Shown: in pieces, positions 1 to 49,413 of the stretch
How the letters are laid out: the number at the start of each line of letters is the position of its first letter
Position numbering within the stretch: the first letter of the stretch is position 1
Assembly (NCBI GenBank): GCA_903907855.1
Contig: CAIVPT010000005.1
Coordinates: forward strand, 1 to 49,413
Direction of reading: 5' to 3'
From: an uncultured Synechococcaceae cyanobacterium
Lineage (GTDB): Bacteria; Cyanobacteriota; Cyanobacteriia; PCC-6307; Cyanobiaceae
Length of the DNA stretch: 49,413 nt
Translations under genes and position numbers: made by a program
Notes under the pieces: model-generated
What the model saw: only the letters and a program-made list of their open reading frames with translations
Told to the model about the DNA's origin: nothing
Databases searched by the model: none

Positions 1-690
1 GTCGCTCATCTCAAAGAACACCGGCGCCATCACTTCCCAAAACAGGCCGAGGTTGGCGTAGTAGCTCATCTGCTTCACCTGCTCCATGAACATCTCAGGG
101 AACAGCTTATAGAGGCCCAGCATCAGCGGATTGCCGCGGAAAAACGCCTTGATCGCCCGATCGGCGTTGGCGCGATAGGCATCGCTGGCCAGGTAGTCGT
201 TGAAGCGGCCGCCCATGCCCTGGTGCCAGAGCATCGCCTGCATGCAGGCCTCGGCGAACTCCATGTTGATCCGGTCGTGCCAGAGGTGATGGAGCAGCTT
301 CGGCATGGCGCGCGTTTCACCGCGGTCCATGAAGGCCAGCAGTTCGGGATGGGCCTTCTCGCCACCCCGCCAGATGCGCAGCTGCGACTGGTCGCCGGCG
401 TAGGCATTGGGGCGGTCGAGATACTCCTGGCTGATGAAGTACTTGAAGGCCGGCAGGGGGTTGAGGAACACCCGCTCGGCGATATACAGCAGATCGCGCC
501 AGTAGAAATCCATCGGCACGGCATAGGCCTTGTAGATGCCGATGATCTGCATCAGGTTTTCCGGCGTATCCGGCAGCATCGAGCCGCCTGCCTCCAGCCG
601 GTGGATCACCTCCGCCCAGCGGTGCTGGGAGGGGGGAATGGGCAACTGGGTGGCGGCTTCGGCCGCGGGGGCGCTGGTGGGGGGCGTCAT
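1..690 (-). CDS. chpX: CO2 hydration protein ChpX/CupB family (partial, C-terminus beyond window)
   Basis: The first 230 residues of a ChpX/CupB-type protein, the peripheral subunit that makes a CO2-uptake NDH-1 complex convert CO2 to bicarbonate at the thylakoid. Seen: a Pro/Ala-rich N-terminus, then conserved blocks such as LEAGGSMLPDTPENLMQ, FYWRDLLYIAERVF and HDRINMEFAEAC, with no predicted membrane span. The reading frame is still open at the left edge. Its ATG overlaps the ndhD stop in an ATGA arrangement (687-690), so translation is probably coupled. Family knowledge: Chp proteins pair with a special NdhD/NdhF set, and both are directly upstream here. I favour ChpX (low-affinity NDH-1MS') over ChpY from memory of alpha-cyanobacterial homologues, but this cannot be settled from the fragment. 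Confidence 0.88.
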   Translation of the reverse strand, partial: MTPPTSAPAAEAATQLPIPPSQHRWAEVIHRLEAGGSMLPDTPENLMQIIGIYKAYAVPMDFYWRDLLYIAERVFLNPLPAFKYFISQEYLDRPNAYAGDQSQLRIWRGGEKAHPELLAFMDRGETRAMPKLLHHLWHDRINMEFAEACMQAMLWHQGMGGRFNDYLASDAYRANADRAIKAFFRGNPLMLGLYKLFPEMFMEQVKQMSYYANLGLFWEVMAPVFFEMSD

Positions 691-2231
691 GCGGGCAGAA
701 CCTCGGGAACGGCGGCGAGGGTGGTGGCAGGGCTGGCGCTCGCCAGGGGGGAGAGGGTGGGGCCCTGGGCGAGCAGGAAGGGCTGGGCGCGCAGGGCGAT
801 GGCGGCGGTGGCTGGCTCACTCCAGCCGGTGAGGGCGGTGGGCCACAGGCCCGTGCCGATCACCAGCAGGGTGAGGGCCAACGCCGGCATCCGCTCGGCC
901 CAGGTGGTGGCGATCCAGTCGGCCCGGGCGTTGTCGAGGCGGCCAAAGCCCACCCGGTTGAACAGACGCACCGCATACACGGCGGTGAACCCCGAAGCGA
1001 TCAGGCTCACCAAGGTGGCGCGGGGGAAGGCGGACCAGCTGCCCTCGAACACCAGCAGCTCCGCCGGGAAGCCCGACAGGCCCGGGATGCCGGCGGCGGC
1101 CATCAGCGCCAGCAGCAGCATGCCCAGGGTGAAGGGCAGGCCCCGCAGCGGATTGAGCAGGCCGGAGAGCTCTGGAATCATGGTGGTGCCGGTGCGGCGC
1201 TCGATCAATCCCACACAGGCGAAGAGCAGGGCCACGATCATTCCGTGGGCCAGGCACTGGGCCACCGCGCCCTGGAGGCTGAGGGGGGTGGCGGCCGCCA
1301 GGGCCAGCACCAGCAGGCCCATGTGGCCCAGGGAGCTGTAGGCCATCAGACGGCGAATGTCCTTCTGGGCAATGGCATTGAGGGCGCCATACACGGCGCT
1401 GATGGCGCCGGCGGCGGCGATCCAGGGCGACCAGGCCATCCACACCTCCGGCAGGAAGCCCACCCCGAAGCGCAGCAGCCCGTAGGCCCCCAGCTTGGAA
1501 ACGGCTCCACCCAGCAGCATCACCACCGGGGTGGGCGCCTCTCCGTAGGTGAACGGCTGCCAGCCATGCAGCGGCACCACCGGCAGCTTGAGCCCGAAGG
1601 CCAGCAGCAGCAGCGCCAGGATCGCCACCTGGCCCCGGGGCCCCACGGCGGCAGACGCCAGATCGTCGTAGCTGAAACCCAGGCCGTTGGCATTGAACCA
1701 GCCGAAGGCCAGCACCGCCGCCAGCAAACTCAACCCCGACACCGCGCCGTAGAGCAGGAAGCGGACCGCCGCCCCCGCCCGCCGCGGTCCGCCCCAGATC
1801 GCCACCAGCAGGGTGGTGGGGATCAGCACCAGCTCGAAGGCCAGCACGAACAGCAGGGCATTGCGGGCCAGCAGGGCGCCCACCACGCCCAGGTTGGTGG
1901 CGAGCATCAGGGGGTAAAACAACCGCGGCCGCGATTGATCCGCCGGGGCGGAGAGGATCGCCAGGGTGGTGAGCAGGGCGGTGAGCAGCACCAGGGGCAG
2001 CGACAGGCCATCGAGGCCCAGGTCGAGCTCCAGGCCGAGCTTGGGCAGCCAGGCCAGGTGCAGATCGGCCGGCGCCTGGCGCCAGGCCAGCAGGCCCACC
2101 AGCAGCTGGAGGCCCGCCGCCAAGGCAGCCAGGGTGCGCACCCGGGCGGAGGGGCCATCGGGCAGCAGGGGGAGAAGGAAACCGGCCAGCAGGGGCAGGC
2201 CGAGCAGCAGGGGCAGCAGGAGGGAAGCCAT
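687..2231 (-). CDS. ndhD: NAD(P)H-quinone oxidoreductase subunit NdhD (NdhD3/D4 type)
   Basis: Subunit 4 of the NDH-1 complex: a proton-pumping membrane subunit with about 14 hydrophobic helices in 514 residues, a normal length for NdhD. Typical antiporter-like sequence is seen, for example PLHGWQPFTYGEAPTPVVMLLG and the KDIRRLMAYSSLGHMG block. The gene sits between ndhF and chpX, overlapping ndhF by one base (TGATG) and chpX by four (ATGA). It therefore most likely belongs to the CO2-uptake NDH-1MS form and not to the respiratory form. I cannot separate NdhD3 from NdhD4 by eye; the chpX partner suggests D4. Confidence 0.9.
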   Translation of the reverse strand: MASLLLPLLLGLPLLAGFLLPLLPDGPSARVRTLAALAAGLQLLVGLLAWRQAPADLHLAWLPKLGLELDLGLDGLSLPLVLLTALLTTLAILSAPADQSRPRLFYPLMLATNLGVVGALLARNALLFVLAFELVLIPTTLLVAIWGGPRRAGAAVRFLLYGAVSGLSLLAAVLAFGWFNANGLGFSYDDLASAAVGPRGQVAILALLLLAFGLKLPVVPLHGWQPFTYGEAPTPVVMLLGGAVSKLGAYGLLRFGVGFLPEVWMAWSPWIAAAGAISAVYGALNAIAQKDIRRLMAYSSLGHMGLLVLALAAATPLSLQGAVAQCLAHGMIVALLFACVGLIERRTGTTMIPELSGLLNPLRGLPFTLGMLLLALMAAAGIPGLSGFPAELLVFEGSWSAFPRATLVSLIASGFTAVYAVRLFNRVGFGRLDNARADWIATTWAERMPALALTLLVIGTGLWPTALTGWSEPATAAIALRAQPFLLAQGPTLSPLASASPATTLAAVPEVLPA

Positions 2232-4147
2232 CAGCGGACGGGGCGGAGCAGGTCGGCGGGCAGGGGGGGCGCCTGGGCGAGCAGCCAGGCCGCCATCAGC
2301 AGCACCCCCAGCAGCAGGGTGAGGGCGTAGGCCTGGGAGCGGCCGCTGGTGGTGAGGCTGAGGCGGCGGGCCCCCTCGAGGGCGGCGCCGCCGGTGGCGC
2401 CGCTGAAGCCATCCACCAGCCGTTCATCCGACCAGGCGCTGAAGCGGGCCAGCGCCACCACCAGGCCCACCACCGTGCGGTGATAGAAGCGCTCGGTCTG
2501 CATGTCGTGGGCCAGCCAGTCCTGAAGGCCGCCGAGGGCGGAGGGAAGCTGGGCCAGGGGGTGGGGCCGCAGATAGAACAGGGCCGACAGACCGGCTCCC
2601 ACCAGGGTGGAGAGCAGCAGCGGCACCGCCAGCGGACCCCAGCCCGGCAGGGGCGTGAGGGCGAACACACCGTTGCGCACCAGCAGCTGGGGCAGGTGCA
2701 GCACCATCCCCATCAGCCCCAAGGTGGGCAGGGCCATCAGCCAGAGCACCTCCGGTGAGCGGGCGGTGAAGGGGGTGGTGGGGCCGCACCAGATCTGGCC
2801 GAACACCCGCACCAGGCCGGCACTCAGCAGGGCATTGGTGAGCAGCACCAGACCGCCGAGCAGCACGGGATGGCCGCTGGCGGCGGTGAGCTCCATCAGC
2901 TCGCGCAGGGCGCCGAACCCACCGAAGGGCGGCAGACCGATCAGGCCGGCGGCGCCACTGAGAAAGGCGAGCCCCATCAGCGGGCGCTTGGCCCACAGGC
3001 CCCCCAGCTGGGTGAGGTCCTGGGTGACGTTGGTGATCACGATCGCCCCCACCGCCATCAGCATCAGCGCCATCGGCAGGGGGTACACGAGCATCAGGTG
3101 GTCGGCCACATCGATGCCCCCCAGGCCCACGGCCACGAACAGCAAACCCAACCAGCTGCTCACCAGGAAGGAGAGGGCCCGCTTCACATCCACCTGGGCC
3201 AGGGCGATCAGGGAGGCCACAACCGCAGTGGTGCCGCCCACCACCACCAGCACGGTTTCCACCAGGGGGCTCAGGGCGATGAGAGGTTCGAGGCGCAGAA
3301 GCACCCAGGCGCCGCCCACCACCACCACCGAGTTGCGCAGCACGGTGGAGGGCAAGGGGCTCTCCATCGCCTCATCGAGCCAGAGGTGCAGGGGGATCTG
3401 GGCGCACTTGCCCATCGGACCGGCGATCAGGGCCAGCAGGATCAGCTGGAAGCCGGGGGGCAGGGGCAGGTGGTTGTTGGCCTGGTCGGCCGCCCAGGCC
3501 TGCAGGCCGTGGAAGTTCCAGGTGCCGGTGATCGGCAGCAGGGCGATCACGCCCGCCAGCAGGATCAGGTCGCCGATGCGCTTGGTGAGGAAGGCATCGC
3601 GGGCTCCCTTGACCACCAGCGGCTGGTTGTACCAGGTGCCAACGATCAGATAGGTGCCCATGGTGAGCAGCTCGAGGATCACGTAGCTGAAGAACAGCGA
3701 GTCGGTGAGCACCAGCGCGCAAAGGCCGGCCTCGAAAAAGCTCAGGGAGCCGAAGAAACGCGGCCAGCCCCAATCCATCTCCAGGTAGCCGATCGAATAG
3801 ATCTGCACCAGCACGTGCAGGCCGGTGATCACGGTCATCGCGATCAGGGCCGGCTCGGTGATCAGGCCATCGATGCCGATGCGCAGGCCGGCGGTGTCCA
3901 GCCAGGTCCAGCCGAAGGTGAGGGGCCGGTAGATCGCCGCCGAGCCGGCCGTGGAATTGGAGTGGAGGGCCACCAGGGCCAGGGAGCTGTGCAGGAACGC
4001 CGCGCTCACCATCAACAGGTTCAGGTAGCCGCAGGGGCGCGGTCCGGTGCGGGAGATGATCCCGGGCGACCAGAGCAGCGACAACAGGGAGGCCAGCAGC
4101 GGGTAGAGGGGCACCAGCCAGGCCGTCTGCGCGAGGAACAGGTTCAT
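2231..4147 (-). CDS. ndhF: NAD(P)H-quinone oxidoreductase subunit NdhF (NdhF3/F4 type)
   Basis: Subunit 5 of NDH-1, 638 residues from the chosen ATG at 4147 (MNLFLAQTAWLVPLYPLLAS). The frame is open further upstream but that stretch is not hydrophobic and looks non-coding. Conserved blocks include the LLTMGTYLIVGTWYNQPLVV region and HLWLDEAMESPLPSTVLRNS, which replaces the usual THAMEGPTPVSAL-type stretch, as expected for NdhF of CO2-uptake complexes. First gene of the ndhF-ndhD-chpX operon. About 200 bases separate its start from the divergent zinc-ribbon gene; no operator could be identified there. Confidence 0.9.
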   Translation of the reverse strand: MNLFLAQTAWLVPLYPLLASLLSLLWSPGIISRTGPRPCGYLNLLMVSAAFLHSSLALVALHSNSTAGSAAIYRPLTFGWTWLDTAGLRIGIDGLITEPALIAMTVITGLHVLVQIYSIGYLEMDWGWPRFFGSLSFFEAGLCALVLTDSLFFSYVILELLTMGTYLIVGTWYNQPLVVKGARDAFLTKRIGDLILLAGVIALLPITGTWNFHGLQAWAADQANNHLPLPPGFQLILLALIAGPMGKCAQIPLHLWLDEAMESPLPSTVLRNSVVVVGGAWVLLRLEPLIALSPLVETVLVVVGGTTAVVASLIALAQVDVKRALSFLVSSWLGLLFVAVGLGGIDVADHLMLVYPLPMALMLMAVGAIVITNVTQDLTQLGGLWAKRPLMGLAFLSGAAGLIGLPPFGGFGALRELMELTAASGHPVLLGGLVLLTNALLSAGLVRVFGQIWCGPTTPFTARSPEVLWLMALPTLGLMGMVLHLPQLLVRNGVFALTPLPGWGPLAVPLLLSTLVGAGLSALFYLRPHPLAQLPSALGGLQDWLAHDMQTERFYHRTVVGLVVALARFSAWSDERLVDGFSGATGGAALEGARRLSLTTSGRSQAYALTLLLGVLLMAAWLLAQAPPLPADLLRPVR

Positions 4148-4355
4148 GGCGACCGGGGGAAAGTGTCCGGGGGGGAACTTGTGGCGCGTGAGGCTAGGGA
4201 CTGGATCAGGCCGCTGGGGTGGTACGTAACGAAGCAAGCGTGATGGGGGGCAACAGCACTTCTGATCGATCACGCCGCCGCCAGCTCGCTGCAACGGCGA
4301 CAGTGCCAGCGGACCGGCGGTGACAGAGTGGATCTCTGAAGAGGGGAAAGCACCA

Positions 4356-4616
4356 ATGGCCTGCCCGCATTGCGGTTGCCACCTGGTGTCCCTCAGCAGG
4401 GAGCGATCCTGTCCGCTGGTGTGCAGCCGCTGCAACCACCCGATCCAGCGGGAACTCGATCCCGCGGGCCGTCGCCAGCGGCTGGGCAACGTGGCCACCC
4501 TGCTGGCACTGGTGCTTGCGGGCGGTGTGCTCTTTGCCCTCTCTGCCCTTCACGACGCCCGCACCCCGCTGCCGGAGTCGGTGGAGCAGCAGGAGAACGG
4601 GGGGGTGAGCGACTAA
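4356..4616 (+). CDS. Small zinc-ribbon membrane protein
   Basis: An 86-residue protein with a CPHC...CSRC zinc ribbon (Cys3, Cys6, Cys23, Cys26, with an extra Cys8 and Cys19) followed by one hydrophobic helix around residues 45-65 and an acidic tail. The ATG at 4356 is preceded at good spacing by GAGGGG (4341-4346), so it is preferred over an in-frame GTG at 4320. The last four bases overlap the stop of the convergent DedA gene. Function unknown; zinc-ribbon plus one helix occurs in many small bacterial proteins. The readable ribosome-binding site and the ordered cysteines argue that it is real. Confidence 0.6.
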   Translation: MACPHCGCHLVSLSRERSCPLVCSRCNHPIQRELDPAGRRQRLGNVATLLALVLAGGVLFALSALHDARTPLPESVEQQENGGVSD

Positions 4617-5245
4617 CGGCGCCGCCAGAGCCACACCAGCACGGCCCCTGCCGCCGCCACCGCAAGGGCGCCGAGCAGGAGGCCGCCAACCGGTTCAAGC
4701 CAGGTGAGCACCTTGGAATAGTGGGGCCCCAGGCCCAGCCCCGCCAGGGTGAGGGCGCTCACCCACAGCAGGCTGCCGGCGGCGGTCCAGCTGAGGAAGG
4801 CGGGCTGGGGCATCAACTCGATGCCGGCGGGCACCGACACGAAGGTGCGCACCCCCGGAATCACGCGCCCCCAGAACACCACCGCCACCCCATGGCGGAG
4901 GAACCAGCGGCGGCTGGCGGCCAGGGCGGCCGGGCTGAAGCCCAGCCAGGTGCCATGGCGCTCGGCGAAGCGCTCGAGCCGCCGTTCGTTGATCAACCGC
5001 CCCAGGCCGTACCAGCACCAGGCACCGAGCACGCTGCCCAGCACCCCGGCCAGGATCACCGGCACCAGCTCCAGCCGGCCCTCATGCACCAGGAAGCCGG
5101 CGAAGGGCAGGATCAGCTCCGCCGGCATCGGTGCCACCACGGTTTCCAGCAGCATGGCCACCGCAATGGCCGCATAACCAAGCAGGGGGCTGGCCTCAGC
5201 GGCGGCCCCCAGCAGGCGCGGCACTGCGGTGATCCAATCGATCAT
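4613..5245 (-). CDS. DedA family membrane protein (first of two)
   Basis: A 210-residue integral membrane protein of the DedA/SNARE-associated (VTT) family. Seen: the re-entrant loop motif APMPAELILPFAGF near residue 43 and the second conserved block FWGRVIPGVRTFVSVPAGIE near residue 122, which carries the family's conserved arginines. Known roles include lipid-carrier (undecaprenyl phosphate, phosphatidylethanolamine) flipping and support of the proton motive force; the role here is not known. It starts four bases after the stop of the upstream P-type ATPase, so the two are probably co-transcribed. Confidence 0.9.
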   Translation of the reverse strand: MIDWITAVPRLLGAAAEASPLLGYAAIAVAMLLETVVAPMPAELILPFAGFLVHEGRLELVPVILAGVLGSVLGAWCWYGLGRLINERRLERFAERHGTWLGFSPAALAASRRWFLRHGVAVVFWGRVIPGVRTFVSVPAGIELMPQPAFLSWTAAGSLLWVSALTLAGLGLGPHYSKVLTWLEPVGGLLLGALAVAAAGAVLVWLWRRR

Positions 5246-5249
5246 GGGT

Positions 5250-8069
5250 TCAGGCGTCGCTGTGGCCGCGACGCCTCAGCTGACGCACCAGCTTCTCGAT
5301 CTCCAGATAAAAGAAGAACAGCACGCTCACGCCCACGCAGAGCCCCAGATCCCGCAGCGGCAGGGGTGTGGTGCCGAAGAAGGAGGCCAGGGCGGGCACG
5401 TAGAGCAGGGAGAGCTGCAGGGCTGAGGTGAGCAGCACCGCCCAGAGCAGCCAGGGGTTGGAGAAGGGGGGCACCTGCCAGAGGGGCCGCTCGCTGCGGG
5501 CGGAGAGGGCGTGGCCCATCTGGGCCAGGCAGAGGGTGGTGAACACGATGGTTTTCCAATCGAGACCCTGGCGGTGGGCGTAGAGCATCAGGGCGATCAC
5601 GAAGATCGCGAACACCACACCCACCCGCAGGATGTAGCGGCCGACGCCGCGGGCGAAGATCGATTCGCCCGGCACGGCCGGCGGCCTGTCCATCAGGCCA
5701 TCCTCGGCGGGCTCCAGCGCCAGGGCCAGGGCCGGCACGCCATCGGTGACCAGGTTCATCCAAAGGATCTGCAGGGGGGTCATCGGGACCCCCACCAGCC
5801 CCACCAGCGGCGCGGCGGCGATCGTGATCAGCTCACCAACGTTGCTGCCGAGGATGTATTTCACGAAGCGGCGGATGTTGGCGTACACCAGCCGCCCCTC
5901 CTCCACCGCGTTGACGATCGTGGCGAAGTTGTCGTCGAGCAGCACCATGTCGGCGGCCTCCTTGCTCACCTCGGTGCCGGTGATGCCCATCGCCACCCCG
6001 ATGTGGGCCTGCTTGAGGGCCGGGGCGTCGTTGACGCCGTCGCCGGTCATCGCCACCACCTCGCGGCGGGCCTGCAGGGCGCGCACGATGCGCAGCTTCT
6101 GCTCGGGAGGCACCCGGGCGAACACGTTGCAGGAACCCACCCGCTGCTGCAGGGCGGCGTCATCGAGGGCCTCCAGTTCGCGGCCGATGGTCACCTCCCC
6201 ACCGGGTTCGGCCAGGCCGATGCCGGCGGCGATCGCCCGGGCGGTGAGCGGGTGGTCGCCGGTGATCATCACCGGCCGGATGCCGGCGTGGCGGCAGCGG
6301 GCCACCGCCTCCGGCACCTCGGGACGGGCGGGATCGAGCTGGGCCATCAGGCCCAGCAGCACCTGGCTTTCCAGCTCCCGCTCCGGGCTGGGGTGATGGG
6401 GGGCGCAGGCGAAGGCGAGCACCCGCAGGCCGGCGGCGGCCAGCTCGCGGGCCTGCTCCAGCCACCACTGGCGCTGGCTTTCATCGAGGGGGGCGACGCC
6501 ACCACCATCGAGCCAGCGGTCGCAGGTGGTGACGATCACCTCGGGGGCACCCTTGCTGAGCAGGAGCACCGAGGAGCCGGCGGCGGCTTCGCCCAGGGGG
6601 GCCTGCAGGTGGCCGTTGGGATCGGCCACCCACACCGCCATCAGCTGTCGTTCGGAGCTGAAGGGGATCTCGGCGCGGCGGGGGTAGCGCTCACGCAGAT
6701 CGAAGCCATCCAGCCCGGCCTTGGCGGCCACCACCACCAGCGCCCCCTCGGTGGGGTCGCCGAGGATGTCCCAGCTGCGGTCCGCCTGCTGCCTCAATTC
6801 GGCATCGCTGCAGAGGGTGCCGGCGGCGAGCAGAAGGTCGCGCGCGCCCTCCACCAGGCCCGGTCGGGCGCCGGCGGGGGCCGGCAGGGGCCGATGGGTG
6901 AAGCTCCCCACCGGCTCATAGCCCTGGCCGCCCACCCGCACCGCCTCGGTACCGCAGCGCAGCTCCTCCACCACCTGGCGGTTCTGGGTGAGGGTGCCGG
7001 TTTTGTCGGAGCAGATCACGGTGACCGAGCCGAGGGCCTCCACCGCCGGCAGGCGGCGGATCAGGGCGGCCCGCTGCACCATCCGCTGGGTGCCGATCGC
7101 CAGGGTGACGGTGATCACCGCCGGCAGACCTTCCGGCACGATCGCCACCGCCATCGACAGGGCCACCTCCAGCAGGTTGAGCAGCTGTTGCTTCATCAAC
7201 AGGCCCAGGCCCATCACCAAGGCCACCAGCGCCAGAGCTGAAACCACCAGCACGTTCGCCAGGCCATCGAGCCGCTCCTGCAGCGGCGTGGATTCGCCGC
7301 CGGCGGTGCTGATCAGCTCGGCGATCTGGCCCAGCTCGGTGGCCATGCCCGTTTCGGTGATCAGGGCGATGCCGCGGCCGCGGGCCACCTCCGTGCCCTG
7401 GAAGAGGCAATTGCGACGGTCGAGCACCGGAGTATCGGCCTCAAGCAGCAGCTCCGCCTGCTTGGCCACCACCTCCGCCTCGCCGGTGAGGGCCGCCTCC
7501 CGCAGACCCAGCTCGGCCACCTCCAACGCCCGGCCGTCGGCGGGCACCCGATCGCCAGCCTCCAGCCGGATCAGGTCGCCGGGCACCAGCTCCTCGCTGC
7601 TCAGGCGCTGCCACTGACCATCGCGGCGCGCCTGCACCTGGGGCTGGGCCATCTGCCGCAGGGCCAGCAGGGCCTGCTGGGCGCGGCTCTCCTGCAGGTA
7701 GCCGAGCAGGGCATTGAGCAACACGATCAGCACGATGGCGATCGCGTCTTTGGGGAACTTCTGCTCCACCGTGGCCACCCCGGCCGAAACGGCGGCCACC
7801 GCCAGCAGCATGATCAGCATCACGTTGCTGAACTGGTCCCAGAGGATGCGCAGGTTGCTACGGCCGGCCGCCAGCTCCAGCCGGTTTGCGCCATAGCGCT
7901 CCAGCCGCCGGGCCGCCTCGGCGCTGCTGAGGCCCTCCCGGGTCGCGTCCAGCCGCCGCAGGCATTCCTCTGGGGGCAGGGCATGCCATTCGCGCGGCGT
8001 CTTGGCCAGGGGACCGGGCAAGGCGGAGGTACCGGCCAACGGGCTGGAGGACGTGGTGGAGCGAGCCAT
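5250..8069 (-). CDS. P2A-type cation-transporting ATPase (PacL/Ca2+-ATPase-like)
   Basis: A 939-residue P-type ATPase with, in order, an N-terminal cation-ATPase domain, an actuator domain with TGE (LTGEAEVV), the fourth-helix ion site PEGLPAVITVT, the phosphorylated Asp in SDKTGTLT (Asp355), a nucleotide-binding domain, the hinge TGDGVNDAP and six C-terminal helices. The PEGLP motif and overall layout match the Ca2+-type P2A group, of which cyanobacterial PacL is a member. It probably exports Ca2+ or Mn2+ from the cytoplasm. It is translated divergently from the KimA-like gene 77 bases away and is followed directly by dedA. A second, different P-type ATPase lies at 42595-45396. Confidence 0.9.
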   Translation of the reverse strand: MARSTTSSSPLAGTSALPGPLAKTPREWHALPPEECLRRLDATREGLSSAEAARRLERYGANRLELAAGRSNLRILWDQFSNVMLIMLLAVAAVSAGVATVEQKFPKDAIAIVLIVLLNALLGYLQESRAQQALLALRQMAQPQVQARRDGQWQRLSSEELVPGDLIRLEAGDRVPADGRALEVAELGLREAALTGEAEVVAKQAELLLEADTPVLDRRNCLFQGTEVARGRGIALITETGMATELGQIAELISTAGGESTPLQERLDGLANVLVVSALALVALVMGLGLLMKQQLLNLLEVALSMAVAIVPEGLPAVITVTLAIGTQRMVQRAALIRRLPAVEALGSVTVICSDKTGTLTQNRQVVEELRCGTEAVRVGGQGYEPVGSFTHRPLPAPAGARPGLVEGARDLLLAAGTLCSDAELRQQADRSWDILGDPTEGALVVVAAKAGLDGFDLRERYPRRAEIPFSSERQLMAVWVADPNGHLQAPLGEAAAGSSVLLLSKGAPEVIVTTCDRWLDGGGVAPLDESQRQWWLEQARELAAAGLRVLAFACAPHHPSPERELESQVLLGLMAQLDPARPEVPEAVARCRHAGIRPVMITGDHPLTARAIAAGIGLAEPGGEVTIGRELEALDDAALQQRVGSCNVFARVPPEQKLRIVRALQARREVVAMTGDGVNDAPALKQAHIGVAMGITGTEVSKEAADMVLLDDNFATIVNAVEEGRLVYANIRRFVKYILGSNVGELITIAAAPLVGLVGVPMTPLQILWMNLVTDGVPALALALEPAEDGLMDRPPAVPGESIFARGVGRYILRVGVVFAIFVIALMLYAHRQGLDWKTIVFTTLCLAQMGHALSARSERPLWQVPPFSNPWLLWAVLLTSALQLSLLYVPALASFFGTTPLPLRDLGLCVGVSVLFFFYLEIEKLVRQLRRRGHSDA

Positions 8070-8146
8070 CCGGATCGGGAGAGTGCGGGGAACCTAAGGC
8101 CTTCCGAGTCACCCCGTAGCGTCGGGGAGCTCAGCGCGCTGAGGGT

Positions 8147-10030
8147 ATGGCCCGTTTCTCCCTGGTGGCGAACCTGCAGCGCTTCCTGATCGGTCGGCCG
8201 CTCCCCACCAGCGCCCATCAGGAGGAGCGCTACAGCAACGCACAAGCGCTGGCGATCCTGAGCTCCGATGCCCTTTCCTCGGTGGCCTACGCCACCCAGG
8301 AGATCGTGCTGGTGCTGGGCCTGGCGGGTGCCGCGGCCCTTTCCGCCACCCTGCCGATCACCGCCCTGATCGTGGGGCTGATGGTGATCGTGGCCACCAG
8401 CTACCGGCAGACGATCCAGGCCTACCCCCACGGCGGCGGCTCCTATCGCGTGTCGCAGGAGAACCTGGGGGCGATCCCCGGCCTGGTGGCCGGCGCCTCC
8501 CTCTCGATCGACTACGTGCTCACGGTGGCGGTGAGCGTGGCGGCCGGCATTGCGGCCCTCACCTCCTATTTCCCCAGCCTGGACGCCGAACGGGTACCGC
8601 TCTGTCTGCTGGCGGTGCTGCTGGTGATGGTGGCCAACCTGCGGGGGGTGAGCTCCAGCGCCACCCTGCTGAGCCTGCCCACCTATCTATTCCTGGGAAT
8701 GGTGGTCACCCTGCTGGTGGCGGGCGGTCTGCGCAGCGCCACCGGCCAGCTGGAGCCCGTGGCCGCCGCACTGCAACAGAGCCAGCTGGAGGCCGTCCAC
8801 GGGGGACACCTGGTGGCCCTCACGCCACTGCTGCTGATGCGGGCCTTCAGCTCCGGTTGCGCGGCTCTCACCGGTATCGAGGCGATCAGCGACAGCGTGG
8901 CGGCCTTCCGGCCGGTGGAGTGGCGCAACGCCCGCCGGGTGCTCACCGTGATGGTGCTGATGCTGGCGCTGATGTTCAGCGGCATCAGCGCCCTGGCCCA
9001 CCAGAGCGGCGTGGTGTACGTGGAGAACGGCCCCACGCTTCTGTATCAGCTGGGGGAGCGGATCTTCGGAGGCGGCCCCCTGCTGGCCCTGCTGCAGTTC
9101 TCCACGCTGCTGATCCTGCTGCTGGCGGCCAACACCGCCTATGCCGACTTCCCCCGGCTGGCGGCCTTCCTGGCCCGCGATGGCTACATGCCACGCCAGC
9201 TGGCCTCCCTGGGCGACCGCCTGGTGTTCAGCAACGGCATCTTCGCCCTCAGCGGCTTCGCGGGCCTGCTGCTGATCGCCAGCAACGGCAGCGTCAGCCG
9301 GTTGATCCCTCTCTATGCCGTGGGGGTGTTCCTGAGCTTCACCCTCTCCCAGGCGGGGATGGTGGTGCATTGGTGGCGCCTGCGCGGCCGGGGCTGGCGG
9401 GGCAAGGCCGTGGTGAACGGGGTGGGCTGCCTGATCACCTCCCTGGTGGGGGTGGTGCTGCTGATCACCAAGTTCACCCAGGGGGCCTGGCTGGTGGTGC
9501 TGGCGATCCCGCTGCTGATCTGCCTGTTTCTGCGGATCCGCACCCATTACGACCATGTGGCGCGGCGGCTGCGGCTGGCGCGGGACGTGCGGTTGAAACT
9601 GCCGCCCCCGCCCGCCACCGGTGGCACCCCCACGGTGGTGCTGGTGGGCCAGCTGCACCGGGGCACGTTCGAGGCGATCCGCTTCGCCCGCACGATCGCC
9701 AGCGATCTGGTGTGTGTCTCCGTCGACCTCACAGGCGGGGAGAGTGCGCAGGCGTTCCGGGAGAACTGGCAACGGCAGGTGCCGGAGGTGCGGCTGGAGG
9801 TGCTGCCCTCGCCCTACCGGTCGCTGGTGGAGCCGGTGAGCGCCTTCGTGCGGGCCTTCGAGCGGGAGCACCGGAAGGACAGCAACGATTTCTGCGTGGT
9901 GGTGCTGCCGGTGTTCGTGACGCGCCACCGCTGGGAAAACCTGCTGCACAACCAATCGACGATCCTGCTGCGCAATGCACTGCGGGCCCAGGGCACGCGG
10001 GTGGTAACGACGGTGGGCTTCTACCTCTGA
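8147..10030 (+). CDS. KimA/YdaO-like APC-superfamily potassium importer
   Basis: A 627-residue transporter with about 12 helices in the first 480 residues and a soluble C-terminal domain from about residue 490. The signature LSSDALSSVAYATQE near residue 46 and the QGAWLV...IRTHYDHV stretch before the soluble part fit the KimA (YdaO) family. In Bacillus subtilis this family is a high-affinity K+/H+ symporter inhibited by c-di-AMP. The annotation amino acid permease is often given to such proteins and cannot be excluded. The 77-base upstream gap is too short for a full ydaO riboswitch and shows none. An SLC13-RCK gene follows 75 bases later. Confidence 0.8.
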   Translation: MARFSLVANLQRFLIGRPLPTSAHQEERYSNAQALAILSSDALSSVAYATQEIVLVLGLAGAAALSATLPITALIVGLMVIVATSYRQTIQAYPHGGGSYRVSQENLGAIPGLVAGASLSIDYVLTVAVSVAAGIAALTSYFPSLDAERVPLCLLAVLLVMVANLRGVSSSATLLSLPTYLFLGMVVTLLVAGGLRSATGQLEPVAAALQQSQLEAVHGGHLVALTPLLLMRAFSSGCAALTGIEAISDSVAAFRPVEWRNARRVLTVMVLMLALMFSGISALAHQSGVVYVENGPTLLYQLGERIFGGGPLLALLQFSTLLILLLAANTAYADFPRLAAFLARDGYMPRQLASLGDRLVFSNGIFALSGFAGLLLIASNGSVSRLIPLYAVGVFLSFTLSQAGMVVHWWRLRGRGWRGKAVVNGVGCLITSLVGVVLLITKFTQGAWLVVLAIPLLICLFLRIRTHYDHVARRLRLARDVRLKLPPPPATGGTPTVVLVGQLHRGTFEAIRFARTIASDLVCVSVDLTGGESAQAFRENWQRQVPEVRLEVLPSPYRSLVEPVSAFVRAFEREHRKDSNDFCVVVLPVFVTRHRWENLLHNQSTILLRNALRAQGTRVVTTVGFYL

Positions 10031-10129
10031 CGACGGCGAGCTTCGAGGCCAGAAGTCCCTCGCTTCCACGAATGCGCGTTTTCCGTCGGTAAACCGGGGT
10101 TTAGAGTGGTGGTTCGCTCCCGCCGCCCC

Positions 10130-11950
10130 ATGCGCTCCTTCGTCGAGGTCGCTGCCACACCCCCGGGCCTGATCACCCTGCTGGTCTTCGCCGGCGCCAT
10201 CGTTCTGTTCGTGAGCGGCGCCCTGGCCCCCGAGGTGGTGGGCCTCCTGGCGGCCGCCCTGCTGGTGGCCTTTCGCGTGCTCACCCCCGACGAAGCGGTG
10301 CAGGGCTTCGGCAGCCCCGCCCTGATCACCCTGATGGGCCTGTTCGCCGTTTCGGCCGGCCTGTTCCGCAGCGGTGGCCTCGATCGCCTGCGGGCCCTGA
10401 TCGGCTCCGACGCCATCCGCAGCCCCCGCCGCATGATCGCCCTGCTGGTGGGGGTGGTAGGGCCCGTGTCGGGCTTCATCCCCAACACGCCGATCGTGGC
10501 CACCCTGCTGCCGGTGCTCGAGGGCTGGTGCCACCGCCGCCGCATCTCCCCCTCGAAGGTGCTGCTGCCGCTCTCCTTCGCCACCGTGCTCGGCGGCACC
10601 ATCTCCCTGCTGGGCACCTCCACCAACCTGCTGGCCAGCGATGTGAGCCGCCAACTGGGCTACGGCTCGCTGGAGCTGTTCAGCTTCACCGCCATCGGCG
10701 TGCCGGTATGGCTGCTGGGGAGCCTTTATATGCTCTGGGCCAGCGATCGGCTCCTTCCCGACCGCGGCCTCGACGGGGACGACCTGCTGGGGGGCCTGGC
10801 GCGGGAGGGCTACCTCACCGAGGTGCTGATCCCCCAGAGCTCGGAGCTCATCGGCCAGAGCCTGCACGCCAGCCGCCTGCAGCGCCGTTTTGATGTGGAT
10901 GTGCTGGAGCTGCAGCGCGGCAGCGAGATCTTCGGCGCGCCGCTGGCGGAGCGGGTGCTGCAGGGGGGCGACCGGCTGGTGTTGCGCTGCAACCGCGAAA
11001 CCCTGCTGCGGCTCCAGCAGGAGCACACGGTGGTGCTGTCGCCGGCGGGGGAGCAGGAGGAGGCGATCCAGGAGTTGTCGCGGCCGGAGCTCACCACCCA
11101 GCGGATCGTGGAGGTGCTGCTACCGAATGGCTCCACCCTGGCGGGGGCCAGCCCGCGGGATCTGCGGTTTCGCCAGCGCTACAACGCCACCTTGATGGCG
11201 GTGCGGCGTGGCAACCAGGTGCTGCGCGAGCGCCTGGGCCGGCTGGTGCTGCAGGCGGGGGATGTGCTGCTGCTACAGGCGCCGGTGGATGCGATCCGGG
11301 GCATGCAGGCCAACAACGATCTGGTGTTGCTGGATGAGCTGGAGAAGGATCTGCCCACCACAAACCGCAAATGGGTGGCGGTGACCGTGGCGGCGCTGGT
11401 GATCCTGCTGCCGCTGTTCAAGGTGATGCCGCTGCTGGCGGCGGTGCTGCTGGCGGTGGCGGCGATGGTGGCCACCGGCTGCCTGCGCCCCGGTGAGCTC
11501 CAGCGCGCCGTTCGCTGGGACGTGATCCTGCTGCTGGGGTCCCTCGCCTGCTTCTCGGTGGCGATGCAGAAGACGGGGTTGGCGGAGGCCCTCGCCGGTG
11601 GGCTGCTGGAGTCGTTGCGGGGCTGGCCTGCTTACGCGGTGCTGCTGGCGGTGTTCGTGCTGGCGCAGCTGTTCACCGAGGCCCTGAGCAATGGCACCAC
11701 GGTGGTGCTGCTGATGCCGATCGCCACGGAGCTGGCCAAGGGCCTGAACCTGCCGCCGATGGCCTTCATCTACGCGATTCTGTTTGCCGCCAGCCAGAGC
11801 TTCCTCACCCCGATCGGTTATCAGACCAACCTGATGGTGTTCGGCCCCGGCCGCTACCGCTTCCTCGACATGACCCGCTATGGGGCGCCGCTGACCCTGG
11901 GGCTGGCGGTGGTGGTGCCCTGGCTGATCTGCCGCCGTTTTGGGATCTGA
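10130..11950 (+). CDS. SLC13/DASS family carrier with two RCK_C (TrkA-C) domains
   Basis: A membrane carrier of the divalent anion:Na+ symporter family with helices at both ends and two consecutive RCK_C domains inserted near residues 230-305 (from EVLIPQSSELIG) and 327-397 (from EVLLPNGSTLAG). The substrate-site motifs SGFIPNTPIVAT, GTSTNLLAS and the C-terminal PIGYQTNLMVFGPG are visible. Such proteins are annotated as sulfate or dicarboxylate transporters (SAC1-like); the substrate is not determinable here. RCK_C domains usually sense small ligands. An ATG at 10130 is chosen; an in-frame GTG at 10106 would add eight residues, and neither has a clear ribosome-binding site. Confidence 0.88.
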   Translation: MRSFVEVAATPPGLITLLVFAGAIVLFVSGALAPEVVGLLAAALLVAFRVLTPDEAVQGFGSPALITLMGLFAVSAGLFRSGGLDRLRALIGSDAIRSPRRMIALLVGVVGPVSGFIPNTPIVATLLPVLEGWCHRRRISPSKVLLPLSFATVLGGTISLLGTSTNLLASDVSRQLGYGSLELFSFTAIGVPVWLLGSLYMLWASDRLLPDRGLDGDDLLGGLAREGYLTEVLIPQSSELIGQSLHASRLQRRFDVDVLELQRGSEIFGAPLAERVLQGGDRLVLRCNRETLLRLQQEHTVVLSPAGEQEEAIQELSRPELTTQRIVEVLLPNGSTLAGASPRDLRFRQRYNATLMAVRRGNQVLRERLGRLVLQAGDVLLLQAPVDAIRGMQANNDLVLLDELEKDLPTTNRKWVAVTVAALVILLPLFKVMPLLAAVLLAVAAMVATGCLRPGELQRAVRWDVILLLGSLACFSVAMQKTGLAEALAGGLLESLRGWPAYAVLLAVFVLAQLFTEALSNGTTVVLLMPIATELAKGLNLPPMAFIYAILFAASQSFLTPIGYQTNLMVFGPGRYRFLDMTRYGAPLTLGLAVVVPWLICRRFGI

Positions 11951-12000
11951 GGTGGGGTAGCCGCGCGCAAGCCCCCCCGGCACCTCGGCCCCCCCGGCCC

Positions 12001-13068
12001 TCAGGAAGCCGCCCCGTCCACACCGCCGGCGGCGAAGCGGCGCCGATGCCGCAACGAATCCCAGAAGGAGAGCAGCAGCAGGGCCACGCCGATCAGGCCG
12101 GTGAGCCATTCCGGCACCTCCAGGGCGAAGCGATGCAGCACCACCCCGGCGAGCATCAGCAACCCCAGGGCCCCGATGGCGTAGTGGGCGCCGTGCTCCA
12201 GAAACACCAGGTGATCGAGGGCCTTCTCGCGGCTCAGCATCAGCGTGAGCGAGCGGATGAAGAGGGCGCCGAGGCCCAGGCCGGTCATGATCAGGGCCAG
12301 GTTGGAGGTGATGGCAAAGGCGCCGATCGTGCCATCGAGGCTGAAGGAGGCATCAAGCAGCTCCAGGTAGAGCAGGCTGGCCAATCCACCACCGGCCGCC
12401 AGCCGGACCCCGGCCTGCTCCTCATCGCCGAAGGCCTCCGCCAGGGAGGTGCTCAGCAGCTGCAGCACCAGGCCGATCACGCCGGCGATCATCACGTCGG
12501 CCCGCTGGGGCCCCGGCAGGGCCAGATCAATGGCGAGCAGCAGCAGCAGGGCCAGGGCCACCTCGAGGGCCTCGATCCGACCCGCGGCACTCAGGCGCCG
12601 CTCCAGCGGCTGGAACCAGTGCAGTGTCTTGGCCTCATCAAAGAAATAGCGCAGGAACACCATCAGCAGAAACATGCCGCCGAAGGCGAGGATGCGCGGC
12701 TCCGCCAGCTCCAGCAGCTCGCGGTAGTGCGCGGGGTGGTTCAAGGCGGCATCGAGGGCCTCCCCCAGCCCCACCCCACCGGCGAGCGACACCATCAGCA
12801 ACGGCCCCACAAAGCGCACACCGAACACCGGGATCACCAGACCCCAGGAGAGGAAGAAGCGCTGCTGGCCGGGGGTGAGGCGATCGAGCACGCGGGCGTT
12901 GACCACGGCGTTGTCGAAGGAGAGGGAGATCTCCAGCACCAGCAGCACCAGCGTTATCCAGGCGGCCTGGGGGCCCCGCCAGCCGAACACCAGGGCGAGG
13001 CCCACGGCGCAGCACGCCAGGGGAAAGAGCAGATAGCGCAGGTAGCGCCGGGGCAGGGGGGGCAGCAT
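12001..13068 (-). CDS. DUF475 / TerC-like integral membrane protein
   Basis: A 355-residue protein with about nine helices. The two half-repeats carry LEISLSFDNAVVNARVL and LDASFSLDGTIGAFAIT, the acidic S-F-D-N / S-L-D-G motifs typical of DUF475, a relative of TerC, which is linked to metal (Mn2+, tellurite) resistance. The ATG at 13068 is chosen because upstream sequence is Pro/Arg-rich and non-hydrophobic. It is the last gene of a minus-strand set (CaCA exchanger, DedA, MFS, DUF475), 47 bases after the MFS gene, and is convergent with the SLC13 gene. Confidence 0.85.
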   Translation of the reverse strand: MLPPLPRRYLRYLLFPLACCAVGLALVFGWRGPQAAWITLVLLVLEISLSFDNAVVNARVLDRLTPGQQRFFLSWGLVIPVFGVRFVGPLLMVSLAGGVGLGEALDAALNHPAHYRELLELAEPRILAFGGMFLLMVFLRYFFDEAKTLHWFQPLERRLSAAGRIEALEVALALLLLLAIDLALPGPQRADVMIAGVIGLVLQLLSTSLAEAFGDEEQAGVRLAAGGGLASLLYLELLDASFSLDGTIGAFAITSNLALIMTGLGLGALFIRSLTLMLSREKALDHLVFLEHGAHYAIGALGLLMLAGVVLHRFALEVPEWLTGLIGVALLLLSFWDSLRHRRRFAAGGVDGAAS

Positions 13069-13115
13069 CGGCGGTGGGGGAAGGTCCCCTGATCTTCGCC
13101 GGTGGGGCGCCGGCC

Positions 13116-14420
13116 TCAGGCGGCGGTGGGAGCGACGGCGGCGGTGGCGGCGGTGGCGGCGGCGGCGGCGCGTTGGCGGAAGCGGGCCATGGCCCAGAAC
13201 GCCGGCAGGGCATAGAGGCTGCTGTAGAGGGCGGGCCCCCAGAGCCAGCCCCGCTGCTCCAGCATCCAGCTGCACAGCAAGGGGGCGGTGCCGCCGCAGA
13301 GGGCCATCGCCAGGCTGTAGGCCATGGAAAAGACGCTGCAGCGGCGCTCCGGCGGCACGCTGGCGAGCACCATCCCCCCCTGGCCGCCCATCGTGGCGAA
13401 CACCGGCAGGGCCGCCAGGAGCTGGCCGGCCGCCAGTCCACGGGGGCCGCCCATCTGGGCCAGGGGCACGGCCAGGGGGGTCACCACCAAAAGCGCCCAG
13501 TGGCCGAGGGCCACGGCCCGCAGCGCGCCGATCCGATCGCAGAGCCAGCCGCCGAACACCACCGCCCCTACGCCGAGGCTCTGGCTGGCGGTGGAGATGG
13601 CGTTCACCAGGGCCGGCTCACCCGCCCCGGCGGGGCCATGGCCGAGGGGGGGATGGCTGTGGAACTCCACCATGTAGATGAAGAGCACGTAGAAGACCAC
13701 GCTGACAAAGGCCACCAGCGCACCGATCTCCAGCATCAGCCCCCCCTGGCCCGCGAAGGGAGCTGAGGGGTCGGAAGGCGGCGGCGAATCGGCAGGGAGG
13801 GTTTCGGGCATGCCGATTCGCAGGGCCAGCCCGATCACCGCCACCAGGGCGCCGGTGGCGAAGGGCAGCCGCCAGCCCCAACGGATCAGATCCGCTTCCC
13901 CCAGCCACGCCGCCAGCAGTGCCACGCTCAGGGAGCCCAGCAGGAAGCCCACCTGGCCGCCGGCCACCGCCACGGCGGCGAGCAAACCCTGGCGCCCCGG
14001 TGGGGCCGCCTCTGCGGCGTAGGTGATCGAGCCGGTGTACTCGGCGCCGAGGGAGAGGCCCTGCAGCAACCGCAGCGCCACCAGCAGCGCGGTGGCCCCC
14101 ACGCCCCAGCGGGCGGCGGTGGGCAGCACGGCGATGCCGGCGCTGGCTACGCCCATCAGGGTGATGCTGAAGCTGAGCATGGTGCGGCGGCCGAGGCGGT
14201 CGCCCACCGGGCCGAGCAGGAGGCTGCCCACCGGGCGCATCACGTAGCCGGCGGCGAAGACGGAGAAGGAGGCGATCAGGGGCCAGGCACCGCCCACGTG
14301 GGGGAAGAAGGCATGGCCGAGGGGCCCGGCGAGGTAGCCGAACACCGCGAAGTCGTACCACTCCAACGCGCTGCCGATGAGCGCTGCGAGGCCGGCGGTG
14401 CGGCTCTGGCCGGGGGTCAG
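13116..14420 (-). CDS. MFS transporter of the metabolite:H+ symporter (MHS) family
   Basis: About 434 residues and 12 helices. The start of the mature sequence, AALIGSALEWYDFAVFGYLAG, and the loop motif GDRLGRR are hallmarks of the MHS family (ProP, KgtP, ShiA type), which import osmolytes or organic acids with protons. No ATG, GTG or TTG lies in frame at a sensible place. The only attractive start is a CTG at 14420-14418 that overlaps the dedA stop as CTGA, with GAGGAGGA some 14 bases upstream. The next in-frame ATG would remove two helices. The C-terminus is an Ala-rich low-complexity tail. Substrate unknown. Confidence 0.85.
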   Translation of the reverse strand: MTPGQSRTAGLAALIGSALEWYDFAVFGYLAGPLGHAFFPHVGGAWPLIASFSVFAAGYVMRPVGSLLLGPVGDRLGRRTMLSFSITLMGVASAGIAVLPTAARWGVGATALLVALRLLQGLSLGAEYTGSITYAAEAAPPGRQGLLAAVAVAGGQVGFLLGSLSVALLAAWLGEADLIRWGWRLPFATGALVAVIGLALRIGMPETLPADSPPPSDPSAPFAGQGGLMLEIGALVAFVSVVFYVLFIYMVEFHSHPPLGHGPAGAGEPALVNAISTASQSLGVGAVVFGGWLCDRIGALRAVALGHWALLVVTPLAVPLAQMGGPRGLAAGQLLAALPVFATMGGQGGMVLASVPPERRCSVFSMAYSLAMALCGGTAPLLCSWMLEQRGWLWGPALYSSLYALPAFWAMARFRQRAAAAATAATAAVAPTAA

Positions 14421-15076
14421 GGCCGTGGCGGCTCCTCCTCGATCGACTGCGGCCCCAGCCGCTCCAGCAACCGGGGCACCAGCAGCACCAGGGCCACCAG
14501 CACCAGGGCCCCCAGGCCGAATTCCACCACCCCCTTCACCATCCGCTCGAAGGGGATCCAGCGGCCCCCGAGCCAGGCCAGGCTCACCATCGTGATGGCC
14601 CACAGGCAGGCGCCAGCGGCATTACAGACCAGAAAGCGGCGGTAGGGCATACCCACGGCCCCGGCCATCGGCCCGGCGATCACGCGCAGCACCGCCACGA
14701 AGCGCCCGAGCAGCACGGAGGTGCCGGCATGGCGCAGGAAGCGATCCCGCAGGCGGCCCATCTGCTCCGGCGACTGGCGCAGCAGGCCGCCAACCCGCAG
14801 CAGCAGGGGCCAGCCGGCCCGGCGGCCCACCCAGTAGCCGATGTTGTCGCCGAGGATGGCGCCCGAGGCGGCGGCCCCGATCACCCCGATCACCTGCATC
14901 TGGCCGCTGCCAGCGGCGTAGCCCCCCAGCAGGGTCAGGGTCTCGCCGGGCAGGGGCAGGCCGGCGTTCTCGAGGAGCATCCCCACGAAGATCACCCCGT
15001 AGCCCCAGCGGTGGAGCCAGGCGGCCAGGGTGTCGGCATCGGGAGCGGCGTCGAGGAACGCCAGCGACAGATCCAT
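14417..15076 (-). CDS. DedA family membrane protein (second of two)
   Basis: A 219-residue VTT/DedA protein with ENAGLPLPGETLTLLGGYAA near residue 36 and LLGRFVAVLRVIAGPMAGAV near residue 122. It differs clearly from the DedA protein at 4613-5245 and is closer to the DedA/YohD/YngC type with ENxGxPxPGE. Its stop codon overlaps the presumed CTG start of the MFS gene. It lies 47 bases downstream of the cation exchanger gene. Likely a lipid or carrier flippase or membrane homeostasis factor; specific role not known. Confidence 0.9.
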   Translation of the reverse strand: MDLSLAFLDAAPDADTLAAWLHRWGYGVIFVGMLLENAGLPLPGETLTLLGGYAAGSGQMQVIGVIGAAASGAILGDNIGYWVGRRAGWPLLLRVGGLLRQSPEQMGRLRDRFLRHAGTSVLLGRFVAVLRVIAGPMAGAVGMPYRRFLVCNAAGACLWAITMVSLAWLGGRWIPFERMVKGVVEFGLGALVLVALVLLVPRLLERLGPQSIEEEPPRP

Positions 15077-15123
15077 CGGAGGGGAGAACCCTGGCAGGCA
15101 AAAACGACTCCGACGCTACCGGT

Positions 15124-16206
15124 TCAGGATCCGAGCAGGGTGTGATGGCGGCGATGCTGGCGCCACTGCAGCACCGTCCAGATCAGGAAGGAGAGCAGCA
15201 GGGGCACACCGAGCACCAGCACAACCAGGCGGTACTCATCCACCACATTGGGGGCCTGGTTGAGCAGCAGCTGCTCGCCGAGATAGAGGCCGTAAAGAGC
15301 CACCAGGATGCCGCCCTCCAGGCGGGTGATCACCCCCTGGGTCCAGAAGATCGGCAGGCAGGCGATGGTGGTGAGCACCATGATCGGGAAGTCGCGGTCG
15401 ATCATCACCTGATCCACCGCAAGACCCTGGCCGGAGACGGTGGCGCAGAGGCCCAGGATCACCAGCTGGTTGAGCAGGTTGCTGCCCACCACGTTGCCAA
15501 TCGCCAGGTCGGCCTTGCCCCGGTAGGCGGCCACCAGGGAGGTGACCAGCTCGGGCATGGAGGTGCCGGCGGCCACGATCGTCAGGCCGATCACGGTCTG
15601 GCTTATCCCCAGGCCCTGCGCGGCGCCGATGGCACCACGCACCAGCAGCTGGGAGCCCACCACCAGCAGCACCAGGCCGGCCGCCAGCCGCACGAAGGCC
15701 GCCGTGGGGGTGCTGCGCTCCTCGGAGAGGTCATCGCCGGTTTCGTCGGGATGTTCGGAGGCGGTGCGCATCTCCCAGACGATGTTCATGACGGTGGCGG
15801 TGAGCAGGGCCACGCCGGCCTGCCAGGTGAGACGGCCGGCGGAGGCCATGCCCCAGGTGGCCATCGACACCCCCAGCAGCAGGGGCACATCGCGGCGCAC
15901 CAGACGGCTGCGCACCCGCAGGGGCACCACCAGGGCACTCATGCCCAGCACCACCAGCACGTTGAAGATATTGCTGCCGACGATGTTGCTGACGGCGATC
16001 GCGTCGTCCCCGCGAATCGTGGACAGCACGCTCACAAACAGCTCAGGCGCGCTGGTGCCCAGCGACACCACTGTCAGACCGATCACGATCTGGGGAATGC
16101 CGAGCAGCAGGGCCACCGCCGTGGAGCCGGCCACAAACAGTTCACCGCCGCCGAACAGCACCAGGATTCCGCCCAGGATCAGGGCCAGATCGATCAGGAA
16201 GGGCAT
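15124..16206 (-). CDS. Ca2+/Na+ (cation) antiporter, CaCA superfamily, YrbG type
   Basis: A 360-residue exchanger with two inverted half-repeats. Repeat one has VSLGTSAPELFVS and NIVGSNIFN; repeat two has AAGTSMPELVTS and NVVGSNLLNQ. These are the alpha-repeat ion-binding segments of K+-dependent Na+/Ca2+ exchangers and YrbG. An acidic cytoplasmic loop (residues about 190-210) separates the halves. The ATG at 16206 gives the normal hydrophobic N-terminus (MPFLIDLALILGG). First gene of the minus-strand membrane cluster. A 124-base gap to the divergent permease at 16331 must hold both promoters. Confidence 0.9.
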   Translation of the reverse strand: MPFLIDLALILGGILVLFGGGELFVAGSTAVALLLGIPQIVIGLTVVSLGTSAPELFVSVLSTIRGDDAIAVSNIVGSNIFNVLVVLGMSALVVPLRVRSRLVRRDVPLLLGVSMATWGMASAGRLTWQAGVALLTATVMNIVWEMRTASEHPDETGDDLSEERSTPTAAFVRLAAGLVLLVVGSQLLVRGAIGAAQGLGISQTVIGLTIVAAGTSMPELVTSLVAAYRGKADLAIGNVVGSNLLNQLVILGLCATVSGQGLAVDQVMIDRDFPIMVLTTIACLPIFWTQGVITRLEGGILVALYGLYLGEQLLLNQAPNVVDEYRLVVLVLGVPLLLSFLIWTVLQWRQHRRHHTLLGS

Positions 16207-16330
16207 CGGCCGGGGCTCAGTGGCGGGGAGTCTGTCGGTCCGAACGCGGACGTGGGGGTGGCCACACTGGGAAGCGGGGCGCCGCGGAATCCCCTGAGCC
16301 CGGCGCCCCGAAACCCGTTCCGCGCCAGCC

Positions 16331-17983
16331 ATGCCCGCCGACCCTTCCGCCGGCTCTTCCGCAAGCGCTTCCGCCAGCCGTTCCGCCCTGGGCGGGCCAC
16401 CGCTGGGGCCGCCGCTGGGCCCGCCCGGCCCCCGCTGGTGGGTGCCCGGCGACCTCGACGGCTTCCTGGGCCTGGGGCTCGACAACCTGATCCAGATCCT
16501 GCTGATCCTTTCGCTCTGCCGCGGCGTGCTCGGCTACCCGGATGCGCTGGTGTTCGGCACGATCCTGCCGGCCAGCGGCATCAGCCTGGTGGTGGGCAAC
16601 CTGGCCTACGCCCGGCAGGCCCATCGGCTGGCCCGACGCGAAGGCCGGGGCGATCGCACGGCCCTGCCGTATGGCATCAACACGGTGAGTCTGTTCGCCT
16701 TTGTGTTTCTGGTGATGCTGCCGGTGAAGCTGAGTGCCCTGGGGCAGGGGCTGCCGGAGGCGGAGGCGGTGCGGCTGTCGTGGCAGGCGGGGCTGCTGGC
16801 CTGCCTGGGGTCGGGACTGATCGAGAGCGGCGGGGCGTTTGTGGCGGGGGTGCTGCGGCGCTGGGTTCCGAGGGCGGCCCTGCTGGCCACGCTGGCGGGG
16901 ATCGCCCTGGGCTACATCGGCCTGGGCTTCCTGCTGCGCACCTATGCGGTGCCGGTGGTGGGGCTGGCGGTGCTGGCGGTGATCCTGCTGGCGTATTTCG
17001 GGGAGGTGCGGCTGCCGCTGCCCGGGGGCCTGCTGGCGGTGCTGGTGGGGGTGGTGCTGGCGGCGGCCACGGGGCGGCTGACGGTGGATCCGGCGGCCTG
17101 GCGGGCGGGGCTGGCCCAGGTGGGCCTGCACCTGCCGGGGCTGCAGGTGGGGGACCTGTGGAGCGGCCGCGCGCAACTGCTGCCCTGGCTGGGGGTGACG
17201 GTGCCGATGGGGCTGTTCAACGTGCTGGGCTCCCTGCAGAATCTGGAGAGCGCCGCCGCCGCGGGGGATGAGTACCCGGTGCGCGAGTCGTTGCTGATCA
17301 ACGGCCTGGGGTCCACCGCCGCCGCCCTGCTCGGCTCCTGCTTCCCCACCAGCCTCTACATCGGCCATCCGGGCTGGAAGGCGATGGGGGCCCGCATCGG
17401 CTATTCGTGGCTGAACGGGCTGGTGATGGGTCTCGGCTGCCTGCTGGGGGTGTTCGCCCTGGTGGGGCTGGTGGTGCCGATCGAGGCCGGGATGGCGATC
17501 GTGCTGTACATCGCGCTGGTGATGGCGGCGCAGGCGTTCCAGGCAACGCCGGAGCGCCATGCGCCGGCGGTGGTGCTGGGGTTGCTGCCGGGGCTGGCGG
17601 GCTGGGGGGCGCTGCTGCTGAAGGCGGGGCTGCGAACGGGCGGGGCCGGCAGCGAGGCCAGGCCATTCGGGCCCCAGCTGCTGCTGCCGCTGCAGCAGGC
17701 CGATGTGTGGGCGGCGGGGGCGTTTGCGCTGGAGCAGGGTCAGATCATCGCCGCGATGCTGCTGGCGGCGATGTTGGTGTATGTGATCGAGCAGCGGTTT
17801 GCCGCCGCGGCGCTCACCGCCCTGGTGGCGGCGGCCCTCTCCTGGGTGGGCCTGATGCACGCCTGGCGCTTCACGGTGGCCGACACGGTGCTGCAACCGG
17901 GCTGGGGCAGCGGCCGGGAGTGGGCGCTGGGCTACCTGGCGATGGCGGTGGTGTTCCTGCTGGGCTGGCGGCAGCGGCGCTGA
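16331..17983 (+). CDS. NCS2/AzgA-like permease
   Basis: A 550-residue protein with 12-14 helices after a 35-residue Ser/Ala/Pro/Gly-rich N-terminal extension. The segment LPYGINTVSLFAF, the early GLGLDNLIQI and the later INGLGSTAAALLGSCFPTSLYIG align by eye with the nucleobase-cation symporter-2 / AzgA fold, in which the latter is a substrate helix. The family usually carries purines or uracil, but many cyanobacterial members are annotated only as permease, so the substrate stays open. It is transcribed divergently from the CaCA exchanger. Confidence 0.7.
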   Translation: MPADPSAGSSASASASRSALGGPPLGPPLGPPGPRWWVPGDLDGFLGLGLDNLIQILLILSLCRGVLGYPDALVFGTILPASGISLVVGNLAYARQAHRLARREGRGDRTALPYGINTVSLFAFVFLVMLPVKLSALGQGLPEAEAVRLSWQAGLLACLGSGLIESGGAFVAGVLRRWVPRAALLATLAGIALGYIGLGFLLRTYAVPVVGLAVLAVILLAYFGEVRLPLPGGLLAVLVGVVLAAATGRLTVDPAAWRAGLAQVGLHLPGLQVGDLWSGRAQLLPWLGVTVPMGLFNVLGSLQNLESAAAAGDEYPVRESLLINGLGSTAAALLGSCFPTSLYIGHPGWKAMGARIGYSWLNGLVMGLGCLLGVFALVGLVVPIEAGMAIVLYIALVMAAQAFQATPERHAPAVVLGLLPGLAGWGALLLKAGLRTGGAGSEARPFGPQLLLPLQQADVWAAGAFALEQGQIIAAMLLAAMLVYVIEQRFAAAALTALVAAALSWVGLMHAWRFTVADTVLQPGWGSGREWALGYLAMAVVFLLGWRQRR

Positions 17984-18055
17984 GGGGCGGCGCGCAAGAG
18001 GGGCGGCGCGCATCCGGATCCGGGGGCAATCTGGGGGCTGCCGAGCGATGCCCCG

Positions 18056-18892
18056 ATGGCCTCTCCCCGATGGTGTGCGCTGCTGCTGGCTGCCGCCCTG
18101 GCCAGCGGCGGCCCGGCGGTCGCGGCCCCGCAGCCAGCCACCCCGAAGCCAGACACCCCGCAACAGCCCACCAAAACCGATCCCGGCTGCCGCCCCCCCG
18201 TCGCCGGCCGCTGGGTGGTGATGGAGGAGGGCAGCGACGCCAATGGCCCGGTGGCGCGCCTGCGGCAGGAGCGCTGGCATGACGGTGGACGGCTGGAGGG
18301 GGTGCTGCTGGAGCGGCGCGGGCGCGACTGGCGGGAGCGGGCCTACGTGGGCCAGGTGCGGCCGGCGGGGCCGTGCCGGGTGACGGTGGAGCGGTTGCTG
18401 GCGGTGGATCCGGCCGCTCCGGCCGACGGGCGACCGCGGGAGGTGCAGCGCTCCGGCGCGGTGCTCGATGGCCAGGGCCGACCGGCCTACAGCCTCGATC
18501 TGACCGAGGGCACGGTGGTGAGCGGCCGCTGGTGGGGGCAGGGAGCGGGCCCCTGCCGGCCGGACACCCTGGCGGGGGTGGTGCTGAGCCAGCAGCAGGG
18601 ATTGGGCTGGCAGAACGGCACCTGGCGCGCCAACGCGGTGGTGCAACGCGAGCTGTGGCGTGGCGGCCGGGTGGAGGGCCTGGCGCTGACGAGCGAGGCG
18701 GGCCGCCAGGAGGTGGCCACCTACGCCGGAGACATCACGCTGGCCCCCAGCTGCCTGGCCACGATCCGGCAAAAGGATGCCCTCGGTGTTCTGTACAACT
18801 ACCGGGCTGTCGTGCTGGCCGATGGCGGCGGCTACTTCTACCTGCAGACTGACCCGGACGATCTCACCGTTGGCTGGCTGGAGCACCGCTGA
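18056..18892 (+). CDS. Secreted hypothetical protein with internal duplication
   Basis: A 278-residue protein with a cleavable signal peptide (hydrophobic LLLAAALASG, likely cut after AVAA). After a Pro/Thr/Lys linker come two similar halves, residues about 42-120 and 160-245. Each begins with a C-R-P motif, contains R-x-E-x-W...G-G-R-x-E-G and a Y-x-G stretch, and ends near a P-C/P-S-C cysteine followed by a T-V or T-I strand. It is probably periplasmic and beta-rich. I do not recognise the family. The stop is one base before the start of the VIT1-like gene, so the two are likely expressed together. Confidence 0.7.
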   Translation: MASPRWCALLLAAALASGGPAVAAPQPATPKPDTPQQPTKTDPGCRPPVAGRWVVMEEGSDANGPVARLRQERWHDGGRLEGVLLERRGRDWRERAYVGQVRPAGPCRVTVERLLAVDPAAPADGRPREVQRSGAVLDGQGRPAYSLDLTEGTVVSGRWWGQGAGPCRPDTLAGVVLSQQQGLGWQNGTWRANAVVQRELWRGGRVEGLALTSEAGRQEVATYAGDITLAPSCLATIRQKDALGVLYNYRAVVLADGGGYFYLQTDPDDLTVGWLEHR

Positions 18893-18893
18893 G

Positions 18894-19586
18894 ATGCGAC
18901 GACACCAGGAAGGACACAACACCCATCGGATCGGCTGGCTGCGGGCGGCCGTGCTGGGGGCGAACGACGGCACGATTTCGGTAGCGAGCCTGGTGGTGGG
19001 GATCGCGGCGGCGGGCACGGGGCGGGAGGCGATCCTGCTGGCGGGCATCGCCGCCACCGTGGCCGGGGCGATGTCGATGGCGGCGGGGGAGTTCGTGTCG
19101 GTGCAATCGCAGGCCGATACGGAGCGGGCCGACCTGGCGAAGGAGCGGCAGGAGCTGCAGGAGGATCCGGCCGGCGAGCTGGCGGAGCTCACGGGCATTT
19201 ATGTGGAGCGGGGCCTGCCGCTGGCCCTGGCGCGGCAGGTGGCGGAGGCGATGTCGGTGCACGATGCCCTCGGTGCCCACGCCCGCGATGAGCTGGGCCT
19301 GACGGAGGTGATGCGGGCCCGGCCGGTGCAGGCGGCGTTGGCGTCGGCGGGCAGCTTCGCGCTGGGATCGCTGGTGCCGCTGGCGGCGATTTCGCTGAGC
19401 CCGCGCGGGGAGATTGTGCGGGTCACCACCATCAGCGCCCTGGCCGCCTTGATGGTGCTGGGGGGCGCTGCTGCCTGGGCGGGCGGGGCGCCGCGGCTGC
19501 GGGGGGCGCTGCGGATGCTGTTCTGGGGATCGCTGGCGATGGGGCTGACGGCGCTGGTGGGCAAGCTCTCAGGCGCGATGATCTGA
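18894..19586 (+). CDS. VIT1/CCC1 family metal (Fe2+/Mn2+) transporter
   Basis: A 230-residue protein of the vacuolar iron transporter family. Seen: LGANDGTISVASLVVGIAAAG in helix 1, GAMSMAAGEFVSVQSQ in helix 2, a charged cytoplasmic segment with the Glu-rich ERADLAKERQEL helix that binds metal in this family, and three C-terminal helices. It should move Fe2+ or Mn2+ out of the cytoplasm by proton exchange. The start ATG follows the stop of the secreted protein by one base, so translation is likely coupled. Confidence 0.88.
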   Translation: MRRHQEGHNTHRIGWLRAAVLGANDGTISVASLVVGIAAAGTGREAILLAGIAATVAGAMSMAAGEFVSVQSQADTERADLAKERQELQEDPAGELAELTGIYVERGLPLALARQVAEAMSVHDALGAHARDELGLTEVMRARPVQAALASAGSFALGSLVPLAAISLSPRGEIVRVTTISALAALMVLGGAAAWAGGAPRLRGALRMLFWGSLAMGLTALVGKLSGAMI

Positions 19587-19608
19587 GCCGGCCCCCGCGC
19601 CCCCCGCG

Positions 19609-20667
19609 ATGACCCACACCCCCCTGCAGCTGCGCCGTCCGGACGACTGGCACGTGCACCTGCGCGACGGGGCCATGCTGCAGGCGGTGGCGCCCGCCAC
19701 GGCGCGGGTGTTCGCCCGGGCGATTGTGATGCCCAACCTCAACCCAGCGATCACCACGGTGGCCATGGCCCGGGCGTACCGCGAGCGAATTCTGGCGGCG
19801 GTGGCTGCCGCAGCGCCCGCCAACACCCCCGCAGCGGCCTTCACCCCGCTGATGACCGCCTACCTCACCGACGACACCGATCCAGCCGAACTGGAACGGG
19901 GCCAGGCCGAGGGGGTGTTCACCGCCTGCAAGCTCTATCCGGCCAACGCCACCACCAATGCCGCCGCCGGCGTCACCGATCTGGCCCGCTTAACGCGGGT
20001 GTTCGAAACGATGGAGCGCATTGGCCTGCCGCTGCTGATCCACGGCGAGGTCACCGATCTGGAAGTGGATGTGTTCGACCGCGAAGCACTATTCGTGGAG
20101 CGACACCTCACACCGCTGCTGATGCATCACCCCGGCCTGAGGGTGGTGCTGGAGCACATCACCACCACCGAGGCGGCCGATTTCGTGCGCAGCGCCAGCC
20201 CCAACCTGGCCGCCACGATCACCCCCCACCACCTGCACATCAACCGCAACGCGATGTTCCGCGGCGGCCTCCGGCCCGATCTCTACTGCCTGCCCGTCGC
20301 CAAACGCGAACGACACCGCCTGGCCCTGCGGGCGGCCGCCACCAGCGGCAGCCCGAAATTCTTCCTCGGCACCGATTCGGCGCCCCATCCCCGCAGCGCC
20401 AAGGAAGCGGCCTGCGGCTGCGCCGGCATCTACAACGCCCCCCACGCCCTGGAGAGCTACGCCACGGTGTTCGAAGAGGAGGGCGCCCTCGATCGCCTGG
20501 AGGCCTTCGCCTCCGAATTCGGCCCGCGCTTTTATGGCCTACCGCTGAACGAAGACACAATCACATTGGAGCCCGTCGATCAGCTGGTGCCGCAACGGCT
20601 GGGCGAGGGCGACCTGGCGGTGGTGCCCTTCCATGCGGGGGAGTTGCTGGGCTGGCGGGTGCGGTGA
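19609..20667 (+). CDS. pyrC: Dihydroorotase, PyrC type
   Basis: A 352-residue class II dihydroorotase, third step of pyrimidine synthesis. All metal ligands of the E. coli-type enzyme can be read: His15 and His17 (WHVHLRD), the carboxylated Lys108 (ACKLYPANATTN), His145 (IHGEV), His183 (LEHITT) and Asp256 (GTDSAPH). Length is normal. It is the last core gene before the accessory region; a broken integrase begins 15 bases after its stop, so the 3' end of pyrC may mark an old insertion point. A second pyrimidine gene, the pyrF-pyrE fusion, lies at 33484-35022. Confidence 0.95.
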   Translation: MTHTPLQLRRPDDWHVHLRDGAMLQAVAPATARVFARAIVMPNLNPAITTVAMARAYRERILAAVAAAAPANTPAAAFTPLMTAYLTDDTDPAELERGQAEGVFTACKLYPANATTNAAAGVTDLARLTRVFETMERIGLPLLIHGEVTDLEVDVFDREALFVERHLTPLLMHHPGLRVVLEHITTTEAADFVRSASPNLAATITPHHLHINRNAMFRGGLRPDLYCLPVAKRERHRLALRAAATSGSPKFFLGTDSAPHPRSAKEAACGCAGIYNAPHALESYATVFEEEGALDRLEAFASEFGPRFYGLPLNEDTITLEPVDQLVPQRLGEGDLAVVPFHAGELLGWRVR

Positions 20668-20682
20668 TGGGGATCAGGGGGG

Positions 20683-20907
20683 ATGCAAGCCCTGGAGCAG
20701 GCTGGAATCAACAAGCCGGCAACATTCCATACCTTTCGTCATTCACTCGCAATCCACGAGCTGGCGCGGGGCGATGCAGGTCATCAGTCAAGCCGATTGC
20801 CCTTGGCAACTGCACCAAGCGGATACCGGGTCCGACAACCACTGTTCGCGATGGACGCAATTACTCGAAAGCGACTACGGCTGCTAGGGTATCATGCATC
20901 TAAATAG
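20683..20907 (+). pseudogene. Tyrosine recombinase / integrase fragment (integron-integrase-like)
   Basis: The first 30 codons read AGINKPATFHTFRHSLAIHE, the box II region of integron-type and related tyrosine recombinases, including the catalytic Arg of HTFRH. The downstream part with LGH and the nucleophilic Tyr is missing, as is the whole N-terminus, and the remaining 40 codons match nothing. It therefore looks like a small remnant of a larger gene. It lies 15 bases downstream of pyrC, on the same strand. Confidence 0.6.
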
Positions 20908-20939
20908 AGTGGTTCACGGAAAGCGGCAGAGCCGGGATT

Positions 20940-20957
20940 GTGGTTTCCGGAAACCAC
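20940..20957. repeat. Perfect 18-base palindrome
   Basis: GTGGTTTCCGGAAACCAC reads the same on both strands. It is isolated in a stretch with no gene between the integrase fragment and the hicB remnant. It could be an operator, a recombination half-site pair or chance. Confidence 0.5.
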
Positions 20958-21043
20958 CTAATACGCGTTGGTCCGACCGGCAAGCAGGGTCCCCGCACAA
21001 CTTCGCGGCTAAGTAGCTACAGTAGCCTGAGGATGCGACTTTA

Positions 21044-21251
21044 ATGCCTAGAAAGCTTGATGTAGTAGTCGAAAAGAATTCAGAAGGAATTCGTGGCGAC
21101 AGTCCTTGCTTTACCCGGTTGCCATACGCAAGCTAAATCTTTGGATGAATTAATGAAGCGCATTAAGGAAGCCATTGAGCTTTGCCTTGAGGTTGCAGGC
21201 TCTGATCCCGAATCACTTGACTGCGCAGGAGTACAGCGAGATAAAACAGAG
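21044..21251 (+). pseudogene. HicB-type antitoxin remnant (frameshifted)
   Basis: The frame from ATG 21044 gives MPRKLDVVVEKNSEG. After one surplus base at about 21089 (equivalent to a two-base loss) a second frame continues FVATVLALPGCHTQAKSLDE and on to EAIELCLEV and GVQR. Joined, these form the short N-terminal HicB fold (pseudo-RNase H) with its P-x-L-P-G-C-H-T-x-G/A pattern. The normal stop after GVQR is also lost and the frame runs into the start of hicA. HicB normally neutralises the HicA mRNA interferase. With at least two lesions it is unlikely to work, unless the in-frame GTG at 21093 is used. Confidence 0.65.
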
Positions 21252-21478
21252 ATGTGTGAGAATATTCTGCGGTTTCAGGCAAGACCCTCATCGCAGCCTT
21301 GAAGGGAATTGGTTTTGAAGAAATCAGGGTCAGAGATAGCCACTATTTCCTAAGCACCCAGACGGGAGAACTACGGTTTTTCCCATTCAGTCGAATACTA
21401 CTTTGGGCCCTGGCCTCACACCATGAAGAGGAATGTGTGCAGCCCTTCACCACAGGGGCGGGGGGTGACGGAGGCTAA
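21252..21478 (+). pseudogene. HicA-type toxin remnant (frameshifted)
   Basis: ATG 21252 starts MCENILR. After a one-base loss near 21273-21275 the frame continues SGKTLIAALKGIGFEEIR, then RVRDSHYFLS with the catalytic His of HicA, then TQTGELRFF. The last third (to TAA at 21476) no longer resembles HicA. Family knowledge: HicA is a 60-80-residue double-stranded-RNA-binding-fold interferase with SGKxxIxxLxxxGF and GSH motifs. The order hicB-hicA and the overlap with the antitoxin remnant show a former toxin-antitoxin pair. Confidence 0.65.
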
Positions 21479-21770
21479 TTGCGTATTTCCACTAAGTTGT
21501 TCAGCTGATGATTGGGTGTGAGGTCGCCACGGTCGAGGGAGTGCAGGGCAACGCCAGCGGCGGGGCGAAACTGCGCATCACCCCGAAGGAAGGCCCACCT
21601 GAGTCCCATTGTTGCGATATGTTGCACTGCTCTCAGTGTCGCATTGCCGGTCTTCGCTGGGCATCCGCTGCCTGATCTTCGTATTGTCCGGGATTGATGA
21701 CACGTTTCTGGAAGTTTTCGCCAATAACCGCTAAACCATGTTAAATTAAAAAGTATACAAACAAACAACT

Positions 21771-22490
21771 ATGACTCATTCAATTCGGCCTGCAATTCCT
21801 CGCAGCCCACTTCACTTGGCGTCTAGTCTTGCGATGCGAGTTGCATATATTGCTGTTGCAACGAGCGCTCTCGCTCTAGGTTCGAGGCCTGCTAAAGCTC
21901 TCATCACTATCGACCCCATACTTACCCTAAACGGGGATCAACAGCAAGGTTCATCGGGTGGTCCGTGGACTTTTGGCTTCTCGTTCACAACCTCTTCAGT
22001 TCAGACATTTAATGCTCTTGGTGTAGCCGATACTGACTCTATTGGCTTAAGCCAATTGCATGATATCGGACTCTACGACACCTCCGGAAGCCTTCTGGCG
22101 TCGGTGCTTGGGGTTACTGGAACAGCAGACGCTGTCCAAGATGGTTTTGTCTGGGCAGCGATTAATCCCATCACGCTTAACCCTGGCACGTATATCGTAG
22201 GCGCTTCGGGCCAATGGGATGTTGACCGGTATGCTTATTCAGGCACTTTTAGCGTAGACGCAGGTTACACCTTTAATATAGGGAAATTTAGCCAAAGTCT
22301 TTCCCTTGCATTTCCATCCCAAGATATTGGGGTTAACTTTTTTGGCGCCAACATCTCATCCACCGTCACCCCTCCCGTCCCGGCTCCCCTTCCAGTTGTC
22401 GGTGCAGCTGCGGCATTTGGCTACAGCCGCAAGCTGCGGAAACGGCTCAAGATCAGCAAGACGCCTGAGGTGATGAGCGCCATCGATTGA
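21771..22490 (+). CDS. Secreted protein with PEP-CTERM-like C-terminal tail (copy 1, intact)
   Basis: A 239-residue protein with an N-terminal signal peptide (ATSALALGS..., likely cleaved after AKA; a second ATG at 21834 would also precede it) and a Thr/Ser/Gly-rich beta-type body resembling DUF4082-like surface domains (WTFGFSFTTSS, LHDIGLYDTSG). The tail has P-A-P-L-P, then VVGAAAAFGYS, then RKLRKR, followed by 16 extra residues. The tail has the three parts of PEP-CTERM/exosortase substrates and closely matches the tails at 26876 and 30347. GC is much lower than in pyrC, suggesting transfer. A terminator follows at 22520. No exosortase gene is in the window. Confidence 0.8.
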   Translation: MTHSIRPAIPRSPLHLASSLAMRVAYIAVATSALALGSRPAKALITIDPILTLNGDQQQGSSGGPWTFGFSFTTSSVQTFNALGVADTDSIGLSQLHDIGLYDTSGSLLASVLGVTGTADAVQDGFVWAAINPITLNPGTYIVGASGQWDVDRYAYSGTFSVDAGYTFNIGKFSQSLSLAFPSQDIGVNFFGANISSTVTPPVPAPLPVVGAAAAFGYSRKLRKRLKISKTPEVMSAID

Positions 22491-22519
22491 GCCCTTCAAC
22501 CTGTGGAGTAATTCTATCT

Positions 22520-22545
22520 GCCCCGCCTTTGAGGTGGGGCTTTTT
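22520..22545 (+). terminator. Rho-independent terminator of PEP-CTERM-like gene 1
   Basis: A nine-base-pair stem GCCCCGCCT/AGGTGGGGC (one G-U pair) with a TTG loop, followed by TTTTT, 30 bases after the stop codon. Confidence 0.9.
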
Positions 22546-22562
22546 GGTGCACTAAACTACGG

Positions 22563-22760
22563 TCAATACTTCTCGAACCGTGCCGCGTGGATGGATATGT
22601 ATTGCACCGTTGGTTGGGTGTTTCTGTGCCCGAGATAGACCTGAATAAGGCGGGTGTCCGAGTCCTGGTCAGCGAGAGCCAAGCCTATGCCTTTTTCTTC
22701 TCGACGTACTTGCGCATGACAAGGCTGACGGTCGAGCGGTGCATGGGCTTGCGCTGTTCA
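22563..22760 (-). pseudogene. Tyrosine recombinase C-terminal fragment
   Basis: Read on the minus strand, the last 50 codons give GLALADQDSDTRLIQVYLGH, then RNTQPTVQYISI and ARFEKY with a stop at 22563-22565. This is the classic end of a phage or transposon integrase: A-x-x-G-x-D-x-R-x-I-Q-x-Y-L-G-H-R-N with the box II His and the nucleophilic Tyr in T-V-Q-Y. Upstream, an alternative frame (HRSTVSLVMRKY) ends in a stop, and no Arg-box domain can be followed, so the gene is decayed. It faces the integrase fragment at 20683 and belongs to a different subfamily. Confidence 0.7.
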
Positions 22761-23141
22761 CTTAGGAAGAACGTACGCCTGGCCCAGAGGACGCCTGTTC
22801 ACGGCATCAACCGGTCTCGTCTCTGGCCTGCGCGTTCTGCCTAGCGTCTGGCTCGCCGGTTCCAGCGACCGTTCATCGCGCCGCCTACGTCGTGTCGTCG
22901 TCGGCGTTGATGCGCTCGAAGGATGGGCAACAACGGGCATTAGTGCCCCGTGGTGAAGCCCACTGCCGGCAGACAATCAGACCCTGCACTCCTACCCCGA
23001 GTCCATCAGCTCCAGATCAGCCGTGATACCGCTTGGCAGCCGGAAAAATAACGGGGTCTCAGCGGGGCGAGTGCCATGAACGATTCCATTGGTCAGCCCG
23101 CCATGGTGAAACCTCTGGATTGTCGCAAGCGTCTCAGCGGA
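22761..23141. other. Stretch with no supportable gene
   Basis: No frame here shows recognisable motifs, a ribosome-binding site or convincing codon use. It probably contains further decayed sequence upstream of the integrase fragment plus the region downstream of the MerT-like gene. Confidence 0.5.
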
Positions 23142-23552
23142 TCAACCGAGCAGGGGCAATAGAAAAGTAACCACCAGGGCCGCTCCGTAACCCAGCAGGG
23201 AGACACTGAACAGCACTCGGGCTTGGCGCTGCAGGCGCAGGCAGGCGCGGCGGCGGTGTGGATCGATCGGGCAGCTGCCGCTGCTGGCCTGGCGCCATAA
23301 GGCCACCCCAGCCACCAGCAGACCACCCCCCGCCAATCCGAACACCATCGGCTTGTTTGCGGAGAGCAGCACCAGGCTCGGGACGGCGCTGACCAGACTG
23401 GCCATCACCGACCCCGCCCCCAGCAGCACGAGGGTTGCTGGCAGCACACAGCACACCAGGGTGCCGGAGGTGAACAGCAGACTGATCGCCTGGATCAGCC
23501 GCAGGCGCCTGCTCTCCGCCATCGCTTGGCGGCCATCAGCTCGGGTCATCAT
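23142..23552 (-). CDS. MerT-like heavy-metal transport membrane protein
   Basis: A 136-residue protein with three or four helices. The first helix carries a vicinal pair Cys34-Cys35 (LVCCVLPATLVLLGAGS) and the loop before the last helix has Cys94 and Cys104 (SCPIDP...RRRAC). This arrangement is that of MerT, whose two Cys pairs pass Hg2+ through the membrane. It overlaps the upstream MerP-like gene by one base (TGATG), so the two are translated together. There is no merA, merB or merR nearby, so the metal need not be mercury. An alternative ATG is at 23549. Confidence 0.7.
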   Translation of the reverse strand: MMTRADGRQAMAESRRLRLIQAISLLFTSGTLVCCVLPATLVLLGAGSVMASLVSAVPSLVLLSANKPMVFGLAGGGLLVAGVALWRQASSGSCPIDPHRRRACLRLQRQARVLFSVSLLGYGAALVVTFLLPLLG

Positions 23553-23890
23553 CAGTTGGTTGTTGCGGGCGCACCGCTACCCGCCGCCGATGGCCCTTCA
23601 ATACGACGGACGTCGTAGCCGGCATCCCGGATGGCCTTCTTCAATGTGGCCGTATCGAGGGTGGCGCCAGGACGGGCCGTGATCACCACCATTCCTTTGG
23701 AGAGATCGATCTGCACCGATTCGGTGCCAGGTACTGCCTTGAGCCGCTTCTCGATGCCCTGGGCACAGAAGGAACACACCATGCCGTTGATGGAGATCCG
23801 GTAGAGGGAGGCGCCAGCCAGGGCAAAACCGTGGCAGAGACTGGCCAACCCGAGGGCAAGCAGTGGCAGGAAGCGTTGCGAGATGGTCAT
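23552..23890 (-). CDS. Periplasmic heavy-metal-binding protein, MerP-like (HMA domain)
   Basis: A 112-residue protein: signal peptide (LLALGLASLCHGFALAGA) and one HMA domain with the metal motif G-M-V-C-S-F-C (Cys39, Cys42) and the usual beta-alpha-beta pattern ending AIRDAGYDVRR. Like MerP it should bind a soft metal in the periplasm and hand it to the Cys pair of the downstream membrane protein. A flexible Gly/Ala/Thr tail follows. It sits eight bases after the candidate outer-membrane protein gene and overlaps the MerT-like gene. Confidence 0.85.
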   Translation of the reverse strand: MTISQRFLPLLALGLASLCHGFALAGASLYRISINGMVCSFCAQGIEKRLKAVPGTESVQIDLSKGMVVITARPGATLDTATLKKAIRDAGYDVRRIEGPSAAGSGAPATTN

Positions 23891-23898
23891 GGGGTTCG

Positions 23899-24675
23899 TT
23901 AATAGGTGTAGGTGAGATTCAGACGCACCGCTCCAGAGGTGCTCACCCCAGCCTCCGCCAACACCCGGCGGTGGAGAACCCGCAGCAGGGGAGTGATCTC
24001 CACCCCCTGCTCGAGCCCCTCCATGGTGCGAGCTTCCAGCATCAGCCAGGGCTGCCAGCGGTTGTAATCGGCGGAGGTGAGGGCCACCCCTGCCCTTGCC
24101 GAGGTGATCAGCCTCTCACTATCGGCGGCCTGGAACCAACGGGTGGAGGCACCAACGTAAATCCGCCTGGTCTCAAAGTCCGCCTGGGCCCAGGGGGACC
24201 AGGCAGCCCGATGGCCAACGCTGGTGCCATCTCCGGGAAAGACGGTGAGCAGGCCAGCACCGACGCCGGCCCAGAGGTTGGCCTGGTACTGGGCACCATT
24301 CCAGCGGTGGAGCCGCTGGGTGACCATCAGCAGACTCCAAAGCTCCTGCCCGCCGTCATCGCCGTCACCCATGACGCCGTTGTCCGTCTCGGGGTTCATC
24401 CAATAGAGGGCTGGGCCCACTCCCGTGCTGCGCGTGAGGGCCGGAGTCACCGTGAAGGACGACACGAGGGGTTCGACCTCGCCGCTGACCACAATGCTGC
24501 CCTTGTGGGCCAGAGGCGCGGCGATCGCAGCAGTGCTGGAGGCTAATTCCATCCCTGCAAGCAAAACCAACCCAGTGATCAGTGAGAAAATCACAACAAG
24601 AAAGTGAGCTGCCCGAACAATGAATTGGGATGAGCTTAACCCCCATTGCCCGGGCCCTGTCGATCCAGTGGGCAT
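23899..24675 (-). CDS. Candidate outer-membrane beta-barrel protein of the MerTP-like unit
   Basis: Up to 258 residues. A hydrophobic segment (FLVVIFSLITGLVLLAGMEL) ends in an AIAAP-type cleavage site; the remainder alternates polar and aromatic residues in short strands and ends in NLTYTY, an aromatic C-terminus typical of outer-membrane barrels. The repeated W-x-P-W and GAxTRW stretches fit a barrel. The start is uncertain: the ATG at 24675 leaves about 25 residues before the signal helix. It is first of a three-gene unit with the MerP- and MerT-like genes. I do not recognise the family; a porin for metal exit or entry is an inference. Confidence 0.6.
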   Translation of the reverse strand: MPTGSTGPGQWGLSSSQFIVRAAHFLVVIFSLITGLVLLAGMELASSTAAIAAPLAHKGSIVVSGEVEPLVSSFTVTPALTRSTGVGPALYWMNPETDNGVMGDGDDGGQELWSLLMVTQRLHRWNGAQYQANLWAGVGAGLLTVFPGDGTSVGHRAAWSPWAQADFETRRIYVGASTRWFQAADSERLITSARAGVALTSADYNRWQPWLMLEARTMEGLEQGVEITPLLRVLHRRVLAEAGVSTSGAVRLNLTYTY

Positions 24676-24881
24676 GGCCTTCAGGGGAGCTCGATCCAGG
24701 TTCGGTGCGGCGGGGATTCGAGCAGCTGGAAAGGATCTGCCTCAGACCGGCAGCGCTCGCCTGCAGCCTGTGAACAACCAAAAGGTCATCAACGGCCAAC
24801 CGATTGGGGGAACAGCAAGCCCAGGTGATCCGATGAATGCCAGGATTCCCTCCAGTCGCTCCGGCGAGCCGCGGCGTTGCC

Positions 24882-26129
24882 ATGAACGTTCTTGAGCGCG
24901 CCGAATGCCTGCTGGATGCCGGCAGCTCCGGCAACATGAATTTCACGGTGATTGCCAGCTACTGCGGTCGCCTGGAGCTTCCCGTTCTGCAGAAGGCACT
25001 GGTTGCCCTGCAGGCGGAGCACCTGCTGCTGCGGAGCACCCTGCTCTGGGAGGGCGATCACCCCCGCTTCGCCCCGGCCACCGCAGCGGTTCCAGTGGCG
25101 CTGCTGCCCTGGCCGGGGGACGACGATCCGGAGGGCGCCGCCCGAGCCTGGAAGCCGGCGGCCAGGGCCTCTCTCGCTGAGCGCTTCGGCGGTGGCGGCG
25201 ATCCGCTCTGGCGGATCAGCTGGCTGCAGGGGCTGGAGGCCGGTGAGCTGCTGCTCACCTTCCATCACGCCATCGCCGATGGTCTGTCGGCGATGGCGCT
25301 GGTGCAGCAGCTGTTCGCGTTGCTGGCGGCCGGCGAGGCCGGCCCGCAGGAGGAGCGGCAGGGCCACTGGGATAGCTTCGGCCCCGATCTCAGCCGCAGC
25401 TTCGCCGGTCCGCGGCCCCCTGCCGCTGCGGTGCAGGAGCTCTCCGATCGGCAGGACATCGGCCTGAGCACCAGCTACGGCCTCGAGCAGCTGAACGCCT
25501 CCGCCAGCCGGGCCCTGCTGGCCTGGACCCGTCAGCGGGGCCTGCGCCTGAACGCCACCCTGCATGCCGCCTTCCTGCAGGCCCTGGTGGCGGCGGAGGT
25601 GGTGCCGGCGCAGACCGTCGCCACCACCGTGGTGAACCTGCGCCCCCTGGCCACGCCGGCAATGCCCTGGGAGTTGATGCGCCTCCTGCGGGTCTGCGTG
25701 GAGACCCCGGTGAGCGTCGATCCCGATGAACCTCTGGAGCATCTGGCCACGGAGCTCCATGGGGTGCTGCAGCAGCAGCTGCGGCAGGGGGAGCCGCTGC
25801 AGGCCCTCGATTCCATCGCGGCAGCCCTTGACGACGACCCCTCGCCCCAGCAGTTCTGGCGGCGCAGCTGGCGCCAGGGCGGGGTGATCACCAACCTCGG
25901 CCGCGTGCCTGTGCGGGAGCGCCACGGCGATCTCACCCTGCAGCGGCTGTTCTTCGTGGCCAATGTGGAGCCGATCGCCCTGCCCGATCGGCCCCTGGCG
26001 GTGCTGGGGGCCATGAGCTTCAACGATCAACTGAGCCTCACCTGCCTGCACATCGAACAGCAGCTGGATGACCCTGGCGCAGCGGCGGTGCTGGCCGACA
26101 TGAAGCGGCGGCTGTTGCTCCTGGTGTGA
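24882..26129 (+). CDS. Stand-alone condensation-domain / PapA-like acyltransferase
   Basis: A 415-residue protein with the catalytic motif HHAIADG at residues 128-134 (HHxxxDG) and the two-lobed layout of chloramphenicol-acetyltransferase-like condensation enzymes: an N-terminal lobe beginning LERAECLLDAG and a C-terminal lobe with NLRPL. It probably transfers an acyl group from a thioester to an alcohol or amine. No carrier protein, adenylation domain or ketosynthase lies near it, so it is closer to PapA5- or wax-ester-type enzymes than to part of a peptide synthetase. Start chosen at ATG 24882. It is divergent from the MerTP-like unit across 206 bases. Confidence 0.75.
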   Translation: MNVLERAECLLDAGSSGNMNFTVIASYCGRLELPVLQKALVALQAEHLLLRSTLLWEGDHPRFAPATAAVPVALLPWPGDDDPEGAARAWKPAARASLAERFGGGGDPLWRISWLQGLEAGELLLTFHHAIADGLSAMALVQQLFALLAAGEAGPQEERQGHWDSFGPDLSRSFAGPRPPAAAVQELSDRQDIGLSTSYGLEQLNASASRALLAWTRQRGLRLNATLHAAFLQALVAAEVVPAQTVATTVVNLRPLATPAMPWELMRLLRVCVETPVSVDPDEPLEHLATELHGVLQQQLRQGEPLQALDSIAAALDDDPSPQQFWRRSWRQGGVITNLGRVPVRERHGDLTLQRLFFVANVEPIALPDRPLAVLGAMSFNDQLSLTCLHIEQQLDDPGAAAVLADMKRRLLLLV

Positions 26130-26236
26130 CCGGATCCAGACCAGCAGGACCCGCCTATGCCAATCGCGTCACTGGCACCAAAGGCCAGGCTTTTCACGGC
26201 GGAGGACGAAAATGCACAAAATCCTCAAAGATTTTC

Positions 26237-26944
26237 GTGACTTTTCTTACTCGCTTCTCCCAGCACCTCAAGCGCGTATCGCCCTTGGTTATTGCCCCAG
26301 CCGCGTTGCTGCTGAGCCAAGGCCAAGCCCATGCCGTCCTAAACGTAAACATCTTCGACGACGGTCCCAACCTTAAAGTCACCGTCACAGGCTCAATCTC
26401 CCCCGGAAATTACGGCTCATCTGCCGCCACTCCCTCCGACTGCTTTGGCAATGGGTCGTTGAGCGGTGAATTAAATGCGACCGATCCCTCCACATTGTGC
26501 ACAGGCTTTAACGTTACTTCGACCTTCTCCGACATCACCGGCCCCGCTGGCTTCGGTGGAAATGGCCTCCTTTTCCCCGCAAGCTCTGTGACAGGCCCTA
26601 GCTTTCAGATGTACCCAAGTTCATACAATACTGGCACCAATAACGTCTCCGCATTTGATGCATACAAAAATACCTATGCACTCGATCCCTCCTACGTCTT
26701 GGGCGAACAGTTCTTCAGCAGCGCAACCTACAACGGCACCAACTTAGCCGCCCAAGGCTTCACCACCACGGGCCTCATCGGCACCTGGACCATTGATGGC
26801 ACATCAGAGTCCATCAATGTTTTTGTGGGTCCCCCCCCGGTTCCCGGTCCACTCCCCCTGTTTGGCGCCGGTGCTGCCCTCGCCTGGAGCCGCCGGCTGC
26901 GCAAGCGCACCACCTCTTCGGTGATCACCCCGCCCCAGGAGTGA
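26237..26944 (+). CDS. Secreted protein with PEP-CTERM-like C-terminal tail (copy 2, start disturbed)
   Basis: From the in-frame GTG at 26237 this is 235 residues: a signal peptide (VSPLVIAPAALLLSQGQAHA), a Ser/Gly/Thr/Asn-rich beta-type body, and the tail P-G-P-L-P, LFGAGAALAWS, RRLRKR plus 12 residues. A much better start signal, GGAGGA six bases before ATG 26211, is one frame off. Removing one T from the TTTT at 26232-26235 would join MHKILKDF to VTFLTRF and restore a single frame. The gene may therefore be frameshifted or start weakly at GTG. The body shows no similarity to copy 1. A terminator follows. Confidence 0.7.
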   Translation: MTFLTRFSQHLKRVSPLVIAPAALLLSQGQAHAVLNVNIFDDGPNLKVTVTGSISPGNYGSSAATPSDCFGNGSLSGELNATDPSTLCTGFNVTSTFSDITGPAGFGGNGLLFPASSVTGPSFQMYPSSYNTGTNNVSAFDAYKNTYALDPSYVLGEQFFSSATYNGTNLAAQGFTTTGLIGTWTIDGTSESINVFVGPPPVPGPLPLFGAGAALAWSRRLRKRTTSSVITPPQE

Positions 26945-26967
26945 TTGCAGCCCTGATTTCCTTCCCG

Positions 26968-26991
26968 GCCCTGCCTTCAGCAGGGCTTTTT
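26968..26991 (+). terminator. Rho-independent terminator of PEP-CTERM-like gene 2
   Basis: Perfect seven-base-pair stem GCCCTGC/GCAGGGC with a five-base loop CTTCA and a TTTTT tail, 24 bases after the stop codon. Confidence 0.9.
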
Positions 26992-27083
26992 CATGGCTGC
27001 TGCGGGCGTAGCCACGAAAAGGCACGTGCCACGAACATTCCGCCGCTTAAACCAACACGACCCGCGATAAATGAGTTGACCTG

Positions 27084-28114
27084 ATGTCAACACAAGTCCG
27101 TCACAGACCGCATCAACAGAAGCAGTTTTGTGGCGAACCACTAGCGTTCATCAATCTGGCAGCTGCCAGCATCCATGGCCTACACAGATGGCGTGATCTG
27201 TCTGCATCAGCGCCCATTAACGGTCGTGAGCTGAAGCGCCTCGGGCTCAGTGGGCGTGTGATCCTGATCGCGGGCGGCACCGCGCTCAGGATGCTGCAGC
27301 CGATCTGGAACAGCGTGCTGCCTGCGGAAGGCATCGAGCCCCTTGTGTTTCCCTTCGGTGGCGAGTGCAGTTGTGAAGAAGTCACCCGGTTGGTGACTCT
27401 CGCCCAGGGAGGTGGTGCGGTGGCTGTTGTTGGCGCCGGTGGCGGCAAGGCTTCTGATACGGCCCGCGCCGTGGCGGATGAACTGAACCTGTCGGCGATC
27501 ATCACGCCAACCCTCGCCAGCACCGACTCCCCCTGCAGTGCGCTCTCCGTGATGTATGGCGCTGGCGGCTCCGTGGAGGGGTTTCGCTTCTACAACCGCC
27601 ATCCGCTGCTGGTGCTGGTGGACACCACCGTGGTGGCCCGGGCACCCAAACGGTTTCTGGTGGGTGGTCTCGGTGATGCGCTCGCCACCTGGTTTGAAGC
27701 GCGCACCGTGCGGGAAAGCTGCAGCCACACCATGGTGGGGGGGATTGCCCAGCACCACTGGCACCGCCCTGGCCAAGCTCTGCTGCGACATCCTGCTGGC
27801 TGATGGGCCCGCCGCCTGCGCCGCGGTCGAAGCCGGCGCCACCATCCCCGCCAGCCACGCCTTCATCCATGGCGAAAAGGTGGCCTTCGGTTTGCTCACC
27901 CAGCCCGTGCTTGAGGGGCGCCCCCAGGCCGAAATCGCAGAGATCTACCGCTACCAGAAAGCCGTAGGCCTTCCCATCACCCTGGCGGAGGTGGGGGTGG
28001 ATGGCGCCAGCGATGAGCAACTGCGCACCATCGCCGAACGCACCGTGGTGCCGGGCGAGAGCCCTGATCTCCGCCCTCCGGGCCGCTGATCAGCTGGGGC
28101 GGGCCTTTGCTTGA
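27084..28114 (+). pseudogene. Glycerol dehydrogenase (GldA-like) pseudogene
   Basis: The first frame carries GAGGGKASDTARAVADEL, PTLASTDSPCSALSVMY, LVLVDTTVVARAPKRFL and GGLGDALATWFEAR, all typical of GldA, an NAD- and Zn-dependent glycerol dehydrogenase. At a run of seven G (27737-27743) the frame shifts; the second frame continues PSTTGTALAKLCCDILL and HGEKVAFGLLTQ. Between them about 35 residues are missing, including the segment with one of the zinc-binding His residues. A third break near 28060 restores the true end, ALISALRAADQLGRAFA, in another frame. Three lesions make an active product very unlikely. Confidence 0.85.
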
Positions 28115-28213
28115 GGGGCGATTCCACGACTTTCCGTCTGGAGGAAGCGGCATCCCAGAACGACCATTACCGCCACTCTGCAAGGGTGAGGGCCAGCCGC
28201 ATCCTCCCCCTCC

Positions 28214-28786
28214 ATGCCGTTCCCGCCCGAAGCGGAGGCCTTGGCCCCCATCCTGATCGTGGCGGCCCTGCCCGAGGAGCTCGACCATCCCGACGTACTG
28301 CACACGGGCCTCGGCAAACTCAACGCGGCCTACGCGCTCACGCGGGAGCTGCAGCGCCGACGGCCGAAGCTGGTGGTGAACTACGGCACTGCCGGTGGTC
28401 TCAATCCCGCCCTGACGGGCCTGGTGGAGATCAGCCGCGTGCTGCAGGCGGACATGGAAGCCGAACCGCTCGCCCCTCGCGGCCAGACCCCCTTTTCCCC
28501 GGGCCCCATCCAGCTCGATTCCGGCAGCGATGGGGTGGTGTGCGGCAGCGGCGATCGCTTCGTGACGGCGGTGGATCCCTGGCTGCTCCAGCACAACGTG
28601 GAGGTGGTGGATATGGAACTGTTCGCGATTGCCTCCGTCTGCCAGCGGGAGGGTATCCCCTGGCGCTCGTTCAAATACATCTCCGACCATGCCAACCGGG
28701 ATTCAGGGGACAGCTGGCAGGTCCATCTGCAGGGCGGACAGGCGCTGTTTCTAGAACGGCTGGCGGCGCTGGCTGGGGAGGTATGA
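28214..28786 (+). CDS. MTA/SAH-type nucleosidase (PNP/UDP family)
   Basis: A 190-residue nucleosidase. Seen: AALPEEL with the catalytic-base Glu, NYGTAGGLNPAL (ribose/phosphate loop), VDMELFAIA (ribose-binding Met-Glu) and KYISDHAN with the catalytic Asp. These are the key positions of 5'-methylthioadenosine/S-adenosylhomocysteine nucleosidase, which recycles by-products of methylation and polyamine synthesis. It is about 40 residues shorter than the E. coli enzyme, the loss lying between the first two motifs. It stands alone, 100 bases after the gldA pseudogene, and appears intact. Confidence 0.85.
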   Translation: MPFPPEAEALAPILIVAALPEELDHPDVLHTGLGKLNAAYALTRELQRRRPKLVVNYGTAGGLNPALTGLVEISRVLQADMEAEPLAPRGQTPFSPGPIQLDSGSDGVVCGSGDRFVTAVDPWLLQHNVEVVDMELFAIASVCQREGIPWRSFKYISDHANRDSGDSWQVHLQGGQALFLERLAALAGEV

Positions 28787-29165
28787 CGGGACTTGACAGA
28801 AAGTCACCATCACCATTACCAGCGAAGAACTTGAGATAATTTCAAGCCAAAGATGTTGATCATTGCAACCGAGGACTGGCTGATACTGACAACCTGATTC
28901 TTAGATGCCATATCCATATAGCGATGGAGGGCAATGCCTCGCCCATCAGCGCTGAATAAGGATCACCAGCTGGATGTTGACGCTAGCCACAGTCCGAAAA
29001 GATTTCAAGAAGCGGCAGCGAGCTGCGCCATTCCCTCGATGGGCCGCAGGTGCTTGAACCCGACAACGGCGAACGTCGCCCTTGTGAGCTCAGATCAGGT
29101 GAACCGCTGGCTGAAGCAGGCGCCCGCTTTCCGCATTGATACCGGCGAAACCGCCACCCCAGATC
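28787..29165. other. Stretch with no supportable gene
   Basis: An AT-richer stretch between the nucleosidase and PIN-domain genes. A 27-codon frame at 28974-29057 (MLTLATVRKDFKKRQRA) faintly recalls the N-terminus of a YafQ/RelE toxin but stops at once. Nothing else can be supported. Confidence 0.4.
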
Positions 29166-29567
29166 TCAGGCCGCCTCCAGCCCCAGGAGCGCGACATAAT
29201 GAAGGAAATCCCGGTCGCTGAACAGCAGGGGCAGGTTCGCCTCGATGCAGGCGGTGGCGATGATGCCGTCGATGGTTTTGTGCACCGTGATGCCGCGTCG
29301 CCGCAGCTCGCGAGTGTTCTCGGCGGCTTTCCAAGCATTGCGGGGCCCGAGCATCGGCAGCGGGGCCACGGAGCGGAACAGCTGGCGGGCGGTGGCCCCA
29401 TCCCGGTCCTGCCGGAAGCCCTGCACCACCTCCACCAGGATCAGATCGCCGATTGCGATCGGCGTGAGCCCGAGCAGGCCATCGAGACGCTCCACCTCCG
29501 GGGTGCTGACGCCATGGAAGAAATCGATCCAGACCGAGGAGTCGACAACGATCACGGTGTTTTGCAT
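29166..29567 (-). CDS. PIN-domain ribonuclease toxin (VapC-like), no recognisable antitoxin
   Basis: A 133-residue PIN domain. The acidic active-site residues are visible: Asp in VVDSSVWIDFF, Glu in LILVEVVQGF, Asp in KTIDGIIA and Asp in FSDRDF. VapC toxins cut RNA, often tRNA or rRNA. The ATG at 29567 is chosen because the family begins here. An antitoxin would be expected just upstream (29570-29850, minus strand), but the open frame there matches no RHH, AbrB or Phd family that I know. It is therefore either an orphan or paired with an unfamiliar antitoxin. Confidence 0.85.
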   Translation of the reverse strand: MQNTVIVVDSSVWIDFFHGVSTPEVERLDGLLGLTPIAIGDLILVEVVQGFRQDRDGATARQLFRSVAPLPMLGPRNAWKAAENTRELRRRGITVHKTIDGIIATACIEANLPLLFSDRDFLHYVALLGLEAA

Positions 29568-29880
29568 CCGTACACGCTGTGAGAGCCTGCCGAAGAAATC
29601 GGGCCATCTGCGCCGGGCGGCGTGCCTGGCGATAGCCATCGAAGTACTCATCCTCTCAAGCTCAGCAGCATCATCGATCTCGCGTCTCTGGGCTTCCCGA
29701 TCACCCTCCCAGGGCAGCCGCACCTTGGTGCGCATACCCAGCGCCACCGCCTCCCCGGCGCGAAAGCTCCAGCCAGGCCCCGGAGGGAGCGGCGACGCCA
29801 TGAGCGAACAGATTGCATTCCGGCTCAAGAGGGCTTGCAGGCAGCCACCTCCTAAAAATTTGGTAGTTTCATACAAATCC
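29568..29880. other. Gap between PIN toxin and PEP-CTERM-like gene 3
   Basis: On the minus strand a frame stays open through this gap in the same phase as the PIN gene (MRTKVRLPWEGDREAQ and onward) and could encode the missing antitoxin, but no motif supports it. The right end, rich in A/T, should hold the promoter of the gene at 29881. Confidence 0.35.
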
Positions 29881-30408
29881 ATGCGTTCGCAAGGTCTTTC
29901 CCTGGCAGTCGTCATGGCCAGCTCGGCGGCCCTGTGCTTCGCACCAAATCCCGCCGAGGCCTTGACCTTTCCGGCCACCGCTAACGACGTCACTTACGAC
30001 GTGACCACCTTTACTGGCTCGTACAACGCTAACGCATCCAAATTTAACACAATTAACAGCGGTGGTTTGATGCCCTGGCAGGGCTCTGCAAGCGTGGCGA
30101 CGACTCTTGCCTCTCAACTTCCTACTTAATTCGGAAAACCAAACCATGGCATTTTAGGGCCACATTTTGGCTATAGACATCAAATTGACGCTCCCGACGG
30201 TGGCTATATCAATAGCAGTATTTATAGCTGGGCTGACTCAAACGTAGAATCTAACAGCGAGCGGGTTTACACCGTAGCCACCTACACCTACGCCATTGCT
30301 ACTCCTGCAACCTCTGCTGCCGACCCCGGCCCCCGGCCCCTCTTCGGTGCCGCCGCCGCCTTCGGCATGAGCCATCGCCTGCGTCGCCGCATCCAGCTGG
30401 GCGGCTGA
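29881..30408 (+). pseudogene. Secreted protein with PEP-CTERM-like tail (copy 3, in-frame stop)
   Basis: One frame runs from ATG 29881 to TGA 30408 (176 codons) interrupted only by TAA at 30127-30129. Before it: signal peptide (SLAVVMASSAALCFAPNPAEA) and body (TYDVTTFTGSYNANASKF, LMPWQGS). After it the same frame continues FGKPNHGILGPHFGYR, YINSSIYSWAD and the tail P-G-P-R-P, LFGAAAAFGMS, HRLRRR. The body resembles short cyanobacterial surface proteins containing a PWWGN-like motif. A single base change from CAA, GAA or AAA would give the TAA, so loss is recent or the stop is read through. A strong terminator follows 55 bases later. Confidence 0.8.
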
Positions 30409-30462
30409 GATCGTTCGCCCACACCAAATCCGCCGCGCCATTCATGTCTGCGGATTGCCTCG

Positions 30463-30497
30463 CCGCCGTGGTTCCTTCGGGATCCCGGCGGTTTTTT
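30463..30497 (+). terminator. Rho-independent terminator with UUCG tetraloop after gene copy 3
   Basis: CCGCCG pairs with CGGCGG, then an inner stem GGTTCC/GGATCC with one mismatch closes on a TTCG loop. A run of six T follows. One unpaired T (30469) separates the two stems. Confidence 0.88.
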
Positions 30498-30709
30498 GAT
30501 GGCCCTGGACCCCATTGCAGTGGCGGATTGCAACCCAGGCAGCTGAGCAAGCTTGAGGCCCCAGGCGGCCGAACGATGCTGCGCTCTCGGCTCAACATGC
30601 GCTGCACGGCGGGGAGTGCTGGTGCGTCGCGGAGAGAACCGCCTGCATCAGGCCTCAGCGAGAGACGTAGCATTGAACGCAATGCAGTCATTGCGAGCAG
30701 CCGCAGGTC

Positions 30710-31018
30710 ATGGCCAGCCTCACGATCCGCAACCTCGATGAGCGCACCAAGGCCCAGCTGCGCATCCAGGCCGCCCGCCATGGTCGCTCGATGGAGGAAG
30801 AGGCCCGCACCATCCTTCGCGACGCCGTCGAAGCCAAGCAGCCCAACGCCGGCAGACAAGGACTGGGCCATCGCATTCAGGCCCACTTCACGGCCCTTGG
30901 AGGGGTGGAACTGGAGCTGCCCGAGCGTGCCTCGCCACCAGCCCCAGCTCTGTTCGTCGACGAACCGGATACGGCCGCGCAGGACCCTGCCAACAGTGAG
31001 GGGGAGAGTTCGCCGTGA
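30710..31018 (+). CDS. FitA/VapB-type ribbon-helix-helix antitoxin
   Basis: A 102-residue protein beginning MASLTIRNLDERTKAQLRIQ and continuing AARHGRSMEEEARTIL, the FitA-like ribbon-helix-helix domain that binds its own promoter and the toxin. The C-terminal 50 residues are a Pro/Glu-rich tail that would wrap the toxin; this is longer than the usual FitA tail of about 80 residues total. The last four bases overlap the toxin start (GTGA), as in most such pairs. Confidence 0.85.
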   Translation: MASLTIRNLDERTKAQLRIQAARHGRSMEEEARTILRDAVEAKQPNAGRQGLGHRIQAHFTALGGVELELPERASPPAPALFVDEPDTAAQDPANSEGESSP

Positions 31019-31437
31019 TCCTGCTCGACACGAATGTGATCTCGGAGCTGATGCGCCCGCAGCCCGAGCCGAAGGTGCTGACCTGGGCCGATGGTCTTGA
31101 TCCGGAGGCGGTGGCGATCACGGCGATGAACGAGGCCGAGATCCTGCATGGCCTGGCCCGGCTGCCCAATGGCAGACGCAAGCGCGAACTGTTGCAGTGC
31201 TGGGATGGGCTGATGGCGGAGCTGTTTTCCCGCAGAATCCTGGCCTTCACCAGTGAAGCGGCGCACTGGTACGCCGAACTGCTGTGCCGTCGCGAGCGAG
31301 CGGGCCGATCGATCGCGACGGCCGATGCCGTGATTGCCGCCACCGCCCTGGCCTACGGGGCCTCCCTGGCCACCCGAGATGGGGCCGACTTTGCCGACCT
31401 CGACCTCGCCTTGATCAATCCCTGGACCATGGGCTGA
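31015..31437 (+). CDS. FitB/VapC-type PIN-domain toxin
   Basis: A 140-residue PIN ribonuclease with ILLDTNVISELMRPQP (Asp5), NEAEILHGLARLP (Glu), TADAVIAATAL (Asp) and LATRDGADF (Asp), the full acidic set of FitB-like toxins. It starts at GTG 31015, overlapping the antitoxin stop, and looks intact. It closes the accessory region; core genes resume about 200 bases later with the malic enzyme. Confidence 0.9.
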   Translation: MILLDTNVISELMRPQPEPKVLTWADGLDPEAVAITAMNEAEILHGLARLPNGRRKRELLQCWDGLMAELFSRRILAFTSEAAHWYAELLCRRERAGRSIATADAVIAATALAYGASLATRDGADFADLDLALINPWTMG

Positions 31438-31646
31438 TCTCCCACCCTCTGGCCCCAGCTCCAACCCAGTGCACCGCTAGCTGGAGCTGCCGACCTGCTG
31501 CGGGTCGTCGTCCGGGAGCAGCCGCACCAGCAGGGTGGTCTTGAGGGCGATGGGCGCGGAAGGGATCACCCTGAGCTCCGGGCTGCCCCGCCCTCTGCCA
31601 AGGTTCAGGGCGGTGGAGGCGCCGCGGCCGCCGCCCGCGAGACCCG

Positions 31647-33377
31647 ATGACCGATCCAACCGATCCAGTGGCGACCGCCCTGCGCGGCGCCGCCCTGCTC
31701 AACGATCCGGCGCTGAACAAGGGCACCGCCTTCAGCCGCGAGGAGCGCCGCTCCCTCGGGCTTGAGGCCCTGCTGCCCTGGCAGGTGGAGACGATCGAGC
31801 AGCAGGTGGAGCGCTGCTGGGGCGCCTTCGCCAGCCTCGGCAGCCCCCTGGAGCGCTACGCCTGGGTGCAGAGCCTGCGCGAGCGCAACCTCACCCTGTT
31901 TCACCGCTTCCTCGCCGACCACATCGAGGATGTGATGCCGATCGTTTATACCCCCACCGTGGGCGAGGCGATCCAGACGTTCAGCCTCACCTACCGCACC
32001 CCCAGCCACGGCCTTTACCTCACCGCCCCCCAGGCGGGCGACTTTGAGCGGCTGCTGCGCGATGCCCTCGCCGGCGGCCCCGCGCCGCAGATGCTGCTCG
32101 TCACCGACGCCCAGGGCATCCTCGGCATCGGCGACCAGGGGGTGGGCGGCATCCACATCTGCCTGGGCAAGCTCGCCGTTTACACCCTCTGCGCCGGCCT
32201 CGACCCCAGCCGCGGCCTGCCGGTGATGCTCGATGTGGGCACCGACCGCCCCGAACTGCTCGCCGACCCCCGCTACCCGGGCCTGCGGGAACCCCGCCTG
32301 CAGGGCGACGCCTACGACGCGGTGATCGATCGCTTCGTGGCCGCCGTGGGCAGCGTCTGCCCCGACGCCCTCCTGCACTGGGAGGACTTCGGCGCCCCCA
32401 ACGCCCGCCGGGTGCTCGATCGCCACCGGTCGCTCGTGCCCAGCTTCAACGACGACATCCAGGGCACCAGCGGCGTGGCCTGCGCCGCGATCCTGGCCGG
32501 GCTGCGGGGCCTCCATCGCTCGCTCGCCGACGAGCGGATCGTGATCTTCGGGGCGGGCAGCGCCGGTTGCGGCATCGCCGAGCGGTTGCTGCGTTTGCTC
32601 ATCCGTCAGGGGCTAGAAGCCTCAGAAGCGGCCGGGCGCCTCTGGCTGATCGACCGCGACGGGCTGCTGCATGAGGGCCTGGGGCAGGGAGCGACGGCAG
32701 CGGGCGGCGCCGCGGCCAACCATCCGGCCCTGGCCATCTACGGCAAGAACCCCGAAGAGCTGGCGGCCGTGGGCCTGCCCGCCGACGGCCCCATCGGCCT
32801 GCAGGCGGTGGTGGAGGCGGTGCGCCCCGGGGTGCTGATCGGCACCTCCACCGTGGCCGGCGCCTTCAACGCCTCGGTGGTGCAATCCCTGCTGGCCGGC
32901 TGCGAGCGCCCGATCGTGCTGCCCCTCTCCAACCCCACCCGCCTGGCGGAGGCCACCCCCGAGCAGCTCCTCTCCTGGAGCGATGGCCGCATCCTGGTGG
33001 CCACCGGCAGCCCCTTCCCACCGGTAGCCCTGCCGAACGGCACGCGCGTGATCGGGCAGTGCAACAACTGCTTCGTCTTCCCGGGCCTCGGCTACGCGGC
33101 GATGGCGGTGGGGGCGCGGGAGGTGAGCGAGGCGATGATCGACGCCAGCGTCGAGGCCCTGGCGGCCGTGATCCCGGCGGCACGCGATCCGGAGGCGGCG
33201 CTGATGCCGCCCCTCGCCGCCGTGCAGGCGGTGTCGCAGGCGGTGGCGGAAGCCGTGGCCCGGGCGGCGGTGGCGGAAGGGCTGGCCCGCCACGCCAGCA
33301 GCGAGGCCGAAGCCCTCGCCCAGCTGGAGGCCTGCCGCTGGCGGCCCGCCTACCGCCCCGTGGTGGCCGCCCCCTGA
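31647..33377 (+). CDS. NAD(P)-dependent malic enzyme
   Basis: A 576-residue malic enzyme of the large (MaeA/eukaryotic) type, converting malate to pyruvate and CO2. Seen: VYTPTVGEAIQ with the catalytic Tyr101, GIGDQGVGGIHICLGKL with the catalytic Lys175, the metal site LHWEDFGAPNARRVL and FNDDIQGTSG, and the dinucleotide fold IFGAGSAGCGIAERLL near residue 300. LPLSNPT and IGQCNNCFVFPGLGYA complete the family. Length is normal. It is transcribed in the same direction as the pyrF-pyrE fusion 106 bases downstream but probably from its own promoter. Cofactor preference is not readable. Confidence 0.93.
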   Translation: MTDPTDPVATALRGAALLNDPALNKGTAFSREERRSLGLEALLPWQVETIEQQVERCWGAFASLGSPLERYAWVQSLRERNLTLFHRFLADHIEDVMPIVYTPTVGEAIQTFSLTYRTPSHGLYLTAPQAGDFERLLRDALAGGPAPQMLLVTDAQGILGIGDQGVGGIHICLGKLAVYTLCAGLDPSRGLPVMLDVGTDRPELLADPRYPGLREPRLQGDAYDAVIDRFVAAVGSVCPDALLHWEDFGAPNARRVLDRHRSLVPSFNDDIQGTSGVACAAILAGLRGLHRSLADERIVIFGAGSAGCGIAERLLRLLIRQGLEASEAAGRLWLIDRDGLLHEGLGQGATAAGGAAANHPALAIYGKNPEELAAVGLPADGPIGLQAVVEAVRPGVLIGTSTVAGAFNASVVQSLLAGCERPIVLPLSNPTRLAEATPEQLLSWSDGRILVATGSPFPPVALPNGTRVIGQCNNCFVFPGLGYAAMAVGAREVSEAMIDASVEALAAVIPAARDPEAALMPPLAAVQAVSQAVAEAVARAAVAEGLARHASSEAEALAQLEACRWRPAYRPVVAAP

Positions 33378-33483
33378 CCCGCCCCTTGAGCGCCCCCCCG
33401 CAGGGCGCACCAATAAGAGCTGTGTCACCGGCGCGCGCAGGGACACCGCGACGGCTTAGCACCTTCGGGTCTGTCTCCGTACC

Positions 33484-35022
33484 GTGGGCTTCTTCGTTCA
33501 GCTCACCGACGCCATCGCGGCGCGCCAGTCCCTCCTGGTGACAGGGCTGGACCCCAACCCGGAGATGCTGCAGAGCTGGGCCAACCGCCGCGGCATGGGC
33601 GGTCGCTCCTTCCTCTCCCAGGCCCGCCACTGGATCAAGGCGGTGATCGAGGCCACCGCCCCCCACGTCTGCGCCTACAAGCCCAGCCTCGGCTTTTACC
33701 AGGCCCTCGGCTCCACCGGCCTGGAGCTGTTGCGGGAGGTGCGCGAGCTGGTGCCACTCGAGATCCCCCTGATCATCGACGCCAAGCACGGCGACCTCAA
33801 CAGCTCCTCCGCCCTCGCCCACTACGTCTTCCGCGACCTCGGCGCCGACGCCGTCACCCTCTCGCCCCTGCCCGGCCAGGACATCGCCGCCCCCTTCCTC
33901 CTCTACCCCGAGAAGGCGGTGGTGGTCACCTGCCACAGCTCCAACCCCGCCGCCCGCCTGATCCAGCACCACCCGAACGAGGAGGATCCGCTCTACCTGC
34001 GCATCGTGCGCGAATGCCAGCTCTGGGCCACCCCCGAGCAGCTGCTGCTCGAGGTGGGCACCAGCGACCCGGCGATCCTGGCGCGGGTGCGCCAGCAGGC
34101 CCCGGAGCGCTTTCTCATCCTCCGCAGCCTCTGGGCCGAGGAAGACCGGCTCGATGCGCTGCTGGAAGCCGGCCTCAGCCAGGCCGCCGACGGCCTGCTC
34201 CTGCCCCTCCCCCAGAACCTGCTGGTGGAAGACGACATGGCCGAGCGGGCCGAGGGCATCAAGCACCGGATCGAAGAGCGCCGCCTCCGCTGGCTGGAGA
34301 ACCACCCCCGCGCCGAAGGGGACACCTGCAGCGTCTGGTTGCCCGGCAGCGCGCCGGGCGATCCGGCCGGTGCCGCATCCGATCCGCTGGCCAGCCTGAT
34401 CCTCGATCTCTATGACATCGGCTGCCTGCTGTTCGGCGAGTACGTGCAGGCCTCGGGCGCCGTTTTCAATTACTACATCGACCTACGCCAGATCATCTCC
34501 GATCCCAACCTCTTCCACCGCGTTCTCCACGCCTACGCCGGGCAGCTCGAGCACCTCGCCTTCGATCGCATCGCCGGCATCCCCTACGGCTCCCTGCCCA
34601 CCGCCACCGGCCTTTCGCTGCTGCTGCACAAGCCGCTCATCTACCCCCGCAAGGAGGTGAAGGCCCACGGGGCCCGCCGCCTGATCGAAGGCGATTTCGA
34701 GGAGGGCGATCTGGTGGTGGTGATCGACGACATCCTGATCACCGGTGGCAGCGTTCTGGAGGGCATCGCCAAGCTGGAAAGCTCTGGCCTTTGCGTCGAG
34801 GATGTAGTGGTCTTCATCGACCACGGCGGTGAAAACGATCGGCGCGCCTGCGAACGGCTGGCGGAGGCCGGTTACCGGGTGCACGCCGTGCTCGACATTC
34901 CCCGCATCACCCGCGTGCTGCACCACGCCGGCCGCCTCAGCGATGGCCAGGCAGCCCTGCTCGACAAAGGCATCGACCACAGCGTCGACCAGGGCGGCCA
35001 ACCGGTGCTGGCGAGCCCGTAG
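33484..35022 (+). CDS. Bifunctional OMP decarboxylase / orotate phosphoribosyltransferase (PyrF-PyrE fusion)
   Basis: A 512-residue fusion that would carry out the last two steps of UMP synthesis. The N-terminal half is a type 2 OMP decarboxylase with the catalytic D-x-K-x-x-D (Asp99, Lys101, Asp104 in IIDAKHGDLNS). The C-terminal half is the phosphoribosyltransferase, with the PRPP loop VVVIDDILITGGSVLEG (Asp415-Asp416). The order is opposite to that of animal and plant UMP synthase and matches a fusion known in cyanobacteria. Start is GTG 33484. The linker is around residues 270-300. Whether separate pyrE and pyrF genes also exist cannot be seen. Confidence 0.92.
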   Translation: MGFFVQLTDAIAARQSLLVTGLDPNPEMLQSWANRRGMGGRSFLSQARHWIKAVIEATAPHVCAYKPSLGFYQALGSTGLELLREVRELVPLEIPLIIDAKHGDLNSSSALAHYVFRDLGADAVTLSPLPGQDIAAPFLLYPEKAVVVTCHSSNPAARLIQHHPNEEDPLYLRIVRECQLWATPEQLLLEVGTSDPAILARVRQQAPERFLILRSLWAEEDRLDALLEAGLSQAADGLLLPLPQNLLVEDDMAERAEGIKHRIEERRLRWLENHPRAEGDTCSVWLPGSAPGDPAGAASDPLASLILDLYDIGCLLFGEYVQASGAVFNYYIDLRQIISDPNLFHRVLHAYAGQLEHLAFDRIAGIPYGSLPTATGLSLLLHKPLIYPRKEVKAHGARRLIEGDFEEGDLVVVIDDILITGGSVLEGIAKLESSGLCVEDVVVFIDHGGENDRRACERLAEAGYRVHAVLDIPRITRVLHHAGRLSDGQAALLDKGIDHSVDQGGQPVLASP

Positions 35023-35064
35023 GCTGATCTGGCGTCCTCGCAACCCCCGGGCGCCCCCCCTGCC

Positions 35065-35286
35065 ATGGCTTCTGGCTCCACTTCGGCCCCCACCATCGGG
35101 GAACTCGAGGCGAACTATCCGCTCTATTGCAAAGCGATGCGTCGCCTGCTGAAGGAGGGCCGCAGCCTGGAGGCCATCCGCCGCACCGTGGCCTGGAGCC
35201 GTCTTGAGCGTCTCCACCTCTGCTTACCCGGCCGCTATAAATCGCCTGATTATCTAGCCGTGGTGCTGCGCCGCGATTCGGTGTAA
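35065..35286 (+). CDS. Small conserved picocyanobacterial protein
   Basis: A 73-residue soluble basic protein. The block PTIGELEANYPLYCKAMRRL, then EAIRRTVAWSRLERLH and LPGRYKSPDYL, resembles short hypothetical proteins I recall from marine Synechococcus genomes. Predicted as two or three helices; no enzyme motif. It follows the fusion gene by 42 bases and may share its transcript. Function unknown. Confidence 0.75.
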   Translation: MASGSTSAPTIGELEANYPLYCKAMRRLLKEGRSLEAIRRTVAWSRLERLHLCLPGRYKSPDYLAVVLRRDSV

Positions 35287-35419
35287 TCGCCACGTCGCCA
35301 CCCATCCTTCGGGCCCGTCGGTAACGCAGCGGCGACAACACGGTGATTCGCCCATTCATCGGCCATGCAACGGCAGCACCACGGCACAACCACGGCGGTG
35401 AGATCACAGTGAGGTTGCG

Positions 35420-38400
35420 GTGAGATCCATCTCCGATCCCTTCCTGCGCCGGCCCGTGCTGACGCTGGTGATCTCGCTGCTGATCCTGCTCGGCGGCCTG
35501 ATCAGCCTACCGGCCCTGCAGGTGGAAAATCTGCCCCCGATCGCCCCCGGCCGCGTCACGGTGCGCGCCTCCTACCCCGGCGCCGGCCCCGAGGTGGTGG
35601 AACAGGGGGTCACCGCCCTGCTCGAAAAGCAGCTCAACGGCCTCGAGCGCCTCGACACGATCCGCTCCACCAGTTCCGCCAACGGCAGCACCATCACCCT
35701 CGGCTTCAGCGGCGGCAACCCCGAGCTCAACCAGATCAACACCCAGAACGAAGCGGCGGTGGTGAACCGCCAGCTGCCGGCCCCGGTGGCGCGGCTGGGG
35801 GTGCAGGTGCGGCGCAGCTCCGACGACCTGCTGCTCGTGCTCAGCTTCAGCGCCGAGCGCGGCCTCTACGCCGACACCTTCCTCACCGGCTGGGTGGATT
35901 CGGTGGTGAAGGACCGCCTGCGCCGCGTTGACGGCGTAGGGGATGTGAGCCTTTTCGGCGGCAGCAGCCTCGCCTTCCGCCTTTGGCTGGATCCGGTGAA
36001 ACTGGAGCAGCGCAACCTCACCCTCGTGGAGGTGCGCCAGGCCCTGCAGCAGCAGAACGTGCTGGCGGCCCTGGGCCAGGCCGGCGAAGCCCCCGCCCCG
36101 CCCGAGCAACGCACCACCCTGCCGTTGCGGATGGAGGGGCGGCTGCGCAGCCCGGAGGAGCTCGGCCAGCTGGTGGTGGGCCGCAGCGCCAACGGTGGCG
36201 TCACCCTGGTGCGCGATGTGGGGCGCGTCAGCCTCGGCAGCGAGACCTACGACACCATCGCCACCAACCTCGCCGGCGATTCCGCCGTGGCGATGGGCGT
36301 GTACCAGCGCGATGGCAGCAATGCCCTGGAGGTGCGCCGCGGGCTGGAGGAGGCGCTGGCGGAGCTGGCGCCCCGCTTCCCGCCCGGGGTGGCGATGGAG
36401 GTGATCGTCGACGAGGCGGTCACGGTGCGGGCCAGCATCGACCGGGCGGTGGAGGCGCTGCGCGATGCGGTGTTGCTCGTCTTCCTCGTGCTGCTCTTCG
36501 GGCTGGGCAACAGCCGCCTGGCCCTGATCACGGCGGCGGCGGTGCCGGTGTCGCTGATCGGTTCGCTCTCGGTGCTGCGGCTCAGCGGCGGCTCGATCAA
36601 CACCCTCACCCTCTTCGGCATGGTGCTGGCCGCCGGCCTGCTGGTAGACGACGCAATCGTGGTCAGCGAGGACATCGGCCGGCGGCTGGAGGCGGGCACA
36701 CCGGCGGTGCAGGCGGCCCGCGAGGCGATGGCGGAACTCGGCGGGGCGGTGATCGCCACCTCCCTGGTGCTGGTGGTGGTGTTCGTGCCGGTGCTGGGGC
36801 TGGAGGGCAGCGTGGGCCGGCTCTACGCCCCGATCGCCGTGGCGATCAGCGCGGCCATCGTGTTCTCCACCATCAACGCCATCAGCTTCACGCCGGTGGC
36901 CGCCAGCCGCCTGCTCCACGCCGACCAGCGCGAACCGGCCTGGCTGAAGCGGGCCATCGATCCGCCGCGCCGCTGGCTCGAGGCCCTCGAAGCCCCCTAC
37001 GCCCGCCTGCTGGAGCGGGTGCTGCGCCACCGTCGCCTGGTGATGGCCACCCTGCTGGTGGGCCTGCTGCTCACCGCCGCGGCCCTGCGGGCCCGCCCCA
37101 CCACCTTCATCCCCCAGGAGGACAACGGCCAGCTGCGGGGGGTGGTGATCCTGCCGGAGGGCACCGCCCTGGCCCGCACCCAGGAGGTGCTGGAGCGCGT
37201 GCGGCGGGTGGCCCGCCAGGAGTCGCTGATCGCCAGCGCCAACTTCTACGCCGGCCGCTCCTTCGGCGACAGCAGCCCCAACAAGGGGCAGTTCTTCCTG
37301 CGCCTCAAACCGGTGGAGGAGCGCTCCGGCGCCGGCCGCAGCAGCGCCGCGGTGGCCGAGCGGCTCAACAGCCGCCTGCGCCGCGCCATCCCCGACGCCG
37401 CCGTGCAGCTCAGCGAGGCCCCCAGCGTGCGCGGCTTCAGCGGCGAAGGCGGCCTGGAGCTGGAACTGCTCGATGTCAGCTCCGGCCAGCTCAGCCTGAC
37501 GGCCTTCGAGCAGGAGGCCCGCGACTTCATCGCCGCCGCCCAGACCCTCAGCAGTGGCGGCAGCCCCGCCTTCGAGCGCGTTTCCACCCGCTTCAGCAGC
37601 GGCGCCCCCCGGCTGGAGCTGGTCCCCGACCGCCTGCGACTGGCCTCCCTCGGCGTCGACCTCTCCAGCGTGGTCGACACGTTGGGGGCCAGCTTCGGCA
37701 GCGATTACGTAAACGACAGCTTCGCCGACGACCAGGTGCGGCGGGTGATCGTGCAGCTGGAGGGCACCTCCCGCCGCAATGCCGACGACGTTCTGGCCCT
37801 GACGGTGCGCAACCGCGACGGGCGCCTGATCCCCCTGGCCCAGCTGCTGCGCCTGGAGCCCGGCGCCGGACCCACCTCGATCAACCACACCCGCCTGGTG
37901 CGCTCGATCAGCATCCGGGCCCTGCCCCGGGCGGGCGTCAGCAGCGGCCAGGCGATGGCCCTGCTGCAGACCCTGCACCAGGAGCGGGGCCGCGATGCGA
38001 TCGAGCTGGAATGGGCCGGCCTGGCCCGCGAGGAGGCCAGCGCCAGCGGCAGCACCACCCGGGTCTTCGCCCTGGCCCTGCTGGTGATGGCCCTGGTGCT
38101 CGCCGCCCTCTACGAAAACTTCCTCGATCCCCTGATCATCCTGGTAACGGTGCCCCTGGCGATGCTCGGCGCCGTGCTGGGGCTGGCCCTGCGCAATCTG
38201 CCGCTGGATGTCTACGGCCAGATGGGCCTGCTGGTGCTGGCCAGCCTGGCGGCGAAGAACGGCATCCTGATCGTGGAATTCGCCAACCAGCGCCTGGCGG
38301 CCGGCATTCCCCTCGATACGGCGATCCACGGGGCGGCGGTGGCCCGCCTGCGGCCGATCCTGCTCACCGTGGTCTCCTCCCTCGCCGGCTGCGTGCCGCT

Positions 38401-38569
38401 GCTCTTCCCCACCGGCTCCGGCGCCGCCAGCCGGCTCAGCATCGGCACGGTGGTGTTCAGCGGCCAGCTGGTGGCCACCCTGCTCAGCCTGCTGGTGGTG
38501 CCCTCGGTGTATCGGGTGGTCAAGGGCTGGGAGCTGGGCCGGCTGGCGCCCCGATCCCCGGATCGCTGA
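35420..38569 (+). CDS. RND-family efflux pump inner-membrane protein (HAE1/AcrB-like)
   Basis: A 1049-residue RND transporter with two six-helix halves and two large periplasmic loops. The proton-relay residues of AcrB are conserved: Asp410-Asp411 in [13 protein letters not shown] and Lys946 in [13 protein letters not shown]. It begins [20 protein letters not shown] after a GTG start at 35420. It should export drugs, solvents or lipophilic compounds, taking them from the periplasm or membrane. Neither a membrane-fusion adaptor nor a TolC-like channel gene lies beside it in this window, so partners must be encoded elsewhere. Confidence 0.93.
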
Positions 38570-38747
38570 CCGGCGGGGCGCCACCGGTGGGCTCCAGCTG
38601 GGGTCGCTCCTGCGAGAGCCGCAGCAACAGCATCAGGAACGGCGAAAAGACAAAGGTGAACACCACCGCCGCCAGCAGCAGCTTCACCCCCGCGGGCCAG
38701 CTGCGGGGACCGCTCGGCCCGGGTGGGGGTGGGGGGGAATCTGCCAT
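38520..38747 (-). CDS. Small single-helix membrane protein (uncertain)
   Basis: A 75-residue frame: a Pro-rich N-terminus, one clear transmembrane helix ([20 protein letters not shown]) near residues 20-40 and a Pro/Gly/Ala-rich tail. It overlaps the end of the RND gene on the opposite strand by 50 bases, which weakens the case. The helix has a natural composition, and similar tiny proteins are common in cyanobacteria. It lies just downstream of the TraB/GumN gene on the same strand. Confidence 0.45.
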
Positions 38748-38813
38748 CGCCGCGGAGCCCCGCCCTGCGCACTGGCCCCATGATGGGGGCAAACGCCCCC
38801 TGCGGTGCGGTGC

Positions 38814-39719
38814 TCAGGGGCTCGCCTCGACGCGCTCCACCACCAGCCCCCGCTGCCGCAGCAGCGCCACCAACCCGTCCTCCCCCAGCAGGTGCAGGGC
38901 CCCCACCACCACCATCGTGTCGTCGGGTCGCCGGAGGCGGGCCTCAATCCCCTGGAGCCAGGCCTGGTTCCGTTGGCTGAGTAAGCGGCTGCGGGCCTGG
39001 GAGCCCTCGGGCAGGGAACGGCGGAGCAACTCGAGCAACGCCGCCTCATCACCCCGCCGCCAGGCCGTCTCCAGCGCCGCAATCGACCCACCGAGCGGTG
39101 CCGACTCGGCCAGGCCCTGGTCGAGCATCGCCACCTGCTCCGGCTCCGGGAGGCCATCGAAGAGATCAAGCTGCTGGGCCAGGGTCTGGAGGGGATCGAT
39201 CAACTTGCCGTCGGCGCTGGCCCGGCGCAGCAGCTGCCCCTCCACGCCGCTCTCGGCCTCGAACCCTCCCTGTTGCATGGCCATCGAGGTGAGGATCATG
39301 CTCGCCATCCAGGGTTCGAAGCGATCCAACCCCTCCTCCGGCAGACCCATCGGCCGAAGGGCTGCCACCAGCCGCGTCCACCGCTCCGGGCCCAGCACGG
39401 TGCGCAGCGACCGATCCGGCGGCAGCAGCGCCCGCACCATCACCTCGCCGATGAACGCCCCCAGCCCCTCCGGCGTCTCCAACGTCGTCAGGTCGACCTC
39501 CATCATCAGGCCCTCCGCCTCGTCGTAGGCGCGCAAGTACGAGGGGGGCAGGGTGGCACCGGCGGGGAGAACATGGATCGAACCGGCCAGGTAAACGGTG
39601 CCGGCGCCCTGGCGCATCCGCCACAGAAGGCCCTGCTCCGCCGCCAGCGCCCGCAGGGGAGCGAGGGGCAGCAGGAGCCAGAGGGCAGCGATCGGGACCA
39701 GCAGGCGGGCGCGGACCAT
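38814..39719 (-). CDS. TraB/GumN family protein
   Basis: A 301-residue exported protein: signal peptide (LLVPIAALWLLLPLAPLRALA) then the TraB/GumN (TIKI-like) fold with its two conserved G-x-x-H motifs, LAGSIHVLP near the start and VVGALHLLGEDGL near the end, plus RNQAWLQGIE. Relatives include metal-dependent proteases that cleave Wnt in animals; bacterial members are mostly uncharacterised. It starts four bases after the stop of the small secreted protein gene upstream, so the two form an operon. Confidence 0.88.
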   Translation of the reverse strand: MVRARLLVPIAALWLLLPLAPLRALAAEQGLLWRMRQGAGTVYLAGSIHVLPAGATLPPSYLRAYDEAEGLMMEVDLTTLETPEGLGAFIGEVMVRALLPPDRSLRTVLGPERWTRLVAALRPMGLPEEGLDRFEPWMASMILTSMAMQQGGFEAESGVEGQLLRRASADGKLIDPLQTLAQQLDLFDGLPEPEQVAMLDQGLAESAPLGGSIAALETAWRRGDEAALLELLRRSLPEGSQARSRLLSQRNQAWLQGIEARLRRPDDTMVVVGALHLLGEDGLVALLRQRGLVVERVEASP

Positions 39720-39723
39720 CAGG

Positions 39724-40245
39724 TCAACGGCAGCCCTGCACGGAGATGCGATAGCTGAAGCCCAGCGCCCCGGGCTGGTCGGTGGCGCCGATGCGGAAAT
39801 TCATCTGGCTCGGCTGCTTGCCCGGCACCGCCGGAAAGGGGCCGAACTCGCGCCCCCGACCCACCGGCGGGCTGAGGGTCTGCTGGAACAGCTGGAGGCT
39901 GGAGCCATCGGTGAACTTCATCGTGCCGCTCACCGGATAGCGGGCGCGGGGGTCGGTGGAGGTGGCCGTGAAGAAGAAGCGATAGCTGCGGTAGGGCTCG
40001 TCCACCACGAAATCGGTGTTCCAGTTGGGGCGGCCCAGCAGCATGCCGGCGGGCAGCAGCTTGGCGGGGCCCACCTTCTTGCTGACGATCGGCGTGATGC
40101 CGTTGCCGCCGATCGGCTCGAGGAAGCGGCAGTCGGCCGCAGCGGCGGCAGGGAACGGGAGGGCCACCACCAGCGGCCCGGCCATCAGGAGGGCGAAGCG
40201 GCTGGGGGCCGGGGAACGGCGGGCGGGGCGCGACACAACGGCCAT
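39724..40245 (-). CDS. Secreted hypothetical protein
   Basis: About 173 residues from ATG 40245 (an alternative ATG at 40278 adds 11). Signal peptide with an Arg-rich start and hydrophobic [20 protein letters not shown]; the mature part starts with DCRFLEP and ends with a Cys (SVQGC), perhaps a disulfide. The body has alternating strands ([35 protein letters not shown]) and no known motif. It precedes traB/gumN by four bases. Probably a small periplasmic beta protein; function unknown. Confidence 0.7.
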
Positions 40246-40301
40246 GGGCGACCCGAGCAGCGGAGACCTCGCCATCATCGCGGCAATCGCCCTGGGGCGA
40301 C

Positions 40302-41381
40302 GTGATCACAAAACCAAAAGAGTTTCTGCGTTTCTGTTCGCGGCGCCGGAAAGACACAGCCCCTCTCCATAACGTATGCAGCGCGGGGGGGTCCGCAGCA
40401 CCGTTCTTGAGTCAGTCCGTCTCTCCATCCCTGCCCGCCGCACCAGCTGGCGAGATCATTCCCGTCCCGAGCCCGGTGCTCGAACGGCGAACGCCCCGCC
40501 CGCCGCAGCAGCCCCTGCGTCCGCCCACCGGCCCGGCCCGATCCGGTGGCGATCCGCTGTTGGTGCAGCGGCTGCTCAACGACCTGCAGGAGCTGGCCCG
40601 TCCCCGCCACGCCCGCTGGGATCCCGTGGGCCTGATGACCGTGCGCGCCACCCTCCTGAGCCGCTTCGCCGCCCTCGGCCCAGTGGAGGAACACCATTTC
40701 GGCAGCGGCGCCGATGCGGGCACCAACCTGATCCTGCGCCTGCCCGGCCGCAACCCCCACCTCGCCCCCCTGCTGGTGGCGGCCCACTACGACGGCCCCC
40801 TCCATTCGATCGGCGCCGACGACAACGCCTCCGGACTGGCCGCCCTGCTGGAGCTGGCCCGGCGCTGGGCCGCCCAGCCGCTGCGCCGGCCGGTGTGGAT
40901 CGTGGCCTTCGACCAGGAGGAGTGGGGCTGTCTGGGCAGCAAGGCGCTCGCCGCCGAGCTCAGCCTCCGTCGCCAACCCCTGGCGCTGATGGTGAGCCTG
41001 GAGATGCTCGCCTTCACCGGCACCGAACAGCGCTACCCCCTGCCCGCCCTGCGCTGGCTCTATGGCCGCCGCGCCGACTTCATCGCCGTGATCGGCAACC
41101 TGCAGGCCCTGCCCCAGCTGCCTGGCCTCACCCACCGGCTGGGCCGGCACGTGCGCACGAAGCTTCTGCCGGTGCCCCTGCGGGGCCGATTGCTGCCGGA
41201 TGTGCGCCGCAGCGACCACAGCCCGTTCTGGGATGCGGGCTACCGCGCCGTGATGGTCACCGACACCTCCTTCCTGCGCAATCCCCACTACCACCGCATG
41301 AGCGATCAGATCGCCACGCTCAACCTGGGCTTCTTTGCCCGCGTCACCGAGGGGCTGGCGGCGGCGCTCTCGAAGGTCTGA
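40302..41381 (+). CDS. M28 family zinc aminopeptidase
   Basis: Up to 359 residues. The catalytic core shows the M28 two-zinc set: AHYDG (His), GADDNASG (bridging Asp), DQEEWG (catalytic Glu and ligand Glu), [16 protein letters not shown], and the final His in NPHYHRMSD. These enzymes remove N-terminal residues from peptides; related folds include glutaminyl cyclases. The first 80 residues are Pro/Ala-rich and may not be coding; the start (GTG at 40302, or a later GTG or TTG) is unresolved. No clear signal peptide. A DUF218-like gene follows after six bases. Confidence 0.85.
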
Positions 41382-41387
41382 GGGAAG

Positions 41388-42197
41388 GTGAGCCGCGACC
41401 CTGGCACTCCCCCTCGTCAACGGCGGCGGCGCCCTCGGGTGCAGGCCTGGCGCTACGACAAGGGCTACGGCGAAGACCGCTACGCCCTGGGTGACGAGGA
41501 GCCCAGCCCGCGTCGGCGCAGGCGCCGCCGTCGCTGGTGGCGCGCCGGCCCCGTGGCCGAGCTGTTGGAGCTGCTGAGCCTGCTGCCGCGGCGCCATCCG
41601 GTTGCCACCGCGCTGCTGGCGGCAGCGGGGCTATGGCTGTTGTGGCCCACCGTGGTGGGATTGGGAAACGGCGCCGCCGCCCGCCGACCGGGGGCCCCCG
41701 AGGTGATCACGGTGTTCGTGGAGGATCCGCAACGCACGGTGTCGGCCCTGGAGCTGTGGCGCGCACGGCCCGGCTCGATCCTGGTGCTGCAGGGACGCCC
41801 CGACAGCCAGGCGATCAACCGTCGCCAGCTCGGCCAACGGGGCCTGCGCTCCGACGACACCGGCGGGGTAGTGATGCTGACGCGGGGCTGCGACACCCTC
41901 GGCCAGCTCACCACCCTGGCGGACTACCTCGCCAAGCTGCCGCAGCGGCCGGGCCGGCTCACGGTGGTCACCGGCCCGGCGCACCTGGATCGCTCCCTGG
42001 CCATCGCCCGCATCGTGATCGGCAGCGCCGGCTGGGAGGTGGAGGGCCTCAGTGCCATCACCGGCGACAACCGACCGGAGAGTGCCTGGCGCCTCTGGCG
42101 CGACCAGGCCCGGGCCCAGCTGTGGCGCCTCAGCGGCTGGGATGGCAGCGGCGACGGCACCGCCTGCCGCGCCCGCAAACTCACGGAGCGGGGCTGA
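41388..42197 (+). CDS. DUF218/YdcF-like membrane-anchored protein
   Basis: A 269-residue protein from GTG 41388, preceded by GAGGGAAG. Residues 1-50 are strongly basic (runs of Arg), then one membrane helix (VATALLAAAGLWLLWPTVVG). The C-terminal domain has strands and loops like DUF218: SILVLQGRPDSQ, RGCDTLGQLTTLADYLAK, RLTVVTGPAHLDRSLAIARI and the ending AWRLWRDQARAQLWRLSGW. DUF218 proteins (YdcF, SanA, ElyC) are linked to envelope maintenance. It overlaps the convergent small secreted-protein gene by 17 bases. Confidence 0.7.
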   Translation: MSRDPGTPPRQRRRRPRVQAWRYDKGYGEDRYALGDEEPSPRRRRRRRRWWRAGPVAELLELLSLLPRRHPVATALLAAAGLWLLWPTVVGLGNGAAARRPGAPEVITVFVEDPQRTVSALELWRARPGSILVLQGRPDSQAINRRQLGQRGLRSDDTGGVVMLTRGCDTLGQLTTLADYLAKLPQRPGRLTVVTGPAHLDRSLAIARIVIGSAGWEVEGLSAITGDNRPESAWRLWRDQARAQLWRLSGWDGSGDGTACRARKLTERG

Positions 42198-42537
42198 ACT
42201 GAGGCCAGCGGTAGCTGCACAGGAGTGTGCGGGGCGCCTGGCCGGGCCGCTGAACCTTCAGACGCACGCCCATTCCTTCACTGGTGGGGGTGTAGGTGGC
42301 CCCGGAGCTGTCGATCTTCTCCACGGCGAGCACATTGACGTTGCGGCTGAGCAGCTCGGCCGTGCAGGTCTGGATGGCCCGCAGGCGCAGCTCCTCCCAG
42401 GCGGCGGGGGTGGAGGCGCGGGCGGGAGGAAGGGCACCGGGCAGGGCGGCGAGCAGGGCGGTGCCGAGGGAGGCCGCAGCGGCCACGGCGCCAACCCACC
42501 CCAGCGGATCCCGGACGGGATGTCGGGAGGTTGCCAT
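42181..42537 (-). CDS. Small secreted hypothetical protein
   Basis: A 118-residue protein with an N-terminal hydrophobic stretch (WVGAVAAAASLGTALLAALPG) ending near ARAS, then a compact domain of a helix and three strands with two Cys (TCTAELL and LLCSYRW) that could form a disulfide. No family recognised. It is divergent from the P-type ATPase gene (57 bases between starts) and convergent with the DUF218-like gene. Confidence 0.6.
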   Translation of the reverse strand: MATSRHPVRDPLGWVGAVAAAASLGTALLAALPGALPPARASTPAAWEELRLRAIQTCTAELLSRNVNVLAVEKIDSSGATYTPTSEGMGVRLKVQRPGQAPRTLLCSYRWPQFSPAP

Positions 42538-42594
42538 GGCCGGTCGGGGCAGGGAGCTGCCGCCATCCTGAAGGCAACGTGCGAGCCGTCAAGC

Positions 42595-45396
42595 GTGCTG
42601 CTCTCGGCTGCCCAGCCCATCTGGTCCCTGTCCCTCGACCAGCTGCATCCGGCCCTGCAGAGCGGCCCCCTCGGCCTGGATCAGGCGGAGGCGGAGCGGC
42701 GCCTGATCCAGTGGGGAGCCAACCGCCTGCCGCCGCTGCGGCGCCGGCCGCTGGCGCTGCGCCTGCTCGACCAGATGGTGCATTTCATGGCCCTGCTGCT
42801 GTGGGTGGCGGGGGGGATGGCCTTCGCCGCCGGCACTCCCCAGCTGGGTGTGGCGATCTGGTCGGTGGTGCTGATCAACGGGCTGTTCTCCTTCTGGCAG
42901 GAGTTCCAGGCGGAGCGGACGCTGGGGGCGCTCACCCGGGCGCTGCCCCGCCAGGTGCAGGTGTGGCGCGACGGGGAGCTGCGCACGTTGGAGGCCGACG
43001 CCCTGGTGCCGGGCGACCGCATCGCGCTGGAGGAGGGCGACCGGATCCCGGCTGACTGCCGCTTGAGCGCCGCCCATTCGCTGTACGTCGACCTTTCGGT
43101 GCTCACGGGCGAGTCGCAACCGGCGGCCCGCCAGGCGGACGCGGAACCGCCGCCGACGGCCACCGGCGCGGAGGCCGGGCCGCGCATCCCCATCAACGAA
43201 CGGGTCACCCTGGTGCTGGCCGGCTGCAGCGTGGCCTCGGGGCGGGGGGAGGCCTTCGTGTACGCCACCGGCGCGGAAACGGAGTTCGGCCAGGTGGCCC
43301 ATCTGGCCGCCGGCACCCAGCGCAGCGCCAGCACCCTGGAGCAGCAGGTGGGCCGCATCGTGCAGACGATCACCGTGATCTCCCTGTCGATGGGGACGAT
43401 CGCCTTCTGCCTGAGCTTCCTGTTCGTGGGCATGGGCCCGCTGGAAAGCCTGGTGTTCGCGATCGGCATCATCGTGGCCAACGTGCCCGAGGGGCTGCTG
43501 CCCACCGTCACCCTGGCCCTGGCCCTGAACGTGCAGCGGATGGCGCGGCACAAGGCGCTGGTGCGGCGTCTGTCGGCGGTGGAAACGCTGGGGTCGGTGA
43601 GTGTGATCTGCTCCGACAAGACCGGCACCCTCACCGGCAACCGCATGGCGGTGGAGCAGACGTGGCTGCCGGCGATGGCAGAGGGAGCTGATGGGGCGGC
43701 GCTGGAGCGGTTGCTGCTGCGGGCCGCCTCGCTCTGCTCCAACGCCCGGCTGGAGCACACCGAAACCCCGGGCGAGGCGTGGCGGGCCATCGGTGATCCC
43801 ACCGAGACCGGCCTGCTGCTGGCGGCCCTGGCGGCCGGCCTGGAGCCGCAGGAGCAGCAACGCCGCCATCCCCGCCGCCGCGAGATCCCCTTCGATTCCC
43901 ACCGGCGCCGCATGTCGGTGCTGGTGGCGTGGCGGGGTGGCGAAGACGATCTGCCGCTGCCGGAGGGCGAGGCGTTGGTGCTCACCAAGGGGGCACCGCT
44001 GGAGGTGCTGGCCCACTGCGCCGCCACCCTCACCCCGGCCGGGATGGTGCCCCTCGATGGGGCGGGCCGGCAGCGGGTGGTGGCCGCCAACGACACCATG
44101 GCCCGCCGGGGCTACCGGGTGATCGCCGTGGCCGTGCGGCCCGCTCCCGCCGATCCCGCGGGGGCCCCGCCGGAGGAAATGGAGAGCGGGCAGGCGCTGG
44201 TGGGGCTGGTGGGGCTCTACGACCCGCCGCGGCCGGAGGTGGCCGATGCCGTGCGCCAATGCCGGGAGGCGGGCATCAAGGTGACGATGGTCACCGGCGA
44301 CTACGGGCTCACCGCCGAGGCGATCGCCCGCCAGATCGGCCTGCTGGATCCCGCCGGCGACAACCCGCAGATGGCCGATCCGGTGCGGGTGATCGATGGC
44401 GCCGGCCTGGCCCTGATCGGCGACGTGCAGCTGCGCCAGCTGCTCAAATACCGCCACCGGCTGGTGTTCGCCCGGATGGCGCCGGAGCAGAAGTTGCGGC
44501 TGGTGGAGGCCTACCGCAGCCTCGGGGAGGTGGTGGCCGTCACCGGCGATGGGGTGAACGACGCCCCGGCCCTGCGGGCCGCCGATGTGGGGGTGGCGAT
44601 GGGGATCAGCGGCACCGATGTGGCCCGCGAGGCGGCCGACATCGTGCTGCTCGACGACAACTTCGCCACGATCGTGCAGGCGGTGCGCTACGGCCGCTCG
44701 GTGGTGGCGAACATCAGCCGCTTCATCACCTACGTGCTGGCCTCGAACGTGGGGGAGGTGGCGCCCTTCCTGGCGATGGTGGCCTTCCGCATCCCGGCCG
44801 CCCTCACGGTGCTGCAGATCCTGGCGGTCGATCTCGGCACCGACCTGCTTCCCGCCCTGGGCCTGGGCGCCGAACCCCCCGAATCGGGCGGCATGCACCG
44901 GCCACCGCGGCGCCGCGGCCTGCCCCTGCTCAACCGGGCGGTGATGGTGCGCGCCTACCTGGTACTGGGTCTGGCGGAGGCAGTCGCCTCGATGGGGGGC
45001 TACCTGCTGGTGTGGCGCTGGCACGGCGTGGGCTGGGGGGAGCTGCGCGCGCTGGCGCCGGCGTTGCTGCACAAGAGCGCGCCGGCGGCGGTGCAGGCGA
45101 TCCAGGACCAGGCCAGCACGGTGGCCTTCGCCCTGATCGTGGCCGGCCAGATGGGGGCGCTGCTGGCCTGCCGCAGCGACCTGCAGCCCTTCTGGCAAAC
45201 GTTGCGCCGCCCCAACCGGCTGCTGTGGGTTGGCTTCTTCAGCGAACCGCTGGTGGCGTCCACCCTGATCCTGGTGCCGGCCCTGGCGGCGGCCTTCGGA
45301 TTGGCCCCGATCCCGCCGGCCTGGGTGCTGCCGATGGGCCTGGCGACGCTGCTGGTGCTGGCGGTGGACACCGTGCACAAGCGCTTCGCTGGCTGA
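42595..45396 (+). CDS. P2-type ATPase resembling Na,K-ATPase (P2C-like)
   Basis: A 933-residue P-type ATPase from GTG 42595. The region around helix 4, ANVPEGLLPTVTLALALN, then QRMARHKALVRRLSAVETLG and the phosphorylated Asp341 in SDKTGTLT, is nearer to Na,K- and H,K-ATPases (VANVPEGLLATVT) than to Ca2+-ATPases. LTGESQPA, TGDGVNDAP and six C-terminal helices complete the enzyme. It likely moves monovalent cations, probably Na+, although bacterial P2C relatives are poorly characterised and the ion is an inference. A GXWXG protein follows after four bases. It differs clearly from the PacL-like ATPase at 5250-8069. Confidence 0.88.
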   Translation: MLLSAAQPIWSLSLDQLHPALQSGPLGLDQAEAERRLIQWGANRLPPLRRRPLALRLLDQMVHFMALLLWVAGGMAFAAGTPQLGVAIWSVVLINGLFSFWQEFQAERTLGALTRALPRQVQVWRDGELRTLEADALVPGDRIALEEGDRIPADCRLSAAHSLYVDLSVLTGESQPAARQADAEPPPTATGAEAGPRIPINERVTLVLAGCSVASGRGEAFVYATGAETEFGQVAHLAAGTQRSASTLEQQVGRIVQTITVISLSMGTIAFCLSFLFVGMGPLESLVFAIGIIVANVPEGLLPTVTLALALNVQRMARHKALVRRLSAVETLGSVSVICSDKTGTLTGNRMAVEQTWLPAMAEGADGAALERLLLRAASLCSNARLEHTETPGEAWRAIGDPTETGLLLAALAAGLEPQEQQRRHPRRREIPFDSHRRRMSVLVAWRGGEDDLPLPEGEALVLTKGAPLEVLAHCAATLTPAGMVPLDGAGRQRVVAANDTMARRGYRVIAVAVRPAPADPAGAPPEEMESGQALVGLVGLYDPPRPEVADAVRQCREAGIKVTMVTGDYGLTAEAIARQIGLLDPAGDNPQMADPVRVIDGAGLALIGDVQLRQLLKYRHRLVFARMAPEQKLRLVEAYRSLGEVVAVTGDGVNDAPALRAADVGVAMGISGTDVAREAADIVLLDDNFATIVQAVRYGRSVVANISRFITYVLASNVGEVAPFLAMVAFRIPAALTVLQILAVDLGTDLLPALGLGAEPPESGGMHRPPRRRGLPLLNRAVMVRAYLVLGLAEAVASMGGYLLVWRWHGVGWGELRALAPALLHKSAPAAVQAIQDQASTVAFALIVAGQMGALLACRSDLQPFWQTLRRPNRLLWVGFFSEPLVASTLILVPALAAAFGLAPIPPAWVLPMGLATLLVLAVDTVHKRFAG

Positions 45397-45400
45397 AACG

Positions 45401-45940
45401 ATGGGCCCGCCCCCAACCCGTCCCCAGCCCGGCCCCGTGTCGCCACCCGAATCCCCCCTCGCCCTGTTCGACTCCCTGCCGCCCCTGCGCCCTGAGGAAC
45501 TCCTGGGCCGCTGGCGCGGCGAGAGCCACCCGAGCGGTCACCCCCTCGACGGACTGCTAGAGACCTACCACTGGCACGGCAAGGCCTTCCGCGGCCTGGA
45601 CGACGTGGATCCGCTGCTGTTTGAGCGCGCCGATGGGAAGGTGGTGCCCCTGCGGGCGGTGATGCCCGATCCCCGCTGGCTGGAGCGCTGGCCCTGGTTG
45701 CGGCGCCGCACTGTGGGGGATGGCTTTCAGCGCTGGCTGCTGCCGCTGCTGGTCACCACTGCGCCGGAGGCCCGGCTGCGCGTGGTGGAGCACCGGGGCG
45801 TGGCCACCGCGGCGATGCTCTACGACCGCCTGCCGATCGTGGATGTGTTCCGCCGCCTGGATGCCACCACCCTGCTGGGGCTGATGGACGCCCGCGGCAT
45901 CCCCCAACCGTTCTTTTTTCGGCTGACGCGGGAGGCGTAG
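45401..45940 (+). CDS. GXWXG / DUF4334 domain protein
   Basis: A 179-residue soluble protein. The N-terminal half has LLGRWRGESHPSGHPLDGLL (G-x-W-x-G motif with the following S-G-H-P-L-D-G-L-L) and YHWHGKAF; the C-terminal half has MLYDRLPIVDVFRRLD and a terminal FFFRLTREA, matching DUF4334. The pair of domains forms one small beta-barrel-like protein of unknown function, often annotated only as GXWXG. It starts four bases after the ATPase stop, so it is probably co-transcribed with it. Confidence 0.8.
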   Translation: MGPPPTRPQPGPVSPPESPLALFDSLPPLRPEELLGRWRGESHPSGHPLDGLLETYHWHGKAFRGLDDVDPLLFERADGKVVPLRAVMPDPRWLERWPWLRRRTVGDGFQRWLLPLLVTTAPEARLRVVEHRGVATAAMLYDRLPIVDVFRRLDATTLLGLMDARGIPQPFFFRLTREA

Positions 45941-45955
45941 GGGGAAGCGTTGTCC

Positions 45956-46948
45956 TCAGCAGATGCGGGGCAATAGCTCACCGCTGGGGGGCAGAAGCCG
46001 CCGCTCGCTGCCGAAGGCGGTGCGCAGCACCACCCGCGCCGGGCCTTCGGCCACCGTGCCGATCCAGGCGCCGCCGCCGGGGGCCAGCACCGCTTCGGCC
46101 CGCTGCCGATCGGCGCCCGCCACCAGCGCCACCAGCCGCCCCTCGTTCGCCAGGTGCAGGGGATCGAAGCCGAGCAGGGCGCAGCCGCTGGCCACCGCCT
46201 TCGCCACCGGGATCGCCTCCTCCTCCAGCCGCAGCTCCACCCCGCGGGCCACGGCCAGCTCGTGCAGGGCACTGGCCAGGCCGCCGCGGGTGAGATCGCG
46301 CAGGCAGTGCACCGCGACATCGGCCGCCAGCAGGCGCTCCACCAGCGGCCAGAGGGGGGCGCAATCGCTGACCAGGGGCGGCTGCAGCTCGAGGCCATGG
46401 CGGGCCGCCAGGATCGTGAGGCCATGGCGGCCCAGGTCGCCGCTCACCAGCACGGCGTCGCCGGCTTCGATCCGGCCGGGATCGATCGGCGACGGCGCCT
46501 CCACCAGGCCGATGCCGCTGGTGTGGACAAAGATCCCATCGCCCTTGCCCCGCTCCACCACCTTGGTGTCGCCGGTGACGATGGCCAGATCCTGCTCCCG
46601 GGCGGCGCCGACCATCGAGGCCACCACCCGTCGCAGCACCGCCAGCTCCAATCCCTCCTCCAGGATCAGCCCCACACTCAGGTGGAGCGGCCGGGCGCCG
46701 GCCATCGCCAGGTCGTTGGCGGTGCCGGTGATCGCCAACGAGCCGATGGTGCCACCGGGGAATTCCAGCGGCTGCACCACATAGCCGTCGGTGCTGAAGG
46801 CCAGGCGGGTATGGGGCAGATCGAGGCGGGCCGCATCGTGCAGCAGCGGCGGCGGCTCGCCATACAGGGGCAGCAGTTCCCGCTCGATCAGCTGCTGCAT
46901 CAACGTGCCGCCGCCACCGTGGGCCAGGCGGATGCGCTCCCCACTCAC
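45956..46948 (-). CDS. hypE: Hydrogenase maturation factor HypE
   Basis: A 330-residue HypE (AIR-synthase fold), which dehydrates a carbamoyl group on its C-terminal Cys to the cyanide ligand of [NiFe]-hydrogenase. Seen: RIRLAHGGGG at the start, FSTDGYVVQPLEFPGG, the ATP-binding VTGDTKVVERGKGDG, RDLTRGGLASAL and the required C-terminal -PRIC. The GTG at 46948 overlaps the upstream stop as GTGA and fits the family start; an ATG at 46969 would overlap by 25 bases. No other hyp or hydrogenase gene is in the window. Confidence 0.93.
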   Translation of the reverse strand: MSGERIRLAHGGGGTLMQQLIERELLPLYGEPPPLLHDAARLDLPHTRLAFSTDGYVVQPLEFPGGTIGSLAITGTANDLAMAGARPLHLSVGLILEEGLELAVLRRVVASMVGAAREQDLAIVTGDTKVVERGKGDGIFVHTSGIGLVEAPSPIDPGRIEAGDAVLVSGDLGRHGLTILAARHGLELQPPLVSDCAPLWPLVERLLAADVAVHCLRDLTRGGLASALHELAVARGVELRLEEEAIPVAKAVASGCALLGFDPLHLANEGRLVALVAGADRQRAEAVLAPGGGAWIGTVAEGPARVVLRTAFGSERRLLPPSGELLPRIC

Positions 46949-47685
46949 GGGGCAGGCACCGGCGGGCACCCCTGGCCGGGATGCACCCCCACGAAACGCT
47001 TCACCACCACGGTGCGCTCCGGCCCCCGGCCGACCTCGGCGGAGGGGCGGGAGGTGATCAGGCCTTCGAGGGTCACCAGCAGCGGCGCACCGGCCCCGTT
47101 GGCGGGTCTGGCGGCCAGGTAGGCCCGCTCCAGGCGCAGGTAGTCGCCCTCCATGGTCACCGGCAAGCGGGTGCCGGTGGCGCAGAGCCGCAGGCTGGCG
47201 GCATCGGCCATGTAGCGAAACATCCCCGGCAGCAGCAGACGGGGTTCGATCGGATCCGGAGTCGCCAGACGCGGCAGGCGGTCGGGATGGCCGGAGCGGA
47301 TCGGCTGGCCGTCGAGATCAAGCTTGCGCAGCGCCGCACCTCCGGCGAGGGGCTGGAAGAACAGCGGAGCCTCCCGTCCGCCCCGGAGCACCAGGCGCGG
47401 GCTGCCGTTCGCCAGGCGCGGGCCGCCGGGCTCCAGGCGCCAGCGGCCGATGTCGTCGAAGCGGTTCGGGGTCGGACGGTTCCGGAAGGTCTGGCGCAGC
47501 TGGTAGGTGCCGTCACTGGCCAGATCCACCTGCCAGCGGGTCGTGCCCCCCGCGTCCGGCAGATCGCCGCGCCAGCTGGCCGGCAACGGGCCCAGGGGAG
47601 ACGCCGCCTGGACCGTGAGCCCAACACTGAGGGCCAGGCAGCTGCCCAGGGCGACGGCCAGCCGATGGCGGTTCTGTGGCATCAC
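46945..47685 (-). CDS. NlpE-like secreted protein
   Basis: A 246-residue exported protein: signal peptide (LAVALGSCLALSVGLTVQAA), an N-terminal NlpE-type lipocalin domain (LPDAGGTTRWQVDLASDGTY, TFRNRP, IGRWRLE) and a second part with FRYMADAASLRLCATGTRLP and MEGDYLRLERAYLAA, both typical of NlpE-related copper-homeostasis proteins. A lipobox Cys is not certain (GSCLAL lies inside the hydrophobic stretch). E. coli NlpE signals envelope stress; here the role is unknown. A four-base overlap couples it to hypE, an unusual pairing. Confidence 0.75.
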   Translation of the reverse strand: MMPQNRHRLAVALGSCLALSVGLTVQAASPLGPLPASWRGDLPDAGGTTRWQVDLASDGTYQLRQTFRNRPTPNRFDDIGRWRLEPGGPRLANGSPRLVLRGGREAPLFFQPLAGGAALRKLDLDGQPIRSGHPDRLPRLATPDPIEPRLLLPGMFRYMADAASLRLCATGTRLPVTMEGDYLRLERAYLAARPANGAGAPLLVTLEGLITSRPSAEVGRGPERTVVVKRFVGVHPGQGCPPVPAP

Positions 47686-47770
47686 CTCTCACCCTGTCCC
47701 CAAGATCTCTCCAGCCTGCAGAGCGAATGGGGCCGCCGCAAGCGGCTACGGGCCATTGCCAGCGGGCTGC

Positions 47771-47797
47771 AGCCCTGGGCTTTCGGCGCCCAGGGCT
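47771..47797. other. Ten-base-pair perfect hairpin
   Basis: AGCCCTGGGC (47771-47780) pairs with GCCCAGGGCT (47788-47797) around a seven-base loop. A second hairpin, GCCCGGGG/CCCCGGGC, follows at 47814-47835. Neither has a T run, so they are not ordinary terminators. Confidence 0.6.
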
Positions 47798-47986
47798 GGC
47801 TGGCCACAACAAAGCCCGGGGCGTGGACCCCGGGCGTTTGCGTGATCGTGAGATCAGGGTGTCTTTGGTTGTGGGGACGGAGCTGCCGGCGCTGGCACCT
47901 GGGGCCAGGTGTCTATTGGGACGTTCCGTTGGGTCCGGGGCACCTGATGGACTGGGAATGGGGCGGTGCAGTGGACGGCGATCGGG

Positions 47987-48068
47987 CTGATTTCAGGACG
48001 CTGATTTCAGGAAACTGATTTCAGATCACTGACTTCGAGAAACCAGCGTGTTTCGAGAAACCACCGTG
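47987..48068. repeat. Two adjacent short tandem-repeat arrays
   Basis: CTGATTTCAG begins at 47987, 48001 and 48015 with a degenerate fourth copy (CTGACTTCGA) at 48029, an exact 14-base period. Directly after, TTCGAGAAACCAGCGTG (48034) and TTCGAGAAACCACCGTG (48052) repeat with an 18-base period. The first unit is nearly palindromic (CTGA-TT-TCAG), like a protein-binding site. Confidence 0.8.
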
Positions 48069-48602
48069 ATGCGCCAGGAACGTCACATCTGGTCAGGAAT
48101 GTTGGAGCAGGGGCCGGATCGTCAGCGCGCTCCTTGCCGGTGCTCAGGGGGGCTTTCTTCCATCCGTGGAGCCTCCGAATCCGATGCGCACACCATCGGA
48201 TGGCTGGCGGTTGGTGACAACCCCCAGGCAGCGATTGGACATCGCTCTTCACCGGAAGCAACGGGAATTCATGAAGGGCTCTTCACGAATCGGGGGGGCT
48301 TCACAGCAGGGCCCACCCCCCACCGACCCCACGGCCGAGAGCTTGGTGCATGGCGCACTTGCGCCTGAGCCCCTGGACTACCAAGGGCAGGTGCAAGAGT
48401 TGGGGCAGAGGCAGGCAGAGGTCGAGGGCGGGCAAAGGCTGGAGCACAAAACACGTGGAACGCAACCAGAACCACGTCTGGCATCATGTGAAGCCAACTG
48501 CCAAGGCTTCAGGAGACGAGGTGAGCGCTGGGAACTTCTGTATCAAGTTAAAAGAAACCACATTGCCGCAAACGAAAGGCCTCGATTGAAATCCATCCAT
48601 CC

Positions 48603-49250
48603 CTAACCAGTCCCACCCTCCTCCAGCGACAACCAGACCAGCGCGGCCTGAGTTCGGTTACTTACACCCAGTTTCTGCAGAAGCGTGTGCACATGGCTTC
48701 GCACCGTTCCCTCGCCGATACCGAGTCGCTTGGCGATCCTTCGATTGTTGTCACCAGCAGCTAGACAGGCAAGAACCTCCCTTTCGCGATGGGTCAGCTC
48801 GCCAAGACGGCCAGATTTACTAAATTCGAGGATGCCCGAACTAGAATCCAGCTGCTGCAACACGGACGTTGCCTTCCGATCCCACCAGCTAGCTCCAGCC
48901 ATAAGAGAAGAAATTGCCAGCTCCACCTGAGCTAAAGCCAATTCTTTGTGCAGAAAGCCATGGGCACCCGCACGCCAAATCTGCTGCACCGAACAAGGAT
49001 CATCCTGGCTGGTTAAGATCAAAATCGGCAGCTTGGTTGTAGAGGCAATTTGTCGGCAGGTTTCAAGCCCACTCAGTCCTGGCAGTACCAAGTCAAGGAG
49101 CACAAGGTCGACCGAGCTTATTGTCAACACATCAAGGCCCTGCTCGCCATCGTCGGCAATCCAAACTTCTTCCACTGATGCCAACTGACGGAGGTGGCTG
49201 GCCATCGCCAGCTGATAGGCCTGATCATCCTCGATCAGCAGTAGGTGCAT
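48603..49250 (-). CDS. NarL/FixJ-family response regulator
   Basis: A 215-residue two-domain regulator. Receiver: acidic pocket MHLLLIEDDQ, phosphorylated Asp in VLLDLVLPGLSG, Thr in ILILTSQDD and Lys in HKEL. Output: LuxR-type helix-turn-helix, LTHREREVLACLAAGDNNRR and LGIGEGTVRSHVHTLLQKLG. It probably binds DNA as a dimer when phosphorylated by the kinase encoded immediately upstream, two bases away. GC is clearly lower than in the core genes. Targets unknown. Confidence 0.93.
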   Translation of the reverse strand: MHLLLIEDDQAYQLAMASHLRQLASVEEVWIADDGEQGLDVLTISSVDLVLLDLVLPGLSGLETCRQIASTTKLPILILTSQDDPCSVQQIWRAGAHGFLHKELALAQVELAISSLMAGASWWDRKATSVLQQLDSSSGILEFSKSGRLGELTHREREVLACLAAGDNNRRIAKRLGIGEGTVRSHVHTLLQKLGVSNRTQAALVWLSLEEGGTG

Positions 49251-49252
49251 GG

Positions 49253-49413
49253 CTAAGTCTCCGGCTGAGGCAAGCGCACCGTGACCTTGGCGCCGCCACC
49301 GCTGATGTTGCTGGCGTCAATCCTGCCACCATGGGCCTCTGTGATAAGCCGACACAGATAGAGGCCTAGTCCTGCGCCTGGAATTCCAGAGCTGTAACGG
49401 CCAAACCTCTGAA
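49253..49413 (-). CDS. Sensor histidine kinase (partial, only the C-terminal end in window)
   Basis: The last 53 codons of a histidine kinase: RFGRYSSGIPGAGLGLYLC contains the G2 box (GAGLGL) of the ATP-binding domain, then ITEAHGGRIDASN and the final strand VTVRLPQ. The stop TAG is two bases before the ATG of the response regulator, so the pair forms one operon. Sensor and dimerisation domains are beyond the right edge. Confidence 0.9.
   Translation of the reverse strand, partial: QRFGRYSSGIPGAGLGLYLCRLITEAHGGRIDASNISGGGAKVTVRLPQPET

Follow-up and report, generated by a model that had tools for sequence, protein, structure and literature searches.

Three short genes on one contig of an uncultured Synechococcaceae cyanobacterium raise the question of what a protein pair resembling the mercury carriers MerT and MerP does beside a candidate outer-membrane protein and apart from any mer enzyme. 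The window (the whole stretch of DNA analysed, 49,413 nucleotides) is a contig of an assembly of 3.0 Mb in 320 contigs, and the three genes lie on its reverse strand. The first gene of the operon (23899-24675) encodes a predicted outer-membrane beta-barrel of 258 amino acids with the C-terminal residues YTY. After a gap of 8 bases it is followed by the gene (23552-23890) of a 112-residue, putatively exported single-domain HMA protein, MerP/CopZ-like, with a PF00403 domain and the motif GMVCSFC. This gene overlaps by one base that of a MerT-like, putative inner-membrane protein of 136 residues (23142-23552) with the pair Cys34-Cys35 and the loop pair Cys94/Cys104. All of these motifs had been named in the original prediction, and all are found in the ORFs. 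A search of positions 22400-25000 with one simple consensus, which leaves some promoter types outside its reach, gave no promoter-like match.

The MerT-like protein contains exactly four cysteines (34, 35, 94 and 104). Hydropathy indicates three hydrophobic stretches, with Cys34-Cys35 in the first and Cys94/Cys104 in the loop ahead of the last, and all four cysteines are invariant across 12 aligned MerT-like sequences. When the family profile is compared with MerT of plasmid pMOL28 (L073), used as the yardstick, hhalign gives 93.6% (E 2.1e-7) over 109 columns with the Cys-Cys motif paired. Four of the 12 members match PF02411, the Pfam MerT family, at E up to 0.01 (best E 1.1e-6), and four match NF010314, its NCBIfam counterpart (best E 1.4e-5). 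At E 0.01 the window protein alone has no match in Pfam or NCBIfam, NF010314 included; PF02411 was likewise without a match in the window genome and in the congener G020, although control genomes gave none either. By these results the membrane family is distantly homologous to MerT, a relationship carried by the family rather than by the window protein on its own. The relatives at L028, L065 and L071 score 20-22 bits against NF010314, whose cut-off is 150, and for this reason the label MerT-like is used in place of mercury transporter. The MerP/MerT layout proposed from the motifs is thus upheld by the family comparison. As in pMOL28, a small membrane protein with Cys-Cys in its first membrane stretch and a cysteine pair in a loop is encoded next to an exported HMA partner; the loop cysteines are at 76/82 in pMOL28 MerT and at 94/104 in the window protein. 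In contrast to MerT/MerP, a barrel gene heads the window trio, and copper-type neighbours occur at relatives' loci.

Single-sequence searches with the MerT-like protein were too weak to be useful: in the window's phylum they matched 2 of 386 genomes, and among plasmids none. The MerT-like profile matched 3 of 42 genomes of the window's genus, one of these matches being a fragment at a contig edge. In the tree, the proteins of the window and of G020 group together (99/98). At L004, from a Synechococcaceae MAG, a MerT-like fragment lies at a contig edge with a dihydroorotase-like gene (assigned by eye) nearby, as in the window; over 49 codons, stop included, this fragment differs from the window gene by six synonymous and two amino-acid-changing base differences. 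These resemblances are the ground for taking the window as cyanobacterial.

The HMA protein scores 44.6 bits against PF00403, above the gathering cut-off of 24.8, and carries the CxxC motif. Its best NCBIfam matches are to a CopZ-type family (55 bits) and to MerP (TIGR02052, 35.9 bits against a cut-off of 92.55), all of them below cut-off. The hydrophobic N-terminus, assessed by eye, is the basis for regarding the protein as exported. The HMA proteins at L023, L024, L025 and L026 carry His-rich N-terminal extensions, and that of the window has none.

The first gene belongs to a predicted barrel family that has no Pfam or NCBIfam entry. Searches of both collections with the 12 known members returned only single chance-level matches (E 0.0035 and 0.0069), with none to PF13557 or to the PcoB/CopB families. 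All 12 proteins end in F or Y, and their alignment has conserved columns that include D-x-E-T and Q-x-N and no conserved cysteine. AlphaFold2 models, for which three sequences were used, have low confidence scores: the window protein has a pLDDT of 58.4 and a pTM of 0.51, and the protein of L006, from a Thiotrichales MAG, 53.2 and 0.46, with an N-terminal helix and twelve strands. The structural neighbours of the low-confidence window model include a BrkA domain (Z 16.9), KdgM (15.9), a COG4313 channel (4rl8; 14.6) and PcoB (7pge; 11.2), and those of the equally tentative L006 model include KdgM (15.9), the COG4313 channel (13.6) and PcoB (9.4). Twelve-strand barrels thus rank high for both low-confidence models, and the first gene is predicted, in fold and location, to encode a 12-strand outer-membrane barrel. 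Autotransporter domains, KdgM and NanC were considered as relatives, and their similarity was ascribed to a common barrel shape and not to kinship. Foldseek alone found nothing at E 0.001 (best E 5.9e-3), and comparing three profiles (barrel, MerT-like and the second-barrel profile described below) with PDB sequences gave nothing useful. Single-sequence searches with the barrel were too weak as well, matching one of 60 relatives; the L006 barrel matched no plasmid, and a scan of viral contigs with the barrel gave none that was confirmed. The earlier assignment of the third partner to a beta-barrel is therefore consistent with modelling of the window and Thiotrichales proteins, at low confidence, and with the F or Y ends of all 12 members.

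The three genes form a conserved unit. A contig scan with the window membrane protein identified at least three loci: L004, L005 (an Akkermansiaceae MAG) and L006. L005 and L006 each carry a barrel-like, an HMA and a membrane ORF, and their barrel-like ORFs match the window barrel with BLASTP E-values of 2e-12 and 3e-13 in single comparisons. A profile of these three barrels matched 9 of 274 genomes in the class of L006 and 2 of 194 in the phylum of L005, the source genome included in each count. With the window, this gives a set of 12 barrel loci, and in a profile search ten of them (the window, L005, L006, L021-L026 and L028) keep the order barrel, HMA, MerT-like on one strand. Gaps between the genes are -11 to +50 bases in nine of the ten trios, the exception being L006, where a MAPEG-family gene (4566-4991) lies between HMA and MerT-like. 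Of the two remaining loci, L027 meets the contig edge right after the barrel, and L029 has barrel and HMA with no MerT-like match in 11 kb and an efflux-type permease nearby. The trio is known from Cyanobacteria (window), Verrucomicrobiota (L005) and Pseudomonadota (L006), and from seven further loci. This recurrence in distant genomes rules out chance adjacency of the genes.

Co-occurrence was also assessed across the 274 genomes of the class of L006, where the MerT-like profile matches 43 at E 0.001, including a few weak matches. A MerT-like gene is present in eight of the nine barrel genomes, against 1.4 expected under independence, and the ninth is that of L027; the hypergeometric P of 1.6e-6 is only indicative since the genomes share kinship. 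The co-occurrence check suggested with the original prediction accordingly agrees with a unit of three genes, both in gene order (10 of 12 barrel loci) and in these genomes. The trio is found conserved and its first gene is not predicted to be soluble, the two outcomes on which the prediction would have turned. The barrel is not indispensable to the pair, however, since HMA/MerT-like pairs for which no barrel was found exist (G020, L007, L040/L088, L070 and L072). Among them is the congener G020, which has the HMA and MerT-like genes and no barrel match.

The window lineage probably acquired the trio. The 12-member barrel profile matches one of 386 genomes of the phylum, the window's own, and GC at third codon positions (GC3) is 0.73-0.80 in the three genes, compared with 0.86-0.88 in three neighbours. 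This rarity and the low GC3 suggest that the trio was gained from outside. Two PEP-CTERM-like neighbours have GC3 values below even those of the trio. These two flanking proteins (21771-22490 and 26126-26944), whose PEP-CTERM-like ends were recognised by eye, are also lower in GC than the rest of the genes measured.

A mer operon that has lost merA might be thought to leave such a pair behind. The original prediction gave merA and merR as absent, and the window genome indeed has no gene above the cut-off of TIGR02053 (MerA) or TIGR02051 (MerR), a difference from MerT/MerP systems. The TIGR02053 cut-off was passed in none of the 13 genomes examined, the window's included, and all 13 had weaker matches. 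For TIGR02051 (cut-off 150.85 bits) the best scores are 55.7 in the window genome and 105.3 in G020, both weaker MerR-type matches, although no control genome passed this cut-off either. Because none of the 13 genomes has a MerA-grade gene, a remnant of a mer operon is considered less likely.

The barrel family of the window is not the only one found next to MerT-like genes. Of the 43 genomes with a MerT-like match, loci were obtained for 30, comprising 8 trios and 22 others, and two further contexts from the other 13 genomes (G486 and G550) were added. An HMA match lies beside the MerT-like gene at 21 of the 22 other loci. At 17 of the 22, the profile of a second barrel-like family matches an ORF with at least 50 bits within the ~3-kb locus; 13 of these ORFs are strong matches upstream of HMA and four are weaker (55-87 bits) and downstream of MerT-like. 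Four second-barrel ORFs were scanned, of which two contain PF13557 and two gave nothing. PF13557 is equated here with the COG4313 channels. These channels are 12-strand barrels linked with phenol degradation, according to the available text of PMC4493636. An ORF of ~244 amino acids occurs at L051, L058 and L060 (larger stretches L089, L090 and L092), and may also be barrel-like, as its C-terminal F and its distant resemblance to the ORFs of PF13557 type (phmmer E 8e-4 to 8e-9) suggest. No barrel-like gene was found at L040 (stretch L088) or L059 (L091), the latter being without HMA too. A barrel-like gene of another family is thus present at 20 of the 22 other loci, and at 21 of 24 with the two added contexts: L071 (G550) has the ~244-residue ORF, and at L070 (G486) no barrel-like ORF was found. 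The barrel, MerT-like and HMA profiles (A5, A6 and A7) and the second-barrel profile had no match in 13 control loci from the MerA search, totalling 53,278 bases. With barrel-like genes next to 20 of the 22 other MerT-like loci examined, MerT-like systems commonly seem to have an outer-membrane partner. The first and second families may be separate recruitments, because hhalign gives a probability of only 8.9 for their homology. This value, and the lack of PF13557 in the 12 members, set the window barrel apart from the COG4313/PF13557 channel, whose 12-strand fold is a neighbour of the low-confidence models.

Mobile elements carry related gene sets. On a Vibrio plasmid (L008), the HMA/MerT-like pair is accompanied by a ~244-residue gene, and these profiles detected no barrel at L007, on a Variovorax plasmid, or at L072, on a contig of the viral collection. 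The pair at L072 (~4640-5366, on a 129-kb contig) came from a scan of viral contigs with the MerT-like profile; its MerT-like protein lies near that of the Variovorax megaplasmid in the tree, without starred support, and an SmpB-like ORF (by eye) is found near the pair. The HMA gene at L008 (6000-6671) seems to be annotated from too early a start: its coding sequence runs, in a different frame, into a MerT-like ORF missing from the gene table, which is itself incomplete. At both L008 and L071 the ~244-residue barrel-like gene is accompanied by a GDCCVxC gene known from annotation or from a family test. The MerT_CopZ_Se/GDCCVxC gene sets of NCBIfam likewise comprise MerT-like and HMA parts, whereas the window trio has no adjoining GDCCVxC gene (by reading) and no fusion. 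Thioredoxin-like and CcdA-like membrane ORFs (by eye) lie near MerT-like sets at L066 (5103-6811), L068 (7729-9314) and L090 (1901-3492), joined at L066 and L068 by a MerR-type regulator; these ORFs may provide the pathway with a reducing branch.

These loci bear on whether the barrel belongs to the metal path at all. The HMA and MerT-like proteins might only hold or sense metal at the inner membrane, the barrel being a co-expressed general porin off the path. The pairs for which no barrel was found agree with such an arrangement, but two or three barrel-like families adjoin most MerT-like genes examined, and we consider it improbable. A putative route crossing both membranes, as originally proposed, fits the trio and gains from the barrel-like genes near most of the other MerT-like loci examined.

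The loci of relatives give the best indication of the metal that would be carried along this route. CsoR-family genes occur at 7 of the 12 barrel loci, directly past MerT-like at L005, L006 and L023-L026 and one ORF past HMA at L029; the count is based on a local profile from four of these genes, and at L005, L023 and L029 curated families were tested as well. The six complete genes have Cys-His-Cys at the ligand positions, a pattern that marks Cu(I) sensors, and the L006 gene ends with its contig after the first cysteine. No CsoR match was found in the window (49 kb), at L021 (9 kb), L022 (11 kb) or L028, or at the contig-edge locus L027, and the window genome has no match to PF02583, the CsoR family. 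Genes for CusF (E 8e-24), a multicopper oxidase and an outer-membrane efflux protein are co-oriented at L028. L029 has a multicopper oxidase (copper_res_A, 432 bits, below the cut-off of 479) and an ArsP_1 permease resembling SaoE and the SO_0444 Cu/Zn exporter, below both NCBIfam cut-offs. Three of the 12 barrel loci (L006, L025 and L027) have TonB-dependent receptor genes beside them or close by, those at L025 and L027 being ZnuD-like, far below the cut-off. Copper is the likeliest metal on the evidence of these loci, and the case is made from relatives because the window and its genome are without a CsoR match.

An inward relay might instead carry mercury, silver, zinc or another soft metal. 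The distant homology to MerT and MerP and the ZnuD-like receptor genes at two loci would suit such a cargo, as would the extra cysteine that four MerR-type regulators (L008, L070, L071 and one of two at L069) have among the nine inspected next to other MerT-like pairs; such a cysteine goes with divalent metals. Set against this are the absence of a MerA-grade gene from all 13 genomes and the CsoR ligand pattern with its copper neighbours, and such a relay appears unlikely.

The direction of transfer is less easily read from the loci. CsoR normally releases its genes under copper excess, and CsoR control counts against an inward reading because copper-induced release fits disposal equally. The trio could then be a small efflux route, in which MerT-like would give cytosolic Cu(I) to HMA and HMA would pass it to the barrel. 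The CsoR-family genes found at 7 of the 12 loci are in keeping with this, as are the CusF, multicopper oxidase and outer-membrane efflux genes at L028, and the efflux-type permease at L029, where no MerT-like gene was found, is counted against inward transfer as well. However, the trio has no energy-coupled part, MerT is described as carrying Hg(II) to the cytoplasmic MerA in the available text of PMC8261052, and a stand-alone barrel has been argued to work inwards. That argument, as given in the available text of PMC9210255, concerns PcoB, the barrel of a copper-defence operon, which admits copper and alone sensitises cells; its authors consider that such a barrel lacks the energy for export. 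PcoB/CopB barrels resemble the one predicted for the window in location and copper context, and PcoB is among the structural neighbours noted above, whereas there is no sequence family match and the window barrel is partnered by HMA and MerT-like proteins. The TonB-dependent receptor genes at 3 of the 12 loci are counted for inward transfer. Outward disposal is judged unlikely on balance, and transfer from barrel to HMA to MerT-like to cytosol is favoured since MerT/MerP import, the trio lacks an energy-coupled part and PcoB admits copper.

The trio may accordingly be read as an enzyme-free, three-part relay that takes a soft metal, likeliest copper, inward through the whole envelope, a proposal to which we give an even chance. 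The barrel would open an outer-membrane path for the soft metal ion. In the periplasm the CxxC pair of the exported HMA protein would bind the ion, as in MerP, and the MerT-like protein would take it over on Cys34-Cys35 and pass it via Cys94/Cys104 to cytosolic ligands. The metal would most likely be copper, which the HMA and MerT-like proteins would handle as Cu(I). The unit probably serves copper homeostasis or defence, with controlled entry leading to buffering, export or cuproprotein supply. We infer the metal, the inward direction and the purpose from relatives.

To our knowledge, the usual picture of Mer transport names no outer-membrane part. Metal enters the periplasm by diffusion in that picture. 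The available text of PMC8261052 gives only MerP and inner-membrane proteins as the transport parts. A relay of MerT/MerP type is therefore already known, and its coupling to an outer-membrane channel gene is new, insofar as no report of the barrel-HMA-MerT-like trio was found in the literature searched, which was mostly openly accessible. The loci described here suggest that relatives of mercury importers often have an outer-membrane channel of their own. More tentatively, and with a likelihood somewhat short of even, MerT-type relays may generally have three parts that together span the envelope, one of them a dedicated outer-membrane channel, and different barrel families would have supplied this channel on at least two occasions. 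Most such relays would carry copper or another soft metal without a mer enzyme, and the window would represent a branch with an unnamed barrel family. The trio draws attention to this family, which is without a Pfam or NCBIfam entry, and hints at its cargo. If true, a conserved outer-membrane partner would fill a gap in the picture of Mer transport and give a testable model of how copper or another soft metal enters the cell.
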